NCBI GenBank assembly: GCA_028287785.1
Contig: JAQBOZ010000003.1
Span: forward strand, 1 to 64,000
Source of the DNA: Chlorobiota bacterium
GTDB taxonomy: Bacteria; Bacteroidota; Ignavibacteria; OLB7
Length of the DNA stretch: 64,000 bases
Direction: 5' to 3'
This document shows, in pieces, positions 1 to 64,000 of this stretch. Each line of letters opens with the position of its first letter. Position 1 is the first letter of the stretch. The notes beneath the pieces were generated by a model. That model worked only from the letters and a program-made list of their open reading frames with translations. It was not told the origin of the DNA and made no database searches. The position numbers were made by a program, and so were the translations under genes.

Positions 1-279
1 TCTGCTGAACAATCATCGAGCGACGATCCATGCTTCACTCTTCAAGCTCCGTGGGAGCGCACCGGTTGTAGCAACAATGCTCCCATCTCCCGCTCAAGCT
101 CCATCGGAGCGTACCATCCCCGCATCCATGCCAAATGGTACGCTCCGATGGAGCTTCAGATCATCGAAGACGTGGCATCGCTACAACCGGTACGCCCCGA
201 TGGGGCTGGAAGGAGAGATGTCGAATTCCCTCGATGAGTCCAAACAGCATGAACCGTATCTCAAACTGAGTCACTACCG
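1..279. repeat. Right part of a MITE-like palindromic element (copy 1)
   Basis: This is a non-coding imperfect palindrome. An inner pair of arms (about 93-115 and 133-158, built on GCTCC-TCGGAGCGTACC) sits inside an outer pair (about 49-77 and 175-210, built on CGGTTGTAGC). It ends at 258-279 in a terminal repeat whose reverse complement begins CGGTAGTGACTCAGTTTGA. The same architecture and terminal repeat occur in the complete copy at 3196-3491, so I read this as a copy whose left end lies outside the window. No transposase is visible; small open frames inside are palindrome artefacts. Calling it a MITE is an inference from terminal inverted repeats plus two copies. Confidence 0.65.
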
Positions 280-537
280 ACGATAGCGATAGCCCAGCGT
301 TGCGGTTCCCTTCAGCAGCGAGCATCTGAGATTATTGCCGAACGGCAATTCCGTGCAATCCGGAGGGGAGAAATGAAGGAGGATTCCGGCGCCGATCTCG
401 ACGTTGTAATTCCCGAACCTGATGAGATAATTCCCCATGACCGGAATCATCAGGATGAGAAAGAATCTGTCGCTGTTGATAACCATTGGATCGCCCCCCG
501 TGGTTGAAGGGGGTTCCGTGGTTCGACATTTGCCCAG
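274..537 (-). pseudogene. C-terminal remnant of an outer-membrane beta-barrel-like protein
   Basis: Only about 70 codons read like protein. A stretch with PVMGNYLIRFGNYNVEIGAG is followed by a closing GTATLGYRYRR, which resembles the last strands of small hypothetical outer-membrane barrels of Bacteroidota. No signal peptide or earlier strands can be found upstream; the frame closes with a stop near 538. The stop codon (274-276) is formed by the terminal repeat of the adjacent MITE, so the element sits exactly at the 3' end of the fragment. I call it a truncated remnant. The family assignment is by resemblance only, and a short chance frame cannot be excluded. Confidence 0.4.
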
Positions 538-864
538 TCAATCCAGCTCAGAACGGAATCGGAGGAATTGCAATTGCAGCTCATAATGAGAGAATAAAAA
601 GTGAGAAAAAAAATGATATGGTGCTCGATGGCGAAATCAACCATACATAATAAACATCTCGATGCAAGGATATTTTACTCTCCCTTGATACTTCCTTTCG
701 GAGATCACTGAACTCCTCATACCCCACCATTCCCCTTTCCCATCCGCGCCGGACACTCTACTATTGCGGTTCCTCCCGCCGTAACATCCCGGCCGGGGGT
801 GCGTGGAAGCTGGGACATCAGAGAGAAGAACGGGTTACGATCACATCTTCAGGCGGAGCCGATC
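538..864. other. Intergenic stretch without a recognisable gene
   Basis: This spacer has an AT-richer patch (about 570-670, with a run of A) and then ordinary GC-rich sequence. A longer in-frame start for the next gene exists at 799. I prefer 865, so 799-864 is probably leader. No hairpin or RNA gene was recognised here. Confidence 0.5.
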
Positions 865-1806
865 ATGTCGCAGGATCATCAGCAGGAGATTCTTCAGAAG
901 TATCTGGGACGGGTTGTGGCGCTGCAGAACGAGCGACGGCAATCGCTGGAGCTGGAGGATCTGCGGAATATCGCGCGGGAGCTTGGGATGAGTGAGGAGG
1001 ATGTGGTGGCCGCCGATGCCGCCGCGCGCGCCCATCTGGAGCGCGGCATGCGCCACCTCCAGTACAAACGGTGGGATGACGCGGTGAACGAGCTGAACGA
1101 TGCCGTCGCCCTCAACCCCCTCGGCGTGGAGGGGCTGCATGGGCTGGCAACCGCCTACAAGGAGCGATGGGTTGCCACGCGGAGGGAGGAGGACAGCATG
1201 CAGGCCGCTGCGATCGCCAAGCGGACCCTGGCGATCGATCCGGGGCACGATCCATCCTATGCCCTGCTGAACGAGCTTGACCGGAAGGGGGCCATTCCCC
1301 GCCCCGCCGCGGCCGCGAAGAAGAAGACCGCAACCGGCTGGCTGGCCGCCGCCCCAATTCTGGTGGTGGCGCTGGTCCTGTTCGGGATGGGGTTCATCTG
1401 GTTCAACAGAAGCGACCGAAACCATCGGCCTCCTGAATATCCATCGCCGGAAGTGGCCCCACCGCCCGCGCAGACCATGCCCGCGGAATCAACCATCCCC
1501 ATTACCTGGGAGGCTCCGAAGGAGATCGATATGAACGTCGATCTGGCGCAGATCAACACCATCGTCAACACGCATCGGACGTTGCATCTCAGGATGTACA
1601 ACAACGGGAAGCACCCGTTCCACGAGCTTCAGGTCCGGATCGATGATTTCAACGCAGGCGGGACGCGCGTGGCCGATCACACCTACTTCCTGATCTCCGG
1701 CGATGATCCCCCCCTCAACGTCAACGATAGCAGAAACAAGTTCCTCGAATACCCGATTCCGGCCGGCGTCACCCGGTATGCAATCACCGTCGTCAGGGTG
1801 AAGTAG
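865..1806 (+). CDS. TPR-like protein with one transmembrane helix and extracytoplasmic tail (paralogue of 3582-4151)
   Basis: Function unknown. From the ATG at 865 (GGAG six bases upstream) the protein is 313 residues. The N-terminal helix has the motif ALQNER (19-24) and IARELGMSEEDV. TPR-like helices follow at about 55-140 (ERGMRHLQYKRWDDAV, then LAIDPGHD). A single membrane helix lies at about 158-180, then a Pro-rich linker and a C-terminal domain of about 110 residues that may lie across the membrane. The paralogue at 3582 shares the first 180 residues position for position, which supports the 865 start over 799, but lacks the C-terminal domain. I infer a cytosolic TPR platform tethered to the inner membrane. 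No enzyme motif is visible. Confidence 0.75.
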   Translation: MSQDHQQEILQKYLGRVVALQNERRQSLELEDLRNIARELGMSEEDVVAADAAARAHLERGMRHLQYKRWDDAVNELNDAVALNPLGVEGLHGLATAYKERWVATRREEDSMQAAAIAKRTLAIDPGHDPSYALLNELDRKGAIPRPAAAAKKKTATGWLAAAPILVVALVLFGMGFIWFNRSDRNHRPPEYPSPEVAPPPAQTMPAESTIPITWEAPKEIDMNVDLAQINTIVNTHRTLHLRMYNNGKHPFHELQVRIDDFNAGGTRVADHTYFLISGDDPPLNVNDSRNKFLEYPIPAGVTRYAITVVRVK

Positions 1807-1817
1807 AGATAAAGAAC

Positions 1818-1845
1818 GGGCTCCGTGAACGATCTCACGGAGCCC
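1818..1845. terminator. Hairpin between convergent genes
   Basis: A perfect 11-bp inverted repeat (GGGCTCCGTGA, six-base loop, TCACGGAGCCC) lies between two convergent stop codons. There is no T-run on either side, so factor-independent termination is uncertain. Its placement still suggests a bidirectional terminator. Confidence 0.55.
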
Positions 1846-1860
1846 GGCATCACATTGCAG

Positions 1861-2922
1861 TTATCGGTGCGGCAGCTTTCTGCTCTCCTTCCCGATCTTC
1901 TTCCACCGCTCCTTCTCCGCCAGCGCCGCGGCCTTGTCATCCTTCCGTACCAGATAAGCCAGCTCACGCTCCATCTTCGTGTAGTTCCGGTAGCGGGCCG
2001 CGTCCAGCGTTCCATCATCCAGCGCCCGCCGGATCGCGCAGCCCGGCTCGTTCCCATGCCCGCAGTCGCGGAACCTGCACCGTTCGGCGAGCGACGCGAT
2101 ATCCTCGAACGTCTCCTGCAACCCTTCGTCCGCCTCCCAGAGCTGCAACTCCCGCATCCCCGGCGTATCGATGATCAACCCGCCACCCGGCAGCAGGATC
2201 ATCTCCCGGTGCGTGGTGGTGTGCTTTCCCTTTCCCACGCTCCCGCTCACCTCACCGACCTTCAACAGCTCGGCCCCGGCCAGCCGGTTTGTCAACGTCG
2301 ATTTTCCAACGCCGGAAGAGCCGAGCAGCACCGCCGTCCGCCCGGCCCCCAGATACGGGGCAAGGCGATCCAGACCGCCGCCATCCGGCGAGCTTACGGG
2401 GATCACCGGCACGCCGAGCGCGACGGCCCTGGCATCGTCCAGGTATCGTTCCAGATCGTCGCAGAGATCGGCCTTGGTGAGGACGATCACCGGATCGGCG
2501 CCGCTCTCCCAGGCAAGGATCAGATAACGTTCGATCCTTCTCGGATTGAAATTATCGTCGAGGCCCGTCACCAGAAAGGCCGTGTCGATATTGGCCGCGA
2601 CGATCTGCTCCTCGGTTGTGCCGCCGGCGGCATTGCGGGAGAATTTGCTTTTGCGTGGAAGAAGAGCGTGGATTGTGTGGCGTTCGGCTCCATCGGCGCG
2701 GCCGATCACGACCCAGTCGCCAACGGCGGGAAAATCGCCGCGGTCGACCGTCTGATGCCGCATCCGTCCCGAGACCTCCCCCTGGAGTTCCCCCTCCTCG
2801 GCGAAGATCTCGTACATGTTCCTGTGCTCGCGCGCAACCCGCCCGGCACGATAGCCCTGCTCAGCATAGGGCGCGAAGCTTTTCGAAAAAAATGGGGACC
2901 ACCCCAGCATTTCCAGATTCAT
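1861..2922 (-). CDS. rsgA: Ribosome small-subunit maturation GTPase RsgA (YjeQ)
   Basis: RsgA is a circularly permuted GTPase that acts late in 30S ribosome assembly. The 353-residue protein has the expected order: an N-terminal OB-like region (about 20-100), G4 TKAD (149-152), G1 P-loop GSSGVGKS (201-208), G3 DTPG (252-255) and a C-terminal zinc knuckle with Cys282, Cys287, His289 and Cys295. The permuted order G4-G1-G3 is diagnostic of the family, and the length is normal. The extended N-terminal residues (MNLEMLGWSPFF) resemble the longer RsgA variants of many bacteria. It is a single gene, convergent with the TPR gene. The divergent spacer on its 5' side (2923-3195) holds nothing else I could recognise. 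Confidence 0.96.
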   Translation of the reverse strand: MNLEMLGWSPFFSKSFAPYAEQGYRAGRVAREHRNMYEIFAEEGELQGEVSGRMRHQTVDRGDFPAVGDWVVIGRADGAERHTIHALLPRKSKFSRNAAGGTTEEQIVAANIDTAFLVTGLDDNFNPRRIERYLILAWESGADPVIVLTKADLCDDLERYLDDARAVALGVPVIPVSSPDGGGLDRLAPYLGAGRTAVLLGSSGVGKSTLTNRLAGAELLKVGEVSGSVGKGKHTTTHREMILLPGGGLIIDTPGMRELQLWEADEGLQETFEDIASLAERCRFRDCGHGNEPGCAIRRALDDGTLDAARYRNYTKMERELAYLVRKDDKAAALAEKERWKKIGKESRKLPHR

Positions 2923-3195
2923 TGTCGCGATTCCTCGTTGTGAACGTTGATTGATATCGACGCTTCACAGAGAAATCCCATCCATCATTCACGCCTGGTG
3001 AATAGCCGAAGGAGAACATCTCTGCACATCGCGGGAAGATTCCCGCGGCTCGGGGTTGATGATATTCCTGCCATAATGGAGTTCTCCTTCTCTGCATGTG
3101 TTGAAGATGATCGGCCGGGCCGATGGCGTTTCCGCCGGTACTTGAGCGATGAACTTATTATTTCATCTTCAGGCGCGCAAGGGCTTCGGGGGCAG

Positions 3196-3491
3196 CGTAG
3201 TGACTCAGTTTGAGATGGTGTGGATGATGCCCGGAGTCATATGCGGCATCCGTCTTCCCAGCCCCATCGGGGCGTACCGGTTGCAGCAGCACCACGCCTC
3301 CCATGATTCCACGCTCCAGAGGAGCGGACCATTCTGCCGGCATGCGACGATGGTACGCTCCTCTGGAGCTTGCGTGGGCAACGGAGGTATCGATGCTACA
3401 ACCGGCGCGCTCCTGACGGAGCTTGGAGAGAGGATCGTCGATGGATCATGGGTGTCAGCCGGAGGGCTGGATTCAAATTGAGTCACTACCG
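3196..3491. mobile_element. Complete MITE-like element (copy 2) with terminal inverted repeats
   Basis: This 296-bp non-coding element has a left end (3196-3216) and right end (3471-3491) that form an inverted repeat around GTAGTGACTCA[G/A]TTTGA. The inside is a nested palindrome. Outer arms have the CGGTTG-AGC type (about 3265-3290 and 3390-3410), and inner arms have GGTACGCTCC/GGAGCGGACC (about 3306-3330 and 3350-3375). The left end matches the terminal repeat of the copy at 1-279 except for one missing base near the tip. There is no coding capacity for a transposase, so movement would need help in trans. I did not find a convincing target-site duplication by eye. The flanking spacer (2923-3581) contains no other feature. 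Confidence 0.7.
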
Positions 3492-3581
3492 GGAGCTGGG
3501 CGCGGACCACTCTGGCGCGGGATATGAGGCGAATTTCGAAACGATGGACATGTCGGATCAACAATTGAACTCTTTCCCGCG

Positions 3582-4151
3582 ATGGCTAACGAAACGAACG
3601 ATCGGAACATTCAGAACTATATCGAGCGGATCACGGCGCTCCAGAACGAACGGAACAGCGCCCTCTCGATGAGCGATCTCCAGTCGGTGGCACGGGAGCT
3701 GGGGATGAGCGATGATGATCTGGCCGCGGCCGAACGGGAGGCGGTAAACCATCGGACGCGGGGGATGGGGCTTATGCGGCAGGGGTTGTGGGATAACGCC
3801 GTATCGGAACTCTCCGCCTCGGTGGGGCTGCATCCGTCCGATGTGGAATCGCTCCACGGGCTGGCGGCAGCGTATGCGGGGCGATACAGGGAGAAGGCCG
3901 ATGAGGGCGATCGTGCCCAGGCGGAGAGCTACGCGCAGCAGGCGCTGGCGATCGATCCAAACCACGCGGCCACGTTCTCGCTGCTCGGCGATCTGAAAAA
4001 ATCATCCCAGGGGGAGCCGACGCGGATATCCCCCGTGGCCCGGAAACGGTTGACGATAGTGGCTGTCGCGGTGATCGTGGTGGCGCTTGTCCTGATTTTC
4101 CTTCTGGTGCTGGGGGCCAACTCCAACACAACTCCGGCCCCGATGCCGTAG
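3582..4151 (+). CDS. TPR-like single-pass membrane protein (short paralogue of 865-1806)
   Basis: Function unknown. The 189-residue protein aligns without gaps to the first 180 residues of the 865 protein: ALQNER at 19-24, VARELGMSDDDL at 36-47, LHGLAAAY near 91, LAIDPNHA near 122, and a membrane helix at about 157-178. It then stops after a short NSNTTPAPMP tail. It therefore keeps the presumed cytosolic TPR part and anchor but lacks the extracytoplasmic domain. The two copies flank rsgA and a MITE, consistent with an old local duplication. It is followed after nine bases by the yjbQ-like gene and may be co-transcribed with it. Confidence 0.72.
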   Translation: MANETNDRNIQNYIERITALQNERNSALSMSDLQSVARELGMSDDDLAAAEREAVNHRTRGMGLMRQGLWDNAVSELSASVGLHPSDVESLHGLAAAYAGRYREKADEGDRAQAESYAQQALAIDPNHAATFSLLGDLKKSSQGEPTRISPVARKRLTIVAVAVIVVALVLIFLLVLGANSNTTPAPMP

Positions 4152-4160
4152 ATTCGCGCC

Positions 4161-4580
4161 ATGAAAACCTATCGTGAAGAACTCTCGATCAGGACGAACA
4201 GGACCATCGAGTTCGTCCGCATCACCGATCGCGTCCGGGAGGCCGTGCGCGCATCGGGAATCATGGAAGGGCTCTGCCTGGTCAACCCGATGCACATCAC
4301 CGCCAGCGTCTTCGTGAACGATAATGAGCGCGGGCTCTGGCATGACTTCGAGGTCTGGACCGAGAAGCTGGCGCCGCACGAGCCGATTTCCCAGTACCGG
4401 CACAACCTGACCGGCGAGGACAACGCGGACGCGCACCTGAAGCGGACGCTGATGGGTCGCGAGACCACGCTCGCCATCACCAATGGCGATCTGGATCTGG
4501 GGACGTGGGAGGAGGTTTTCTACGGTGAGTTCGACGGCCGCCGCGACAAGCGGATTCTGGTGAAGATCATCGGGGAATAG
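4161..4580 (+). CDS. YjbQ/UPF0047 family protein
   Basis: The 139-residue protein matches the small YjbQ (UPF0047, TIGR00149) family in length and motifs. These include an N-terminal [12 protein letters not shown] strand, the conserved pocket residues in [13 protein letters not shown], the ...[19 protein letters not shown] block and a closing [14 protein letters not shown]. Family members show weak thiamine-phosphate-synthase-type activity, but their physiological role is unsettled. The His and Asp/Glu residues of the conserved pocket are present. The start ATG follows the upstream TPR gene by nine bases, suggesting an operon. Confidence 0.88.
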
Positions 4581-4624
4581 ATCCGGCGATCTCCGGGAGG
4601 GGAGCAATCGGACGATGATTTCAT

Positions 4625-4777
4625 AACAGGCTGTTGAAATACTTCTGCCGCTCAGGTCCTTCAAGGACGATCAGATGCAAGGCGGCCGAACCTGAGCAAG
4701 TGAGGCGTCCTCACGGACGCCGCAATGAGCGAACGGTGAAGGCCAACGCCGCGGATGACGTCCTTCAACAGTCTGTT
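4625..4777. repeat. Small inverted-repeat element with CTGTTGA-type ends
   Basis: A roughly 150-bp non-coding unit is bounded by AACAGGCTGTTGAA at the left and TTCAACAGTCTGTTG at the right. Inside is a further hairpin (GGCGTCC, TCAC, GGACGCC near 4705-4722). Fragments of the same end sequence occur at 14570, 29510 and 36041 next to the GC-rich palindromes. Similar CAGNCTGTTGA-bounded repeats are widespread in bacterial genomes; that is general knowledge and not a search result. It is probably a non-autonomous mobile or REP-like repeat. Confidence 0.5.
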
Positions 4778-4851
4778 GAGTTCCGCCGCATCTCCTCTCG
4801 GGCCATATCGCCTGGGATTGTTATCGCACACGAAATCATTCAAACCCTTTT

Positions 4852-5409
4852 ATGGCAGCAACTCCATCAACCATGCTCCAGCTCGGGACGGTGGCCCCGG
4901 CATTTACACTCCCGGATACGGTTTCCGGGACCACGGTGACGCTCGAAGACCTGAAATCCGATATCGCGACCGTTGTGATGTTCATCTGCAACCACTGCCC
5001 GTTCGTGATTCACGTGCGGGAGGAGCTGGCGCGGCTGGCGGCGGACTATCGGGCGCGCGGCATCGCGTTTATCGCCATCAACGCGAATGACGCCGGGAAG
5101 TATCCGCAGGATTCCCCGGAACGGATGAAGGAGGAGGCGGAGCGCAACGGCTACACGTTCCCCTACCTCTACGATGAATCGCAGGATGTGGCCCGCGCAT
5201 ATCAGGCCGCCTGCACCCCCGATTTCTACATCTTCGATCGCGATCTGCGCCTTGCGTATCGCGGCCAGCTCGATGACTCCCGCCCCTCCAACGGCGTCCC
5301 CGTCACCGGCTGCGATATCCGTACCGCGCTCGACGCGATCCTGGCAGGTGGCGATGTCAGCGCCGATCAGAAGCCGAGCATCGGCTGCAACATCAAGTGG
5401 AAGGCGTAA
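4852..5409 (+). CDS. Thioredoxin-fold (AhpC/TSA-type) protein, cytosolic
   Basis: The 185-residue thioredoxin-like fold starts at an ATG with no clear Shine-Dalgarno sequence. The redox site CNHCP (about residues 45-49) sits in VVMFICNHCPFVIHVREEL, followed by LYDESQDVARAYQAACTPDFYIFD, which contains the cis-Pro loop typical of thioredoxin-family peroxidase or reductase proteins. No signal peptide is seen. It is the common bacterial 'thioredoxin family protein' with a CxxC site, probably a thiol-disulfide or peroxide-reducing enzyme. The substrate is not predictable. The last four codons and stop are duplicated in tandem (see 5394-5435). Confidence 0.85.
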   Translation: MAATPSTMLQLGTVAPAFTLPDTVSGTTVTLEDLKSDIATVVMFICNHCPFVIHVREELARLAADYRARGIAFIAINANDAGKYPQDSPERMKEEAERNGYTFPYLYDESQDVARAYQAACTPDFYIFDRDLRLAYRGQLDDSRPSNGVPVTGCDIRTALDAILAGGDVSADQKPSIGCNIKWKA

Positions 5410-5435
5410 TAGAGCAAGTGGAAGGCGTAATAGAG
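5394..5435 (+). repeat. Exact 21-bp tandem duplication across a stop codon
   Basis: The 21 bases covering the last codons, stop and next bases of the thioredoxin-like gene (5394-5414) are repeated exactly at 5415-5435. Because 21 is a multiple of three, the second copy would encode the same tail (KWKA, stop) in frame. It is a recent slippage or microduplication event, or an assembly artefact. Confidence 0.9.
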
Positions 5436-5507
5436 ATAGATGAGATCTGGCGATTTCGGCCATCACGCGGCCACCCTCCTCCGGCAGGCGCCGACCGGCT
5501 CCCCAGG

Positions 5508-5978
5508 TCAATCGAAGATGTTGATGTTGTTCACGACGGGAATGGGCCATTTCCCCCACAGCCCCAGCTCGTGAATATCATCGCCGTGGAACATCAGCGT
5601 GGTGCTGTAATAGGGATAGAGCACCAGACCGATAAATGGGGAGATCGTGATCCCCATGTCGCTCTTCCCAACCTGGCTCACCCAGCTCGGGCCCACATCC
5701 ACGCCGACGCCGAGCGCCCCGGCCTCCAGCCCCAGATGCGCCTTTGTCCGGTGCGCGCCGAAACAGTAGTCGAGCCCCACCAGACCTCCCAGGAAATAGG
5801 AGGCATTCACCGGAAGCGTGGTCACGCTGATCTCACCGCCGACGGTAAATCCGCCCTTGTCACCGAACGTGTAGCCCAGCTTCACGCCGGGATTGACGAA
5901 GATCGCCTGCGCGCTCACTACCGCGCCGTGAAACGCCAGCGCAACCAGGAGAACGCCGGCAAGTGTTATCGTACGCAT
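5508..5978 (-). CDS. Secreted/outer-membrane-like protein of unknown function
   Basis: The 156-residue product begins at the ATG at 5978, where a normal signal peptide (MRTITLAGVLLVALAFHGAV, cleavage after VSAQA) starts; longer in-frame starts upstream would bury it. The mature part alternates hydrophobic and polar residues and is rich in Gly (VKLGYTFGDKGGFTVGGEI, GLVGLDYCFG), as expected for a small beta-barrel outer-membrane protein. No named family was recognised. It is transcribed divergently from the glycosyltransferase at 6133. Confidence 0.65.
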   Translation of the reverse strand: MRTITLAGVLLVALAFHGAVVSAQAIFVNPGVKLGYTFGDKGGFTVGGEISVTTLPVNASYFLGGLVGLDYCFGAHRTKAHLGLEAGALGVGVDVGPSWVSQVGKSDMGITISPFIGLVLYPYYSTTLMFHGDDIHELGLWGKWPIPVVNNINIFD

Positions 5979-6132
5979 GCGTGATTCCAACGTGGAAGAG
6001 GCAAGGTGTTCATCAACGGTTCCGGCGGTATATTCCGGCCCCGGCCCCCAATATCGATAGTTTTCCCGTTTCGCTGAAACGACGTTCAGCCCCTGAACCG
6101 ATATCGCACACGATTCCCGGCCATCGATTCCC

Positions 6133-7449
6133 ATGCCGATTCAACTTCAGCCCCGCGCGCTCTATGCCTCGTTCGATCGATTTCCATCGGCGAAAGGGGC
6201 GGCCACGCATATCGCCCGGATGGCGGAAACCCTCTTCCGGACGATGGATGGCGGGCTTCTCTATACGCTTGGGGGAGATGATCTTCCGATCTATCAGCGC
6301 GAGGGAAACGTGGAGATCCTTCGCTACGCGCGACAGGCTCCGAACTTTCTGGAGCGCACCATCGGCTTTGCCGACCGGCTCCGGCTGCTGCTTGAGGAGC
6401 ATGGAGATGATCTGGCGATCTGCCACGTGCGCGATCCCTGGAGCGGCGTTCCGGTGCTGGAACGGCCGGACCGCCGTTATCGGACGGTCTACGAGGTCAA
6501 CGGTCTTCCGTCGATCGAGCTTCCCTACACATACCCCGGCCTCTCCGCGCGAACGCTCGCCAAGATCCGCGCGGCCGAGGAGTTCTGCTGGTCCCGCGCC
6601 GACGCCATCATCACCCCATCCGCCACGATCGCCGAAAACCTCCTCCGCCTGGGCGCACCGGCCGATGCGATCACCGTGATCCCCAACGGCGCCGACCTGG
6701 TCCCCGCCGCTACGCGCCCGGACGATGCCCCGCCACGGTATATCATCTATTTCGGCGCTCTCCAGCGGTGGCAGGGGGCCGATGTGATGCTCCGCGCGTT
6801 CGCGCGCCTGGCCGACATGGAGGATGTCCAGCTTGTGATCTGCTCCTCCACGCACCACAGAAACGTGAAGATCTACCGGAAGCTCGCCGAGCGGCTCGGC
6901 ATCGACGGGAGGATTATCTGGCGGTTCGCGCTTGGCAGGGAGGAGTTGCGCGGCTGGGTGGCGGGGGCGGAGCTGTCGCTGGCGCCGCTGGTGGAATGCT
7001 CGCGGAATCTCGATCAGGGATGCGCGCCGCTGAAGATCCTGGAATCGATGGCGTGCGGCGTTCCGGTGGTCGCCTCCGATCTGCCGGCCACGCGCGAGCT
7101 GATTGCCGACGGCGTTCATGGACGGCTTGTCCGGGCGGATCGTCCGGCCGATCTGGCGCGCGCCATCAGAGTGCTGCTGGAGTATCCCGAGCGACGGCGG
7201 GAGATGGGGAAGGCCGGGAGGGGGAGGGTTGCCGATGAGTTCACATGGGAACGATCGACCGCGAAGCTGGCCCGGCTGTATCGGTCGGTTATCACGGAAA
7301 ATGGTGATAGATTTCCCCCCGCCCCCCAAGGATCGAGGATCAATCAAGGGAGATTCACCGATGAGCATGATGCTCTACTTCTCGTTGAACAGCGAGCAGC
7401 GATCGCTCCTGCAGACGAAGCGAATCGATGCGACCCATACGCCGGATGA
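6133..7449 (+). CDS. Family 4 glycosyltransferase
   Basis: This is a GT-B fold glycosyltransferase of 438 residues. The N-terminal acceptor half begins ALYASFDRFPSAKGAATHI with the glycine-containing loop. The C-terminal GT4 nucleotide-sugar half has YFGALQRWQGADVML, the conserved LVECSRNLDQGCAPLKILESMACGVPVVASDLPA block (the EX7E-type region) and ATRELIADGVHGRLV. It likely adds a sugar during cell-surface or exopolysaccharide synthesis; donor and acceptor are unknown. The GT domain appears complete near residue 390. The final 50 or so residues are low in family features and run 89 bases into the next gene, so a lost stop codon is likely. Confidence 0.9.
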   Translation: MPIQLQPRALYASFDRFPSAKGAATHIARMAETLFRTMDGGLLYTLGGDDLPIYQREGNVEILRYARQAPNFLERTIGFADRLRLLLEEHGDDLAICHVRDPWSGVPVLERPDRRYRTVYEVNGLPSIELPYTYPGLSARTLAKIRAAEEFCWSRADAIITPSATIAENLLRLGAPADAITVIPNGADLVPAATRPDDAPPRYIIYFGALQRWQGADVMLRAFARLADMEDVQLVICSSTHHRNVKIYRKLAERLGIDGRIIWRFALGREELRGWVAGAELSLAPLVECSRNLDQGCAPLKILESMACGVPVVASDLPATRELIADGVHGRLVRADRPADLARAIRVLLEYPERRREMGKAGRGRVADEFTWERSTAKLARLYRSVITENGDRFPPAPQGSRINQGRFTDEHDALLLVEQRAAIAPADEANRCDPYAG

Positions 7450-8206
7450 GTGGATCGCGATGCTGGACACGGTAGCAAACCTGGACCGCTCCGGCGACCA
7501 GTTGCGGAAGATGGCCGGATGGAGCGTCTTTCTCTCGGTCGTCATCGGCTTTATCGCCGGCGTTACATCGCACTCGTTCCCGGTGTTCCTCCTCTTCGTG
7601 GCCCTGGCCGCCGTCGCGCTGGCGATCTACTTCTTCGCCCGTCATAACGATCTCTCCAACAATCTCCGGAAGTTCATTCTTCCGATGATCACCCTCATGC
7701 GTGAGGATATCGACCGCGGCGGGACGCTGACGCTCCGGCTGAACCTGAGCGATCCGATGGCGAAGGAATACCAGACCGGCAGCGAAACGCTCAGGAAGCG
7801 GATGAACACCGAACAGACCACCTATCAGCTCACCTGGATGGAGGCAAGGACGGTGCTGGCCGATGACTCCACGCTGGAGCTGACGATCACCGATCAGATC
7901 AGGCAGAGGAAGACGACCAGACGGAACGCGCGCGGCAAGGTCAAGGTGAAGCTCAAGTATCGCGTCAGGCATCTGATCGATGTCCGAATCGGCTTCCGGC
8001 GCGACAGCTACGCGCTTGCCCATCAGGAGTCGGGGCCATATGCCAGCGATATGTCGGTGAAGGAAGGTGAGAAGCGGAACATGCTTCGGATACGGCGCGT
8101 GGCGCAATCGTCGTCGATCACCGACACGCTTCCACTCAACGCGGTCATGGAGACCCTCTCATCGGCCTACGGACGGGTGAATCTGGTCAAGCAGGAGGGA
8201 AACTGA
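7361..8206 (+). CDS. Membrane protein of unknown function, two TM helices
   Basis: The start is the ATG at 7361, preceded by AAGGGAGA at a seven-base distance; 281 residues. The N-terminal half is soluble (about 1-50). Two adjacent membrane helices follow (about 52-95, WSVFLSVVIGFIAGVTS... and LLFVALAAVALAIYFFA), then a large cytosolic domain rich in charged beta-strand-like segments with KVKVKLKYRVRHLIDVRI. I recognise no family. It overlaps the end of the glycosyltransferase by 89 bases and is followed after one base by the Cys-rich protein gene at 8208. The two surely form one transcription unit and may act together. Confidence 0.75.
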   Translation: MSMMLYFSLNSEQRSLLQTKRIDATHTPDEWIAMLDTVANLDRSGDQLRKMAGWSVFLSVVIGFIAGVTSHSFPVFLLFVALAAVALAIYFFARHNDLSNNLRKFILPMITLMREDIDRGGTLTLRLNLSDPMAKEYQTGSETLRKRMNTEQTTYQLTWMEARTVLADDSTLELTITDQIRQRKTTRRNARGKVKVKLKYRVRHLIDVRIGFRRDSYALAHQESGPYASDMSVKEGEKRNMLRIRRVAQSSSITDTLPLNAVMETLSSAYGRVNLVKQEGN

Positions 8207-8207
8207 G

Positions 8208-8627
8208 ATGAGCAAATGCGCCGTGAAACGGGGGATTCTGACGCTACGCGATTGCGGTGAGGAGGGGATCAACACATGCAGCATCTGCGCCCGGCCGGTC
8301 TGCGCCGAGCACACCAGGATACGAAGCAGCGATACGATCTGCGTGGAGTGCTTCGCGAAGGGAGAGGAGGAGGCGAAGTCCGCAAAAGGGCCGAAGGCCC
8401 CGAACGCACACCCCCCCGTGGCGAGAAACGAGGAGGAGTGGAACGATCCCGACTGGGCGTATTCGTACCGGCATTACTACTACATGAACTCATCGTACAA
8501 CCCGTTCTATCCCGGACATTACTACAGCGACTACTACGATGACTACGATGTCCGCTCCTTCACCCAGGGGGAGGATGCCCAGCTCGATGACGAGTCCGCC
8601 GTGGCCGGCGGCTTCCACGACAGTTAG
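8208..8627 (+). CDS. Small protein with N-terminal Cys-rich zinc-binding motif and Tyr/Asp-rich tail
   Basis: 139 residues with a good Shine-Dalgarno sequence (AGGAGG) inside the end of the preceding gene and a one-base gap to its stop. The N-terminus carries a metal-binding pattern: Cys4, Cys16, then CSICARPVCAEH and CVEC, reminiscent of B-box or zinc-ribbon knuckles. The middle is a charged linker. The C-terminal third is full of Tyr and Asp (YRHYYYMNSSYNP, YYSDYYDDYD), probably disordered. No signal peptide is present. It is possibly a metal-dependent adaptor for the membrane protein encoded just upstream. That role is inferred from linkage alone. Confidence 0.7.
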   Translation: MSKCAVKRGILTLRDCGEEGINTCSICARPVCAEHTRIRSSDTICVECFAKGEEEAKSAKGPKAPNAHPPVARNEEEWNDPDWAYSYRHYYYMNSSYNPFYPGHYYSDYYDDYDVRSFTQGEDAQLDDESAVAGGFHDS

Positions 8628-8667
8628 CAGGCTGCCGGGCAACGCCATCCGCGACGCTAATCCCCCC

Positions 8668-8715
8668 AAGCCCCGGAGGGGCGCAATTCCTACCGCGCGG
8701 GGCATCGCCCCGCGC
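8668..8715. repeat. GC-rich REP-like palindrome (family A, copy 1)
   Basis: Two hairpins stand in series: GCCCC-GGA-GGGGC (8670-8682) and GCGCGGGGC-ATC-GCCCCGCGC (8695-8715). The same pair, in either orientation, recurs at 14488, 19953, 29431 and (degenerate) 36063, always just outside genes. The surrounding gap 8628-9008 contains no convincing gene; the later half is AT-richer and may hold the promoter of the sugar transferase. Confidence 0.8.
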
Positions 8716-9008
8716 GCCCATCATTCAGGGCTCGCCGGCCCATTTTGTTACGGCTGGTTGGGATCGATCGTGGCCTAATTATTTATATTGAGAGTCCGCA
8801 TGCCTTTCATATCGGCCATCCGCTATGATGCGCCGGTATCAGACGCGCTATTGCCCATAGAGGGCTGGTCAGCGATTTCATATGGGGATAACTGCCGGAC
8901 GGGAGCTTTCAATCCTCGATCATTCATTTCAGAAAGAATCCGAAGATCGTTTGCACGAAAAGCCCGACTCAGTATTTTAGACCCTCATATCCTTTCATAG
9001 AAGTATCA

Positions 9009-9671
9009 ATGAGCAGTATCTCCATTTCCGAGACCGATGTATCTGCCGAGCGTGCCGAGCAACAATTACTCTCCATCGAGCTGCCTCTGGGATACCTCTT
9101 CGTACGAAGAATGATCGAGCTGGTAGTAGTGATCGCGACGCTTCCCGTGACGGCTCCCCTCTGCCTGCTTATTGCCCTTATCGTCCGTATCGACTCGCCG
9201 GGCCCCGTCCTGTTCTGGCAGCAACGGCCGGGGAGAAACGGCGAGCTGTTCTGGATGGTGAAGTTCAGGAGCATGAAGGTCTCCCCCTACGAAATCCGCC
9301 AGTTGACCGCCGAGCGGGACCACCGGGTAACGCGCTTCGGAAAGTTTATCCGCCTCTCCCATCTCGATGAGCTTCCCCAGCTCTGGAACGTGATGCGTGG
9401 CGAAATGAGCCTTATCGGCCCCCGGCCGGAGCCGGCGATCTTCTCCGAGGTGTTCGAGGAAAACATCCCTCTGTATCAGTATCGCCGGGTGATCGCGCCG
9501 GGCATCACCGGCTGGTCGCAGGTGAATCAGGGCTATACCGCTGACATTGAGAGCACCAGGCTGAAGCTGGAGTACGATCTCTACTACATCCTCAATCTCT
9601 CCCCCTGGCTCGATCTCCAGATCTTCTTCAAGACCATCTATTCCATGGTCACCGGGCAGAACGCCCGCTGA
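9009..9671 (+). CDS. Undecaprenyl-phosphate sugar (glycosyl-1-phosphate) transferase
   Basis: Bacterial sugar transferases of this family (PF02397, WcaJ/WbaP/PssY type) start polysaccharide repeat units by moving a sugar-1-phosphate to undecaprenyl phosphate. The 220-residue protein has one membrane-dipping helix (about 31-57). It then shows the catalytic core: WQQRPGRNGELFWMVKFRSM, DHRVTRFGKFIRLSHLDELPQLWNVMRGEMSLIGPRPE and PGITGWSQVNQGY. The length fits the short monotopic PglC-like form. It probably primes an exopolysaccharide or O-unit; the glycosyltransferases elsewhere in the window are candidates for the same pathway. Confidence 0.93.
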   Translation: MSSISISETDVSAERAEQQLLSIELPLGYLFVRRMIELVVVIATLPVTAPLCLLIALIVRIDSPGPVLFWQQRPGRNGELFWMVKFRSMKVSPYEIRQLTAERDHRVTRFGKFIRLSHLDELPQLWNVMRGEMSLIGPRPEPAIFSEVFEENIPLYQYRRVIAPGITGWSQVNQGYTADIESTRLKLEYDLYYILNLSPWLDLQIFFKTIYSMVTGQNAR

Positions 9672-9882
9672 TACGGGAGGATCGCGCAATCGAGTTGTAT
9701 CAGCATGCCGGGGCAACCTCATCGGAGTGACGCTACCGGCATTGCTGTATCCGGTGGGACGCTTCTGGACAGTCGTGCCAGGTGCTGAAAAAATCGGGTT
9801 TGGTTTATCAAGCCTCGTCGTATCTTAGTCACCCCTTCCCCTGTTACCATAATTTACCGGGCTATCCACTCCGCTGAACTGT

Positions 9883-10473
9883 ATGAGATCCACTGACTAT
9901 GTGGTGAATCTGGCGATGAGCATCTTTATCATCGTCGGCGTTTACCAGTTCTATTTCTGGTGCCAGCGCAATCCCGTCACCGAGCCGCGGGGGCTGAAGC
10001 TCAGCATTGACGACCGCATTCCCTACTGGCCCAGCTGGACCTGGATTTACAGCTTTCTGTATTACCCGGTGATCCTCTACATCAATCTCATCGTCGATTC
10101 ACCCCGCCACTTCAATTACATCGTCCTCAGCTACATCGTCCTTCTGCTGGCGCAGATGCTCTTCTTCGTTCTCTTCCCGGTGGTCACGCCGGATGAGTGG
10201 CGGTCCCGCAACAAGAAGAGCTGTCACTCAGAGCGGTTTCTGGCATTCGTCCAGAAGTTCGATGCGCCATCCAACAGCTTCCCCAGCATGCATACCTCGG
10301 TGGCGATGCTCACGGCGATGCACCTGTATCACAGCCTTGGCCCCTGGGCGTTCGCCTTCCCGGCGCTGATCGCGCTGAGCTGCCTCTTCACCAAGCAGCA
10401 CTTCATCGCCGATCTACCGGCCGGCGCCGTCCTCGGATGGCTGACATTTCTCCTCTTCAGGCTGGTGTACTGA
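9883..10473 (+). CDS. PAP2-superfamily membrane phosphatase
   Basis: This is a 196-residue integral membrane protein with about five helices. The phosphatase signature is visible as PSMHTS (134-139, catalytic His137) and KQHFIAD (171-177, His173 and Asp177); the first motif element is present as a weaker K/R-rich segment (RSRNKK, 108-112). Members dephosphorylate lipid phosphates such as phosphatidate or undecaprenyl pyrophosphate, or act as inositolphosphotransferases. Its position after a sugar transferase would suit undecaprenyl phosphate recycling, but this is inferred. The ATG at 9883 is followed directly by the first helix. Confidence 0.85.
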   Translation: MRSTDYVVNLAMSIFIIVGVYQFYFWCQRNPVTEPRGLKLSIDDRIPYWPSWTWIYSFLYYPVILYINLIVDSPRHFNYIVLSYIVLLLAQMLFFVLFPVVTPDEWRSRNKKSCHSERFLAFVQKFDAPSNSFPSMHTSVAMLTAMHLYHSLGPWAFAFPALIALSCLFTKQHFIADLPAGAVLGWLTFLLFRLVY

Positions 10474-10568
10474 TCCCGCCCGGCACCTCCGGGTGTTACC
10501 TGCGCGGTCGTTACGCCGCATCGGCTCCGAGAGCGCTCGCACTATCGTTCAACAGCACGGCTTCGCGC

Positions 10569-11558
10569 ATGATTCGCTTTCGGATACCGCCGCTGATCCC
10601 GCTGATGATGTTCCTGACCGGTTGCAGCACCATGCACCACTTCGTCCCGCCGGTTCCCCCCGAGCCGGGGCATGGCATGGTGGCGATCGGCCTTACATGG
10701 GCGCCGCACTATATCTATCCGATCACCGTTCAGGCCGATGCCTATGTTGCCCTGGGAAGGAACGATATCATCGGAGCGGGCTTCTGCAATTTCTTCTTCC
10801 CCAACAACATCTCGTACGTTCATTACCAGCGCATCGACGATGCAAACCGGGTCACATACCAGCTCCACGTCAATCACATCTTCTTCGATTCGTTCGATCC
10901 CGCGTATGAAGCAAGCGTGGGTCTGGGGTTCGATCACGGCTCCTTTCAGGGAACGGGAAAGCTCGGCGTTGCCTGGTTCGGACATGGGATCTTTCCGTTA
11001 AACGGATGGAATTTCGGCAGCCATTCGAGCTTCACGCCGGTGGCGGGGTGCGATCTCTGGTATGGGCATCCAGGGCTTTCCGCAGAGGTCTATCCGGGGA
11101 TGACATCCCATTTCGTTGACTCGTGGCGGAACGTGGCCGAGCCTCCGGTCCCCGGCGTCATCGATTCGCTGAAGGTCATCGAGGGCATCGTCTCCGACAG
11201 GGAGATCGACGCCGGATGGAAGTTCACCCTGGCCGACGGGACCATGTATGAGCTGGTCGTCGCGCGCGCGCGCATGTGGATCGAGGGAATCCAGTTTACG
11301 GGGATCACCACCGGGAATCTCCAGCAGTTCGCCTCCCGCCACGCGCTTCCCCTCTGGTCGCTCAGGCGACTCGATACCGTGGAAAGGAGAGAACAGCCCA
11401 GGCTCTTCCATATCGATTACAGGGAAGTGATGAAGGAATATCGCTCCACCGGGCGCCTTGTCCTTCGCGATACGCCGACCACGATCGATCCCATCCGCTG
11501 GGGATTGGATGATCTCACGTTCGGCCTTGGATTCCATCCCATTCTCCAGGAGCCGTGA
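10569..11558 (+). CDS. Lipoprotein of unknown function
   Basis: From the ATG at 10569 the 329-residue protein starts MIRFRIPPLIPLMMFLTGCS, a lipoprotein signal with lipobox LTGC. Longer frames upstream are out of register with the PAP2 gene and lack a signal. The mature region is rich in Gly, Trp and aromatic residues (GLTWAPHYIYPITVQADAYVALG, VGLGFDHGSF), suggesting a beta-barrel or beta-sandwich. The last third (VDSWRNVAEPPVPGVIDSLKVI onward) looks soluble. No family was recognised. It lies 95 bases after the PAP2 gene and may share its transcript. Confidence 0.7.
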   Translation: MIRFRIPPLIPLMMFLTGCSTMHHFVPPVPPEPGHGMVAIGLTWAPHYIYPITVQADAYVALGRNDIIGAGFCNFFFPNNISYVHYQRIDDANRVTYQLHVNHIFFDSFDPAYEASVGLGFDHGSFQGTGKLGVAWFGHGIFPLNGWNFGSHSSFTPVAGCDLWYGHPGLSAEVYPGMTSHFVDSWRNVAEPPVPGVIDSLKVIEGIVSDREIDAGWKFTLADGTMYELVVARARMWIEGIQFTGITTGNLQQFASRHALPLWSLRRLDTVERREQPRLFHIDYREVMKEYRSTGRLVLRDTPTTIDPIRWGLDDLTFGLGFHPILQEP

Positions 11559-11729
11559 GGGCGGAGAAAAAAATTCACTGCCGCGCGGCGCGCCATCTCC
11601 CATTTCCCGCCGGCTGATTCGTCATCACAACACTCGGGTTCGTATGTTGCCCGCATAACAGTTCCCGGTCTCCAACAATCGGGGCTCCCGTTCAACTCAA
11701 TCACGATCAGCTCCCGGATCAGCCCATTG

Positions 11730-13511
11730 ATGCCGTCCACTCTATTCGACAAGCTCGCGGTTCTGACCCGCTATTTCGGCTACGGCTCGTTCCGGCCCAT
11801 GCAGGAGGAGATCATCGATCATATCCTCGCCGGCCAGGATACGTTTGTGATCATGCCGACCGGCGGTGGAAAATCGCTCTGCTACCAGCTTCCGGCGCTC
11901 CTGCTGGAGGGGATCACCATCGTGGTTTCCCCGTTGATCGCGCTGATGAAGGATCAGGTCGATTCCCTTGGCGCGAGCGGCGTGGCGGCCACATTCCTCA
12001 ACAGCTCGCTCCCGGCCGGTGAATCATCCAAACGGCTCGGCGATATCTTCCGTGGCAAGTACAAGCTCCTTTATCTGGCGCCGGAACGGCTGCTGATGGA
12101 GGGATTTCTGGAGATCGTTCAGAAGCTCCCGATTGCCCTGATCGCCATCGATGAGGCGCACTGCATCTCGGAGTGGGGGCACGATTTCCGGCCGGAGTAC
12201 AGGAAGCTGCGGGAGGTGCGCGCGCTCTTCCCGCAGATCCCCGTGGTGGCGCTCACCGCCACCGCCACCGAACAGGTGCAGGAGGATATCGTAAGGCAGT
12301 TGAACCTCCAGCAAGGGAGGGTCTTCAAGGCGAGCTTCGACAGGGAGAACCTCTACTACGAGGTCCGCGCCAAACAGGACACCTACGAGCAGATCAGAAA
12401 ATATCTCAAGACGCGCAAGGGGGAGTCGGGAATCATCTACTGCGGAAGCCGCAAGGGGGTGGAGAGCCTGACCGAAAAGCTCCAGCGGGATGGCTTCGGC
12501 GCGGTGGCCTATCATGCCGGGCTGCCGGCGAAGGACCGGACCACGCGGCAGGATGAATTCATCCGCGACAACGCGCAGATCATCGTGGCGACGATCGCCT
12601 TCGGCATGGGGATCGACAAGCCCAACGTCCGCTTCGTCCTCCACTACGATCTCCCGAAAAACCTTGAGGGATATTATCAGGAAACCGGCCGCGCCGGTCG
12701 CGACGGGCTCACGAGCGAGTGCATCCTCTTCTACAGTTACGGCGACAAGATGAAGATCGATTACTTCATCGACGACAAGACGCCGCAGAACCAGATGCTG
12801 GCCCGGAAACAGCTTGCCCAGGTGATCGGCTACGCGGAATCGACACTCTGCCGCCACCGGCTGCTGGCGGAATATTTCGGCGAGACCTACCACGGAACCA
12901 ACTGCGGGCGCTGCGACAACTGCGTGAAGCCGGTGGAGCATGTGGACGCCACGGTGCTGGCGCAGAAATTTCTCTCATGCGTCCGCCGCACCGGCGAGCG
13001 GTTCGGCGCCGGCTATGTGATCGATGTGCTGGCCGGCTCGGAGAACGCCAAGATTCTCTCCAACCGCCACTCCAACCTCCCGGTCTACGGCATCGGCCGC
13101 GACCATTCGAAGAAGGAATGGCTCCAGCTTTCGCGGCAGCTTCTCTCGATGGGATATGTGATCCAGGGGGATTACAACGTGCTGAAGCTGACGCAGAAGA
13201 GCCTCGGGGTGCTGCTGGGGGAGGAGAAGGTGTTCGTCAAACCGCTGCGGGAGGAGAAGACGAAGTTCGTCGCCACGGCGGCCGGGCCGGTGGATGAGGA
13301 TATCTTCACGCGACTGCGCCGGCTCAGGAAAAAACTGGCCGATGAGCAGGATCTCCCGCCGTATATCATCTTCTCCGACGCATCGCTCCGGGATATGGCA
13401 AGCCGCAGGCCCGCCACGCTGGAGGAGTTCGCGGCGATCAGCGGCGTCGGCGAGCGGAAGCTGGCGATGTACGGCAGCGTGTTCCTGGAGGAGATCAACA
13501 GCGGAAGGTAG
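11730..13511 (+). CDS. recQ: ATP-dependent DNA helicase RecQ
   Basis: RecQ is a 3'-5' DNA helicase of recombination and repair. Motifs in order: Walker A PTGGGKS (43-49), motif II DEAH (141-144) with the RecQ aromatic loop HCISEWGHDFRPEY, motif VI QETGRAGRDG, the RQC zinc site CRHRLLAEYFGE...CGRCDNC and a winged helix. A C-terminal HRDC domain (RLRRLRKKLADEQDLPPYIIF through ISGVGERKL) closes the protein. At 593 residues it matches the E. coli enzyme in length. I take the ATG at 11730; a TTG one codon earlier is less likely. Stand-alone gene. Confidence 0.97.
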   Translation: MPSTLFDKLAVLTRYFGYGSFRPMQEEIIDHILAGQDTFVIMPTGGGKSLCYQLPALLLEGITIVVSPLIALMKDQVDSLGASGVAATFLNSSLPAGESSKRLGDIFRGKYKLLYLAPERLLMEGFLEIVQKLPIALIAIDEAHCISEWGHDFRPEYRKLREVRALFPQIPVVALTATATEQVQEDIVRQLNLQQGRVFKASFDRENLYYEVRAKQDTYEQIRKYLKTRKGESGIIYCGSRKGVESLTEKLQRDGFGAVAYHAGLPAKDRTTRQDEFIRDNAQIIVATIAFGMGIDKPNVRFVLHYDLPKNLEGYYQETGRAGRDGLTSECILFYSYGDKMKIDYFIDDKTPQNQMLARKQLAQVIGYAESTLCRHRLLAEYFGETYHGTNCGRCDNCVKPVEHVDATVLAQKFLSCVRRTGERFGAGYVIDVLAGSENAKILSNRHSNLPVYGIGRDHSKKEWLQLSRQLLSMGYVIQGDYNVLKLTQKSLGVLLGEEKVFVKPLREEKTKFVATAAGPVDEDIFTRLRRLRKKLADEQDLPPYIIFSDASLRDMASRRPATLEEFAAISGVGERKLAMYGSVFLEEINSGR

Positions 13512-13593
13512 CGCGAGTAAGGCCCGACATTTGCTGAAGTCCATTCCCGAGTTCTTTTTCGAATTATCGAATGGTGATCCCGTGAATGGTCGA

Positions 13594-14463
13594 ATGTATG
13601 GCATGATGCGCCTGATGCCGGCGCTTGTTCTGGCTGGTATTCTGATCGCCGGGTGCGGATCGGTGACGCCCCGCGCCGTCCAATCGAATGAGCGATGGGA
13701 CCACGGCCGGGAGTTCGATCATCTGCTGATCATCGTGCTGGAAAACCAGAACTATGACAAGGTGATCGCATCCCCCTATATGAAGGCACTCGCCGGGCGG
13801 GGAACGCTCTTTTCAAACTTCAATGGGCTGTTTCATCCATCGTACTCAAATTATCTGGCGATGATCGCCGGCGATGGGTTCGATACGCATCTCGATATCC
13901 AGAAGGATCTGGACGCGCGGACCATCGCCGACCTCCTCGAACCGAAGGGGCTTACCTGGAAGCAGTATGCCGAGGGATATCCCGGCAACTGTTTTACCGG
14001 AACCAGCGCGGGCCGCTACAGGCGAAAGCATGTCCCCTTCCTCTCGTTTACCAATATCCAGCACGATCCCGCCCGCTGCGCCAATGTCATGAGCGCCGAA
14101 AAATTCGACACGCACAACCTGCCGAGCTATGCGTTCTACTCCCCCGATATGGATGACGACGGCCACGATACCGGCCTGGATAGCGCCGTGACATGGCTTC
14201 AGAAATTCCTCGACCCGATCCTCGCCGATCCGGTCGCGATGAAAAATACGTTGATCGAGATCACCTTCGATGAATCGGAGACCTACAGCCATAATCATAT
14301 CTACACCGTGTTCCTGGGCGATATGGTGAAGAAGGGCTACGTGGAGAGCGCACCCTACGATCACTATAATGTGCTCAGAACGGTCGAGGATAATTTCGGC
14401 ATCGGAACGCTCGGGAAGGCGGATTCCACATCGTCGCCAATTACCGGCATCTGGGCGCGGTGA
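13594..14463 (+). CDS. Lipoprotein phosphoesterase (acid phosphatase/phospholipase C-like, PF04185)
   Basis: The 289-residue exported enzyme has an N-terminus MYGMMRLMPALVLAGILIAG followed by Cys, a lipoprotein signal; a GTG at 13582 is an alternative start. It carries family hallmarks: HLLIIVLENQNYDKVIA with the metal-binding Glu-Asn, a FHPSYSNYLAMIAG segment around the nucleophile (Ser/Thr), the FYSPDMDDDGHDTG loop and EITFDESETYSHNHIY with metal-binding Asp-Glu and His. These support a phosphoesterase of the alkaline-phosphatase superfamily, probably working in the periplasm on phosphomonoesters. The substrate is not predictable. The adjacent 3' spacer carries a large palindrome. Confidence 0.82.
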   Translation: MYGMMRLMPALVLAGILIAGCGSVTPRAVQSNERWDHGREFDHLLIIVLENQNYDKVIASPYMKALAGRGTLFSNFNGLFHPSYSNYLAMIAGDGFDTHLDIQKDLDARTIADLLEPKGLTWKQYAEGYPGNCFTGTSAGRYRRKHVPFLSFTNIQHDPARCANVMSAEKFDTHNLPSYAFYSPDMDDDGHDTGLDSAVTWLQKFLDPILADPVAMKNTLIEITFDESETYSHNHIYTVFLGDMVKKGYVESAPYDHYNVLRTVEDNFGIGTLGKADSTSSPITGIWAR

Positions 14464-14477
14464 TCGCGGGTTCCTGT

Positions 14478-14536
14478 AATCCCTTCTGCGCGGGGCGATG
14501 CCCCGCGCAGAAGGGATTGCGCCCCTCCGGGGCTTG
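14478..14536. repeat. GC-rich REP-like palindrome (family A, copy 2) with a 19-bp perfect stem
   Basis: The core GCGCGGGGC-GAT-GCCCCGCGC lies at 14488-14508 and the flanks also pair (AATCCCTTCT and AGAAGGGATT). Together they make a perfect 19-bp stem with a three-base loop at 14478-14518. The second hairpin (GCCCC-TCC-GGGGC type) follows at 14520-14535 in the opposite order to copy 1. It sits 14 bases after a stop codon. The rest of the gap (14537-14787) is AT-richer, with a CAACAGACT end fragment near 14573 and no gene. Confidence 0.85.
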
Positions 14537-14787
14537 AGATGATTTTCCGCCAACGGGGCGGATGGCGTTATTCAACAGACTCACATTTCACCAATCGCGG
14601 AGGCCATCATGATCGATTATTCAATTCACGGTTATCATCAGGGTGATCATAACCGGCGGGATTCGATGGCGATACAACACCGTGCGTCATCGGGCCCGCA
14701 TTATGTTCTTTGCGCGGGATGACGGAGAATATTCGCGAAATATTCAACATCTGATTCCCGCGACATTTTTCAATCAGGCAGATTCAG

Positions 14788-15945
14788 ATGAACAAACGAC
14801 AAATCGGGACCACTGCATTATTTGTCAATGAAATCGGTTACGGGTCGATGAACCTCTCGATCGATCGAAAACAACGTCCGTCACAGAGCGATGCGATTGC
14901 GCTGCTTCAGCGCGCGGTGGATGAATACGGCGTGGAATTTATCGACACCGCCGATGCCTACGCGCTGGGGGAGGATGACATGGGATACTGCGAGCGCCTG
15001 ATTGCCGGCGCGCTTCAGGGAGAGCGGCGGGAGCGGGTAGTGGTGGCAACCAAGGGAGGCTTCACCCGCCCCGGCGGAGCCTGGAAGCCGGATGGGCGAC
15101 CGGAATATCTGCGCCGGGCGTGCGAGAAAAGCCTTGCGGCGCTCGGCACCGACCGGATCGATCTCTACCAGCTCCACCGTCCCGATCCGGCCGTGCCGAT
15201 CGAGGAGAGCATCGGGGCGCTGGTCGATCTGCAACGCGAGGGGAAAATCCGCCATATCGGCGTTTCGAACGTTTCGCTGGAACAGCTCAAAACGGCGATG
15301 GGGGTGACGGAGATATCATCGATCCAGAACCCGCTCTCCTTCCCCTTCTACGATGAAAGCCGGGGGACGCTGCTTACGTTCTGCGAGGAACATGGCATCA
15401 CCTATATCGCCTATGCCCCGGTCGGCGGGCACAGGAACGCGAGCATGCTGGCGGAGTTCGATGAGTGGATCGCGGAGAATATCGACGCGGCGGGGATTCC
15501 GGTTCATCAGCTTGCGCTGGCATGGCTGCTGAGGCTTTCGCCGGCCACGCTCCCGATTCCCGCAACGACCAACCCCGGGCATCTCGCCCGGAACATGCGC
15601 GCCGGCGATATCCCGCTCGCCTCGGATGACGTGGAAAAGCTGAAGCACGCCCGAAGCTGGCGGAACGACGTGGAGGAAGCCCTGGCCGCCGGGGATCTGG
15701 AGAAGGAAATCGCCGCGATGCGGAAGGGTTTGAGCTTTGCCCCCGAGTCGGGCGTTATCTGGTACGATCTCTCCTGCGCGCTGATAAAGGCGGGGAGACT
15801 GACCGAGGGATTTGATGCGCTGGAGAGCGCGATCGGCAATGGATTCAACCACCTGGAACATGTGCGGAGCGATGAAGATTTCGCCGCGGTCCGGGATGAA
15901 CCCAGATTCCAGGCGGCGCTGGACCGCATGGCCGCGATAAGCTGA
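14788..15945 (+). CDS. Aldo/keto reductase with C-terminal TPR-like extension
   Basis: The N-terminal 300 residues are a complete AKR (TIM-barrel NADPH oxidoreductase). The catalytic tetrad is visible as Asp53 and Tyr58 (FIDTADAY), Lys89 (VATKGG) and His130 (YQLHRPD). GVSNVS and LPIPATTNPGHLARNM form the nucleotide-binding end. After about residue 300 comes an extra segment of about 85 residues (LEKEIAAMRKGLSFAPESGVIWYDLSCALIKAGRLTEGF...) that reads as two TPR helices plus a helical cap, as found in 'TPR end-of-group' proteins. The fused tail is unusual for AKRs and could mediate binding. The substrate is unknown. Single gene with an ATG start. Confidence 0.88.
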   Translation: MNKRQIGTTALFVNEIGYGSMNLSIDRKQRPSQSDAIALLQRAVDEYGVEFIDTADAYALGEDDMGYCERLIAGALQGERRERVVVATKGGFTRPGGAWKPDGRPEYLRRACEKSLAALGTDRIDLYQLHRPDPAVPIEESIGALVDLQREGKIRHIGVSNVSLEQLKTAMGVTEISSIQNPLSFPFYDESRGTLLTFCEEHGITYIAYAPVGGHRNASMLAEFDEWIAENIDAAGIPVHQLALAWLLRLSPATLPIPATTNPGHLARNMRAGDIPLASDDVEKLKHARSWRNDVEEALAAGDLEKEIAAMRKGLSFAPESGVIWYDLSCALIKAGRLTEGFDALESAIGNGFNHLEHVRSDEDFAAVRDEPRFQAALDRMAAIS

Positions 15946-16080
15946 CCGCGATTGATGTCGATGCGCGAAGTTCCCTCCCACGGGGCTTCGCGCATCACAG
16001 TGTCCCGCCGGTTGCGTATCTCCATGGCATGGCCGTAGTTTCCCCCACAGAACCTGCATCAACCCGATACCGTCCCTGTT

Positions 16081-17334
16081 ATGTACCCGCACTTCATGCA
16101 TGAACCAAGCTCCCCGATACGCGCGCTCTGGCTCACGGAAAATTATCACCCGAGTCGCGGAGGGATGGCGCAATCGTGCGATAGAATCGTGCACGGGCTG
16201 CGTGCTGCCGGCGTGAATATCGATCTGGTTCATTTCACCAGGCACCTTGCCGCGCCCAGGATCGAGGCGAAACGAGGCGGGCGCTATATCGGCTTTCCAA
16301 TCGATGACGATCCGGCGCACGGGCTCAACCTTCTCTGGAATCTTCTGGCGGTGGACCGCTTCCGAAACGAGTTCACACATGTGGTCGCGTTCGGGGGGAT
16401 TCTGCCGTTGCAGGCCGGCCCCATCTACGCCGCGTGGCTCGGGGTTCCGCTTGTCACGCTCTTCCGCGGCAACGATTTCGACGCGGCGATCTTCACCCCG
16501 AAACGCTCCGACCTCGTCCTCACCGCCATCGCCCGCTCGGCCGCCGTCGCCGCGGTAAGTCGCGACAAGGAGATGAAGATCCGGGCGCTCCATCCGGCCA
16601 CGCGCACGGTCTGGATTCCCAACGGAATCGATCTGACCAACTGGGAGCCGCTGCCGTCGGATAACGCGCGCGCGCTGGCGTGGCGACGGGAAGCAGTGCG
16701 GCCGGGGCGGAGAGTGCTTGGGATGATCGGGCAGATCAAACGGAAGAAAGGGGGGCTCTTCTTCCTGGACGCGCTGCTCGGGTCGGGGCTGGCCGAACGA
16801 TTTCATCTCCTCTTCGTCGGCGATCTGGATGACGAGGTCCTTGCCTGGCTGGAGGCGCACCCCGACGCTATCGACTACAGCGCGTTCCCGTTCGCCGATC
16901 GCTACGAGCTGCTGGCGCACTATCCCGCCTGCGATTTCGCCGTCATCGGCTCCTTCTACGACGGGCTTCCGAATGTGCTGCTGGAGGCCGCCGCGCTCGG
17001 CATCCCCTTTATCGCCTCCACCGCCGGCGGCATGGCCGATCTTCTGATCGATGGCGAGCATGGATTTCTCTTCCATCCCGGCGATGAGCCGGAATGCCGG
17101 AGGGCTATCGCGCGCGCCGCCGATGCCGACGCAACCGAGCTTGCGCGCATCGGTGAACGCTGCCGCGGGCTTGTCCGCGGACGATTCGATCACATCACGG
17201 AGGCCGCCGCCTATCGCGCGCTGCTGACCGAAACCACCCATACACAACGCGCCGATCCCCCCGCCGGCCAACTATCGCGCGCGGAGGCAATCCTTCCACG
17301 CGAACTCTCCACTTCCTTTCCGGAACAATCATGA
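16081..17334 (+). CDS. Family 4 glycosyltransferase
   Basis: 417-residue GT-B enzyme, first gene of a three-gene operon. The N-terminal loop is ENYHPSRGGMAQSCDRIVHGL. The C-terminal donor-binding half contains IGQIKRKKGGLFFLDAL, then YDGLPNVLLEAAALGIPFIASTAGGMADLL (GT4 EX7E-type block) and GEHGFLFHPGD. It is probably involved in glycan or glycolipid assembly. Its stop codon overlaps the start of the next gene (ATGA at 17331), indicating translational coupling. A second ATG at 16096 is possible. The C-terminal 30 residues are low-complexity. Confidence 0.9.
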   Translation: MYPHFMHEPSSPIRALWLTENYHPSRGGMAQSCDRIVHGLRAAGVNIDLVHFTRHLAAPRIEAKRGGRYIGFPIDDDPAHGLNLLWNLLAVDRFRNEFTHVVAFGGILPLQAGPIYAAWLGVPLVTLFRGNDFDAAIFTPKRSDLVLTAIARSAAVAAVSRDKEMKIRALHPATRTVWIPNGIDLTNWEPLPSDNARALAWRREAVRPGRRVLGMIGQIKRKKGGLFFLDALLGSGLAERFHLLFVGDLDDEVLAWLEAHPDAIDYSAFPFADRYELLAHYPACDFAVIGSFYDGLPNVLLEAAALGIPFIASTAGGMADLLIDGEHGFLFHPGDEPECRRAIARAADADATELARIGERCRGLVRGRFDHITEAAAYRALLTETTHTQRADPPAGQLSRAEAILPRELSTSFPEQS

Positions 17335-18014
17335 GCGGAATGCTACGCCGCCTCGCCATCCCCCTCGTCGCCCTTTCAATGCTTGCCGTTGCCTGCGGCC
17401 ACAGGGAAAAGAAGCCCGCCGAGGCGGATCGCCGACCGCAGCCGGAGCAGCCCGCCGTTGCGGCAAAGGCCATTCCCGATACCGGCGTGGCGGATAAGAT
17501 CGTGATCAAGACGCCGGAGGGGACGCGGCCGGTGGAGTTCCATATCGGGAAGAACGAGACGAAGATCGAGTCGGCATCGGCCGGGTTGCTGCTGCGCGGG
17601 GTGCTGCGCGATGACGGCAAGCGCAAATACGAGAGGGAGGGGGGGAATGCGATCGCCGAGGTGAAAAGCGAGGGCTCCCATTTCAAGCTCCGAACCACCG
17701 ATGGAAAACTTCTCTGGAAAATCAAGGACGATGGCGCCAAGATCAAGATCAGCAACAACGAGGAGAACGCGGACCCGTACGAGCTGAAACGTGGCGATGC
17801 CGAGATCAGCGTGCGGGACAAGGGGGTCGAGATCGGCAAGGTGAAGTTCTACGCGGATCGCGGGAAGGTCAAAGTGAAGGATGCCGCCGACAAGGAGCTC
17901 TACGAGAGCAACAGCGAACGCCAGAGCGCGATGTTCGGGGTGATGCTGATGACGCGCATCCCGGAAACCGAACGGTATATCATCATGGCGGAGCTGGCGT
18001 CGCGGGGATTATGA
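17331..18014 (+). CDS. Lipoprotein of unknown function
   Basis: 227 residues. The signal MLRRLAIPLVALSMLAVAC has lipobox LAVAC, followed by a charged Pro-rich linker. The mature domain is a series of short Lys/Asp-rich strands (DKIVIKTPEGTRPVEFHIGK, FKLRTTDGKLLWKIKDDGAKIKI, VRDKGVEIGKVKF), suggesting a repeated beta structure. It overlaps the genes on both sides by four bases and is therefore co-expressed with two glycosyltransferases. A role in surface glycan handling is conceivable but unproven. No family recognised. Confidence 0.72.
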   Translation: MSGMLRRLAIPLVALSMLAVACGHREKKPAEADRRPQPEQPAVAAKAIPDTGVADKIVIKTPEGTRPVEFHIGKNETKIESASAGLLLRGVLRDDGKRKYEREGGNAIAEVKSEGSHFKLRTTDGKLLWKIKDDGAKIKISNNEENADPYELKRGDAEISVRDKGVEIGKVKFYADRGKVKVKDAADKELYESNSERQSAMFGVMLMTRIPETERYIIMAELASRGL

Positions 18015-18895
18015 TTCTGTATTACGCACTCGGCGGCGGCCTTGGGCATCTGACGCGCGCGCGTGCCCTGCTCCATACGCTCAGGAACGGCCGGCGGGCA
18101 GCGATCGTGACGGCATCCCGATTCGCGGAGATCCCGGCCGTGACGGGGAACGCGGAGATTATCAGGGTCCCGGCGGAGCTTGGAGAGGATCGGGAGGGAG
18201 CCAGGGGGTGGGTCAGTGATCTTATCGCCGCGACCGGGCCGGAGGAGATCATTATCGACACATTTCCCGCCGGGATTCTGGGGGAGCTGTGCGGCGTGCG
18301 ATTTCCCGCCACCACGCCACTGCATCATGTGGCCCGGCTTCTCCGCTGGGATCGATATCGCCCCATGCTCTCCGGCGATGCCCCCCATTACTCCACCACA
18401 TTCCGCGTGGAGCCGCTGACCGAAGCGCACGAAGCATGGATTGCCGGCCGCTCCGGGGAGATGATCGATCTGCGGTTGAGCGATCCCCCCGCACCGCACG
18501 ATCCCGGAGAGATTCTCGACGCGGCCCTTCCGGGATGGAACGGGAAACGTCCGCTCTGGCTTGTGATCCATTCCGAGCCGGCCGCCGAGCTGCTGGAGTT
18601 GATCGAGTACGCCCGTGAACTCTCCGCGATGGAGGATATCGACCCGCTGCTCGCCGTGGTCACGCCGGTGCCGGTGGAGGGGCTGCCGCCGGAGATCCCG
18701 CAGATCCATGCGTTTCCCTCCTCCGCGCTCCTCCCGATGGCCGCCAGGATCATCACCGGCTGCGGCTTCAACGCGATGCGGCAGGCAGAACCGCATCGCG
18801 AGCGCCATCATTTCATCCCCTTTCCACGCCGTTACGATGACCAGTTCCTCCGCGGAGCGCGGCGGCGCGCAACTTCCCGCACATCTCCGCCGTAG
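18011..18895 (+). CDS. Glycosyltransferase-like protein (MurG/UDP-glycosyltransferase superfamily)
   Basis: 294 residues, third gene of the operon (overlap ATGA with the lipoprotein gene). The N-terminus MILYYALGGGLGHLTRARAL is the glycine-rich GGGxGHxxR loop shared by MurG and GT28-type enzymes. Near the C-terminus, ITGCGFNAMRQAEPHRERHHFIPFPRRYDDQF matches the G-x-N-x-M-R-E and F-P-R-x-x-D-Q pattern of the donor-binding half. The protein is shorter than typical GT28 enzymes (about 350-400 residues), so parts of the C-terminal domain are reduced. A glycosyltransferase role is likely but the sugar is unknown. Confidence 0.72.
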   Translation: MILYYALGGGLGHLTRARALLHTLRNGRRAAIVTASRFAEIPAVTGNAEIIRVPAELGEDREGARGWVSDLIAATGPEEIIIDTFPAGILGELCGVRFPATTPLHHVARLLRWDRYRPMLSGDAPHYSTTFRVEPLTEAHEAWIAGRSGEMIDLRLSDPPAPHDPGEILDAALPGWNGKRPLWLVIHSEPAAELLELIEYARELSAMEDIDPLLAVVTPVPVEGLPPEIPQIHAFPSSALLPMAARIITGCGFNAMRQAEPHRERHHFIPFPRRYDDQFLRGARRRATSRTSPP

Positions 18896-18922
18896 CCGAT
18901 CCCACATTTCTCAGGAGGAATT

Positions 18923-19831
18923 ATGCGTATCACTCTTTTCGCGTTGACGATGCTTGCGGGATCGATTGCCATTGGAGGCGTCCTCGCGGCCGGACGGAGC
19001 GAGCAGCGTGAGAACTTCACGCTGAAGAAGGATGTGGCCGGCCGCAACTGGCTGGCGCTGCGGAATATCAACGGCGAGGTGAAGGTCAGGGGCGTTGATG
19101 GATTGAAGGAGGTGAAGATCACCGGCGTCAAGATCGTCGTTGATGGCTCGGCCGCCGATGCGACAAAGCATCTTGCCGATATCTCCGTGGATGTGGCCGA
19201 AAGCGCGGACGGCCTTACGGTCACCACGGTCCAGCCCGACGGCCAGGATTCCCGCGATTACATGGTGAACTACACGATCGAGGTCCCGCGTGACTGGAAA
19301 GTGACGGTGGACAACACCAACGGCGATGTCGCGCTGGCGCATATCGGAAACGAGGTGACGGTGAACGTCACCAACGGCTCGGTGGAGACGAAGGATATCG
19401 CCGGCAACCTGCGCGGCGAGATCACGAACGGCGATGTCAGGACCGATGCCACGCTGCCGGAACATGGCACATGCTCGATTGTGACCACCAACGGCCGGAT
19501 CGTTGCCCGGCTGGTGGTTCCGCCAACGGCAACCTGCCAGCTTGAGACCACCAACGGCGATGTAAGCCTGGAGATCCCGAAAAACAGCTCGGCCGGCGTC
19601 AGCGCCGAATCCGTCGCGGGGGATGTCAATGTCCATAACCTCCCGTTCGTAACGAAGAAATCGAGCGTCAAGGAGAAAGAGAATAAGGATGTGGACGAAG
19701 ATGATGATGAGAGCGACGACGAGAGCGATGATGACGGCCCCGGAACCGCATTTTCCGGCACGCTGGGAAGTGGAAAGGGGAAGATCGAGGTGAGTGTGAC
19801 GAATGGCGATATCGGGCTGAAAGGCTTCTGA
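18923..19831 (+). CDS. Exported DUF4097-type repetitive beta protein
   Basis: 302 residues with an N-terminal signal (MRITLFALTMLAGSIAIGGV LAAG) and a strong AGGAGGA Shine-Dalgarno sequence before the ATG at 18923. The body repeats the TNGDV/TNGSV signature about every 20 residues (VDNTNGDVAL, VTNGSVETKD, EITNGDVRTD, TTNGRIVARL, TTNGDVSLEI, VTNGDIGLKG), typical of the DUF4097/DUF2807 right-handed beta-solenoid family. A highly acidic insert (DVDEDDDESDDESDDD) lies near residue 255. Family members are exported or surface proteins often linked to envelope stress; the exact role is unknown. It is followed by a strong terminator. Confidence 0.85.
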   Translation: MRITLFALTMLAGSIAIGGVLAAGRSEQRENFTLKKDVAGRNWLALRNINGEVKVRGVDGLKEVKITGVKIVVDGSAADATKHLADISVDVAESADGLTVTTVQPDGQDSRDYMVNYTIEVPRDWKVTVDNTNGDVALAHIGNEVTVNVTNGSVETKDIAGNLRGEITNGDVRTDATLPEHGTCSIVTTNGRIVARLVVPPTATCQLETTNGDVSLEIPKNSSAGVSAESVAGDVNVHNLPFVTKKSSVKEKENKDVDEDDDESDDESDDDGPGTAFSGTLGSGKGKIEVSVTNGDIGLKGF

Positions 19832-19860
19832 TATCGCGACAGGATTGTGGTGAATATGAT

Positions 19861-19894
19861 GGCGGCGGAAGTGAACCTTCCGCCGCCTTTTTTT
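19861..19894 (+). terminator. Factor-independent terminator
   Basis: A perfect 11-bp GC-rich stem (GGCGGCGGAAG, five-base loop, CTTCCGCCGCC) is followed immediately by seven T. It ends the DUF4097 gene 30 bases after its stop codon. Confidence 0.95.
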
Positions 19895-19952
19895 GCATGG
19901 CGTTGTACCCCATGCCCTGTGGGAATCCCACCTTCTTTTTTTCTTCTTGTCC

Positions 19953-20085
19953 CGCTGCGCGGGGCGATGCCCCGCGCAGAAGCGATGGCGCCCCGTTGGG
20001 GCTTATGATCGATCGTTGTCTTCCTTCTTCAAGCCCCGGGGGGGCGTAATCCCTGGTGCGCGGGGCAGCGCCCCGCGCACACTGC
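19953..20085. repeat. Double, head-to-head GC-rich REP-like palindromes (family A, copies 3 and 4)
   Basis: Two units lie back to back in opposite orientation. The first has GCGCGGGGC-GAT-GCCCCGCGC near 19956 and then GCCCCGTTGGGGC. The second has GCCCC-GGGG-GGGGC and then GCGCGGGGC-AGC-GCCCCGCGC near 20059-20079. The pair separates convergent genes (DUF4097 and lptF/G), where strong hairpins could also stop transcription. Such inverted pairs are typical of REP/BIME arrangements. Confidence 0.82.
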
Positions 20086-20089
20086 CATT

Positions 20090-21460
20090 CTACAATGCCC
20101 GCGGCTCCGGGTTCCCCCGCTTTCCGCCGAAGATCCGTTTCAACCAGTTGAACTCGAAATTGAAGGTGACGGTTTCCCGCGAGACAAGGACCGTCAGGTA
20201 GGCCCCGAGCGCGCCGATCACCACATCCGCCATCCACATGGCAACCGATGGCGGAAGCACCGCGCGGTCGGCGAGCTTTTCGCCGGAGACCAGGCAGGAC
20301 CAGTAGACGACGAAGAAGCCGAGCGCGATGGCGGCCGATACGCCGAAGTTGCCACGACGAACGAGAATCCCCAGCGGCGCGCCGACAAAGACGAAGACGA
20401 GGCAGGCGGCGGGAATCGAATATTTCTTGTAGATCTCCACCAGATACTGATCGGCGATCTTCCCCTGCTCCACCTTTGTGACGCTCTCCGATTCCACCTG
20501 CGAGCGGAACGTCGAGAGATCGCTCAACGCCAGGCCGGCGGCATCCCGCCCGCTGACCGGCGGCCGTCCCGTATCCGAAAACGTCTGCCGGGCACGGGCC
20601 GTATGCTTGATGAACATCGTATCGATATTCAGATCAGCCCGATGGCTTATCGCCAGCGCGGTATCGGCAATCGCGCGCATCGCCTTGATATCCATCGTCC
20701 GGTCGGTCCTTCCCAGCCGCGTGGGATCGGAGCGATTGAACGCAAACCCCTCGGTGTTGATCGAAACCTGATGCTCGTCGAACGCCAGCTTTCTGAACTC
20801 CCCCTGATTTCTCCTGTTCACCTGATGGATTTCCCCCTGATAGAAGGTCATCACCAGCTTGCTGAAATCGCCGTTGAACCGGAGCCGCGCACGCTTCGCG
20901 TTGATGACATTGAGGATATCGCCGTCCTGCCCGTAGATCGTGACGTTGTAGAGATCATTGTTGACCCTGTCCACCTGCCGCGCCAGAATGCTGTAGCCCT
21001 GAAGCGTGCTGAACCGACCCGGATCGATGGCGAAAGTGGGCTTCAACTGCTTGATGTCGTTCTGAAGAACGTAGGCGCGCTGGTTGGTTTCCGGGAGGAT
21101 CTTATCGTTGAAATAGAAGAGCGCGCCGAAGAGCGCAAGCCCGCCGATGATCGATGGAAGCATGGCGCGAAACGCGCTGCCGCCGGAGCTTTTGATGATG
21201 GTCAGCTCGTTGTTGCCGCTCAGTTTTCCATACGCCATCAGCGTGGCAACAAGCACCCCCATCGGCACGGCAAGCACCAGCATCCACGCCATGTTGTAGG
21301 CGATGAACTGAAGGATGATCCAGTAGCTGAGCCCCTTGCCGACCAGATCGTTCAGCGACTTGAAGACGAACTGGAGGAGAAAAATAAAGACGACCGCGCT
21401 CGTGCCGAAAATGAACGGCCCGATGTGAAGTCGAATGATATACCACGTCAGGCGTATCAC
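20090..21460 (-). CDS. LptF/LptG family lipopolysaccharide export permease
   Basis: The YjgP/YjgQ family forms the inner-membrane LptF/LptG subunits that, with the LptB ATPase, extract LPS and pass it to LptC/LptA. This 456-residue protein shows the family order. Three N-terminal helices include MAWMLVLAVPMGVLVATLMAYGKLSGNNELTIIKSSG, whose last part is the coupling helix. A periplasmic beta-jellyroll domain (about 130-330) has an unusual insert of about 60 residues, and three C-terminal helices include IPAACLVFVFVGAPLGILVRRGN. Only one copy is in the window. Whether it is F or G cannot be told. Its presence supports an LPS-bearing outer membrane. Confidence 0.9.
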   Translation of the reverse strand: MIRLTWYIIRLHIGPFIFGTSAVVFIFLLQFVFKSLNDLVGKGLSYWIILQFIAYNMAWMLVLAVPMGVLVATLMAYGKLSGNNELTIIKSSGGSAFRAMLPSIIGGLALFGALFYFNDKILPETNQRAYVLQNDIKQLKPTFAIDPGRFSTLQGYSILARQVDRVNNDLYNVTIYGQDGDILNVINAKRARLRFNGDFSKLVMTFYQGEIHQVNRRNQGEFRKLAFDEHQVSINTEGFAFNRSDPTRLGRTDRTMDIKAMRAIADTALAISHRADLNIDTMFIKHTARARQTFSDTGRPPVSGRDAAGLALSDLSTFRSQVESESVTKVEQGKIADQYLVEIYKKYSIPAACLVFVFVGAPLGILVRRGNFGVSAAIALGFFVVYWSCLVSGEKLADRAVLPPSVAMWMADVVIGALGAYLTVLVSRETVTFNFEFNWLKRIFGGKRGNPEPRAL

Positions 21461-21729
21461 GCGGAAATGTCCTTAATGGATGGAACGGAATGCCCCGGAA
21501 GCTCCCGGACGGCGGACTGGCTACCTGGCCCGGCCACAGGCCGCTGGAGATAATGGCAACACGCCAAGGTACGAAATTCCATTTGAGGCGATCGATCGAT
21601 GCTTCCGGTAACCGATGGCCGGGATAATCGTGGAAGCGATGCGAACGGGCGGGAAGATGCTCGATCGCATCGCATAACGCATCCTCCCGCACGGATGTTC
21701 CAGGCCCGCGCCGAATTCAATATCGAACT

Positions 21730-22461
21730 ATGAAGACGATTCTCTCGCTCGCAATCCTGTGTGCCGCATCCCTTGCCGCCCATGCCCGGAAGGATGGAGC
21801 GATCATCATAACCCGGCTGACCGGGAATTTCTATATCTACACCACCTACAGGGATCTCGGCGGGCATCCATTCCCCTCCAACAGCATGTACGTGGTAACC
21901 GATAGCGGCGTGGTGATGATCGATACGCCGTGGAACGCGGAGCAGACCGGCCCGCTCCTCGACTCGATCCGGCAACGACATCACATGAACGTGGTGATCT
22001 GCCTGAGCACGCACTATCATGAGGACCGGACGGCGGGGCTCGATGTGCTGAGGGAGCGGGGAATACCGACCTACTCCACGGAACAGACGCTGGAACTCTG
22101 TCGCAAAAAATCGGAAAAGCAGGCGACGCACGCATTTACGCGCGACACCACATTTTCCGTGGGCGGCCTGCAGTTCCAGACATTCTATCCGGGCGCGGGA
22201 CACAGCAGTGATAATATCGTGGTCTGGTTTCCGAAGGAGAAAATTCTTTATGGCGGCTGCTTCGTGAAAAGCGTTGAAGCAAATGATCTGGGAAACATGG
22301 CCGACGCGGATATCCACGCGTGGCCGACCTCGATGAAAAAAGTGATCAGGAAATTTCGGAATCCGGCGTTTGTCATTCCCGGCCATCAGAGCTGGAAGAG
22401 CGTCAAATCACCGCGGCATACGCTGGATCTGCTGCGGAAGGCTGGGAGTGGAAAAGGATGA
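21730..22461 (+). CDS. Subclass B1 metallo-beta-lactamase
   Basis: This periplasmic zinc hydrolase would open beta-lactam rings, including carbapenems. 243 residues with a signal peptide (MKTILSLAILCAASLAAHA). All B1 ligands are present: the Zn1 site His95, His97 and His158 (THYHEDR; GAGHSSDN) and the Zn2 site Asp99, Cys177 and His219 (GGCFVKS; IPGHQSW). Lys180, three residues after the Cys, matches the B1 carboxylate-binding Lys. The STHYHEDRTAGL and GGCFVKS forms are closest in style to chromosomal enzymes of Bacteroidota (BlaB/IND type). The length is standard, nothing is truncated, and composition matches its neighbours, so it looks like a resident gene. Activity is inferred from motifs only. 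Confidence 0.93.
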   Translation: MKTILSLAILCAASLAAHARKDGAIIITRLTGNFYIYTTYRDLGGHPFPSNSMYVVTDSGVVMIDTPWNAEQTGPLLDSIRQRHHMNVVICLSTHYHEDRTAGLDVLRERGIPTYSTEQTLELCRKKSEKQATHAFTRDTTFSVGGLQFQTFYPGAGHSSDNIVVWFPKEKILYGGCFVKSVEANDLGNMADADIHAWPTSMKKVIRKFRNPAFVIPGHQSWKSVKSPRHTLDLLRKAGSGKG

Positions 22462-22495
22462 TAACCCCATCAGGCAGCGCGGGCGGAGATTCCGA

Positions 22496-22846
22496 TTATT
22501 CCGTTTCGTTTATCGGGGTGGCCCTGAATAATGGTATAAGCGCGGCCACCGTCATCAGCGCAAGAAAAGCCGGCCCGAACGTTTTAATCGGCTCATGGTC
22601 GATGCCACCGATAATAGCGTCCCCGCTCTGCACAAGGATCATGATAAATGCCACCGCCAGAAGCCCGGCACGCGAACGAAGAACCACCACCAGAATAGAG
22701 ACAAGCGCCAGCGAAATACTGCGACTGGTCGGGGCGCTGGCAGGAGTAACCACCGCGCAAATCCAGAACTGACGCCATTTACCATGACCGACCGGTTGTG
22801 AGAGCATATGTTTACTACCGGATATTATCGCCACATCACTGCTCAT
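22496..22846 (-). CDS. Small membrane protein (possibly DUF4267-like)
   Basis: 116 residues with two to three membrane helices in the C-terminal two thirds (SLALVSILVVVLRSRAGLLA, AFIMILVQSGDAIIG, FGPAFLALMTVAALIPLF). The pattern of a short LRSR loop followed by a helix with GDAI resembles small DUF4267 proteins, but the first helix expected for that family is missing. The N-terminus is polar. The start ATG overlaps the stop of the upstream gene (22836), implying coupling. It may be N-terminally truncated or use an internal start (22807 region). Confidence 0.5.
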   Translation of the reverse strand: MSSDVAIISGSKHMLSQPVGHGKWRQFWICAVVTPASAPTSRSISLALVSILVVVLRSRAGLLAVAFIMILVQSGDAIIGGIDHEPIKTFGPAFLALMTVAALIPLFRATPINETE

Positions 22847-24782
22847 CCTCCATCGGCGGCCAGGGCATTCCCGGATTCTGTATCCGATATTTCATCTCCC
22901 AGATTTTCCGCTGATAATGTTCAAAGCGCTCCGGCTTCACCCTGGCAAGCGTCTGAAACGCCTGCATCGCCTCGGCATACGCGCCCTGAGCCACAAGAAT
23001 ATTTGCCAGTGTATCGCTGACGATCGACGGCTCGAAGACCGGACGCTGTTCGTAATCCTCCACCACGGGAATGCGCGCGTTTTCCAGACGGCGCGCAAGC
23101 TCCTCCAGCGGCGTCAGCTTCGGCGGTTCGGGCTCGGGATCAGGATCGGGCTGAATGATCTGTTCGGGCAATTCCAATTCCTGCGTGATCCGGGCAACGG
23201 GTTCCGGCAATTCCGGCTCCTGCTCGATCGGCGGAGCCGGTTCAGGATCGGGCACTGCCTCCGGCTCCGGTATGGAAGGCTCCTCTGTTTCGACGTGGAC
23301 CACATCCAACTCTTCCGGCATTATCTCCGGCTTGTCGGGACGGGCGGACTCCGGCTGGCGCTCGGCGCGCACGGGCGGGATATCCTCGCCCGCGACCGCG
23401 CCGATGGCGTCGAGCGTGGGAAGGGGAAGGAAGACGGGGGGATCGGAGATACGGCGCTGGCGGACGGGTAGCTCCGGCTGCGGCATCGGCTCACTGATCA
23501 GCGGAGCGATGGACTGGCCGCGGAACTGATCCTCGTGCCGGAGCGGCGCGAACTCCAGGCCGGGAATCAACCGGAGATTCGAACTGCGGAGACGGGAGAT
23601 GCTCTTCCCCATGTGAAGCGCCAGCGAGAGGGGACGGGGACGTTCAGGCACCGGGACATCGCGCCCCACCGATTCACCCCCCTCGGGCTCCCCCCGCTCG
23701 ACCGTTGCAGGCCCAAGCCCAAGCTCCTGAAGAATCGTCGTGATCTCCAGCGCCTCCTCGGGAGGAAGCGGAATCGGGGCGGTTTCCATGTCCAGCGCAG
23801 AAATCTCCGGCAGCGCGATCGAATCATCGTCCTCGCCATACGTCACCAGCTCGCCGCCGGCTTCGGAGAACGAAGATGCCGGAGGATGCTCGCGATCCAG
23901 CCGGGCGGCCAGACGGTCGAGCGCGTCGATATCGGAGAGATCGGCATCGCGCGCGTTCTCCAGCGCCGGAAGCGGCTCGGAGGCTTCGAGCGGCTCAATT
24001 GATTCGATCGATTCAGATGCTTCGAGCGGCTCGGAGGCTTCGACTGCTTCAAACGCTTCCATCGACTCCGCGTCCCCAGGCTCGACAATCCCCGGTTCGA
24101 CGATCTCGGGCTCCGCGATCTCCGGCTCCAGAATCTCCGGCTCCGCAATCTCAGGTTCCAGAATTTCCGGTTCCGAGATCTCCGGTTCCAGAATCTCAGG
24201 CTCAGCGATCTCCGGTTCCAGAATTTCCGGTTCCGAGATTTCCGGCTCCAGAATCTCAGGCTCCGCGATCTTCGGTTCCAGAATCCCGGGCTCCAGAATC
24301 TCCGGTTCCATGATCTCGGGCTCGGCAGTCACGGGCGTCTCAACCGCGGGCGTTTCATTCACGGCCTGGGGCGGCTCGGTTTCGGGGAACTGTTCCACAC
24401 CGGCATTCACCTCGGGAACATCAGCCTGATCGGTCGCGGCGATTTCCGGGATCGTCTCGAACGCATCGGCGGCGGCATCGCGCGCGGAAACCGCATCCCC
24501 TCCGGCGAGCTTCTGATAGAGCACGGTCAGGCGCTGCGAACCGGTCCGGCGATATCCATCGCGAAGGACATTGAGCGCGCGATCCGCCTCCCCCAGCTTG
24601 AAATAGGCTCGCGCCAGGGTGACATACCCGGCGGGATGTTTGGGAAAACTGCCAAGACCCCGCTTGCATATCTCCACGGCGCGCGCGACCTCACCGGAGG
24701 CAAGCGACCGCTCCGCTTCGAGCGCGAAGGAGGCGTTGGAACGGGAGGCGCGACTGGATTGTACTCGTCGAATAACCGGCAT
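22836..24782 (-). CDS. TPR protein with long Glu/Pro-rich pentapeptide-repeat linker
   Basis: 648 residues. An N-terminal TPR pair (about 15-92, ALEAERSLASGEVARAVEICKRG and YVTLARAYFKLGEADRALNVLRDGY) is followed by a very acidic, presumably disordered region. That region contains 17 consecutive EPEIx-type pentapeptides (154-238) and then EASEPLEASES-type repeats. A second Glu/Pro-rich stretch lies near 490-570, and a C-terminal TPR motif (SIVSDTLANILVAQGAYAEAMQAFQTLARVKPERFEHY) ends the protein. No signal peptide or membrane helix is seen, so it is cytosolic. I infer a spacer protein holding two TPR binding modules apart. No specific partner can be named. Confidence 0.75.
   Translation of the reverse strand: MPVIRRVQSSRASRSNASFALEAERSLASGEVARAVEICKRGLGSFPKHPAGYVTLARAYFKLGEADRALNVLRDGYRRTGSQRLTVLYQKLAGGDAVSARDAAADAFETIPEIAATDQADVPEVNAGVEQFPETEPPQAVNETPAVETPVTAEPEIMEPEILEPGILEPKIAEPEILEPEISEPEILEPEIAEPEILEPEISEPEILEPEIAEPEILEPEIAEPEIVEPGIVEPGDAESMEAFEAVEASEPLEASESIESIEPLEASEPLPALENARDADLSDIDALDRLAARLDREHPPASSFSEAGGELVTYGEDDDSIALPEISALDMETAPIPLPPEEALEITTILQELGLGPATVERGEPEGGESVGRDVPVPERPRPLSLALHMGKSISRLRSSNLRLIPGLEFAPLRHEDQFRGQSIAPLISEPMPQPELPVRQRRISDPPVFLPLPTLDAIGAVAGEDIPPVRAERQPESARPDKPEIMPEELDVVHVETEEPSIPEPEAVPDPEPAPPIEQEPELPEPVARITQELELPEQIIQPDPDPEPEPPKLTPLEELARRLENARIPVVEDYEQRPVFEPSIVSDTLANILVAQGAYAEAMQAFQTLARVKPERFEHYQRKIWEMKYRIQNPGMPWPPMEDEQ
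24069..24323 (-). repeat. 15-bp coding tandem repeat (EPEIx pentapeptides)
   Basis: Seventeen tandem 15-base units encode EPEI followed by L, A, S, M or V. The higher-order order is mostly 30 bases (EPEIL plus EPEIA or EPEIS), with degenerate units at both ends (EPGIL, EPKIA, EPGIV, EPGDA). Synonymous differences between units show it is not a very recent expansion. Copy number is likely to vary between strains. Confidence 0.92.
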
Positions 24783-24853
24783 GAGGAGAAGTTACAGAAG
24801 CGTGAATGGGTACACAACGTTCCGATCGTGGCAAACGGTTGCCGCCGCGCGGC

Positions 24854-25855
24854 CTATCCCCAGAGTGGATCGCGTTCACCCGCGATCTCCTCCTGCTGGT
24901 TTCGCAGATCGCGAATCTCCCCCTTCCAGAACGATTCGGTCCCCCATCCGGGAGAGAGCCGCGCAAAACCGCCATCGGCGACCTGGGCGGCGCACCATGC
25001 GGTGAAGTGGATATAGCGCATGGCGCGGAGCGGCTCGATCAGCCGCAGCGTCCGGCGGTCGAAACTCCTGAAGGTCTCATATCCCTCCATGAAGAAATCG
25101 ATCTCCACCAGCGATTCGCTCTTGTGCCCCGGCAGGAGCATCCAGAGATCCTGGATGGGAGGGCCGACGGCCATGTCATCGAAATCGATCAGGTAGAATG
25201 ACTCATCGGGACGATAGACGATGTTGGCGCGGTGGCAATCGCCATGAATCCGTATCAGCTCGCACTCCTCGAACATCGGCTCGATCTGCTGGATGGTATC
25301 GTGGACGACACGCTCGTACTGGCCGCGCAGGTCGCGAGGAAGCACGCCTGAACGGAGGATGAAGTCCAGGTTGGCGCGGGTCGATCCCCGCGGCGTCATG
25401 GTGATCCGGTTGCGCGGCGGATGGACGGCGCCGACGGCGTGGACGCGCGCCAGCAGACGCCCCAGCTCCTCCCACTGATCATCGGTCGGCTCGTCGCAGG
25501 AACGGCCGAGCTTTTTCTGAAAAGCGGTGAAGTACATCCCATCCTGCTCGTGGAGCGTGGCCCCGTCGGCAAACGGAAGCGGGGGGATCACCGGTATCTC
25601 CAGCTCGGCCAGCTCGGTGAGAAACTCGTGCTCGTCCAGAAGCGCCGTCCGGTTCCATCGTCCCGGACGGTAGAATTTGGCGATGATGCCATCGCCGTTT
25701 TCCAGCTTCAGCTCGAAGACGCGGTTGATATAGCTGTTGAGCGGGCGGCAGAGATTCGTGCATCGCTGGCCGAGCGATTTCTCGATCAGGTCGATGACGA
25801 CATCCGGGGTGAGCGCGGAAAACCCGGTCAGGCGTGCGGTCTGTTCCATTGCCAT
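24854..25855 (-). CDS. srkA: SrkA/YihE-type serine/threonine protein kinase
   Basis: 333 residues from the ATG at 25855 (MAMEQ); upstream in-frame starts would add an unconserved tail. The choline-kinase-like fold is evident: the nucleotide-binding lysine region GIIAKFYRPGRWNRTALLDEHEF, the catalytic loop HGDCHRAN (204-211, Asp206) and the metal motif DFDD (224-227). The FYRPGRW and GDCHRANI forms match the stress-response kinase SrkA (YihE/RdoA), as does the length of about 330. The E. coli protein protects against cell death under stress. Here the gene stands alone between a TPR gene and a lamin-tail gene. Confidence 0.88.
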   Translation of the reverse strand: MAMEQTARLTGFSALTPDVVIDLIEKSLGQRCTNLCRPLNSYINRVFELKLENGDGIIAKFYRPGRWNRTALLDEHEFLTELAELEIPVIPPLPFADGATLHEQDGMYFTAFQKKLGRSCDEPTDDQWEELGRLLARVHAVGAVHPPRNRITMTPRGSTRANLDFILRSGVLPRDLRGQYERVVHDTIQQIEPMFEECELIRIHGDCHRANIVYRPDESFYLIDFDDMAVGPPIQDLWMLLPGHKSESLVEIDFFMEGYETFRSFDRRTLRLIEPLRAMRYIHFTAWCAAQVADGGFARLSPGWGTESFWKGEIRDLRNQQEEIAGERDPLWG

Positions 25856-26029
25856 GCGTGATCGAAATTGCCTCGTGCATCGGAATCCCCGCGTCTCCGG
25901 CAAACTGATGGTTGGCCGGAGACGCGGAGAGTTTCCGGAGAAGATGACGAAGTCCCGGGCATTCTCAAAGTTTCCGGCGAACCGCGACGCCATCAACCCG
26001 CCCGATCGGGATCGCTTCGCGATCGCTTT

Positions 26030-27739
26030 CTACAGCCTTCTCGCCACGATCACCGTTGCCTGAGCCGCGAACAGCCCGGCCCCGCCATCATCATACGCCT
26101 CGATCCTGACGATGTAAATCCCAGGGTCGAGCGGCCGGCCGATATCATCACGGCCATCCCAGATCAACTCGCCGGAAACCGCCGCCAGCTCGTTGTTGGC
26201 GATCCGCCGAACCGGGCGACCGTAGCGGTCATACGCGGTGGCGACGATGCGCGCGTCGGAGGATGGGAGGCTGTAGCTGATCCTGGTGAAATCCTGGAAG
26301 CCGTCGCCATCAGGGGAGACCGTCGGCGGCTCGGCCGTGAGCGTTGCGTCCGTCACGACGGGGGCGATTTCCAGGGCGTTGCGGGCGCCGGGCGTTCCTC
26401 CAAGCGGCGCGGGGGAGCTGGACCAGTTGCGGGAATCGTTGGAAGGCCCGGCCATTGAAATCCGTTCCAGCGCGATCCCCTTTGTATCGCCGATCTCCCG
26501 CCGGTGCCAGCCTGCCTCATAATGGACGCTGTCCACCGTGATCCCGGCGGCATTGCGGAGCACCAGATCATCGCCATCGGAGTTGAGGGAGAAGCCTGAT
26601 ACGCCCACGATAACCACGTTGGCGGAATCGCGGAGGAAGGGGAAACGTGCGTAGATGCCGCTGTCGCTGGCGAACAGGGCGCAGGCACCGGCAACGATCG
26701 GCGGGGCGGTGATGGCGATGGTCCCCTTTGTCCCGCTGCTCCCGTCGTGGATGGTCCATCCGGCAATCGAGAGCGGCCCGGCGTTCAGGTTCCGCACCTC
26801 GATATACTCCGCGCCGGACGCTCCGCCGACCGGCAGCGGATCGAACATGATCTCGCTGATAGCGCCGCCGACTCCATCTGACGCGGCGGGACGGATAAGG
26901 ACAAGGGCGGTATCGTTATACGGACGCTCATCTCCCGGCATCGCGAGCATCAGCAGCCCGCGCTCCCCGGCAACCGTCAGGGGTCGGGGCCAGGAGATGG
27001 CGATATCGACGCTGCCGCCGGGCTGAAGTACCCCGATGGCCCTCCTTTGGATTTCCTCCCGCGCGCCGCCGGCTCCATCGCCGCCCGCGTCGTTGAAGAG
27101 GATCGCTTCCGCGGCGACCGATGGCATGGTGCCAGTATTCCGCACGACGGCGGTGACGGTGGAACCATCGGGGATGAAGCGGAGGGAATCGATGGAGATG
27201 TCGAGGCCGGGAGGGGCCAGGGAATTGCGCTCGCCGGGGGTTGCGCCGGCCGGGGCAACGGAGCTTCCCCATGATGCCGCCATACCCGCGGGATCGCTTT
27301 CGCGTCGCCGCTCCAGCGACCGGCCGCGGGCTCCTCCCCACGATGAATCGAAGAGGACGGAATCGATGGCGACGCCCGCGCCATCGCGAAGCGCAACCAG
27401 ATCGCCGGAGTTGTTGAGGCTGGGAATCGAAGCCTGAAGAAGCGGTGATGATATCGAGCGGACGGACCGGAGCTTTGCGCTATCCCTTGCGATGACGACG
27501 TAGCCGTACGCCTGAATCGAGCCGGCGGCGATCTGCCCCTTTGCCCCCGACGCGTCGATAATGCTCCAGCCGCTCAGGTCGACGGCGACCGGCTCGGGGT
27601 TGTAGAGCTCCACCCATTCCGGCTCCGGCGAGGCCGGCGTATACATGATTTCATTGATGATCGGCGCCGCGATAAGAACCTGGCCGCTCATGAGGATCAT
27701 GGTGAGAATAAAGAGGGAAGTAATCAATCGGTTCATCAT
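26030..27739 (-). CDS. Secreted protein with two lamin-tail domains and FlgD-Ig-like C-terminus
   Basis: 569 residues. A signal peptide (about 1-24) precedes a lamin-tail domain (about 25-135; PIINEIMYTPASPEPEWVELYNP... SGWSIIDASG). A CARDB-like beta-sandwich (about 175-280) and a second lamin-tail domain (about 290-410; ISEIMFDPLPVGGASGAEYIEVRN) follow. The C-terminus begins SPDGDGFQDFTRISYSLPSS and continues to WDGRDDIGRPLDPGIYIVRIEAY, the FlgD-Ig/gliding-associated type seen on Bacteroidota secreted proteins. Lamin-tail domains are structural or adhesive. It is probably exported to the surface. The ATG codon just after the chosen start (27736) is equally possible. Confidence 0.85.
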   Translation of the reverse strand: MMNRLITSLFILTMILMSGQVLIAAPIINEIMYTPASPEPEWVELYNPEPVAVDLSGWSIIDASGAKGQIAAGSIQAYGYVVIARDSAKLRSVRSISSPLLQASIPSLNNSGDLVALRDGAGVAIDSVLFDSSWGGARGRSLERRRESDPAGMAASWGSSVAPAGATPGERNSLAPPGLDISIDSLRFIPDGSTVTAVVRNTGTMPSVAAEAILFNDAGGDGAGGAREEIQRRAIGVLQPGGSVDIAISWPRPLTVAGERGLLMLAMPGDERPYNDTALVLIRPAASDGVGGAISEIMFDPLPVGGASGAEYIEVRNLNAGPLSIAGWTIHDGSSGTKGTIAITAPPIVAGACALFASDSGIYARFPFLRDSANVVIVGVSGFSLNSDGDDLVLRNAAGITVDSVHYEAGWHRREIGDTKGIALERISMAGPSNDSRNWSSSPAPLGGTPGARNALEIAPVVTDATLTAEPPTVSPDGDGFQDFTRISYSLPSSDARIVATAYDRYGRPVRRIANNELAAVSGELIWDGRDDIGRPLDPGIYIVRIEAYDDGGAGLFAAQATVIVARRL

Positions 27740-27877
27740 AACTTTCCGATGTGGTGAAATGGAAACAGTGAATTATGCGAGGCATGGCATTCCTGGTGCG
27801 GTAGTGAATGTGATAGTGAAAACGTCTCTCCGGGAGGCGGGCAACATACAGATCTCAATGACTAATCATAGGGCATT

Positions 27878-28591
27878 ATGAGTCTCCGTGGAACAGTGGC
27901 TCTTGTGACGGGGGCAAGCTCCGGGATTGGTGCGGCGGTGGCGCGCACGCTGGCGGCGGAGGGGGCAACGGTCGCGCTGGCATCGCGCAACGAGGCGAAG
28001 CTGCGGCAGGTGGCGGAGACGCTGCCGGACCGTTCCAGAACGTTGATCATCCCGACCGATGTGGGGGATGAAGAGGAGGTGCGGGGGATGGTGGAGCGGA
28101 CGATAAAGGGATTCGGGAAGATCGACGTGCTTGTCAACAACGCCGGCTTCGGCGTCTTCGGGTCGATCGTCGATCTTACGTCGGAGGAGTTCGACCGCGT
28201 GTTGAGGGTGAACCTCCGCGGCACATTTCTCTGCATGAAGTACGCGCTTCCCGGCATGTACGAGCGGAACCGGGGGACGGTGATCAATATCAGCTCGCTT
28301 GCGGGGAAGCATGGGTTTGCCGGAGGGGCCGCCTATTGTTCCAGCAAGTTCGGGGTGATGGGCCTTGCCGAGTGCGCGTTCAACGAGGCGCGGTCGCACA
28401 ACGTCAGGATGGTCACAATCTGCCCGGGCTCCGTTGATACGATGTTCTTCGACGAGGCGAACACGACATCGCCGAATCGCGACAAGATCCTGCAACCGGA
28501 GGATGTCGCCGCCACGGTCCTGCTGGCGCTGACGCTCCCGGAGCGGGCGCTGGTGCGGGAGCTGGATATCCGCCCCACCAACCCGCGATAG
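27878..28591 (+). CDS. Short-chain dehydrogenase/reductase
   Basis: A classical SDR of 237 residues. It has the cofactor loop TGASSGIG (11-18), NNAG (87-90), the catalytic triad Ser140, Tyr153 and Lys157 in INISSLAGK and AAYCSSK, and the PGSVDT segment after the active site. The basic residue Arg37 after the second strand (ASRNEAK) suggests NADP(H) preference. The substrate is unknown; it most resembles the 3-ketoacyl-reductase-like branch. The start is the ATG at 27878. The NHL gene follows 37 bases downstream and may be co-transcribed. Confidence 0.93.
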   Translation: MSLRGTVALVTGASSGIGAAVARTLAAEGATVALASRNEAKLRQVAETLPDRSRTLIIPTDVGDEEEVRGMVERTIKGFGKIDVLVNNAGFGVFGSIVDLTSEEFDRVLRVNLRGTFLCMKYALPGMYERNRGTVINISSLAGKHGFAGGAAYCSSKFGVMGLAECAFNEARSHNVRMVTICPGSVDTMFFDEANTTSPNRDKILQPEDVAATVLLALTLPERALVRELDIRPTNPR

Positions 28592-28628
28592 CGGTCCGCC
28601 CCGCGAACGCACAAACTCCCCGAACGCA

Positions 28629-29429
28629 ATGATGATTCCGCTGCTGATCTTCCTTCTGAGCCTGGGCCGTTTCGCCGGCGCCTCCGATATCGACTATGAT
28701 ATCCAGGGAAACCTCTACGTGGCCGACCGGCTTGGAAACGCCATCGTGAAATATTCTCCGGCCGGGGATTCCATCCGGGCGGTGAGCGGCTTCGGCTCCG
28801 GCAATGAGCAGTTCGACACGCCGGTGGCGCTCTGCGCGCGGCGGGGGAACGATATCTACGTGGCCGATTACAACAACCATCGCATCCAGCGCTTCAACAG
28901 GACGCTCGATTATATCACCACGATCTACACGCGTGATAATCAGGACGAGCGGAAGCGATTCGGCTACCCGCGCGATATCGCGATATCGCGGCAGGGGGAT
29001 CTGCTGGTGGTGGATGGGGAGAACCGGAGGATCGTCAGGATCAACGCCTCGGGGCAGGGGGTGGGGGCATTCGGGGATATCAACGCCGGCGCCGGAAGGC
29101 TGCTGGATCCGTCGAGCATCGAGGTGGATGACGAGGATAATATCTATGTGCTGGATCGTGGGCGGATCGTGGAGTTCGATCCGTTCGGGAGCTTTATGCG
29201 GGAGATACCGCACCGCCCCGCCAGCAGGGATATCGCCATCTCGATCGACCGCGACACGCTGACGGTCATCGATTCGGTGGAGGCCGATCTGTACGATCTG
29301 AAGACGCTCAGCTTCGCGGGGATCTACAGGCTGGCCGCCCCCGCCGCCGTGCTCCGCCTGACCGGCGGGAGGATGGTGGCGGTGGAGGGGAGAAGGGTTG
29401 CGATCTACGCGAAGGGGGATGGACGGTAG
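28629..29429 (+). CDS. Exported NHL-repeat beta-propeller protein
   Basis: 266 residues with a short hydrophobic N-terminus (MMIPLLIFLLSLGRFAGA) acting as a signal peptide. The body contains four to five NHL repeats with the usual D-x-x-G-N-I/L-Y-V-A-D pattern (DIQGNLYVADRLGNAIVKYS, GNDIYVADYNNHRIQRF, QGDLLVVDGENRRIVRI, EDNIYVLDRGRIVEFD), folding into a beta-propeller. NHL proteins are binding platforms or hydrolase relatives; no catalytic residues can be assigned. A GC-rich palindrome begins two bases after its stop codon. Confidence 0.85.
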   Translation: MMIPLLIFLLSLGRFAGASDIDYDIQGNLYVADRLGNAIVKYSPAGDSIRAVSGFGSGNEQFDTPVALCARRGNDIYVADYNNHRIQRFNRTLDYITTIYTRDNQDERKRFGYPRDIAISRQGDLLVVDGENRRIVRINASGQGVGAFGDINAGAGRLLDPSSIEVDDEDNIYVLDRGRIVEFDPFGSFMREIPHRPASRDIAISIDRDTLTVIDSVEADLYDLKTLSFAGIYRLAAPAAVLRLTGGRMVAVEGRRVAIYAKGDGR

Positions 29430-29430
29430 A

Positions 29431-29479
29431 GGTGCGCGGGGCGATGCCCCGCGCACCAGGGATTGCGCCCTCCGGGGCT
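29431..29479. repeat. GC-rich REP-like palindrome (family A, copy 5)
   Basis: GGTGCGCGGGGC-GAT-GCCCCGCGCACC (12-bp perfect stem, 29431-29457) is followed by GCCC-TCC-GGGGC (29467-29478). It starts directly behind the NHL gene stop. A fragment TTCAACAGTCTG follows at 29510. Confidence 0.85.
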
Positions 29480-29552
29480 TGGGGGTCCGCAACACTCGCA
29501 GATGATGGACTTCAACAGTCTGTCTCAAGCGATCCAGAATCCGACAGGCGTT

Positions 29553-30422
29553 CTAGTTCTTTATCTCTCCGGTGATCATATCCATGACGTAGGAGCTGGT
29601 CCCGTACTTGATAAGCGCGGTGTTGTCCGCCCTGAAAAAGATCTCCCCGTGGTAGGCGGAACCATCCGCCTTCTCGATGACGAACCCATCGGGCGCTTTT
29701 ACACTGTACAGATCGAAGACGGAGACATTGGTTCGATCGCTGTTCGGCTCCGGGCTGACAAGCACGCCGGTCGCCGAATCTATCTGGACAAAGCGAAACT
29801 GAATGTGCAATGTCCGCTGATATGTTTTCCCGGATGCCTTCAGCGTCTCGGAACCGCTTCGCGAGAAATTGCACACGCCCGTCAGGTATCGCCCCGTTCC
29901 CGAAAGATGAATATCCCACGGCCCGTAATCGCCGGAGGAGCTCTGCGTATAGCCGCTGTCCTCGACGTGCGATGTGGGGTTATCGCGCGTCCCCCGCATC
30001 CTGAACCCGTAAAGGATACAGTCGGTCTTGGGGTTCCAGGTCTCGGTGCTACTGAAACAGCCGTAGAGATAATCGTAATCGAAGGAATAGCTGTAGGTGT
30101 AGGTTCCGCCGTTGATCGTCTGCGACGCGGCATGAACAACCGGCTGGATATGCCCGTCCGCCTTCCGCTCCTTCGTAAGCTCCTCCCCTCTGGCGATCCT
30201 GACAAGGTCGAGAAACTGATTGCGAAGCCCCCCCTGCGCGCCGCCGAGAGCGTTGGCGGCCATCGCTGCGAGATCGCCATCAGAGATCGTATGCGGATCG
30301 GGGGCTACGGGATCATGCTTGCACGCGGAGAATATGATCGTCAGGCCGGCGACCATCGCGACCGCTGTCATTCCGAATAGTCCGGATCGCCTATGGATGC
30401 TGCGGCTGGATCTGTTCTTCAT
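29553..30422 (-). CDS. Lipoprotein of unknown function (paralogue of 30628-31536)
   Basis: 289 residues. Lipoprotein signal ending in TIIFSAC (Cys34), then an Asp/Pro linker and a soluble domain. It shares a block structure with its upstream neighbour: an N-terminal helix LAAMAANALGGAQGGLRNQFLDLVRIARGE, TYTYSYSFDYDYLYGCF, CILYGFRMRGTRDNPTS, DSGYTQSSSGDYGPWD, FSRSGSETLKASGKTYQRTL and a C-terminal GEIFFRADNTALIKYG strand pair. The family is unknown to me. The pair looks like a tandem duplication of an outer-membrane or periplasmic lipoprotein. Confidence 0.75.
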   Translation of the reverse strand: MKNRSSRSIHRRSGLFGMTAVAMVAGLTIIFSACKHDPVAPDPHTISDGDLAAMAANALGGAQGGLRNQFLDLVRIARGEELTKERKADGHIQPVVHAASQTINGGTYTYSYSFDYDYLYGCFSSTETWNPKTDCILYGFRMRGTRDNPTSHVEDSGYTQSSSGDYGPWDIHLSGTGRYLTGVCNFSRSGSETLKASGKTYQRTLHIQFRFVQIDSATGVLVSPEPNSDRTNVSVFDLYSVKAPDGFVIEKADGSAYHGEIFFRADNTALIKYGTSSYVMDMITGEIKN

Positions 30423-30573
30423 CGGGGACTCCGTGGAAATGAAATGAGAGGTTCCGTTCAGATGATCTCATGGAGCACTCCACGATCGATGCCGGCGGTC
30501 AGGGAGGTGCGATACGCTGGGAAGATAAGCCGCGATTCGATGGGGGCCGAGGCAAAACCGACCCATATGACAA

Positions 30574-30606
30574 GGGCCCGATCGATATTCGCGATACGGG
30601 CCCTGC
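30574..30606 (-). terminator. Hairpin between the two paralogous lipoprotein genes
   Basis: Inverted repeat with GGGCCCG/CGGGCCC at its base and an imperfect upper stem, placed 22 bases after the stop of the 30628 gene. On the minus strand it is followed only by a weak T-rich stretch, so termination strength is uncertain. Confidence 0.5.
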
Positions 30607-30627
30607 CGGTGCTGCCGCGCCACACGT

Positions 30628-31536
30628 CTACTTCTTCAGCTCACCTTTCTTCATATCGATCAGATAGGCTTTCACCCCCATCTTGATGGTGGCCGTATTG
30701 TCGCTGTTGAAGAAGATCGTTCCCGTGTAGGTCTTCGGGTCCTTGTTGGCGTCGAGGATTTCCACGCCGGCGGAATCCCGCAGGCCGGTCAGATCGAACG
30801 ACGAGATCTGCGTAAGATCGGTGGTGACCCGGCTGGTGAGGACCGCGGTCTTTGGGTTCATCTCCATAAAGCGAAGGGTAAGGAGGAGCGACCGTTTGAA
30901 CGTTTTCCCGGAGCCCTTCAACGTTTCGGTGCCGGTGCGGGAGAACTTGGCGACATGGAGGGAATAGCTGCCGACGCTGTCGACGACATCCCTCAGACCA
31001 ACGTCCCACTGGCCGTAACCGCCGGCCGGGGAAACCGTGAAGCCGCTGTCGTTGCAGGAGGATGTCGGCGTGGTATGCGTCCCCCTGGTCTTGAACCCGT
31101 ACAGGACGCAATCGATGGTGCTGTCGAGCACATCGGTCCGGTTGAAGCAGGCGTTTTTGGCGTAGAGGTAATCGTAATCGATTCCGTAGCTGTAGGCATA
31201 CTGGCCGCCATCGAGAGTCTGGGAGCCGGAACGGGTAACGGGCTTCAGACGGAGAATCTGGTTGCCGTCATCTCCCTTCCTGGCACGGCTGAGCGTATCC
31301 CCCTTGGCAACCTTCACGAAATCGAGCACTTGCGTGCGGATGCCGCCGCTTGCCTCACCGAGCGCATTCGCCACCATCAGGATCACATCATCATCCGACG
31401 GGTAGTTGGAGCCAACCGTCGATTGCGGATTGCTCCCCGAATCCCCACAGCTCGATACGAACACCGCAGTGCTCAGGACAATGGCCGCAAGCACTGTTCC
31501 GAATTTTCCGTACCTGTCGTTCATTGCGAACCCCAT
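30628..31536 (-). CDS. Lipoprotein of unknown function (paralogue of 29553-30422)
   Basis: 302 residues (an in-frame ATG at 31524 is an alternative start). Lipoprotein signal ending in VFVSSC, then a Ser/Gly linker. The same blocks as the 29553 protein appear in the same order: LMVANALGEASGGIRTQVLDFVKVAKGD, YAYSYGIDYDYLYAKNACF, CVLYGFKTRGTHTTPTS, DSGFTVSPAGGYGQWD, FSRTGTETLKGSGKTFKRSL and GTIFFNSDNTATIKMG. Paired Cys residues (NACF and DCVLYGF) are kept in both and may form a disulfide. Function unknown; the C-terminal strand pair resembles the end of a beta-sandwich. Confidence 0.77.
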   Translation of the reverse strand: MGFAMNDRYGKFGTVLAAIVLSTAVFVSSCGDSGSNPQSTVGSNYPSDDDVILMVANALGEASGGIRTQVLDFVKVAKGDTLSRARKGDDGNQILRLKPVTRSGSQTLDGGQYAYSYGIDYDYLYAKNACFNRTDVLDSTIDCVLYGFKTRGTHTTPTSSCNDSGFTVSPAGGYGQWDVGLRDVVDSVGSYSLHVAKFSRTGTETLKGSGKTFKRSLLLTLRFMEMNPKTAVLTSRVTTDLTQISSFDLTGLRDSAGVEILDANKDPKTYTGTIFFNSDNTATIKMGVKAYLIDMKKGELKK

Positions 31537-31733
31537 GGGAAAGAGTTAAGAGAAGATATTCTGTGAGAATAGAGGAAGTATACTACTCTTGATGCAGATA
31601 GACAATTCAACCGGGCCAACGTAACCGGACGCCCATCGCAATGGGGAGCGGCGTTCCCGTACAAGGAAAAGGGGAGCCCGTCCCCGAGCCCCCCCTTTCC
31701 CTTATGTGCTGATGTGCCGCCGCGCTGTCAGCC

Positions 31734-32138
31734 CTACGCTCCGGGGCTCTTGACCGGATGCTTCCGCTCCTGCGGGTCATGCTTCTGGTGATGGATTGCC
31801 TTGCTCTCCTTGTTCAGATCCTTCTGCAGATCCACCCGCTCCTTCGGCGTCACCTTCCCGTCCGCTCTGTCCTTGATCTCCTCGGCCCTGATCTTCCCCT
31901 CTCCCTTCTCAAGCTGCGTTGCCTCCTTGTTGGTCAGCTCGCCGCTCTGCACCCCCTCCTTGATCCGCTTCTGCTGGTTCCGCTGCCGGCCGTTGATCGT
32001 CCGTGCCTTCTTCGCCGTCGAGTCCTGCGCGGACATGATGACCGTTCCGCTCGATGGGACTTCGGCGCTGAGGTTTGAATGGGAGATGGCGAGGATGGAT
32101 GCTCCCAGGATAATTGCCGCGCACAATGATGTTTTCAT
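31734..32138 (-). CDS. Small periplasmic, highly charged helical protein
   Basis: 134 residues from the ATG at 32138, preceded by AAGGGTG. It has a signal peptide (MKTSLCAAIILGASILAISH...). The mature part is a run of charged helices, RQRNQQKRIKEGVQSGELTN KEATQLEKGEGKIRAEEIKDRADGKVTPKERVDLQKDLNKESKAIHHQKHD. This pattern (RQ.NQ..RI..G..SGELT..EA..LE, then G.(V/L)(T/S).(K/Q)E...L...NR.S..I...KHD) is a widespread uncharacterised bacterial family. Its two copies of an EF-hand-like helix-loop-helix spacing (SGELTNKEA and DGKVTPKER) hint at a calcium- or metal-linked role, which is inference. Confidence 0.75.
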   Translation of the reverse strand: MKTSLCAAIILGASILAISHSNLSAEVPSSGTVIMSAQDSTAKKARTINGRQRNQQKRIKEGVQSGELTNKEATQLEKGEGKIRAEEIKDRADGKVTPKERVDLQKDLNKESKAIHHQKHDPQERKHPVKSPGA

Positions 32139-32507
32139 GATATCACCCTTAATTGATTTATTATCGTTTGAGTTTCCGTGTTCAACGCTGGCGCCTGTTG
32201 TTGCCTGAATTAGAGCACAACGAATATTGATGGTTCCCGGAATTATTGCCGTCACGAATATTTTTTTCAGGATTTTACCGACATGATATAATGATGATAT
32301 TTATGAGCGCCCATCGCTGGAATTCAAGAAAAATCGAGTCTTCGCGACGGAAAAATCTCAACAAATCCAATTCATCCAATGATTTCACGATAAGTATTTT
32401 CACGGGCTCGACAAGGACCGCATATCAAAGCGACGACGGATATTTATGGCGATATGAAAAACCAGCACCGCCTTATCGATAAGGATTTATCCGCGATGGT
32501 TCCGCAT
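32139..32507. other. AT-rich intergenic spacer
   Basis: No gene or clear RNA is visible. The first part should hold the promoter of the 31734 gene (reading left). The rest is unusually AT-rich for this window, with scattered short frames lacking start signals or protein-like sequence. Confidence 0.5.
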
Positions 32508-32540
32508 AAAAAAAGCTCGATGGAATAATTCCCATCGAGC
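32508..32540 (-). terminator. Factor-independent terminator of the DUF1501 gene
   Basis: On the minus strand a nine-base stem (GCTCGATGG with CCATCGAGC on the plus strand, eight-base loop) is followed by seven T (A-run 32508-32514 on the plus strand). It lies 30 bases after the stop of the DUF1501 gene. Confidence 0.92.
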
Positions 32541-32569
32541 CTGAAGCGTACAACCGAAACGGATCGCGG

Positions 32570-34123
32570 CTACCGCGCCACGACCATCGTCTTTGCGCGC
32601 CGCGCGCCGGCGGCCGAGAGTTCATAGACATACGTCCCCGTTGGAAGCGCGCGGGTATCCAGATCGATCGCGGTTTCTCCGGCGGCCACATCCCTGGAGA
32701 GCACGGCACGTCCGTCGATATCGTAAAGCGTCAGGCGTGCGTTCATGCCGGAGATCATCCCCTGAATGGGGATGCGCGTTCCGCTGGCCGCCGGGTTCGG
32801 GAAGTTCTGCCCGAGTTGAACGCCCGCGATGGCTGTCGCGGAATCGACGCCACCAATCGACGCCGTCTTGAAGATCGGGATCTGATTGAAGTGATGGGGG
32901 AGCGCCCTGGGCTGTATCAGCGACTCATCCGCGTTGAACCACTGCCCCAGCACCGAGGCATAGACCTGGCGGAAATCGTACTGCATCTTCAGATTTCCCG
33001 GCCCTTCCAGATCGGTCAGGTTGGGATCGGGACCGAACACCCCGCCGTTGACGCCGTTTCCGATAACGAAGAGCGGTGCCGCCGATCCGTGATCGGTGCC
33101 GCCACCGTTCGAGACAACCCTGCGACCGAACTCGCTGATCGTCATCGTGCTGACGCGATCGCCCAGGCCGAACGCCTCAAGATCGCGCTGGAAGGCGAGG
33201 ACCGCGTCGGCAAGATCCTTGTGAAGCTGCTTCTGCCGGTTCACCTGGTCGGAGTGCGTGTCGTAGCCGCCCACGTTCACGATATACATCTGGGTCGCCA
33301 GCCCTCCGGCAATCAGCTTCGGAATGGCGCTGAGAACGGTCCCCAGGGCGTTTCCGGTCGGGTAGGTCACCTTGTTCAACGGCTGCTTCACAAGCGCGTT
33401 CACAATCGATGTGGTGAAGACATTCGCCTGCTTCGCGATGGAGCGGACGTATGCCTCCTCGTCGCCCTCATGATTGGCCGGAAGCGGGTCCTTTTCCGAA
33501 TCGTTCGGAAGGAAGCCGCTTGTCCCCACGGCGATCCCCATGTTGTTCTTCTCGCCGACGAGCGTTGTGCTCAGAAACGTTCCAAACTCGATGGCGAACG
33601 GATCGGCGGGAAGGACGGTCGGATAATCGGGATACTTCTCCTCCAGATACTTGGCGTACCAGCCGGCGTTGTCATACACGGTGGCATCGGAGCCGGAGAG
33701 CCAGATATCGGTGGAGCGGAAGTGGGAGAGGTTCTGATTCGGGTATCCCACATTCTGCACGATCGCCATCTTCTTCTCCTTGTAGAGATCGAGAAGGGGG
33801 GCGAGCGAGGGATGAAGCCCCATCGACGAGGAGTCCGGGAGCTTCAGCACGTCGGCCTCGGGGATGGCGATATTATCCGCCGTCGACGTGCCGCGAAGGG
33901 TGTAGTAATCCGAGTGACCGTACGGCACCACGGTGTTCAATCCATCGTTGCCGCCGGCCAGCCTGATGATCACGAAGATGTGATCGTTGGTGGCCGAGGC
34001 AAGGCGCATGAACGGGGAGCCGGACGGGGACTTGGCAAATGCTCTGAGGCGCGGATAGCCCAGCGCGAACGGCAGGACAATCCCCGTGCTCGCGAGCCGC
34101 TGTAGGAACGTTCTACGTTTCAT
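32570..34123 (-). CDS. DUF1501 protein with Tat-like signal and T9SS sorting domain
   Basis: 517 residues from the ATG at 34123. A twin-arginine-like leader (MKRRTFLQRLASTGIVLPFA) precedes the sulfatase-fold-like DUF1501 domain (about 35-420). Visible family motifs are VIIRLAGGNDGLNTVVPYGHSDYY, the MTISEFGRRVVSNGGGTDHGSAAP block and an IGNGVNGGVFG segment. The C-terminal 80 residues start LGQNFPNPAASGTRI and end TYVYELSAAGARRAKTMVVAR, a type A T9SS sorting domain. It probably pairs with the DUF1800 protein encoded just upstream (46-base gap) as a secreted complex. The biochemical role of these families is unsettled. Confidence 0.93.
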   Translation of the reverse strand: MKRRTFLQRLASTGIVLPFALGYPRLRAFAKSPSGSPFMRLASATNDHIFVIIRLAGGNDGLNTVVPYGHSDYYTLRGTSTADNIAIPEADVLKLPDSSSMGLHPSLAPLLDLYKEKKMAIVQNVGYPNQNLSHFRSTDIWLSGSDATVYDNAGWYAKYLEEKYPDYPTVLPADPFAIEFGTFLSTTLVGEKNNMGIAVGTSGFLPNDSEKDPLPANHEGDEEAYVRSIAKQANVFTTSIVNALVKQPLNKVTYPTGNALGTVLSAIPKLIAGGLATQMYIVNVGGYDTHSDQVNRQKQLHKDLADAVLAFQRDLEAFGLGDRVSTMTISEFGRRVVSNGGGTDHGSAAPLFVIGNGVNGGVFGPDPNLTDLEGPGNLKMQYDFRQVYASVLGQWFNADESLIQPRALPHHFNQIPIFKTASIGGVDSATAIAGVQLGQNFPNPAASGTRIPIQGMISGMNARLTLYDIDGRAVLSRDVAAGETAIDLDTRALPTGTYVYELSAAGARRAKTMVVAR

Positions 34124-34169
34124 AGTTCTATTCTCGTTGGCTTGTTTGCGTTTTAGATAACGGGGAGTG

Positions 34170-35804
34170 TCAATACAACTGATATTTCGCAAGCTGGAAC
34201 GCGGCGTTCAGGAATTTCCTGATCCGCTCGGCCGGCTTCTGCTGCGGGTCATCGATCTTCCACTCGTAATCGACACCGCTGTCGAGCAGCGCGGCGAACA
34301 GCATCGCGGACTCGCTGGCGGATGGCGGCACATTCAGAAGGAAGCGGGCCATGTCGTCGCTGAGCTGATGAATATCATTGGGGTCGGGAAAATTCTTGGC
34401 GAACGCGATCGGATCGAGCAGATAGATCCCCGTCCCCGCCTGCTTCAGGCTGCCGGCGGCAACATCGATCGAGAACTTCTGCCGCACCGGAAGCGTGGAG
34501 GTGCTCACCCAGGTTCTCCCCCCCGGCCAGCCCTTCACATTGGGCGGATCGAAGAGGGTCATGCCGAGCGAGTCCATCCGGTTCCTGGCATCGTTTCCGT
34601 TGCGTGTTGTCCCCGTCTGCAGATCCGGAACGCTTGTAACCCCCAGCCCCCTCACCATCCCGATGATGTAATCGAGCGGGTTCCTGTCGAGCGCGCCGAT
34701 ATTGGTGGGATCGTAGAAATGCCGGCTCCGGAGAAGCTGGTCCATCACCGGCTTCAGCTCCCAGTTGCCGTTCTTGAAGGTCTCCGCCATCGCCGCCACC
34801 ACTGTGCGGTCCGGGATATCGTAGACGAAGGCGCGATAGAGCTTTTCGCAGATGAACTTCGCCACCTGATCGCCCCGCTCGCTGAAGATGATATCGACCA
34901 CGTCATCGGCCTTCCATGCGCCGGTCTTGCCAAGGAATGTCTTGCTGCCGGCATCCCATCGCGCCTGGATAAACTGGCTCTGGAGCCCCGCGTAGAGCGT
35001 CCCCTTGCTGCTGGTGGTGCCGGAGTAGCCACTGAGCGCGCGCGCCGCCTCGGAGACATCGTTCTGCGTGTAGTTCGGGTTGCCGTTCCAGTCCACCACG
35101 CCCATCGTGAACAGCTCCTGAAGCTCGCGACCGTAATTCTCGTTGATGCTGCTCTTGTTTCCCTGCTTGAAGTTCTTGATGCCGTCCAGATAGACAAGCA
35201 TCGCCATATCCTTGGTCACATCCTTCACGAACTGCTTGAAATTGCCGAGCGCGTTCTTCCGCAGAAGCTGGTTCTGGCCGTACATCCATTCCGGGAAGTT
35301 GACGGTGTTAAGCTCGCTGACGAAGTGGTTGTGCCAGAAAAGCGTCATCCGCTCCTGGATGGATACGGGGGAGTTGGCGAACGTGTAGAGCCACCATTTA
35401 TGGAGCTGCGCGCGCTGCTGCTGGTTCGCATTCGAAAAGTCCTGGATGACCGTGGGATCGGCCGAGCCCGGCCTGATCTGGGGGTCCTGTCCGGCGAAGC
35501 TCTCGATCAGCGTGGGAGGCGGGGTAAACGTGGTGAAGACGTTCTTCACCGTGGTGTCGAAGCCGTCGGCCACCGCCTTGCGGATCTCCTTGTCGGTCGG
35601 GCCGACCATGATGCGACGCAGGAGATGGGCGGCCTTGGCGTAATCCCAGGGATCGGAACTGCCCGGCACATACGGCTCCAGCCCGGTCGACGACACCCTG
35701 AGGAACGGAGGCGTATTCTGCGTGCCCCCATCGCCCATGAGCCTGGGTGCTGAATCGCCGCCAACCCGGGGAGCGCCGAGTGTAAAGAAGTTTCTACGGT
35801 TCAT
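34170..35804 (-). CDS. DUF1800 domain protein
   Basis: 544 residues beginning MNRRNFFTLG, a possible shortened Tat-like or lipoprotein-independent leader. Typical DUF1800 features: the HLLRRIMVGPTDKEIRKAV opening, MTLFWHNHFVSELN (the W-H-N-H motif), NENYGRELQELFTMG, the YTQNDVSEAARALSGYS block, FICEKLYRAFVYDIPD and the LFDPPNVKGWPGGRTW signature. DUF1800 and DUF1501 genes are consistently adjacent across bacteria, and this order matches. The leading protein is usually exported. Function is unknown; roles in surface or oxidative chemistry have been suggested for the pair. Confidence 0.93.
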   Translation of the reverse strand: MNRRNFFTLGAPRVGGDSAPRLMGDGGTQNTPPFLRVSSTGLEPYVPGSSDPWDYAKAAHLLRRIMVGPTDKEIRKAVADGFDTTVKNVFTTFTPPPTLIESFAGQDPQIRPGSADPTVIQDFSNANQQQRAQLHKWWLYTFANSPVSIQERMTLFWHNHFVSELNTVNFPEWMYGQNQLLRKNALGNFKQFVKDVTKDMAMLVYLDGIKNFKQGNKSSINENYGRELQELFTMGVVDWNGNPNYTQNDVSEAARALSGYSGTTSSKGTLYAGLQSQFIQARWDAGSKTFLGKTGAWKADDVVDIIFSERGDQVAKFICEKLYRAFVYDIPDRTVVAAMAETFKNGNWELKPVMDQLLRSRHFYDPTNIGALDRNPLDYIIGMVRGLGVTSVPDLQTGTTRNGNDARNRMDSLGMTLFDPPNVKGWPGGRTWVSTSTLPVRQKFSIDVAAGSLKQAGTGIYLLDPIAFAKNFPDPNDIHQLSDDMARFLLNVPPSASESAMLFAALLDSGVDYEWKIDDPQQKPAERIRKFLNAAFQLAKYQLY

Positions 35805-36039
35805 AATGCTGTCTCCGGATGCATGAACTGAATTTCGGGGCGTTGAATTGGACCGGCGCGATATCCATCGGCGGAGGCACGGCCTCCGGCGCCGCGGGCC
35901 GGTTCGGATACTGGACGGAAACGAGAGGTACGGGGATATAGAGACAGAAGCGCGCGCGCGGTTCCCGGATGTAAAGGATTATTTCATCGGGCCGGACGCC
36001 GGGCCTGTGACGGACGGACCACCGCCAGGTTTATCCCCG

Positions 36040-36113
36040 GCAGGCTGTTGAATCTGCGTTCCAAGCCCCGGAGGAGCACAACATCTGGGGCACAGGGCGA
36101 TGCCCTGTACACA
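36040..36113. repeat. Degenerate GC-rich REP-like palindrome (family A, copy 6)
   Basis: A CAGGCTGTTGAA end (36041-36052) is followed by AAGCCCCGGAGGAGCACAAC and an eroded core (ACAGGGC-GAT-GCCCTGT near 36092-36108). It shows the same layout as the other copies with several substitutions. The whole gap 35805-36117 holds only this and the presumed promoter of the DUF1800 gene. Confidence 0.6.
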
Positions 36114-36117
36114 CTTA

Positions 36118-38061
36118 TTATCGGACGATCATCATCGGCCTGTTCAGCGTCACCCCTCCGGCATTGAGCCGGCAGATATAGCGGCCGGCCGGGAATCCAT
36201 CGGCGTTCCAGGCGACGGCGTGCGTTCCCGCTTCAAGCTCCCCATCGAACAGATCGGCCACGCGCGCGCCGGCCAGATCGAATATCGCCAGCATGGCGTG
36301 CCCCGCCGATGGAAGCGCGAAACTGATCGATGTGCTGGACGCAAAGGGATTCGGCGCGTTGGGTTCAAGCCGGTAGCCGGCCGCGGATGCCGGGTTTATC
36401 GCCACGCCGGCCGGCCGGAGCGTCGGCAGAATCAGGCGCGAGAGCGTTGTGCCGCCGTCGTGATGAACGTAGTTGACGGCGACGAGCGTATCGCCCGGCG
36501 TGTAGAGCGGCCCGCCGTTGTCGGGGTTGGCGGCATACTGAGGAAAGTTGGATGAGGTGATATCGATCCTGATCCTGTGCCCCTTCACAAACGTCATCGC
36601 CATGTTCTGAAGCCGCACCATTACCGGATAGACCTGCCCCACGCCGATGCGCGATGTATCGGCCGGCCGGAAACCGTTGCGAAATCGCATCCGGGTGATC
36701 CCCTGCGTCAGCAGGATCGAGCGACCGTCGGGATAGACATCGCAGAACCGGACGCCGATATCGGTATCCTCGCGATCGGACGAGAGGTAGAGCTCGACGG
36801 CAATGCCGCCATCGACCTCCAGATCCTGCTCAAGCGGCGACGTGGAATAGATCAGCACATCGCCACGGCTTTCCACCGCGTCGCGCAGATCCTGCGGCCC
36901 CTCCAGCACCTTGGTGCCCAGCGGAACCAGTCGCGCGCCGCCGATCGTGGGGGAGGGATCGCGGGGGTTGTACGTGATATTATCAGCAAGCGGCGCCTTG
37001 CTCTGAATCGTCGCCGAAAGGAGGCCACCCGGGGAGAGATAGAGCGATGTGGTATCGGTGGCGGCGGTCAGGCGGTACCAGTCATCGGTGGCGCGCCATG
37101 TGTCGTTCCCCATCTGAAAGTAGCGCACCACCGGCTCATCGGGATATCCGTTCGGGATTCCCCGCAGGTAGTAATCGAAGAATCGAAGCGCGGCGCTGTC
37201 GGAAACGCCGGCCGCATTGGGATAGCTCAGAACCCCCTGCTGCGCCTTGCCGACCGAGCCGTGGAGCCACGGCCCCATGATCAGCCTGTGCGCGTTCCGC
37301 ACGGAGGCCGGCCCCCGCGTCCTGAGGTCGTTGAAGGCGCGGATCACATCATCGGGGAAGTGGTCGTACCAGCCGCTGATCATCAGGCAGGGGACGGCGA
37401 TGGAGTCGGGATAATCGGTGGCCCGCTCCGTGGCGGTCCAGACGATATCGTTGGTGGGATGCGCCAGCACAAGGCTCGTGGGGGTGAAGCCGAGCGCCTC
37501 CAGCGTCTCCACATGCTCCTTCCGATACTCGCCGCCGTAATAGAAATCGGTGTACTTGGTCTTGAAATCCTTCACCAGCGGCACCGAGCAGACAAGATGG
37601 GGGGGATGATGTTTCGCGGTCATAAACTGGATCTGCCCAAGCGCCGATGCCCCCCAGGTCCCCACCTTCCCGTTGTTCCAGATCTGCGTGGCGATCCACT
37701 CGACGGCATCGTAGCCATCCAGCCCGCGATCGTAGTTGGCGACATCGGCGGCTTTCGAGCCGTAGAAGCCGCGCCAGTCCAGCACCACGTAGTTGTAGTG
37801 GATGCTGTCGTACGGAAATGGCGAGCCCCCGGCCTCCGACGGAATCGCGCCGGCCAGCCGGTAGAGCGCCTTGTTGTACGGGGTCTGCACCAGAATCGTC
37901 GGCCGCGGGGTAGTGCTGTCGATGGCATAGAGATCGGCGGCGAGGGTCTTGCCGTCGCGCGTGGGAATCCGGATGGCGGTGTACCGACTGGAGGGAAACG
38001 CCGCGGCGGAGACGGAGGCGCAGAGGAGGATGGCAAGGATGAATGCGTGGGCTCGGCTCAT
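36118..38061 (-). CDS. CocE/NonD-family hydrolase with T9SS sorting domain
   Basis: 647 residues from the ATG at 38061, where a signal peptide (MSRAHAFILAILLCASVSAA) begins. The N-terminal half is a CocE/X-Pro dipeptidyl-peptidase (S15) alpha/beta-hydrolase: RIPTRDGKTLAADLYAID, YNYVVLDWRGFYGSK, the nucleophile Ser139 in GTWGASALGQ, and LIMGPWLHGS with the catalytic His. A jelly-roll C-terminal domain (about 350-560) follows. The end, LEPNAPNPFASSTSISFALPS... NRPMMIVR, is a T9SS type A sorting domain. It is a secreted esterase or peptidase. The nucleophile elbow is GASA rather than the more usual GxSxxG with Tyr. Confidence 0.9.
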   Translation of the reverse strand: MSRAHAFILAILLCASVSAAAFPSSRYTAIRIPTRDGKTLAADLYAIDSTTPRPTILVQTPYNKALYRLAGAIPSEAGGSPFPYDSIHYNYVVLDWRGFYGSKAADVANYDRGLDGYDAVEWIATQIWNNGKVGTWGASALGQIQFMTAKHHPPHLVCSVPLVKDFKTKYTDFYYGGEYRKEHVETLEALGFTPTSLVLAHPTNDIVWTATERATDYPDSIAVPCLMISGWYDHFPDDVIRAFNDLRTRGPASVRNAHRLIMGPWLHGSVGKAQQGVLSYPNAAGVSDSAALRFFDYYLRGIPNGYPDEPVVRYFQMGNDTWRATDDWYRLTAATDTTSLYLSPGGLLSATIQSKAPLADNITYNPRDPSPTIGGARLVPLGTKVLEGPQDLRDAVESRGDVLIYSTSPLEQDLEVDGGIAVELYLSSDREDTDIGVRFCDVYPDGRSILLTQGITRMRFRNGFRPADTSRIGVGQVYPVMVRLQNMAMTFVKGHRIRIDITSSNFPQYAANPDNGGPLYTPGDTLVAVNYVHHDGGTTLSRLILPTLRPAGVAINPASAAGYRLEPNAPNPFASSTSISFALPSAGHAMLAIFDLAGARVADLFDGELEAGTHAVAWNADGFPAGRYICRLNAGGVTLNRPMMIVR

Positions 38062-38171
38062 CGGAAAAGTCCTTGATAGTCGTGGTCCGCTCCCCGGCAC
38101 AACCGATCCGGGGAACGATGACATCACGCGCGAAGATGGCTTGTCAGTGACGGGCGCGCCGAAACGGTTCC

Positions 38172-39221
38172 TCAGACCACTGAAAATTCCGCCTCGATGC
38201 GGGATATCGCCTGAAGCGGGCCGATCACGATCAGCGTCTCGCCGGGAACAATCACGCGCTGCGCCTCCGGGCTGATGATGAATTCCTCCCCCGCCGTCTG
38301 GATGGCGAGGATGGTCACGTTCCATCGGTCCTTGAAGTTCGTCCCGGCCACGGTGATCCCGGCAAGCCGCGACCGTTCATCGATCATAATCTCACCGATA
38401 TCGACATCCAGCTCCTCGATGTTGAAGATCTTTCCAAGGAAGTCATGCACCTTCGGCTGGAGAAGCGCCAGCGCCAGGCGGTGGCCGCCGATGGCATCAG
38501 GGCTTACGACGCGATCCGCGCCGGCGCGCCGGAGTTTTGCCTCCGTGTTCTCGTTGGTGGCGCGCGCCACAATCAGAAGATCGGCACGCAGCTCGCGGGC
38601 CGAGAGGACCGTCAGCACGTTGGCCGCGTCGGTATCGAGCGCCGCCACAAGCCCGCGCGCGCGCTCGATGCCGGCGCGGAGAAGCACGTTGTTATCCTCC
38701 GCGTCGCCGATGACGTGAGGATATCCCTTCTCCAGCAGGCGCTCCTCCATCTGGCCGGAAAGCTCGATGACGACGAAATCCTGGCCGCGATTCTTCAGAT
38801 CGTTCACGATCTGACGCCCCATCCGGCCGTAGCCGCAGACGATGTAATGATTGCTCAGGCTCATGGTATCCTTCATCAGTCTCCGACGTTGTACCGACTG
38901 CCATAGATTCTCCCCCAGCACCACCTCGATGCCGGTTCCCAACGCCCACGCCGCCGTTCCCACCCCCATCATGATCAGGCACATCGTAAAGATCCGCCCC
39001 ACCTGCGACAGCGGATGCACCTCGCCGAACCCCACCGTGGTGATGGTGATCAGCGTCATGTAGAGGGAATCGACAAACCCCATCCCCTCGATCGCCCGGA
39101 AGCCGGTGGTGCCGGTTACCACAAGCAGCAGCAACAGCATCAGCGCAACCTGAAATCTGCGGAGCGGCTCCGACAAATGCCGGCCAACGAAGCGGCCGAT
39201 GGTTGGAAACGCTCTGATCAT
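38172..39221 (-). CDS. Two-helix K+ channel with RCK (TrkA-N/TrkA-C) domain
   Basis: 349 residues. Two membrane helices (about 23-42 and 76-98) flank the pore loop with the potassium selectivity filter TTVGFGE (61-67). The cytosolic part has a Rossmann TrkA-N domain (YIVCGYGRMG, 126-135; then VVIELS and GDAEDNNVLLRAGIERARGLV). A TrkA-C domain of about 80 residues closes the protein (265-349, ending IEAEFSVV). This is the layout of MthK-like ligand-gated channels. It lies upstream of the CocE gene in the same direction with a 110-base gap; I see no functional link. Confidence 0.95.
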   Translation of the reverse strand: MIRAFPTIGRFVGRHLSEPLRRFQVALMLLLLLVVTGTTGFRAIEGMGFVDSLYMTLITITTVGFGEVHPLSQVGRIFTMCLIMMGVGTAAWALGTGIEVVLGENLWQSVQRRRLMKDTMSLSNHYIVCGYGRMGRQIVNDLKNRGQDFVVIELSGQMEERLLEKGYPHVIGDAEDNNVLLRAGIERARGLVAALDTDAANVLTVLSARELRADLLIVARATNENTEAKLRRAGADRVVSPDAIGGHRLALALLQPKVHDFLGKIFNIEELDVDIGEIMIDERSRLAGITVAGTNFKDRWNVTILAIQTAGEEFIISPEAQRVIVPGETLIVIGPLQAISRIEAEFSVV

Positions 39222-39298
39222 GGCATGCGCCGGTTTCGGTTCATCCGATGAAGTTACTGTTATTACGGTTAGATAGTCAGTTGTCTATCTGTCTGTCT

Positions 39299-39327
39299 GT
39301 CGGGGCGGGTTTTAAACCCGCCCCGAC
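39299..39327. repeat. 29-bp palindrome (family C, copy 1)
   Basis: Near-perfect palindrome with arms GTCGGGGCGGGTTT and AAACCCGCCCCGAC around a single central base T. A second copy differing only at the centre is at 42799-42827. It is preceded by a short TCTG microsatellite run (39283-39300). Confidence 0.85.
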
Positions 39328-39370
39328 GCCAACGCACACGCAACGCGCTCCGACAACGCAACGCACGCGC

Positions 39371-41026
39371 TCATGATATTCTATAACTCCCGCCGCCGGC
39401 GTCGAACGTGATTCTGATCAATCGTTTTTTCCCCTCGCGAACGCATTCCACTATCAGCGTCCTGCCGATCTTCTCCCAGCGGACATCCTGAATCTGAAAT
39501 CCCTCCAGTTGTTTCTCCCCGATGCCGCTCTCGTGGGAACATGGATGCTCGTATATGCCGATCACCTCGCTGGAAGTGTCGGCAGTCAACCGGATGACCT
39601 GCATCTCCAGCTCGACAACGCCGCCGCATTGTCCCGGCTGATATCCGCCGGCCACCACCACGGTGATAAGCCCGGCGGTTCCGTTCGCGAACGTGAATTC
39701 CGTTTGAAGATTATCGAACTTCCATCCGCTGGAATTAAAGCGCCGGTACGATCGATAGGGAATATCCCGATGGATATAAGCCGTCGCCTCGCCGCCATCG
39801 ATAATGCCATCGCGGTGATATTTATCGGTAAAACGGTATTTATCCAGATGCAGCGCCCCTACCGTCACGGTCGAACGGGAGAACGGGGCGCCGAGATAGA
39901 AATAGGCGGAAAAATCGTACGCGCACCCGTCATCCGACTCCGGCTCGGGGATGATATCGGCGTATTTATAGTCATACGCGGCCGGGAAAACATACCGCCA
40001 CCCTGATGACGCATAATAGGCGATCGGCGTGAAGCCCATCGCGCCAAGCGATCGGCCGGGCGCACCGGTGGGATTGGTGACAAGCGGCTGATAGAGGGTG
40101 ATCATGTTGAACGTGCCGCGGTTCCCCCATTGGCGCAGAGGGGAGGATGAGAGGAGGGGTCCTGCGGCGCTGTCGCTTACCACATCGACCATCAGGCCGA
40201 TGGTGGACATCTCCGGCATCCTGACAAACCGAAGACCCTCCGGCGTCACCGTCGCGGTGATCAGATATCCGCGCGGCGTCCGTTCCGACCTGTATTCAAT
40301 CCCCGATGGGGTCCGGGAAAGCTGCTCGCTGACCGATGACTCGAACCAGTGGTAGTGCTCGGCATCGTACATCCCCACCGGGCGATTGTCCGGGAAAAGG
40401 CCGTAGCGGATTGTCCCGAAAAAATCGGTCGCCGGCTCCGACATGCTCCGGTAGATGCTGTCATCGCGCTGGTTGCAGTAGTCACGCAGCCGGGCGGAGG
40501 CCGAATCGTTCATAAACTGGATCCGGGGAACCTCGAACCCATCCGCCGATTTCCGCGATGGATGGAACAGGCGGAAGCGGGGAGCCGAGAGCCGGTAGAT
40601 GCGCTGATAGGAGGCATCGTGCTCCTCGAACTGCGGCTCCTCCCCCGGCGTATCGGGAAGGCCGAACCAGATCTCCACGTGATTGGAATGCACCGGGCTG
40701 TTGCCGGCGCCGGACGGGTCGTCGATCACCTCAACCTCCACTGTGAGCTTCGCCCCGTCGCCATGAACGCGCATGCTGGCGGTGATATTCCCCTTCCCCG
40801 CAGAAGGCGCCACAAGCGGCAGCCACGTATTTTCCTGAATACGGAGGGAATCCAGATGTGCCTGAACAAGCGCGGCAGCCCGCATGTACGATGAATCATC
40901 ACGCTTCCCGGCCAAGTCCCGGCTACCGGAATCGGAAACCTGCTGTGCGATGGCGATGATCGTCCCCCCCGCGAACAGAAGGGCCGGAACCATCGTGAGG
41001 GAAAATATCCGGAGGCACAGATTCAT
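39371..41026 (-). CDS. Secreted protein of unknown function
   Basis: 551 residues from the ATG at 41026, where a signal peptide (MNLCLRIFSLTMVPALLFAG) begins. A segment near 85-130 (SMRVHGDGAKLTVEVEVIDD then HSNHVEIWFGLPDTPGEE) resembles carbohydrate-binding DOMON/CBM9-like beta-sandwiches. The middle and C-terminal parts show repeated aromatic/acidic strands (YYASSGWRYVFPAAYDYKYAD, FSAYFYLGAPFSRSTV). I do not recognise the whole protein and the CBM9 resemblance is weak. No T9SS tail is visible. Confidence 0.65.
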   Translation of the reverse strand: MNLCLRIFSLTMVPALLFAGGTIIAIAQQVSDSGSRDLAGKRDDSSYMRAAALVQAHLDSLRIQENTWLPLVAPSAGKGNITASMRVHGDGAKLTVEVEVIDDPSGAGNSPVHSNHVEIWFGLPDTPGEEPQFEEHDASYQRIYRLSAPRFRLFHPSRKSADGFEVPRIQFMNDSASARLRDYCNQRDDSIYRSMSEPATDFFGTIRYGLFPDNRPVGMYDAEHYHWFESSVSEQLSRTPSGIEYRSERTPRGYLITATVTPEGLRFVRMPEMSTIGLMVDVVSDSAAGPLLSSSPLRQWGNRGTFNMITLYQPLVTNPTGAPGRSLGAMGFTPIAYYASSGWRYVFPAAYDYKYADIIPEPESDDGCAYDFSAYFYLGAPFSRSTVTVGALHLDKYRFTDKYHRDGIIDGGEATAYIHRDIPYRSYRRFNSSGWKFDNLQTEFTFANGTAGLITVVVAGGYQPGQCGGVVELEMQVIRLTADTSSEVIGIYEHPCSHESGIGEKQLEGFQIQDVRWEKIGRTLIVECVREGKKRLIRITFDAGGGSYRIS

Positions 41027-41229
41027 AGTGTTCGCTGGAAAGGATCGAATAGAGCAGAGAGAGATGACCGGAAGCAGGCGGCGCGCTCCAACGGCGTGGT
41101 ATCGGCCCCCGAAATTAGCGCGGCGGCGGCGCGCATTCAAACGTAATCAACGCATCCCGCCTGATACGCTGGTCCGTTACTTGCTGATAAAGGCGTTTTG
41201 CCTGAAACGTTAACCGTCAACCGGAAACC

Positions 41230-42144
41230 ATGATCGATCAGTGCCTGTATCTGGGCCAGCCGAACTGCCGACGGATCTTCAACGGAACCGCGGAGGTGAT
41301 CATCACCACCGATATCGGCCCGCGGATCATACGCTACGCCCTCGATGGGGGAGAGAACATCCTGGCCGAGCTTCCCGACGTGACGGTCCCGACGCCGATC
41401 GGCAACTGGAAGCCGTGGGGAGGGCACCGTCTCTGGGCCGCGCCCGAGGCGATGCCCCGCAGCTATGCTCCCGACAACGATCCCGTGGAGTTCAGCCTGA
41501 TCGACGAGCATTCCATGCGGCTGACGGCCCCCACCGAACCGGCGACCGGCATCGGCAAGGAGATGACGGTAACGCTCGATCGGGAGGGTTCCGGGGTGAT
41601 GGTCCGGCACAGGATCACCAATCACGGCATCTGGGGAATCGATCTGGCGCCGTGGGGGCTTACCATCATGAACGGCGGCGGCGTCACCATCATCCCGCAG
41701 GAGCCGTTCCGCCCGCATGGCGAGGAGCTGCTGCCGGCGCGGGCGATGATCCTCTGGCACTATACCGACCTCACCGATCCGCGCTGGACGTTCGGCAGAA
41801 ACTACATCCTGCTCCGCACCGATGAAGGGCTTCATCACCCGCAGAAGATCGGCGTGGCGAACCGTCAGGGATGGGCGGCCTATCACCGGAACGGCGCGCT
41901 CTTCATCAAGCGTTTCGAGTATCGTCAGGGGGCCCGGTATCCCGATTTCGGGAGCAACAACGAGACCTACACGGCGGGAACCTTCATGGAGCTGGAATCG
42001 CTGGCGCCGATGGCCCATCTGGAGCCGGGGGAATCGGCGGAACACACGGAGCGGTGGGAACTGCACGACAATGTCGATATCGGGGGGACGGAGGAATCGC
42101 TCGGCCTGGCGCTGGCGCCATTTGTCGGCACGGGCGGAGCGTAG
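41230..42144 (+). CDS. DUF4380 (galactose-mutarotase-like) protein
   Basis: 304 residues matching the DUF4380 family along its length: AEVIITTDIGPRIIRYALDGGENIL, the GGHRLWAAPEAMPRSYAPDN block, ITNHGIWGIDLAPWGLTIMN, LLPARAMILWHYTDLTDPRW and a closing FGSNNETYTAGTFMELESLAPM. The fold is the aldose-epimerase beta-sandwich, so a carbohydrate-related function is likely, but no activity is established for the family. No signal peptide is visible. It starts at the ATG at 41230. Its 3' neighbour is a cyclophilin 136 bases on. Confidence 0.93.
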   Translation: MIDQCLYLGQPNCRRIFNGTAEVIITTDIGPRIIRYALDGGENILAELPDVTVPTPIGNWKPWGGHRLWAAPEAMPRSYAPDNDPVEFSLIDEHSMRLTAPTEPATGIGKEMTVTLDREGSGVMVRHRITNHGIWGIDLAPWGLTIMNGGGVTIIPQEPFRPHGEELLPARAMILWHYTDLTDPRWTFGRNYILLRTDEGLHHPQKIGVANRQGWAAYHRNGALFIKRFEYRQGARYPDFGSNNETYTAGTFMELESLAPMAHLEPGESAEHTERWELHDNVDIGGTEESLGLALAPFVGTGGA

Positions 42145-42280
42145 AATCCTCCGACGGAATCTCCCGTGCGGAGACTCTCCCGGAGAGATGTGGGCCGTAT
42201 ATTGCGGCGCTGCAAGTCTTCCTCCGTCCCGTCGGGGACGCCGGGGAGCCTGGATCTAATTATCACAAGGAGAATGAGAC

Positions 42281-42787
42281 GTGGCCAATCGCACTGCGGT
42301 TATCGAGACGAATAAAGGGACCATCCGCTTCGAGCTTCTGGAGCAGGACGCCCCGAAGACCACTGAAAATTTCATCACGCTGGCTGAACGCGGATACTAT
42401 GACGGCATCATCTTTCATCGCGTGATCAAGGGGTTTATGATTCAGGGGGGCGATCCCACGGGCACGGGCCGGGGCGGGGAGAGCGCCTGGGGCGGACGAT
42501 TTGCCGATGAGACAAATCCATCCTCCGAGGTCTATCGTCGCGGGTACAAGGCGGGCACCGTTGCCATGGCGAACGCCGGGCCCAACACGAACGGCTCGCA
42601 GTTCTTCATCATGCACGCCGATTATCCACTGCCGCCGAACTACACGATCTTCGGACGCGTGACCGAGGGACAGGATATCGTCGATGCCATCGCCAACTCC
42701 GCAACCGATCACAACGACAGGCCGAACTCCAAGGTCACGATGGAGAAGGTGACGATCGATGGCGGCAAGGAAGTCGGCAACGGATAG
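42281..42787 (+). CDS. Cyclophilin-type peptidyl-prolyl isomerase
   Basis: Cytosolic PPIase of 168 residues; the start is GTG at 42281, set by an AGGAGA sequence seven bases upstream (a nearby ATG is out of frame). The cyclophilin core is complete: NKGTIRFELLEQDAPKTTENF, GYYDGIIFHRVIKGFMIQGGDPTGTG (the active-site Arg and FMIQGG), GTVAMANAGPNTNGSQFFI and the YTIFGRVTEGQDIVDAI ending. It accelerates proline isomerisation in folding. There is no signal peptide. A 29-bp palindrome lies 12 bases after the stop. Confidence 0.96.
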   Translation: MANRTAVIETNKGTIRFELLEQDAPKTTENFITLAERGYYDGIIFHRVIKGFMIQGGDPTGTGRGGESAWGGRFADETNPSSEVYRRGYKAGTVAMANAGPNTNGSQFFIMHADYPLPPNYTIFGRVTEGQDIVDAIANSATDHNDRPNSKVTMEKVTIDGGKEVGNG

Positions 42788-42798
42788 ATATAGATGCA

Positions 42799-42827
42799 GT
42801 CGGGGCGGGTTTGAAACCCGCCCCGAC
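42799..42827. repeat. 29-bp palindrome (family C, copy 2)
   Basis: Same arms as the copy at 39299-39327 (GTCGGGGCGGGTTT and AAACCCGCCCCGAC) with G instead of T at the central base. It sits just downstream of the cyclophilin stop codon, where it may also serve as a terminator hairpin. Confidence 0.85.
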
Positions 42828-42865
42828 CATTCCTTCCAACTTTTTATGCTCGCAGCAGGTTCGCA

Positions 42866-43735
42866 TTGCGTCAGATCCTCCCCTTATCGTTGATCTCACC
42901 GGCGTCGCAGAGATTTCTCCGAACGGCCCTGATAGCGTTTGCCCTTTCGATTCCGCGGGCCGCGATGGCGCAGGAGACCGGCACACTGACCGGGACGGTT
43001 CTCGACGCGTCCGGCGGGCCGCTGACCGGCGCGACCATCAAAATCGGCGCCGGGGGTAGCTCCCAGGAGGCCAGAGTAACGCGGTCGGACGGGCGATTTG
43101 TGGTCACCGATATTTTCGCCGGGGACTACAGCGTGGAGTTCAGCGCGACGGGATTTACGCCGGCCAGAAAAACAACCCGCATCACCGCCGGCCAGACGAG
43201 CATTCTGAACATCAGGCTGATCGCGGTCAAGAAAGGGAAGGCACAGCCGAAGCCGGAAACCGATGATGAGGAAGAGGATCAGAGCTGGGTGGTTCCGCTC
43301 GACACCCCAGGAGGATTCGCCACATCCCCACCGATCGTCGACACAACGCAGCCGCCGATAGCCTCCCTTGTCGATGACCGACCCTCCCCTGTCCCTCCCG
43401 ATGCCGGGATACACCGGCCCGCGGTCAGGGATGCGGCAGCAGGTGGGATGGCCGCGCCGGCAAACGATTCAACCGCGTCGCGCACCACCGGCGAAGTGGC
43501 CGGGCTGGTGATCGATGACAGCGGCAAACCCATCAGCGGGGTCCGTATCACGCTGAACGATTCAAAGCGGAAGATCAGCGCCAGGGAAGGGATCTTTTCG
43601 CTGGAGGATCTCCCTCCGGGGGAGTACGAGCTGACGCTTGCCGCCAAAGGATATCGTCCCGAGACGCGCCGCATCACCATCAAGGCCCGATGGGTTGTTT
43701 CGCTGATCGTCAGGATGTCCCTGGGGGGATCATAG
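42866..43735 (+). CDS. Exported protein with two carboxypeptidase-regulatory-like domains
   Basis: 289 residues with a TTG start at 42866 (no in-frame ATG precedes the signal peptide RFLRTALIAFALSIPRAAMA). Two CarboxypepD_reg beta-sandwiches are present. The first is at about 38-115 (TGTLTGTVLDASGGPLTGATIKIG... ITAGQTSILNIRL). The second is at about 212-289 (GEVAGLVIDDSGKPISGVRITLND... LPPGEYELTLAAKGY). An acidic/Pro-rich linker of about 90 residues joins them. Such domains precede TonB-dependent receptors or occur in surface proteins. This one has no barrel and may be a stand-alone adhesion or binding protein. It belongs loosely to the cluster of related genes that follows. Confidence 0.82.
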   Translation: MRQILPLSLISPASQRFLRTALIAFALSIPRAAMAQETGTLTGTVLDASGGPLTGATIKIGAGGSSQEARVTRSDGRFVVTDIFAGDYSVEFSATGFTPARKTTRITAGQTSILNIRLIAVKKGKAQPKPETDDEEEDQSWVVPLDTPGGFATSPPIVDTTQPPIASLVDDRPSPVPPDAGIHRPAVRDAAAGGMAAPANDSTASRTTGEVAGLVIDDSGKPISGVRITLNDSKRKISAREGIFSLEDLPPGEYELTLAAKGYRPETRRITIKARWVVSLIVRMSLGGS

Positions 43736-43961
43736 CGGGACGCCTTCCATATCGTGCCCCCACGCATCAAAGTTGAATGCCATTGCGCCACCGATTGTTG
43801 AAAATTGGACTATTGCACCGACTGGAGACGTATTTCACTCTTCCGGGCCATTCAGGTATGGTAGTTGAGTCATCTTCCATCAGAATCAGTCGCGCGAGGG
43901 TGCTGATGATTGTAGAACAACCCCCGCGCAGAAAACTATGAATTTGATGATGGAGGATGTC

Positions 43962-44255
43962 ATGAACAGGAAACCGGAATATGGAATGGGCGAGCGCTCC
44001 AATGGAATCGAGGAACGCCTGGGTACGAGAGCCGATGAACACGGATTTACGGGAAAACACGGTGAAATACCGGGTGGCGGCCAGGGACATTTCGGACAGA
44101 GCGCCCGCATCAGCGATCAGGGATCGCATGGCAGAAAGCAACGGGGCGAGACGAAGCAGGAGCTTGGATCGCACGGCGGAGCCCGACGCTCCCATGAAAA
44201 CCCTGGAAAGAGCCACGATAGCGGAACGAAGGGTTCGAGCGGCCGCATAGAGTAA
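43962..44255 (+). CDS. Small Gly/His/Arg-rich, probably disordered protein
   Basis: 97 residues from the ATG at 43962, which has GGAGG five bases upstream; the in-frame ATG at 43938 is less well placed. The sequence is almost free of hydrophobic residues and rich in Gly, His, Arg, Lys, Ser and Glu (EERLGTRADEHGFTGKHGE, HGRKQRGETKQELGSHGGAR). It resembles hydrophilic stress-type or nucleic-acid-binding proteins, but no family is recognised. The strong Shine-Dalgarno and the terminator 53 bases after its stop support a real gene. Confidence 0.62.
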   Translation: MNRKPEYGMGERSNGIEERLGTRADEHGFTGKHGEIPGGGQGHFGQSARISDQGSHGRKQRGETKQELGSHGGARRSHENPGKSHDSGTKGSSGRIE

Positions 44256-44307
44256 CGCGAAGCTCACGCTGACCGAATAATCATAATTCAGTCACATGGT
44301 ATATGTG

Positions 44308-44354
44308 AAAGCTCCGGCGGGCCTGGTATCAACCAGACGCACCGGAGCTTTTTT
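44308..44354 (+). terminator. Factor-independent terminator
   Basis: Stem AAAGCTCCGG with CCGGAGCTTT, an inner CTGGT/ACCAG stem, then a run of six T. It ends the small gene at 43962-44255. The following spacer to 44580 is AT-rich and without a gene. Confidence 0.92.
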
Positions 44355-44580
44355 CATTCATATCATAATGCGGCATGTTACACGCTCGTGATTTCCGCTG
44401 AATATATCCGCTGTAATCCACAATTATATTCGACGATTATTTTTTATCATGATATGTTCATTAATCAAATCTCCCCGACCTCGATAGGAAGCCGGGGAGA
44501 TCCATATATGTACAGCGGAATTTCACCGCGCCTGTAGTTGTTTGCAATCGACTCTTGTTCCGACCATCGTCGTATCGCGC

Positions 44581-45738
44581 TCAATCGTTCTTGACACCGC
44601 TCGATGTCGCCGCCGGGTCGGTCGCGTTCCCGGATTCGTTCCGGGTTGCCACCGGGGCGACTTTTGATGTTGTTCCCACCTTGACCCCTGCTCCGACTGC
44701 CCCGGCATCGCGCCGAACCGCCGACGTGCCCGCGGCCGGCGCTTCCTTCTTCTGCTCCGTTCCCGCCTTTTCCGATTGTACCGGCGTCTCGTTCTTTATC
44801 GGGGCCGTGATCTGGCTGCTGACGGAGGAATTATGCCCCTCCGATGCTTTGACAACCGGCGCCGTGGTGGTGGGAGATGCCTTCCGGCGCGCATCCGATT
44901 CCACCGCCGAGCCTTGTGACGCCTGCTTCTTCTCGTCAGTTGCACGGCGTATCACACTATCGCGATGCGCTTCCGATTCCACGCCCGCCGGCTTCGAGCT
45001 TTCCGCCAGCGAGCCCGACAGATCGTGATGCTGCGCGCTGGCCGTCGGGGTTGACGCGCCGGTGCTGGCGGGCTGCTCGCGCCGGGGATCGGATGCGCCC
45101 GTGGTCTGTTTCGTGTCGGGACGGCCGTGGAGAATATCGCTCCGCCCGTCACCTGTCCGTTCCACCGGCGTATCCCGGCGCGGCGGCGAATCATCCCTGC
45201 CGCTCACGACCGGATTCCGATCGGCAACCGGACTATCTCCCTTTGGCTTTTCCCCGGTTTTATGACTGAATGGCTCCTCGCTTCCAACCGAAGCGGGACG
45301 ATCGCGATGGACATCGGCGCGGAACGGATCGGCGGAATCGATGGGATGTGAAGCCGAGGGATTGCGGCGCACCGTTGACTCGCGACTATTGGCCGGCGCC
45401 GTTCCGCCATTATCGGTTAATCCGCCATTATTCTGTGGCGGGCGCTGGCTCTGCTGGCCGGGATAGTAGTAGTAATTATCGCCGGGATAATACCACGAAT
45501 AATTCGGGGAATATGGCGGGTAGTAATAATGATTGGAATACGCCGGATCATAATACGGAGGCGCGTACTGCGGATATCCCGGATATGCCGCGGCGCTGTT
45601 GCCGCCGGAAGTCTGGGGGTTTGCACCCGCGGCCACCTGCCCTCCGGGATAAATATTCGTAATGGTGACACATCCGCCCAGCGTGCATGATGCACAGAAG
45701 GCTATTGCAAGGGCACTACGTAACGTCAGGGATTCCAT
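44581..45738 (-). CDS. Lipoprotein with Tyr/Pro-rich and long disordered region
   Basis: 385 residues. Lipoprotein signal (MESLTLRSALAIAFCASCTL then GGC, Cys23). A segment of about 55 residues (49-103) is dominated by Tyr, Pro and Gly (PQYAPPYYDPAYSNHYYYPP...). The rest is hydrophilic, Ser/Thr/Asp/Pro-rich and apparently disordered. It is likely an outer-membrane-anchored surface extension. No enzymatic motif or family is recognised. The 302-base divergent spacer to the next gene (45739-46040) has no other feature I could identify. Confidence 0.65.
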   Translation of the reverse strand: MESLTLRSALAIAFCASCTLGGCVTITNIYPGGQVAAGANPQTSGGNSAAAYPGYPQYAPPYYDPAYSNHYYYPPYSPNYSWYYPGDNYYYYPGQQSQRPPQNNGGLTDNGGTAPANSRESTVRRNPSASHPIDSADPFRADVHRDRPASVGSEEPFSHKTGEKPKGDSPVADRNPVVSGRDDSPPRRDTPVERTGDGRSDILHGRPDTKQTTGASDPRREQPASTGASTPTASAQHHDLSGSLAESSKPAGVESEAHRDSVIRRATDEKKQASQGSAVESDARRKASPTTTAPVVKASEGHNSSVSSQITAPIKNETPVQSEKAGTEQKKEAPAAGTSAVRRDAGAVGAGVKVGTTSKVAPVATRNESGNATDPAATSSGVKND

Positions 45739-46040
45739 AATAACGGCTCCGGAAAGGGATTTCGGGAGATGGGGATCAGCGCGGGAGCATCATCATGCGC
45801 CCTGCATCACCATCAGTAATTATTGCTTCCCGGATGACAGGCTCATGTGAACGAAGGTTGAACGGCAAAGAATGAATTTTTCGTAATGGAAGGCTCCGGC
45901 TACAATACCGAAAAACAGGATTTCAGTGGGAAGTAACAACATCGGTGGCCCGGTGTATGTTGTTCACGGCCTGGAATATCATCGAGAGCTTCTCATGAAA
46001 CCAGATTTCCTCCAACGACCGCAGCCGGAAAGAGAACGAC

Positions 46041-46436
46041 ATGCACAAACGCCTGCTCGCATTGATCGGAGTGCTCATCCTTCCGGCTGCCCTCCATGCA
46101 CAATCGCCCGGAACGTGTCTCAGGGGAAAGATCACTGACGCCAATGGCGTACCGCTGCCGGGAGCGATCATTGAAATCGTCGGGACCGGTCTGTGGGGGA
46201 TTTCCGATGATGATGGAGAGTATTTCATCGAGAAGGTTCCCGACAGGGAATATTCGGTAACCATCACCGCGCGTGGCTACGACAGCATCATGAACAGCCC
46301 GATTATCCGCATCCGTAGCTGCTGGCCCATACAGTACCATTTCGAGATGAGCCTCAGCCCGGAGCATCAAGTACCCCCCGTATCGGGTGAGGAGATCATC
46401 AACAGCGGGGAGGAGAAACCAGCAGTGCTGAAGTAG
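46041..46436 (+). CDS. Small exported CarboxypepD_reg protein (cluster member 1)
   Basis: 131 residues. Signal peptide MHKRLLALIGVLILPAALHA, then one carboxypeptidase-regulatory-like domain (LRGKITDANGVPLPGAIIEIVGTG ... GYDSIMNSPIIRI) and a short tail with EEIINSGEEKP. The next gene (46702) matches in the leader before the start codon, in the signal, in the domain and in this tail (GDEIINSTEQEKP), so the two are recent duplicates. Function unknown; these domains usually mediate protein or glycan binding at the surface. There is no barrel or plug in this copy. Confidence 0.75.
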   Translation: MHKRLLALIGVLILPAALHAQSPGTCLRGKITDANGVPLPGAIIEIVGTGLWGISDDDGEYFIEKVPDREYSVTITARGYDSIMNSPIIRIRSCWPIQYHFEMSLSPEHQVPPVSGEEIINSGEEKPAVLK

Positions 46437-46701
46437 CCGGTGAGGAAAAAAAGAGAAGGTGATACGTTGGATTCGATCATGAAACAACGATTTCTTTTTC
46501 CCCCTCCGGTTCGGCAGGACCGGAGGGGATTGAAGCCGGCGCCAGGCGTTTCCGCGACTCATGCACTCCATTACGGGCCCGGAAGTTGCGCACGATTATG
46601 GGATGAACGACCCGATTTTCCACTGGATAACAGTGTTGGGATTGTGGATGTTCCTCTCGTAACGAACTTCTTTCCAACGTACGCAGCCAGGAGAAAACGA
46701 C

Positions 46702-47151
46702 ATGAAGAAGAGCATGTTCGCATTCATCGCATTGCTGATCGCCCCCGTTGTTCTACATGCACAGGCACCCCGAGAGCGCCTTGTGGGAAGGATCGTGGAT
46801 GGTAACGGCGCATCGCTGCCGGGAGCTGTCGTTGCAATTGCCGGAACCGCTCTGCGAGGAATTTCCGGCGCTGACGGCTCATATTCCATCGAGGGAGTTC
46901 CCCCCGGAGATTATGAGGTGACTGTCGCGGCACACGGCTACTACATTATCACGAACGAGACGCCCACGCACGTCGGCAGCGGGTGGATGGTGCACCGGAA
47001 TTTCGAGTTGATGACGATACCGGATCATCAGTCCACCCCCATATCGTTCGAGGAAACCATCCGGCCGGCAGAGTCGGTTACTCCGGCTGTCGGGCAGACC
47101 GGAGATGAGATCATCAACAGCACGGAGCAGGAGAAGCCGCTGCTGAATTAG
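46702..47151 (+). CDS. Small exported CarboxypepD_reg protein (cluster member 2)
   Basis: 149 residues. Signal MKKSMFAFIALLIAPVVLHA, then the single domain LVGRIVDGNGASLPGAVVAIAGTALRGISGADGSYSIEG VPPGDYEV. The tail runs to GDEIINSTEQEKPLLN. Both the leader (CGCAGCC-GGA-AA-CGACATG) and the tail resemble member 1 but with extra residues between domain and tail. The last 30 or so residues are hydrophilic and conserved in pattern, which argues for a constrained function and against random read-through. The ATG at 46702 follows a GGAG-like sequence. Confidence 0.75.
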   Translation: MKKSMFAFIALLIAPVVLHAQAPRERLVGRIVDGNGASLPGAVVAIAGTALRGISGADGSYSIEGVPPGDYEVTVAAHGYYIITNETPTHVGSGWMVHRNFELMTIPDHQSTPISFEETIRPAESVTPAVGQTGDEIINSTEQEKPLLN

Positions 47152-47178
47152 AGAAAAACCGATGTACCGGAATCAATC

Positions 47179-47729
47179 ATGACCTTGTGGTTCCCCCTGC
47201 TTCTGTTGTTGACCGTCGGCACGATGCGGGCCCAGACGACCGGATCGCTGGCGGGAAGGGTGCTCGATTCAAATCGAAAGAGAATTGCGGGCGCCACGGT
47301 GGTCGTTCTGGGAACATCTCCGTTACGGGGAGCGATCACCAGGGTGGATGGCTCCTATCGCATTGCCGGAATCCGTGCGGGAACATACGCGATAAAGGTT
47401 TCGGCCGTTGGATTCGAACAACGGCAGAGGGATACGGTGAAGATCTCCATCAACCACGAGAGCAGGCTGGAGGTCAGGCTCCGGAAGGCCGGGTCGGCAG
47501 CGCCGCCTGGCAATATCGTTCGGATCGGGGTCGTTCGGAGCAGTTCGCTCGATTCTTCATCACGCATATCATTGCAGAATGCGGTGATGCGGGCAATGCA
47601 GGCACATCCCAGGCTCAGGGGCGACAGAGTGGCGAATGGCGCACCAGAGCGACGGAGACATCGATCAGAGTGGATGGCATCCCGCCCGCGGATTCCACGA
47701 AACCGGCCGGAATGAGCGGCCCTCCATGA
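47179..47729 (+). pseudogene. CarboxypepD_reg/TonB-plug-like gene with an apparent frameshift (cluster member 3)
   Basis: From the ATG at 47179: signal MTLWFPLLLLLTVGTMRA, domain TTGSLAGRVLDSNRKRIAGATVVVLG ... KVSAVGFEQRQRDTV, a linker, and ISLQNAVMRA. After this the frame turns into Arg-rich nonsense. In the minus-one frame from about 47590 the sequence reads GNAGTSQAQGRQSGEWRTRA TETSIRVDGIPP, a TonB-plug-like motif (compare the RGSRGEINLF...GIEVGDP segment of member 4), ending at 47729. A one-base indel near 47590 explains this. The gene therefore looks like a broken N-terminal piece of a TonB-dependent receptor-like protein. Confidence 0.6.
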
Positions 47730-47838
47730 GGAGCAGCAAGGAGACCCGTATGAGGAAGATGATCGCGGCTGGAGCCGGCTGCTTCAGTCGCGATCGAACC
47801 ACACGATCATCGAATAATCACAGCTAGCCGGATCAATC

Positions 47839-48960
47839 ATGAAGCCTCTCTTCCCCCTCCTTTCCGGTCTCTTCCTCCTGACCGGCATACTCCACGCGCA
47901 GACGACCGGCACGCTGTCCGGCAGAGTGCTGGACCAACGGAAGCATCCGATACTGGGCGCCACCGTCAGGCTTCTGGGGACTTCCCGCGGCGCCATCGTC
48001 AGGAGCGATGGTTCATTTATCATCAGCCGGGTTCCGGCGGGAACGTGCGACATCAAAGTGGCTGCCGTGGGATATGGTGTCAGGCTGCAATCGGTTCAGA
48101 TCGACGCTGATCACGAGACGCGTTGGGATTTCATGCTCGCGCCGGCAGTACCGGACACCACCAGAATAAAAATTCCCGAAGAGGGGATGAAATCACCGAA
48201 GAGAGATTGGAATACCACAAGGCCACGCTCCTCCGCGACGGAACTGCATGCGCCCCAGTCGCTGCTGGCGCCGAACGCCGATGAGACGCGGAGCAAAGCC
48301 GGGCCGGCCGTTACCGGCAGGCAGAAGCCAACGCCTGGCGAGAGTACCTTCACGAATCTTCAGAAGGCGGTGGCGCGCGCGGGCGGCGTCAGCACGCCAC
48401 AGCCGACCTCCCACGACCATGTCACTGCCAGTCCGCACGTCAGAGGAATCGTCGGCGAAATACGTATCGACAACATCAAACTGAAGCGTCCCCGCATTCC
48501 GAAGGTTTCCTACGCGCGATATGTGGAGGATGGCGAGCCGGCGGCATCGCAGGGCTTTACAATCAGAGGGAGCCGGGGAGAGATCAACCTTTTCGTTGGC
48601 ATAGAGGTTGGCGATCCCTTTGTGGGAGGGTTCGGATCACCCACTGATTGCTGTTACAGTGTCATTCCGATATCGGAGGAAATCGAGAGCATCGGCGGGT
48701 TCGAGCCGGAGTTTGGCGATGTGGTCAATCTCCGGCCGGAGGAGATCGGCACCGACGTGATTACGCCAGTAGAATATTGCCGCGTGACCGGCAGCGACCC
48801 GTACAGGATCACGGACTCCCGGTTCACGTCGTTCGTGCAGTCGCTCAGCGATCCGTTCTCGGCCGATGGGCGGTTGCACCGCAGGGGGAGCTTTCCACGG
48901 AGAAGATCATCGATCATCCACTATTATTCCCAGCCGGCTGTGCTCCGGAGCGCCTTCTAG
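47839..48960 (+). CDS. CarboxypepD_reg plus TonB-plug-like protein, no barrel (cluster member 4)
   Basis: 373 residues. Signal MKPLFPLLSGLFLLTGILHA, CarboxypepD_reg domain (TGTLSGRVLDQRKHPILGATVRLLG ... GYGVRLQSVQI), a linker of about 100 residues, LQKAVARAGGVSTP, and a plug-like region (SQGFTIRGSRGEINLFVGIEVGDPFVGGFG ... GGFEPEFGDVVN). In TonB-dependent receptors this point opens into a 22-strand barrel; here the protein ends about 70 residues later in a non-barrel tail. The plug motif lacks the usual VDG spacing. It is either a stand-alone plug-type protein or a truncated receptor; the decayed neighbours favour the second. Confidence 0.62.
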   Translation: MKPLFPLLSGLFLLTGILHAQTTGTLSGRVLDQRKHPILGATVRLLGTSRGAIVRSDGSFIISRVPAGTCDIKVAAVGYGVRLQSVQIDADHETRWDFMLAPAVPDTTRIKIPEEGMKSPKRDWNTTRPRSSATELHAPQSLLAPNADETRSKAGPAVTGRQKPTPGESTFTNLQKAVARAGGVSTPQPTSHDHVTASPHVRGIVGEIRIDNIKLKRPRIPKVSYARYVEDGEPAASQGFTIRGSRGEINLFVGIEVGDPFVGGFGSPTDCCYSVIPISEEIESIGGFEPEFGDVVNLRPEEIGTDVITPVEYCRVTGSDPYRITDSRFTSFVQSLSDPFSADGRLHRRGSFPRRRSSIIHYYSQPAVLRSAF

Positions 48961-48993
48961 CACGGCATCCAGATTTCAACTCCCGGAGCAATT

Positions 48994-49134
48994 ATGACCA
49001 TCTCTCTGGCTCTCTCCCTGTTCCTTCTCGCCGGAGTGCCGAACGCGCAGACGTATGGAACATTGACCGGCTCCGTGCGCGATTCGGCAGGGAAGCCGCT
49101 CAGGGGCGGGAGCACAAGCGATTACCTGAGATAA
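48994..49134 (+). pseudogene. Truncated CarboxypepD_reg gene start (cluster member 5)
   Basis: A 46-codon frame with a Shine-Dalgarno (GGAG), a full signal peptide (MTISLALSLFLLAGVPNAQ) and the first strands of the domain (TYGTLTGSVRDSAGKPLRGG). It then runs into a stop after STSDYLR. The domain needs another 60 or so residues, so this copy is cut short. The break lies at the left edge of the AT-rich cassette, suggesting that the cassette's arrival removed the rest. Confidence 0.65.
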
Positions 49135-49245
49135 TAGCTGGCATGTGCCATGCTTCCGGCACAGAGACTTGTTGACATCATTATTCCTCCAGACCTACAG
49201 CCAACCACACATAAGACCTTCCGATCAAAAAAATCTCCAAAAAAC

Positions 49246-49294
49246 TTGCGTAGTCAAATAGCTACGCATATATTTGCAGTCAAATGACTACGCA
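49246..49294 (+). promoter_or_regulatory. Bacteroidota-type promoter with doubled operator for the ArsR operon
   Basis: A TTG element (49246-49248) and TATATTTG (49269-49276) are 20 bases apart, matching the Bacteroidota sigma consensus TTTG-N19-TAnnTTTG. A GCGTAG-N8-CTACGC inverted repeat (49248-49267) sits between them, and AGTCA-AA-TGACT (49278-49289) lies just downstream. The segment AGTCAAAT-N2-CTACGCA occurs twice with a 26-base period. The arrangement is ideal for a dimeric ArsR-type repressor controlling its own operon. Motif positions are read directly; repressor binding is inferred. Confidence 0.65.
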
Positions 49295-49615
49295 ATGAAT
49301 TTAAGACGAGACGTATTTCAAGCCATAGCAGACCCGACAAGAAGAGCCATACTTCTATTGGTGGCCTCACAAGCCATGACTGCCGGAGCCATAGCTTCAA
49401 ACTTTGACACGGCAAGGCCGACCGTTTCAAAACACCTGCAAATACTCACCGAGTGCGAATTGCTCGAACAAGAGCAAAACGGCAGGGAGATTTACTATCA
49501 TATCAACGCAAAAAAAATGAAAGAGGTGGCCGATTTCATCGAACCATTCCGCAAGATGTGGGAAGACAGATTCAACAAACTGGAAACCATAATGAAAAAA
49601 CATAAAAGCAGATAA
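49295..49615 (+). CDS. ArsR-family transcriptional regulator
   Basis: 106 residues from the ATG at 49295 (a TTG seven codons earlier lies inside the promoter). Winged helix-turn-helix: [19 protein letters not shown], the recognition helix region [21 protein letters not shown] and the wing [16 protein letters not shown]. No Cys pair typical of arsenite or zinc sensing is present, so it belongs to the metal-independent group often next to SRPBCC genes. It probably represses this operon through the adjacent operator. Codon and base composition are AT-richer than the surrounding chromosome. Confidence 0.93.
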
Positions 49616-49616
49616 G

Positions 49617-50081
49617 ATGGAACAAAAAACAAGGATCAGGGCCGAAGACGGCAGACAGGAACTAGTGATAACAAGGGAATTCGATTTGCCATTGGAATTG
49701 CTTTTTAAAGCGTATGTGGAGCCCGGCATAGTCGAGCAATGGATGGGAACGAAAGTGCTGAAGCTTGAAAATAAAAAGCACGGCAGTTGGCAATTTGAAA
49801 CAACCGATGCTCAAGGAAACAGATACAGGTGGAATGGGGTGATCCATGAGTTTGCTCCGAACCGGAAAATCACACGAACCTTCGAATTTGAGGATATGCC
49901 TTTTGGCGTTCAACTCGAGTTCCTGGAATTCGAGCAACTTACCGACGGCACCAGCAGACTCAGCATGCACATAGTATATGAATCCGTCACGCACAGAGAC
50001 CAGATGCTGCGAATAGGGATGGCTCAAGGGATGAATATGGCGCATAACCGTTTACAGGACATCGCAAGCAAATCAGAATAG
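49617..50081 (+). CDS. SRPBCC (AHSA1-like) domain protein
   Basis: 154 residues, starting one base after the ArsR stop. AHSA1/START-like hydrophobic-pocket fold: LVITREFDLPLELLFKAYVEPGIVEQWMGTK, then KHGSWQFETTDAQGNRYRWNGVIHEFAPNRKITRTFEFEDMP and a C-terminal helix (RDQMLRIGMAQGMNMAHNRLQD). ArsR plus SRPBCC pairs are very common. The protein binds a small hydrophobic ligand or acts as a co-chaperone-like domain, but no ligand is known. Second gene of the imported cassette. Confidence 0.9.
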   Translation: MEQKTRIRAEDGRQELVITREFDLPLELLFKAYVEPGIVEQWMGTKVLKLENKKHGSWQFETTDAQGNRYRWNGVIHEFAPNRKITRTFEFEDMPFGVQLEFLEFEQLTDGTSRLSMHIVYESVTHRDQMLRIGMAQGMNMAHNRLQDIASKSE

Positions 50082-50087
50082 CACATC

Positions 50088-50471
50088 ATGACAAAGAGAA
50101 ATAAAATCATCTATTGGATTTCCACTGTCTGGCTTGCATTGGGAATGCTGGCAAGTGGCTTGCAGCAGATATTTCACATGAAAGGGTTTGTTGATATAAT
50201 TACTCATTTAGGGTATCCATTATATTTCTCGTACATCCTCGGTGTCTGGAAAATACTTGGAGTAGCAGCTATTGTAATTCCAAAGTTCAGCCTGTTGAAG
50301 GAATGGGCGTATGCGGGCTTTTTCTTTGCCATGTCGGGAGCGGCATTTTCGCATATCGCATCGGGTGATTCCATAAGTGAAACAGCTCCCTCGCTGGTGC
50401 TTCTGACCCTGACTGTTGTATCGTGGTATTTCAGACCTGCCGACAGGAACATCACTTCAACCAATCGATAA
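50088..50471 (+). CDS. DoxX-family membrane protein
   Basis: 127 residues with four predicted membrane helices (IIYWISTVWLALGMLASGLQQIF; FSYILGVWKILGVAAIVIP; WAYAGFFFAMSGAAFSHIASG; LVLLTLTVVSWYF). The ...HLGYPLYFSYILGVWKILG and AYAGFFFAMSGAAFSHIASGD patterns are DoxX/DoxX-like. Members of this family often accompany ArsR/SRPBCC genes. Quinol-oxidase subunit and redox-partner roles are described for relatives, but not assignable here. It starts six bases after the SRPBCC stop. Confidence 0.9.
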   Translation: MTKRNKIIYWISTVWLALGMLASGLQQIFHMKGFVDIITHLGYPLYFSYILGVWKILGVAAIVIPKFSLLKEWAYAGFFFAMSGAAFSHIASGDSISETAPSLVLLTLTVVSWYFRPADRNITSTNR

Positions 50472-50476
50472 ATAGA

Positions 50477-51058
50477 ATGAATCCCAAGGTCGACAGATAT
50501 CTGAGCAAAGCCAAAAAATGGCAGAAGGAATTGGAGAAATTGAGGATGACCATTCTCGACTGTCACCTGACCGAAGAATTGAAATGGGGCGTTCCCTGTT
50601 ACACGTTTCAGGAAAGCAACGTAGTTTTAATACATGCGTTTAAAGAATACTGTGCGATTCTGTTTGTCAAAGGTGCATTGTTGAATGATGCCAATGGCAT
50701 TCTAATCCAGCAAACGAAGAACACGCAGGCGGCCCGCCAGATCCGGTTCACCGATGTTCGAGAAATAGTTGAGATGGAAGATGTCCTGAAAGCCTGCATT
50801 TATGAAGCCATTGAAGTGGAAAAAGCCGGCCTGAAAGTGGAGTTCAAGAAGGACACGGAATTCATAATCCCTGAAGAATTTCAAAATACATTAGATGAAA
50901 TCCCCGCCTTGAAAACCGCTTTCGACGCGTTGACGCCGGGACGGCAAAGAGGATACATCCTTTATTTTTCCGCGCCCAAACAATCCAGAACCCGGGAGTC
51001 GAGGGTTGAAAAATGCATGCAGCAGATTCTCAATGGAAAGGGACTGAATGATCAGTAA
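50477..51058 (+). CDS. YdeI/OmdA-family protein (DUF1801 domain)
   Basis: 193 residues from the ATG at 50477, five bases after the DoxX stop. N-terminal DUF1801 domain (LSKAKKWQKELEKLRMTILDCHLTEELKWGVPCYTFQESNVVLIHAFKEYCAILFVKGALL). The C-terminal YdeI-type helical half ends LTPGRQRGYILYFSAPKQSRTRESRVEKCMQQILNGKG, the family signature. These are cytosolic proteins of unclear function, frequently found with ArsR cassettes. Last gene of the operon; a terminator follows. Confidence 0.9.
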   Translation: MNPKVDRYLSKAKKWQKELEKLRMTILDCHLTEELKWGVPCYTFQESNVVLIHAFKEYCAILFVKGALLNDANGILIQQTKNTQAARQIRFTDVREIVEMEDVLKACIYEAIEVEKAGLKVEFKKDTEFIIPEEFQNTLDEIPALKTAFDALTPGRQRGYILYFSAPKQSRTRESRVEKCMQQILNGKGLNDQ

Positions 51059-51105
51059 TTCGATGAACAAATAAATCGGTCGGAACCAGACCCCATCCAA
51101 CGGCA

Positions 51106-51142
51106 AACGGCCCGCCCACGCATCTGCGCGGGGCGGGCCGTT
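51106..51142. terminator. Bidirectional hairpin between convergent genes
   Basis: Perfect 12-bp stem AACGGCCCGCCC with GGGCGGGCCGTT and a 13-base loop, between the end of the YdeI gene and the end of the M16 gene. A short T-containing stretch follows on the plus strand only. Confidence 0.8.
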
Positions 51143-51172
51143 GGTTTATCGGCCGGAATGGTTTCGGGAGGC

Positions 51173-54118
51173 TCAGTAGCCGAAGATATCGGTCAGGCTC
51201 AGATCCACCACCTTCCCATACTTCCTCAGCACATCCATGTTGACCTTGGACTTGGAGCCGAGCACGCAATAGGCGTAGGCGCGGTCCTTGTAGCGGGCGT
51301 CGTGGAACTGCTGGAGATCGTCCATGTTCAGCTTGTCCAGGCTGGCGTAGATATCACGACGCATGTCATGATCCATGCCCCGCTTCTGCGCGCTGAGATA
51401 ATCGAACAGGATGTTCGCCTTCGTCACCCGCTCCGTCTCGATCTTGTTCCTCAGCCCATCCTTCGCCAGCGCAAAGGAGCCGTCGCGGCGGGGCATGTCG
51501 GAGAGAAGCCCGTTCATCGCGGGAATCGCCTCGCTCAGCTTGTCCGCCTGCGTACCGACATAGCTCATCACGTAGAACGGATCGCTGTTTTTTGCCGGGA
51601 TGATATACGATGCGAATGTCGAGTAGGCGAGCGCCTTGGACTCGCGGATATTCTGGAAGACCACCGAGCCCATGCCGCCGCCGTAATACTCGTTGAAGAG
51701 CGATGCAACCGGCACACTGGTCGGGTCGAACATGCTCGACTTGTTCAGCCAGATCACCTCCGCCTGCACCATGTCGTAATCGGTGAAGTAGACGACGTTA
51801 TCCTTCATGTCGTTCCGCACGTACTGCGTTGCGGGAGGATACGCCTTCAGGATTTCGGGCATCCGGTGATAGGTGTTGAGCTCCGACACAAGCTGATCCG
51901 CGGGCGTCGGGCCGTAGTAGAGCACCTTGTGCTGATAGCTCGTCAGGTTCTTGATGTAGTTCACCAGATCATCTCCCTTCAGCGATTTCAACTCGCTCTC
52001 CGAAAGCCTGTCGGTGAAGGGGTTGTTCTTTCCGTAGATCGCGTAGTTCCAGAGGCCCTTCCAGAGAATCGTCTCCTTGTCCAGCTTCGCGTCGGCACGA
52101 TCCTTCAGCTCGCTGGCGACCATTGCATCCAGCGCCTGCTGGTCCGGTTTTACCGTGGCGAGCATCTCCTCGAAGAGCTTGAACGCCGGCTCGAAGCTCT
52201 CCTTCAGGCCGGTGAGGGAGACATAGACTTGGTCATCGCTGGCGGAGACGCCGAACTCGCAGCCGAGCTTGAAGAACTCCTTGGAAAGCTGCTCGGCGCT
52301 GTACTTGCTGGTGCCCAGATACTGGAGGTATTTGATCGCGTACGGGAGCTTCTGGTCGTTCCGCTTTCCCATGTCGAACACGTAGTACATCGAGAAGAGA
52401 TCGTTCTCCTGGTTCGGGAGATAGTAGACCTGCGCGCCGTTCTTCAGCGTGAGCGGGACGATATCCTTCTTGTAATCGATGAACGTCGGCGCGATCGGCG
52501 GGGCCGGCTTTTCGATGATCGATTTGACGAACGGGGAGCGATCGTCGCTGTTGAGCGCGATCGGGGTGATCGGCGGCTTCTCCACCTTTACAATCGACTT
52601 GTCCTCGCCGGTCCGCTTGTAGACGATCACATAATCGTTGCCGTAGTTCTTCTTCACGAAGTCCACGATATCCTTCTTCGTGAAGGTGGTGAACTGATCG
52701 ATCTTGTGCGTGAAGTTCGGCCATCTGTCGCCGCTGGTATAGGCGTCCATCATGGCGTAGGCGCGCCCGTCGTTCCCCTCGTACTGCTTGATCTGATCGA
52801 CCCGGAGATTACGCATCACCGCCTTCAACTGCGCCTCGTCGAACTCGCCCCGCTTCAGGCGATCGATCTGCGCCAGAAGAAGATCGCGCACCTGCTCCAG
52901 GGTCTGCCCATCCTTCGGAACGCCGGTCAGCCAATGCACGGAGTAATCGGTCATGATCTGCGGCGAGCTCGATGCGTCCTGCACAAGCTGCTTCTTCTTC
53001 AGGTTCAGATCGATCAGGCCGGCGGTCTTGTACGCCAGCAGCAGATCGGTCACCTCCAGCAGCCGCGCCTCGCGGGTTCCCGCGCCGGGAAGACGGAAGC
53101 CGATGCGGAGATTCGCGGCATCCGGCCCGTTCACCGTCACCACCTGCGGCTTCGATTTAGGCTCCTCGGGCTTGAAGACAAACGCCGGCAGCGCCTTCGG
53201 GTCCATCCTGCCGAAATACTTGTCGATCATCTCCACCGTTTTGTCGGGATCGAGATCGCCGGCAAGGATGATCCCCATGTTGTTCGGGACATAGTAGGTG
53301 TTGTAATAGTTGCGGATGGCCCTGAGCGATGGACGCTTCAGATGCTCCACCGTGCCGATCGTGGTCTGCGTGCCGTACGGATGCTTCTGAAAGAGTGCCG
53401 CCAGCCCCGACTCGAACACCTTCCGGTCGTCGTTGTCAAGCCCGATGTTCTTCTCCTCGTACACCGCCTCCAGCTCCGTGTGGAAGATGCGGAAGACCGG
53501 CGCGCGGAACCGCTCCGACTCCACCATCAGCCATTTCTCGAGCTGATTCTCCGGGATGTCGTTCTCGTACACCGTCTGCTCGACCGATGTGAACGCGTTG
53601 GTCCCCTTGGCGCCGATCGATCCCACCATCTTGTCGTACTCGTTGGCGATCGCGTATTTCGCGGCCTCGCCGGAGACCGAGTCGATGATATGATAGATCG
53701 CCTTGCGTCGCGTGGCGTCGGTCTCCCTGCCGTAATCCTCGTACAACTGCTCGATCCTGTCCAGCAGCGGCTTCTCCTTCGCCCAGTCCTTCGTGCCGAA
53801 CTTGTCGGTCCCCTTGAACAGCATGTGCTCCAGATAGTGGGCCAGCCCGGTGTGATCGGCCGGATCGTTCTTGCTTCCCGCCCGCGTGGCAATCAGCGTC
53901 TGAATCCGCGGCGTGGTCTTGTTGACCGAAAGCATGACCGTAAGGCCGTTGTTCAGGATGTACGTCCTGACGCCGATCGGGTCGCCTTCCACTACCGTGT
54001 ATGTGTACTTGCCGTCGGGCGATTTCCTTGTCTCCGTCTTGAACGCCGTCCCCTGGGCATGCAGCGCGCCGCAGGCGATGAGGAACATGACGAGGAGATA
54101 CGAGAGGTTTCGTTTCAT
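51173..54118 (-). CDS. Two-domain M16 family zinc metallopeptidase
   Basis: 981 residues with signal MKRNLSYLLVMFLIACGALH and a two-module M16 peptidase. The active-site inverted zinc motif is HYLEH (His94, Glu97, His98) in HTGLAHYLEHMLFKG, with the downstream Glu in FHTELEAVYEEKN. The second half (from about 500) is the non-catalytic M16C module (YYLPNQENDLFSMYYVFDMG..., KQLYLAY-like segments). Insulinase-type enzymes cut unfolded peptides inside a closed chamber. The gene stands alone, convergent with the ArsR cassette. Its 3' spacer has a clear hairpin. Confidence 0.95.
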   Translation of the reverse strand: MKRNLSYLLVMFLIACGALHAQGTAFKTETRKSPDGKYTYTVVEGDPIGVRTYILNNGLTVMLSVNKTTPRIQTLIATRAGSKNDPADHTGLAHYLEHMLFKGTDKFGTKDWAKEKPLLDRIEQLYEDYGRETDATRRKAIYHIIDSVSGEAAKYAIANEYDKMVGSIGAKGTNAFTSVEQTVYENDIPENQLEKWLMVESERFRAPVFRIFHTELEAVYEEKNIGLDNDDRKVFESGLAALFQKHPYGTQTTIGTVEHLKRPSLRAIRNYYNTYYVPNNMGIILAGDLDPDKTVEMIDKYFGRMDPKALPAFVFKPEEPKSKPQVVTVNGPDAANLRIGFRLPGAGTREARLLEVTDLLLAYKTAGLIDLNLKKKQLVQDASSSPQIMTDYSVHWLTGVPKDGQTLEQVRDLLLAQIDRLKRGEFDEAQLKAVMRNLRVDQIKQYEGNDGRAYAMMDAYTSGDRWPNFTHKIDQFTTFTKKDIVDFVKKNYGNDYVIVYKRTGEDKSIVKVEKPPITPIALNSDDRSPFVKSIIEKPAPPIAPTFIDYKKDIVPLTLKNGAQVYYLPNQENDLFSMYYVFDMGKRNDQKLPYAIKYLQYLGTSKYSAEQLSKEFFKLGCEFGVSASDDQVYVSLTGLKESFEPAFKLFEEMLATVKPDQQALDAMVASELKDRADAKLDKETILWKGLWNYAIYGKNNPFTDRLSESELKSLKGDDLVNYIKNLTSYQHKVLYYGPTPADQLVSELNTYHRMPEILKAYPPATQYVRNDMKDNVVYFTDYDMVQAEVIWLNKSSMFDPTSVPVASLFNEYYGGGMGSVVFQNIRESKALAYSTFASYIIPAKNSDPFYVMSYVGTQADKLSEAIPAMNGLLSDMPRRDGSFALAKDGLRNKIETERVTKANILFDYLSAQKRGMDHDMRRDIYASLDKLNMDDLQQFHDARYKDRAYAYCVLGSKSKVNMDVLRKYGKVVDLSLTDIFGY

Positions 54119-54461
54119 AACCTGTACGAACTCTATGAATGAATTGAAAAGAATGATCGCGAGAAGTGACCGCGCGGAGAATTCCGCCGATGGACTACGA
54201 TTCGAGGAAACCGCCTTTGCGCTCCCGCCGATGCCCGAAACTCACGGGAAGGCCCCGGCAGGACTCTGTGAGAGATGATCCGACGTGAAGAAGTACCCGA
54301 TTTCGCTGATTCAGAGCCCGTACGGAGGGAATCACATAAAGATGCGGTCCGGCAAGATAGATCTGCCATCCGGGAGAACAAGCGAACAATGCCGCGCGAA
54401 CGGTCTGTGAGACATCAAAAGGAGGGTTCGGTTCAAGCTGACTGATAGCCTTCCGCCGCGC
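54119..54461. other. Intergenic spacer without gene
   Basis: Contains the promoter region of the M16 gene on its left and ordinary sequence to 54461. Several short frames lack start signals or protein-like composition. No RNA gene was recognised. Confidence 0.5.
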
Positions 54462-55064
54462 TCAGATAAACGGGCCGACGTGAGCCAGGAGGATTTCCCC
54501 CGCCGCGTCCGGATCGCGGCCATAGGCGATAAGCCCGTCGCGGTGCCCCGCCATCGCGACAATGCCGCCGGATCGATGTTCCTCCGCCCGGACAAGCCGG
54601 CCGATCTCCCGCGCCATCTCCGGCGTTCCGTATGCCGCCGCCACGTCCGTCGTCGGGATCTTCCCCAGCAGGGCATTCCACGCTGCCGGATGGTGGACAT
54701 GGATTACGGCACCGGCATCGGGAGCCGAGCCGTACACCGCCATATGGCTCATCGTCTCCGACGATGCCCGTACCGGCCCAACGCAGACCACCCGATTCCC
54801 GACGATATCGGCCGATATCACGCGCGTGTAGCCGCGCTCATCCAGCTTCGCGAGCAACCCGGTCCCGCTCCCGCTGATCACGCACCCGCGCCCGCCATCC
54901 CGCACACTGATATTCCCGTAGCCGATCCCGTCCCGGTAGACGCCGATCAGCCCCAGCCCATACAGACGATCGCGCCACGCCATCAGCGTGGAGAGCAACG
55001 GATGGGACGGCGGGGCCGATTCGGTCCAGTCGCACTGAAACTTGATATAGCCCTCGTCGGTCAT
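54462..55064 (-). CDS. Class II aldolase/adducin-family enzyme, probably in methylthioribose salvage
   Basis: 200 residues. Class II aldolase features: YGNISVRDGGRGCVISGSGTG, the catalytic SSET (Glu103), zinc ligands His122 and His124 in VIHVHHPAAWN, and His174 in AMAGHRDG. The gene overlaps mtnA by four bases (ATGA), and mtnA makes 5-methylthioribulose-1-phosphate. The pair could be MtnB (dehydratase, methionine salvage) or the aldolase of the DHAP shunt that splits the same intermediate. No later methionine-salvage genes are nearby, which slightly favours the shunt. The identity is inferred from context; the metal site itself is seen. Confidence 0.8.
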   Translation of the reverse strand: MTDEGYIKFQCDWTESAPPSHPLLSTLMAWRDRLYGLGLIGVYRDGIGYGNISVRDGGRGCVISGSGTGLLAKLDERGYTRVISADIVGNRVVCVGPVRASSETMSHMAVYGSAPDAGAVIHVHHPAAWNALLGKIPTTDVAAAYGTPEMAREIGRLVRAEEHRSGGIVAMAGHRDGLIAYGRDPDAAGEILLAHVGPFI

Positions 55065-56161
55065 CGGCGGGCGATCTCCGGAAAGAGCCTTCGGATATCG
55101 GCCTCATCGGCGCGACAGAGGCCGCGGTCGGTGATCAGCCCCGTCACCAGCCGTGCCGGCGTCACATCGAAGCCGTAGTTCGCCACCGGGGTTCCCTCCG
55201 GCACAACCATGACGGCCTCCCCCGAGGCCCCCTCCATGAACCGCACTTCATCCCCGCCACGCTCCTCGATCTCTATCTCCGCCACCCCATCCCGGATGCT
55301 CCAGTCGAACGTGGAGGCGGGGAGGGCAACGTGGAAGGGGATGTTGTTGTCGCGGGCGGCAAGCGCCTTCAGGTAGGTGCCGATCTTGTTGCAGATATCG
55401 CCGGTCGCGGTTGCGCGGTCGCACCCCACAATCACCATATCGACCAGGCCGTGCTGCATCAGATGGCCGCCGGTGTTATCGGGGATCACGGTATGCGGAA
55501 CCCCGCGCCGCGCCAGTTCCCACGCGGTAAGCCGGGCTCCCTGATTGCGCGGCCGGGTTTCGTCCACCCAGACATGAAGATCGATTCCGCGATCGAACGC
55601 CGCGTAGATGGGGGCCGTGGCGGTGCCGTGCTCCACGCAGGCCAGCCATCCGGCGTTGCAGTGGGTGAGGAGATTGACCCGCGCACCCTCCTTCCGCCGC
55701 GCTATCTCCTCGATCAGCGGCAGCCCGTATTCGCCGATCCTCCGGCATCCCTCCACATCCTCCCGTTCCATCCGCCCGGCCATCGCCAGCGCCGCCGCGA
55801 TCTTCTCCCCGGCCGAGCCGCACGGCGCCATCGCGGCCAGCATCCGGTCGATGCTCCAGGCAAGGTTGACGGCCGTCGGGCGGGCGCGCTTCAGCCGGAG
55901 AGCGGCATCGGCGATGTGATGATCGAAACGTTCGTCGCGCGGGGCATCGAGCGTCGCCAGATAGAGGCCGTACCCGGCGGTTATGCCGATAAGAGGAGCG
56001 CCGCGCACGGTCATATCACGAATCGCATCGATCGCGTCATCGCCGGTGCGAAGCTCCCGCACGGAAAGCTCGAACGGCAGGCGCCGCTGATCGATCACCA
56101 TCACGCAGCGCGGATCATCCTCCGCTATCCATATCGCGCGAACAATGTTTTCCTGAGTCAC
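55061..56161 (-). CDS. mtnA: S-methyl-5-thioribose-1-phosphate isomerase
   Basis: MtnA converts 5-methylthioribose-1-phosphate to the ribulose isomer after MTA breakdown. 366 residues, family-typical: the N-terminal AIDAIRDMTVRGAPLIGITAGYG block, active-site Cys168 in LTHCNAGWLA and catalytic Asp248 in IVGCDRATATGDICNKIGTY. The RNQGARLTAWEL motif lies between them. The related eIF2B-like family lacks this exact pair. It starts at the ATG at 56161, the first gene of a two-gene operon with the aldolase. No MTA nucleosidase or kinase gene is in the window. Confidence 0.95.
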   Translation of the reverse strand: MTQENIVRAIWIAEDDPRCVMVIDQRRLPFELSVRELRTGDDAIDAIRDMTVRGAPLIGITAGYGLYLATLDAPRDERFDHHIADAALRLKRARPTAVNLAWSIDRMLAAMAPCGSAGEKIAAALAMAGRMEREDVEGCRRIGEYGLPLIEEIARRKEGARVNLLTHCNAGWLACVEHGTATAPIYAAFDRGIDLHVWVDETRPRNQGARLTAWELARRGVPHTVIPDNTGGHLMQHGLVDMVIVGCDRATATGDICNKIGTYLKALAARDNNIPFHVALPASTFDWSIRDGVAEIEIEERGGDEVRFMEGASGEAVMVVPEGTPVANYGFDVTPARLVTGLITDRGLCRADEADIRRLFPEIARR

Positions 56162-56226
56162 CAGATCACCACCCTCACTATGATTGAACCGGCAAGCTAC
56201 GAAAGTGCCCCCTACCCCCGGAACGC

Positions 56227-56267
56227 ACGGCGCCGCCGCATCCCTGACGGGACACGGCGGCGCGTGG
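56227..56267. terminator. GC-rich hairpin after the 56290 gene
   Basis: Stem CACGGCGCCGCCG paired with CGGCGGCGC-GTG, one bulge, 15-base loop. It lies directly after the stop of the minus-strand gene at 56290 and before mtnA. There is no T-run on either side, so it may be an attenuator-type or weak terminator. Confidence 0.5.
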
Positions 56268-56289
56268 TATCATTTATCGACCGGCGATA

Positions 56290-57021
56290 TTATTCGAGGC
56301 CCATTCCGCCCCGATCGCCGTTGGGAGCCATCTGCTGCATCTGGTCGATGATATCGGTGCCGTCCCACAGCATGAAGCGGGCCGCCATTTTACCACCCAT
56401 CTCCCCGTGGCCGCCGTGGCCCATGCCACCCATCATGCCGAATGCCTCGCGACCGCCCATGTGGCCGGCGCAACCCGCGTGATCGCCGAGCAGACCCTTG
56501 TTCTTTTCAGCCCATTTCTGGGTGATATCCTTTGCCTCCTGCTTCCAGGTCTCCATCGCCGGCTTGGCCTCCTGGCCGATCGACTCCAGCGTCGACTGGT
56601 ACTTCACGGCAAGCGGCTTCAGTTCCTCGAAGATCGCCTTCTGCTGATCGCCGAAGCTCTTCATGGCGTCGTGGTTGCTCTCCATCGTGGACTTATCCTG
56701 GTTCTGACGCGCCTCCTGCATCGCGGCGGCCTTTGCCATGAAATCCTTCCGGAGCGCGGCGGCCTTGGCGCGAAGCCCGTTCAGCGTTGCCAGATCCTGA
56801 GCCGACATCGCCCCATCCAGCTTCGACTTCCATGCGCGGACCTTCGGCAGAATGTTTGCCTGGCCCCACGAGCCAAGCTCGGCGCGCAATTCCTTCCGGG
56901 CCTCCTGCATCTTCGGGTCATCCTTATGATCCTTCTTCCCACCATGCTGAGCCGCTATCGCGGTTCCCAGAACAAGCGCTCCCAATGCCACCACAGCCGC
57001 TGCCTTGCCAATCTTATTCAT
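56290..57021 (-). CDS. Met/His-rich periplasmic helical protein
   Basis: 243 residues from the ATG at 57021, preceded by GAGGAGA. Signal peptide MNKIGKAAAVVALGALVLGT (cleavage after AIA). A long, mostly alpha-helical middle (KELRAELGSWGQANILPKVRAWKSK LDGAMSAQDLATLNGLRAKAAALRKDFMAKAAAMQEARQ...) resembles CpxP/Spy-type coiled helices with repeated Leu/Ala. The C-terminal 60 residues are loaded with Met, His and Gly (GCAGHMGGREAFGMMGGMGHGGHGEM), suggesting copper or other soft-metal binding. It is likely a periplasmic metal-binding or metal-stress protein. Function inferred only from composition. Confidence 0.72.
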   Translation of the reverse strand: MNKIGKAAAVVALGALVLGTAIAAQHGGKKDHKDDPKMQEARKELRAELGSWGQANILPKVRAWKSKLDGAMSAQDLATLNGLRAKAAALRKDFMAKAAAMQEARQNQDKSTMESNHDAMKSFGDQQKAIFEELKPLAVKYQSTLESIGQEAKPAMETWKQEAKDITQKWAEKNKGLLGDHAGCAGHMGGREAFGMMGGMGHGGHGEMGGKMAARFMLWDGTDIIDQMQQMAPNGDRGGMGLE

Positions 57022-57217
57022 CGGTTGTCTCCTCGTTACGAGATGTTTAGTGCTTCCGTTCATATCATGTTATCGCCGGAGGGTATATCCTGCCAGCCAA
57101 CTGTACTTAGAGTCATGAGGTGGGGAATGGTTCCCGGGCGATTTCGATTGACGCAGAGATTGGACGGACAAACCACCGCCCGAAGTGCCGTCCCCCGAAA
57201 CAAGCCCCGATAAACAG

Positions 57218-57250
57218 AAAAGGGAGACCGCCTCTGCCAGACAGTCTCCC
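57218..57250 (-). terminator. Factor-independent terminator of the 57291 gene
   Basis: On the minus strand: GGGAGAC, a 15-base loop, GTCTCCC, then TTTTCTGTTTA. It lies 41 bases after the stop of the lipoprotein gene at 57291. Confidence 0.85.
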
Positions 57251-57290
57251 CTTGAGTATCCTCTCCCATAGATGAGAGGATCCGGAAAAT

Positions 57291-58184
57291 TTACGGGTTC
57301 AGATCGCCGCTGGAAAGAATCCCGGTGAACACCTTCCCACCGATGTTGATCGTGGAATTCCCACCGCCGAGCGTGATGGTGAAATCCCGGTTGATCGTCT
57401 TGTCGCTGTAGAGCGAACCGCGAGAGAAGGTTGCCACCGCGCTGTAGGTTCCGGTAATCGTACCTCCCGTCCTGGCAGCCATGTTGCCGCGGCTGGAGCG
57501 CGGGCCGGTCACATTCGTCAGCGCAAGATTGATGGTATGATCCAGCGTCCGCACCGCGTTGCGCGTGGTTATCGTGTCCACCGCCGAACGGCTGTAGGTG
57601 CCGTTGATCGTGATCGTATCGGTGTTGGTGCCGGTCACCACCCAGCTCCCGTGAACGCTGTTGAGCTTCTGAGAGAACCCGACGGCGTGATGCTCGCCGG
57701 TCCCGCCGGTGATATCGAACCTGATGCTGCGCGCCGTATCGATCCCGTTCGTCCCGATCACTCTCCAGTACTTCTGCGGCTGGCCGCCGGCGTTCAGGAA
57801 CTGGAAGACGTAGGTACGTGTAATGGCCGCGTAGAACGTTCCGCCCACCGTGCCGCGAGTGCGGGCAAGGCTGAGCGTCCACTTCCCGGTGGATGGATCG
57901 TACGTGGTATCGATCGTTGTTGCCAGCGCCAGCTTGCCGTACTTGTCAACCAGCAGATCGGCTCCGCCGGACAGCCCCTGCGCCCCCGCCAGATCCGCCA
58001 CGTCGCTGGCCTGATCCAGCGCTCCACCGTTGTCCTGCCCCACCGTTCCGGCCACCGATCTGGCCGCATCCTCGGTGGCGATGCTCGACGTGTCGGTGTC
58101 GACGGGATTATCCTTCTGACATCCGGTCATCATCATGACCGACGCGGTGATAATCGTGAATATTCCGAATGTGATTTTATTCAT
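57291..58184 (-). CDS. Lipoprotein of unknown function
   Basis: 297 residues. Signal MNKITFGIFTIITASVMMMT then GC (Cys22). An Asp/Thr-rich linker is followed by a beta-rich domain. Thr- and Gly-rich strands are repeated (TTIDTTYDPSTGKWTLSLARTRGTVGGTFYAAITRTYVFQFLN, DTITINGTYSRSAVDTITTRN, GGTITGTYSAVATFSRG). The C-terminal FTITLGGGNSTINIGGKVFTG is typical of exported beta-sandwich lipoproteins. No family recognised, and it is not related to the lipoprotein pair at 29.5-31.5 kb. A terminator follows. Confidence 0.72.
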   Translation of the reverse strand: MNKITFGIFTIITASVMMMTGCQKDNPVDTDTSSIATEDAARSVAGTVGQDNGGALDQASDVADLAGAQGLSGGADLLVDKYGKLALATTIDTTYDPSTGKWTLSLARTRGTVGGTFYAAITRTYVFQFLNAGGQPQKYWRVIGTNGIDTARSIRFDITGGTGEHHAVGFSQKLNSVHGSWVVTGTNTDTITINGTYSRSAVDTITTRNAVRTLDHTINLALTNVTGPRSSRGNMAARTGGTITGTYSAVATFSRGSLYSDKTINRDFTITLGGGNSTINIGGKVFTGILSSGDLNP

Positions 58185-58395
58185 GGCCCTGTTTCCCTGC
58201 TGATTATCGATCGTTGTTTTTTCGATTCGCCGCTCTCCATTCCGCGGAGACAGGAGAAGCAGCGTACAGGCGGGTTAGAGCCGATGCCGATCATCAGGTT
58301 CCCAAAACCATGCAAATAAATTCCATCGGCATTCAGCCTGATGATTTATCGGATTTATTCATCATTGAAATATCGGTGCGATTTATCATCATCGA

Positions 58396-60477
58396 TTATT
58401 TTTCCTCGTCGATCGGCGTCCGCATCTCGACCGTGACGGTGCGGCAGTAGTAGCGTCCCTCGGGGACCGAGTTATCATACAGCAGCCGCGACGGCCCGAC
58501 CCCCTCCACGCTCGTGATCTTCGCGGAAGTGCGCTCGGCAAGCATCAGATCGCGCACGGCAATCGCCCTGTCGGTGGAGAGCTCCTTGTTGTGCTCCAGC
58601 TCCCCCAGCCTGTCGGTCGATCCCACGATGGTCGATGTTGACGATGGCTGCATCGACTGCGCGACGAAGGAGGAGATCATCCTCCGGTTCTGCGTGTTGA
58701 TCGTGGCCTTGTCGAAATCGAACACGATCAGGCTCAGGCGGCTTACCTCGAAGGGGCTCAGCGATTTCCGCGCCGGCTGCGCGTACTCCGCTATCCCGTT
58801 CTGCCCGTTGTTGTCGGTCACCGTCAACTGGCACTTCAGCAACTGCTCGCCGGTCAGCTCCGTTGCCATCCGCGCGGCGGTTTCAAGATCCAGCTCCCAC
58901 GGGATCATCGTCGGCGGCGCCCCTTTTCCCTCGGCATGCCAGACGCTCTTCGCTCCGGCGAAGACATCCAGCCCCCAGCCCGCGATGCCGGCGGGGCTGG
59001 CGCCGCTCATCGAAAAGGCGATCTGCCTCGGCGTGATCGAATGCTCGTTGAAACGCTCGAAGATGATCGGATGAAGCACCTTGTCGCTGACGGACTGTAT
59101 CTCCACGCGACGATTTTCCTCGGCCCCCTCGGCAACCTGAAGGCTGGAGGGATTGCTCGGCAGGGGGCTGGTGGTCACGATCATCCGCGACGGGTTGATC
59201 CCCCAGACATTCATCAGATAATCCTTCACCCCCTGCGCCCTGGCGCGGGCCAGGTTGTTGCCGCCGCCGGCCGTGGAGCCCTCGCTCCCGTCGGTGGAGC
59301 CGTTCAGCGTGATCTTTGCCGACGGATCGCGCGCCAGGCGGCTGCCGATCACATTGAGCATGTGATAATACGCGCCAAGCGAACGGTGGGGGAGCATCTG
59401 CTCGGTGAAGCCGGAGGTATCGGTCAGCCTGCTGTATCGGGCCGGAAGCTCCGCGCTTGCGCTGTCGAAGAAGATGTACGGAAGGATCGGGAAGGTCTCC
59501 GTCACCACCGTCTCCAGAATCTCCACCTTCTGCGCCGAAACCGCCGCGATCACCGCGGTAGGCTGCGGCGGCGTTTCGGCGATGGCGGGCGGCTGTTCCT
59601 TCGGCGGCGGCGGCGGCGGTATCACCGGCTCATCCTGCGTCTTGCCGAACGCGAAGCGAAGCGCGATCCCCCCCTGCGCCGAGGCGATCCGCCAGCGGTA
59701 GTTCGGCGTCACATCGTTCAGCGGAAAATAATAGCTCACCTCGGGCGACGCCGTGAGGCGGGAGCTGAGAGGGAAGGGATAGCCGACCGCGCCGGCCAGA
59801 TGAATCAACGATCCCACATCCTGAATCGGCCCGGCGGAGACATCGCGGATGGTCGTGTTGGTCTCGGGATAGAGCACGCCGGAAGGGGAGAGGATCTCCT
59901 CGGTCTGATGATGCGATGCCTGGGAGCTGGGGATGCCGAGCGAACCAGAGAGGCGGAGGTAGATCGGAAACGCCGCGATCGGGGTCATGCGGACGCCAAG
60001 CTCGGCAAGCACGTAGGGAAGATCGGCCGTATAGCGATGGACCCGTTCCAGCGTGACATACGTGCCGCTGTTGGGGTCGAGAATCGGCAGCCCGCCGGTC
60101 TGCACTTCGCCGAATGTCCCGCCGCGCTGCGCGTAGGTGGCGCCGGCAACCAGATCGAGCCAGGTTCCCGAGACGGGGATCTCCAGGAACATCCCCGCCA
60201 CCAGCCCACGCCCGTTGCCGTTGCTGAACGCCCCGCACTCACCGCCGCCGGTGAACACCGTCGCCTTCGTGTCGTGCATATTCACACCGTAGCCGCCGTA
60301 CATCCCCACTCTGAACCATGTGCTGATCAGCTCACCGGGGAGCGGCTCCGCCACGGCCGGCTCCGCGACGGGGATATCCGCGCGGGGAGTGTCGGGCAGC
60401 GATGTGGTATCCTGCGCCGGAAGGGGAAGGCGCGCCAGCAGCAGCAGGAGCGCCGTAAAGATGAACGTACGGGACAT
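58396..60477 (-). CDS. Outer-membrane protein with N-terminal barrel and two OmpA domains
   Basis: 693 residues from the ATG at 60477 (signal MSRTFIFTALLLLLARLPLPAQ). An N-terminal porin-like barrel (about 50-280) has alternating strands such as FRVGMYGGYGVNM and IALRFAFGKT. A Pro-rich linker (PPPPPPKEQPP, about 287-297) follows. The first OmpA-like domain is at about 333-463 (IFFDSASAELP ... LNGSTDGSEG ... ARAQGVKDYL). A second OmpA-like domain is at about 583-687 (VFDFDKATINTQNRRM ... IVGSTDRLGELEHNKELSTDRAIAVRDLM). Two peptidoglycan-binding domains in one protein are unusual. It likely ties the outer membrane to the cell wall. A giant T9SS cargo gene is adjacent. Confidence 0.85.
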   Translation of the reverse strand: MSRTFIFTALLLLLARLPLPAQDTTSLPDTPRADIPVAEPAVAEPLPGELISTWFRVGMYGGYGVNMHDTKATVFTGGGECGAFSNGNGRGLVAGMFLEIPVSGTWLDLVAGATYAQRGGTFGEVQTGGLPILDPNSGTYVTLERVHRYTADLPYVLAELGVRMTPIAAFPIYLRLSGSLGIPSSQASHHQTEEILSPSGVLYPETNTTIRDVSAGPIQDVGSLIHLAGAVGYPFPLSSRLTASPEVSYYFPLNDVTPNYRWRIASAQGGIALRFAFGKTQDEPVIPPPPPPKEQPPAIAETPPQPTAVIAAVSAQKVEILETVVTETFPILPYIFFDSASAELPARYSRLTDTSGFTEQMLPHRSLGAYYHMLNVIGSRLARDPSAKITLNGSTDGSEGSTAGGGNNLARARAQGVKDYLMNVWGINPSRMIVTTSPLPSNPSSLQVAEGAEENRRVEIQSVSDKVLHPIIFERFNEHSITPRQIAFSMSGASPAGIAGWGLDVFAGAKSVWHAEGKGAPPTMIPWELDLETAARMATELTGEQLLKCQLTVTDNNGQNGIAEYAQPARKSLSPFEVSRLSLIVFDFDKATINTQNRRMISSFVAQSMQPSSTSTIVGSTDRLGELEHNKELSTDRAIAVRDLMLAERTSAKITSVEGVGPSRLLYDNSVPEGRYYCRTVTVEMRTPIDEEK

Positions 60478-60590
60478 TGCGTGTCGATTGTTGATCGCGG
60501 CGGAGGCAATCCGCCGTGGCCGTCGTCTGAAAGAGGGATCGTCATGCGGAAGAGGCGTCCCGTGAACGGAGACGCCCCTGCGCGCGCGCA

Positions 60591-63500
60591 TCAGCGAACA
60601 ATCCGGAGCTGCTCGGTGGCCCGGAACCGGCCGGCTTCGAGCATGTAGAAATACTCGCCGCTCGGAAGCGAACGGGTATCGAATTCAAATTTGTACCTCC
60701 CGCCGGTCAGGATCTGGCTTCCATCCAGCAGCGTCTCCACCTCGGCCCCCGCGCTGTTGAAGATCCGCAGCCGGGCGTGAGCATCCTCGAAAAACTCGGC
60801 CTCGATCGCCACCCTGCCACCGGCCGGGTTCGGCGTGGGAGGGGAGAGCTTGTTGGCCCCCCCCCGGAAATTGAGCCGGGAGATGTTGCACTTCGGATCG
60901 ACCCGCATCGTGGCGGAATCCCCCTGGGCAAGCGGGGGATCGAGTTTGATGAAGAAGGTGGTATCGCTCGCGAACTTCAGCGGGACGATAAACAGATCGG
61001 AGTTCACCGAATCGGGAACGGCCACCACGAACCGAAGGTTCGCTATCACCCCCTTGTGCAGCGTATCGCTGTGCGGAATGGTGATGTGCAGGCCGTACGT
61101 GGTCCCGGTCGCCACGGTCCTGGCGCTGTATGGCGACTTGATATCGAGGAACTGAAGCGCCCGCCGGTTGTAATGGAACGCCATCATCACGTCGAGCGGC
61201 GTCTGCGGGATATCCCGATCGAGCAGGATCGGAATGGTGATCGTGTCGGCGATCGTCCCGTTGAAGATCGGCACGACTCCGGGATTCGGATCGAAGAGGA
61301 ATCGCGTTGGATAGGGAGGAGCGTAGCCGAAGCTGTGGATCATCCCGGTGTCGGCAATCGGGCATGGGACCGTCGAGATGGAGAGGAGGCTGGAATCGTA
61401 CGTCATCTCCTTGAACGGGCAGAAGCGGACGGTCAGGAGAACGGAATCCCCCGGAGCCAGCGTGGTCGGCAGCGGCACGCTCGACGCGGCGACGGTATGC
61501 CCGGGCGGCAGCCCGCGCAACGAGTCGAAGCTGACCGGGATCGCGCCGGGATTGCGGACCACCACCTGCCGGTCCGCGCAGTCGCGGATGTTCACCGTAT
61601 CGAACGTGGTAAGCCCGGAGATCGATATCATCGGCTCATCCACGATCACCCATCCCTTGTCGATGCCGGCGATGATCTTGAAGAAGACCAGCGAGTCGCT
61701 GTCGAACTCGATCTCATCCAGCTTGATCGGGAAGGAGGTTGCCCCCCCCTTCACAGTGAACCGGACAACCGCTATCTCCCCGGCCTGCGCGTCGCGCGCA
61801 TCCTTCAGGTAGGCCCGCGCGCCATCGCCGGTATCGGAAACCGTGCTGTTCGTGGTATAGGGGGATTTCACATCCAGAAGCTGAAGCGTCAGCGAATCGT
61901 AGCCGATCCTGAAGGCGATATCGATAATGCTCTGCGGGATGGCGCGGTTGATCATGATCGGCAGCACGAGCGTATCGCATGTGTTCAGGTGGAACGTGTC
62001 AAGCCCCACCGCGGCGGTATCGAACGCCATCTGCAGGCCGAACGCCGGCGCGAAGCCGCTCCCCTTCACCAGCACCGTCGTATCGACGCCATCGCACGGG
62101 AAGCTGGTGCGGATGTTCAGCCGCGCCACGTAATCCTTGGGAGCGCGCGGGACGAAGGCCACGTTGAAGGTGAACTTCTCGCCACGCCTGATCACCCACG
62201 GCGGCGGCGCCCCGTTCTTCGCGGTGATCGAGAAGACCCGCTGATCCGGCACGAATGTGATGCCGGTGATCACCACGCTGTCGCCGCTCGGGTTCTGGAA
62301 CTCGTCGGGGACGGTGATATCCACCGAAATCGGCGTGGCGGATGTATCGACGCGGGTGGCCGGGAAGGAGACCAGCACGCGGTTGGGCTGGAAGTTCAGC
62401 TCGCGACGACCGCTCAGCGTGGTCTTGAACTCCTGGTTCCACCCCGGCGTATGCGCCTTGATATGGAGCATGCCGTTGGTCAGCAGGTTCTGCTGGATTG
62501 CCGGGATGTTCGGGCAGAAGGAGACCAGGAGCGTATCGATGTTCTGCGGCGCTATCACATACGGCAGCGTCGAGCCGCCGGTCTGGCGCGATTTCCAGAC
62601 GAAGACGGAGGGGAGCGCGTTCGGCACCCCCGCGCCATCAACCCAGACCGAATCGACGGTGATGGGGATATAGTTGCTGTGGTTCGGCAGCGGGATCTCC
62701 CGGACGGCACAGTCGCACGGCTTGATCAGGCCGTAGTTGATCAGCGATACCGGCACATCCAGCTTCACCACCGTCCCCTTGCCGGTAAGCTGGCCGCTCC
62801 AGCTCAGCGTGCAGGGGTTATCGGAGCCGAGCGTAAGCGGCCCGTTGTAATCGATCTCCGCGGTCGGCGCAAGCTCCACCGTCACCCAGAGCGAATCGCG
62901 CGGGTTCAGCGTCACCGGCAGCGGCGGGTTGGTGCCGATCACCGTGTAGCCCGGCGGGACGCTGGCGCTGATCACCTTGATCGGCACGGCGCTCTGGTTC
63001 TCCACCAGGATGCTGTCCCGCTTCTTCCATCCCGATTCCACCGTGCCGAATGTGCTCAGCGGCGTCACGTAGAGCTTCGGCGCCACGCTGTTGGCGCGGA
63101 GAAGCACCTGATAGATCTGCCCGTCGGAGAGCTTGACATCGATATAGGCCTGGTCGGTGCGATCATCCGCCACGTCATCCGGGCAGTACTGCACCGAGAA
63201 CTCGGTCTGCTGGCCGGGGGCGAGCGTGGTGGCCGGCACCGGCTGCATCACCGTGAACTTGCCGGTGCCATCGTTCTTGGTCCATGAGAACGACAGCGGC
63301 GCCGATGTGTTGTTCTTCACCTTGATGGTGCCGGTGCGGCACTGGCAGCCGATCACGTTATCCATCCTCAGGTAGGCCGGATCGAACGAGAGGGCATCGA
63401 ACACGCCGGTGCCGCTGATCGGGATGCAGATCGTCTGGAAGCACTGGTTGTCGAACACGCAGAGCGTGTCGTAGTAGGTGATCGGCTCGCGCGGGCGGAA

Positions 63501-64000
63501 CTGGAGGAGGATGCCCGATGATTTCCCCGGATCGACCGTGAAGCCGCCCCCGGCAACGATCGTGAAGACATCGCCCACCTTCAGATAGGCCGACATCGTC
63601 CGCCGGTCGGTGCCGTGGTTGGTCACCGTCACCGTCTGCTGCGCCGTCTTGCCGACTGTCACATTGCCGAAGCCGAAGACCGGCACATCGAACGAGACAT
63701 CGACCGATATTCCCCGGCCGGTGAGATAGATGGTCTTGACGATCGTGCAGCCGCGGAAGCTGGTGTGGAACTGCATCGTGCCGGTGAACGGGCCGGGACG
63801 GTCAGGACGGAAACGGACGAAGGTCGGGAGATATGCCGTCTTCGGCGCCAGGATGATCGGATAGGAATTCCGTCGCCCGAAGAAGCCGGGGGAGACGGTG
63901 ATCGTATCGATCGGCAGCGGCTCCAGCACAAGGCTCCGGTATTGATAGAGCTGCACATTGCTGATCTGGCCGGGGCAGACATCCTCGAACTTCATCGAAT
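60591..64000 (-). CDS. Giant surface protein with ASH-type and cohesin-like domains and T9SS sorting domain (5' end beyond window)
   Basis: At least 1135 residues; the frame stays open to the window edge, so the N-terminus is missing. Repeated ASH/choice-of-anchor-type beta-sandwiches with paired Cys fill the first 650 or so residues (VFGFGNVTVGKTAQQTVTVTNHGTD, GVFDALSFDPAYLRMDNVIGC, FGTVESGWKKRDSILVENQS). Two cohesin-like segments (IPQSIIDIAFRIGYDSLTLQLLDV; IPQTPLDVMMAFHYNRRALQFLDI) follow, with another ASH-like domain between them. The C-terminus PPTPNPAGGRVAIEAEFFED ... RATEQLRIVR is a T9SS type A sorting domain. It is a secreted, cell-surface adhesin-like or scaffolding protein. Confidence 0.88.
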   Translation of the reverse strand, partial: SMKFEDVCPGQISNVQLYQYRSLVLEPLPIDTITVSPGFFGRRNSYPIILAPKTAYLPTFVRFRPDRPGPFTGTMQFHTSFRGCTIVKTIYLTGRGISVDVSFDVPVFGFGNVTVGKTAQQTVTVTNHGTDRRTMSAYLKVGDVFTIVAGGGFTVDPGKSSGILLQFRPREPITYYDTLCVFDNQCFQTICIPISGTGVFDALSFDPAYLRMDNVIGCQCRTGTIKVKNNTSAPLSFSWTKNDGTGKFTVMQPVPATTLAPGQQTEFSVQYCPDDVADDRTDQAYIDVKLSDGQIYQVLLRANSVAPKLYVTPLSTFGTVESGWKKRDSILVENQSAVPIKVISASVPPGYTVIGTNPPLPVTLNPRDSLWVTVELAPTAEIDYNGPLTLGSDNPCTLSWSGQLTGKGTVVKLDVPVSLINYGLIKPCDCAVREIPLPNHSNYIPITVDSVWVDGAGVPNALPSVFVWKSRQTGGSTLPYVIAPQNIDTLLVSFCPNIPAIQQNLLTNGMLHIKAHTPGWNQEFKTTLSGRRELNFQPNRVLVSFPATRVDTSATPISVDITVPDEFQNPSGDSVVITGITFVPDQRVFSITAKNGAPPPWVIRRGEKFTFNVAFVPRAPKDYVARLNIRTSFPCDGVDTTVLVKGSGFAPAFGLQMAFDTAAVGLDTFHLNTCDTLVLPIMINRAIPQSIIDIAFRIGYDSLTLQLLDVKSPYTTNSTVSDTGDGARAYLKDARDAQAGEIAVVRFTVKGGATSFPIKLDEIEFDSDSLVFFKIIAGIDKGWVIVDEPMISISGLTTFDTVNIRDCADRQVVVRNPGAIPVSFDSLRGLPPGHTVAASSVPLPTTLAPGDSVLLTVRFCPFKEMTYDSSLLSISTVPCPIADTGMIHSFGYAPPYPTRFLFDPNPGVVPIFNGTIADTITIPILLDRDIPQTPLDVMMAFHYNRRALQFLDIKSPYSARTVATGTTYGLHITIPHSDTLHKGVIANLRFVVAVPDSVNSDLFIVPLKFASDTTFFIKLDPPLAQGDSATMRVDPKCNISRLNFRGGANKLSPPTPNPAGGRVAIEAEFFEDAHARLRIFNSAGAEVETLLDGSQILTGGRYKFEFDTRSLPSGEYFYMLEAGRFRATEQLRIVR

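Follow-up and report, generated by a model that had tools for sequence, protein, structure and literature searches.

B1 metallo-beta-lactamase genes occur in 22.4% of Bacteroidota genomes, and 18 of 21 previously untested B1 genes hydrolysed imipenem when expressed in E. coli, as did all three B1-4 genes tested (PMC5637372). The remaining three of the 21 predicted B1 enzymes failed (PMC5637372), so that intact zinc ligands are no guarantee of activity. Another described enzyme, CAM-2, confers resistance to carbapenems and not to aztreonam (PMC9241868). Here we analyse a gene of this kind (hereafter MBL) in a 64,000-nucleotide stretch of DNA, the window, from a Chlorobiota bacterium whose genome measures 4.75 Mb in 37 contigs and is 95% complete. 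MBL and its surroundings comprise the following features:

20090 to 21460, minus strand: LptF/LptG permease gene (lptG-like), flanking gene, kept in all family members.
21461 to 21729, no strand: divergent intergenic region between lptG (minus) and MBL (plus), presumed promoter region for both, within the inserted segment.
21730 to 22461, plus strand: MBL, subclass B1 metallo-beta-lactamase, 243-aa precursor, signal peptide about residues 1-19, zinc ligands H95, H97, D99, H158, C177 and H219, and K180.
22496 to 22846, minus strand: small ORF listed at 116 aa, with an uncertain real start, convergent with MBL, within the inserted segment.
22836 to 24782, minus strand: TPR protein gene, flanking gene, directly preceding lptG in three relatives.

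The initial annotation described an apparently intact chromosomal subclass B1 enzyme with all six zinc ligands and Lys180 in place and with a signal peptide and length that are normal, and each of these points stands. The MBL ORF is uninterrupted, and the contig that carries it is chromosomal by context: the lptG gene next to it is 69% identical to the lptG of a same-genus genome. His95, His97, Asp99, His158, Cys177, His219 and Lys180 of the precursor (His116, His118, Asp120, His196, Cys221, His263 and Lys224 in BBL numbering) align with the corresponding residues of 83 other B1 sequences, among which the six ligands are invariant, as they are in a second alignment (A1). The protein passes the NCBI curated equivalog for subclass B1 (NF033088) with 263 bits against a cut-off of 200 (E = 2e-78), and its best match among solved structures is BlaB-1 (phmmer, E 7e-61); both matches are far beyond chance. 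It also passes, narrowly, the BlaB/IND/MUS model NF012146 (275 bits, cut-off 270). The curated B1 family model with the highest score is that of CAM (NF033895), at 290 bits where the cut-off is 535, which leaves MBL outside CAM proper. Because the CAM and Flavobacterium models score about equally on relatives from other genomes, the top rank of CAM is no sign of a special tie. Thus, MBL is confirmed as a subclass B1 metallo-beta-lactamase, intact and complete in its active site.

An AlphaFold2 model built from 22 natural sequences (mean pLDDT 91.8) superposes on BlaB at 1.1 A with a TM-score of 0.97 (by target), so that the predicted fold is that of a B1 enzyme. The TM-score to the Pontibacter enzyme 6xfr is 0.96, and every one of the 50 best structural matches listed is a metallo-beta-lactamase. 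The pLDDT of the model is low at residues 1-20, and by eye the N-terminus resembles a Sec signal peptide (MKT..LAILCAASLAAHA/RKDG).

Does MBL act on beta-lactams? The metallo-beta-lactamase superfamily is functionally diverse and some predicted B1 enzymes lack imipenemase activity (PMC5637372), hence a B1-fold hydrolase may have moved from beta-lactams to another substrate. MBL nevertheless departs from none of the columns that are more than 85% conserved in B1, it passes the B1 equivalog, and it keeps both Cys177 and Lys180, which are missing from the MBL-fold paralogues of its own genome. These two residues are marks of B1 beta-lactamases inside the superfamily. We therefore consider a change of substrate very improbable. 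MBL is most likely a periplasmic di-zinc beta-lactamase with carbapenemase activity, as judged from its sequence and predicted fold. The Sec pathway would export the protein to the periplasm, where it would bind two zinc ions, one at site 1 (H95, H97 and H158) and one at site 2 (D99, C177 and H219). A zinc-bound hydroxide would then attack the beta-lactam carbonyl while K180 holds the substrate carboxylate, and from what is described for the family (PMC5637372, PMC9241868) the enzyme would be expected to open penicillins, cephalosporins and carbapenems and to spare aztreonam.

The initial annotation had proposed a B1 phylogeny as a check, and we computed a maximum-likelihood tree from 84 B1 proteins, to which two MBL-fold paralogues of the host genome were added. 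All B1 sequences, MBL included, split from the paralogues with support of 98/96, which places the gene inside B1 and apart from other MBL-fold hydrolases. A second branch (support 98/95) splits off 32 sequences that include NDM-1, VIM-1, IMP-1, GIM-1, DIM-1, KHM-1, CfiA2 and a Bacillus-type enzyme. On the side of MBL lie BlaB, IND-7 (3l6n), the Flavobacterium, Chitinophagaceae and Saprospiraceae enzymes and some enzymes from the host's own class. Since it groups with BlaB and IND, MBL would belong to group B1-4 in the scheme of PMC5637372; the tree gives no firm branching order on the BlaB/IND/Flavobacterium side, and hence no exact position within B1-4. The nearest sequences are 53–59% identical to MBL, and relatives at 48–59% identity are scattered across Bacteroidota: the B1 gene of Saprospiraceae MAG SJ47 (L009) is 59% identical over the best segment and that of genome G685 is 55% identical. 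Identity to named enzymes is 41% for BlaB-1, 39% for IND-7, 37% for GIM-1 and 30% for NDM-1. PMC5637372 worked with a 70% threshold, by which the values for BlaB-1 and IND-7 make MBL a separate family. MBL is ordinary in kind and a new family-level member of B1-4.

A second B1 group in the same class (L034, L036, L069, L071-L075, L080-L083) falls with CfiA in the tree. Together with the MBL type, this group brings the B1 types that circulate in the host's class to at least two.

Is MBL native to its host lineage? The initial annotation noted that its composition matches the neighbourhood and took the gene to be probably native. The first part is borne out: MBL has a GC3 of 0.705, the 10th lowest of 39, where the ORFs of the window average 0.748 (sd 0.083), and its codon use and GC3 both fall inside the range of window genes. 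Elsewhere in the window, GC drops locally from 0.60 to about 0.51 at 49600-51100, where two ORFs look by eye AHSA1/SRPBCC-type-like and YdeI/DUF1801-type-like; this is possibly another acquired segment. The second part finds no support in a comparison with four other genomes of the GTDB family (a same-genus genome and three others, reported 99–100% complete). No B1 gene in any of the four exceeds the curated cut-off, none of them has a match to the MBL protein at E <= 1e-20, and all four keep the lptG-like neighbour at 58–69% identity. In three of them, belonging to two genera (G001, of the same genus, G003 and G004), the TPR gene directly adjoins lptG, and in G001 only ~20 bases separate the TPR stop from the lptG start. 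In the window, both genes are intact and lie 1,375 bases apart. The inserted segment of ~1.37 kb holds MBL, its 269-base upstream region and the small convergent ORF. Conservation in relatives, which the initial annotation had also suggested checking, thus speaks against a gene held at the same locus across genus and family.

With an empty TPR-lptG site in relatives, a single insertion suffices. The alternative is that the same enzyme was already present in the ancestor of the genus or family and was lost in the relatives. Its composition resembles the neighbourhood, and the class does offer a case of vertical inheritance: in genus g15, a B1 gene 50% identical to MBL is found in five genomes, with neighbours common to the three compared, so that in some lineages such a gene can be a stable part of the chromosome. 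Against this, ancestry would require repeated clean losses of one segment from G001, G003 and G004, the B1 gene is missing from all four other family genomes compared, and MBL and its own-class relatives do not form a single group in the tree. We hold ancestry to be unlikely and very much favour horizontal gain over a native origin. The matching composition then means that the gain is not recent or that the donor had a similar composition. Altogether, we give a probability of about 0.88 to the joint reading that MBL is a functional periplasmic B1-4 enzyme and that it was gained horizontally within the ~1.37 kb insert. Transfer inside Bacteroidota would have brought MBL within this segment into the TPR-lptG interval, and enough time would have passed since for its base composition to match that of the host.

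Around the insert, a search for terminal and direct repeats gave short, chance-level matches only, and there are no mobile-element genes among the flanking genes. The small ORF at 22496-22846 matches no family, and the 196 relatives searched contain no intact homologue, only a single weak, stop-bearing match. By eye it looks membrane-protein-like, and none of the other ORFs compared has so low a codon-usage score; the ORF may be of foreign origin, or no gene at all. As for the surrounding DNA, the TPR gene contains an in-frame tandem repeat at 24088-24323 (~8 copies of 30 bases) that encodes a PEI/EPEI-rich low-complexity stretch. Beyond it, an APH-fold kinase (PF01636) is encoded at 24854-25996 on the minus strand; it is probably stress-kinase-like and not a determinant of aminoglycoside resistance.

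The region upstream of MBL (21461..21729) is single copy in the genome and had no match in the five relatives searched. A scan with the sigma-70 consensus detected no recognisable promoter in it, but promoters in Bacteroidota, the host's phylum, deviate from that consensus. The lack of a promoter-like site and the position of MBL between two genes that elsewhere lie side by side would suit a decaying or unexpressed gene, a recent pseudogene made by promoter loss. The ORF is full-length, its codon use is host-like and all conserved B1 residues are kept at ~55% identity to the nearest relatives; together these features make long retention without selection unlikely, and decay is in our view a very remote prospect.

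How widespread are genes of this type? In the class sample, 45 of 391 genomes match MBL at E <= 1e-20 (the second, CfiA-side type included), and 11 genomes besides the host have a match at 48–55% identity; in the phylum sample, 34 of 395 genomes match at E <= 1e-50. The initial annotation had placed the gene in a lineage not known for resistance. This is only half right: the host, though not of class Bacteroidia, belongs to Bacteroidota, and B1 genes are common in that phylum and present in the host's own class. The placement follows from 16S genes: genomes of the host's phylum but of another class (f41/g203) share 97–98% 16S identity with Flavobacterium bizetiae, and the host's 16S is 77–78% identical to those of named Bacteroidia. 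Across the 35 MBL loci compared, no neighbour is shared with the window and local synteny is seen only in genus g15, which indicates that MBL acts alone. A search of 72,556 plasmids returned 2,749 records with a B1 match, all below 60% identity to MBL, and no relative was found in the viral contigs searched. With chromosomal flanks, no repeats and no plasmid relative above 60%, the locus has none of the marks of a plasmid, integron, transposon or ICE, and the earlier speculation that it could be an environmental source of resistance genes finds no direct support. A broader proposal would have MBL, at less than 70% identity to any sequence compared, represent a new B1 family that moves among Bacteroidota classes outside Bacteroidia and forms part of the reservoir from which clinical CAM came; we consider it unlikely.

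These results extend B1 by one well-supported enzyme, from a class of Bacteroidota that has been little studied. They also provide a clear empty-site comparison in which B1-4 genes enter new chromosomes without visible mobile elements, and they caution that a resistance gene with host-like base composition need not be native. Nothing seen here ties MBL to the clinic.

Compared with known systems, MBL resembles the B1-4 enzymes BlaB, IND and MUS and those of Flavobacterium in its ligands, fold, length, signal peptide and chromosomal location, and it passes their shared model. It differs in being only ~41% and 39% identical to BlaB-1 and IND-7 over the mature part, in having a host outside class Bacteroidia and in its sporadic occurrence within the host's family. 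CAM-1 and CAM-2, from a P. aeruginosa ICE and a Pyrinomonadaceae MAG, are also B1-4 enzymes, and theirs is the model with the highest score. MBL nevertheless falls far under the CAM cut-off in this comparison, made with the family model; its GC content is ~56%, whereas the CAM genes have 44–45% (PMC9241868), and its locus lacks ISCR or ICE. L009 and the gene of genome G685 are the nearest relatives by identity or tree path, yet they belong to other classes or families than the host, and L009, the one of the two included in the neighbourhood comparison, has no neighbouring genes in common with the window. Finally, the acquired clinical B1 enzymes NDM, VIM, IMP and GIM share subclass, zinc sites and fold with MBL, but they are 30–37% identical to it and lie across the 98/95 branch.
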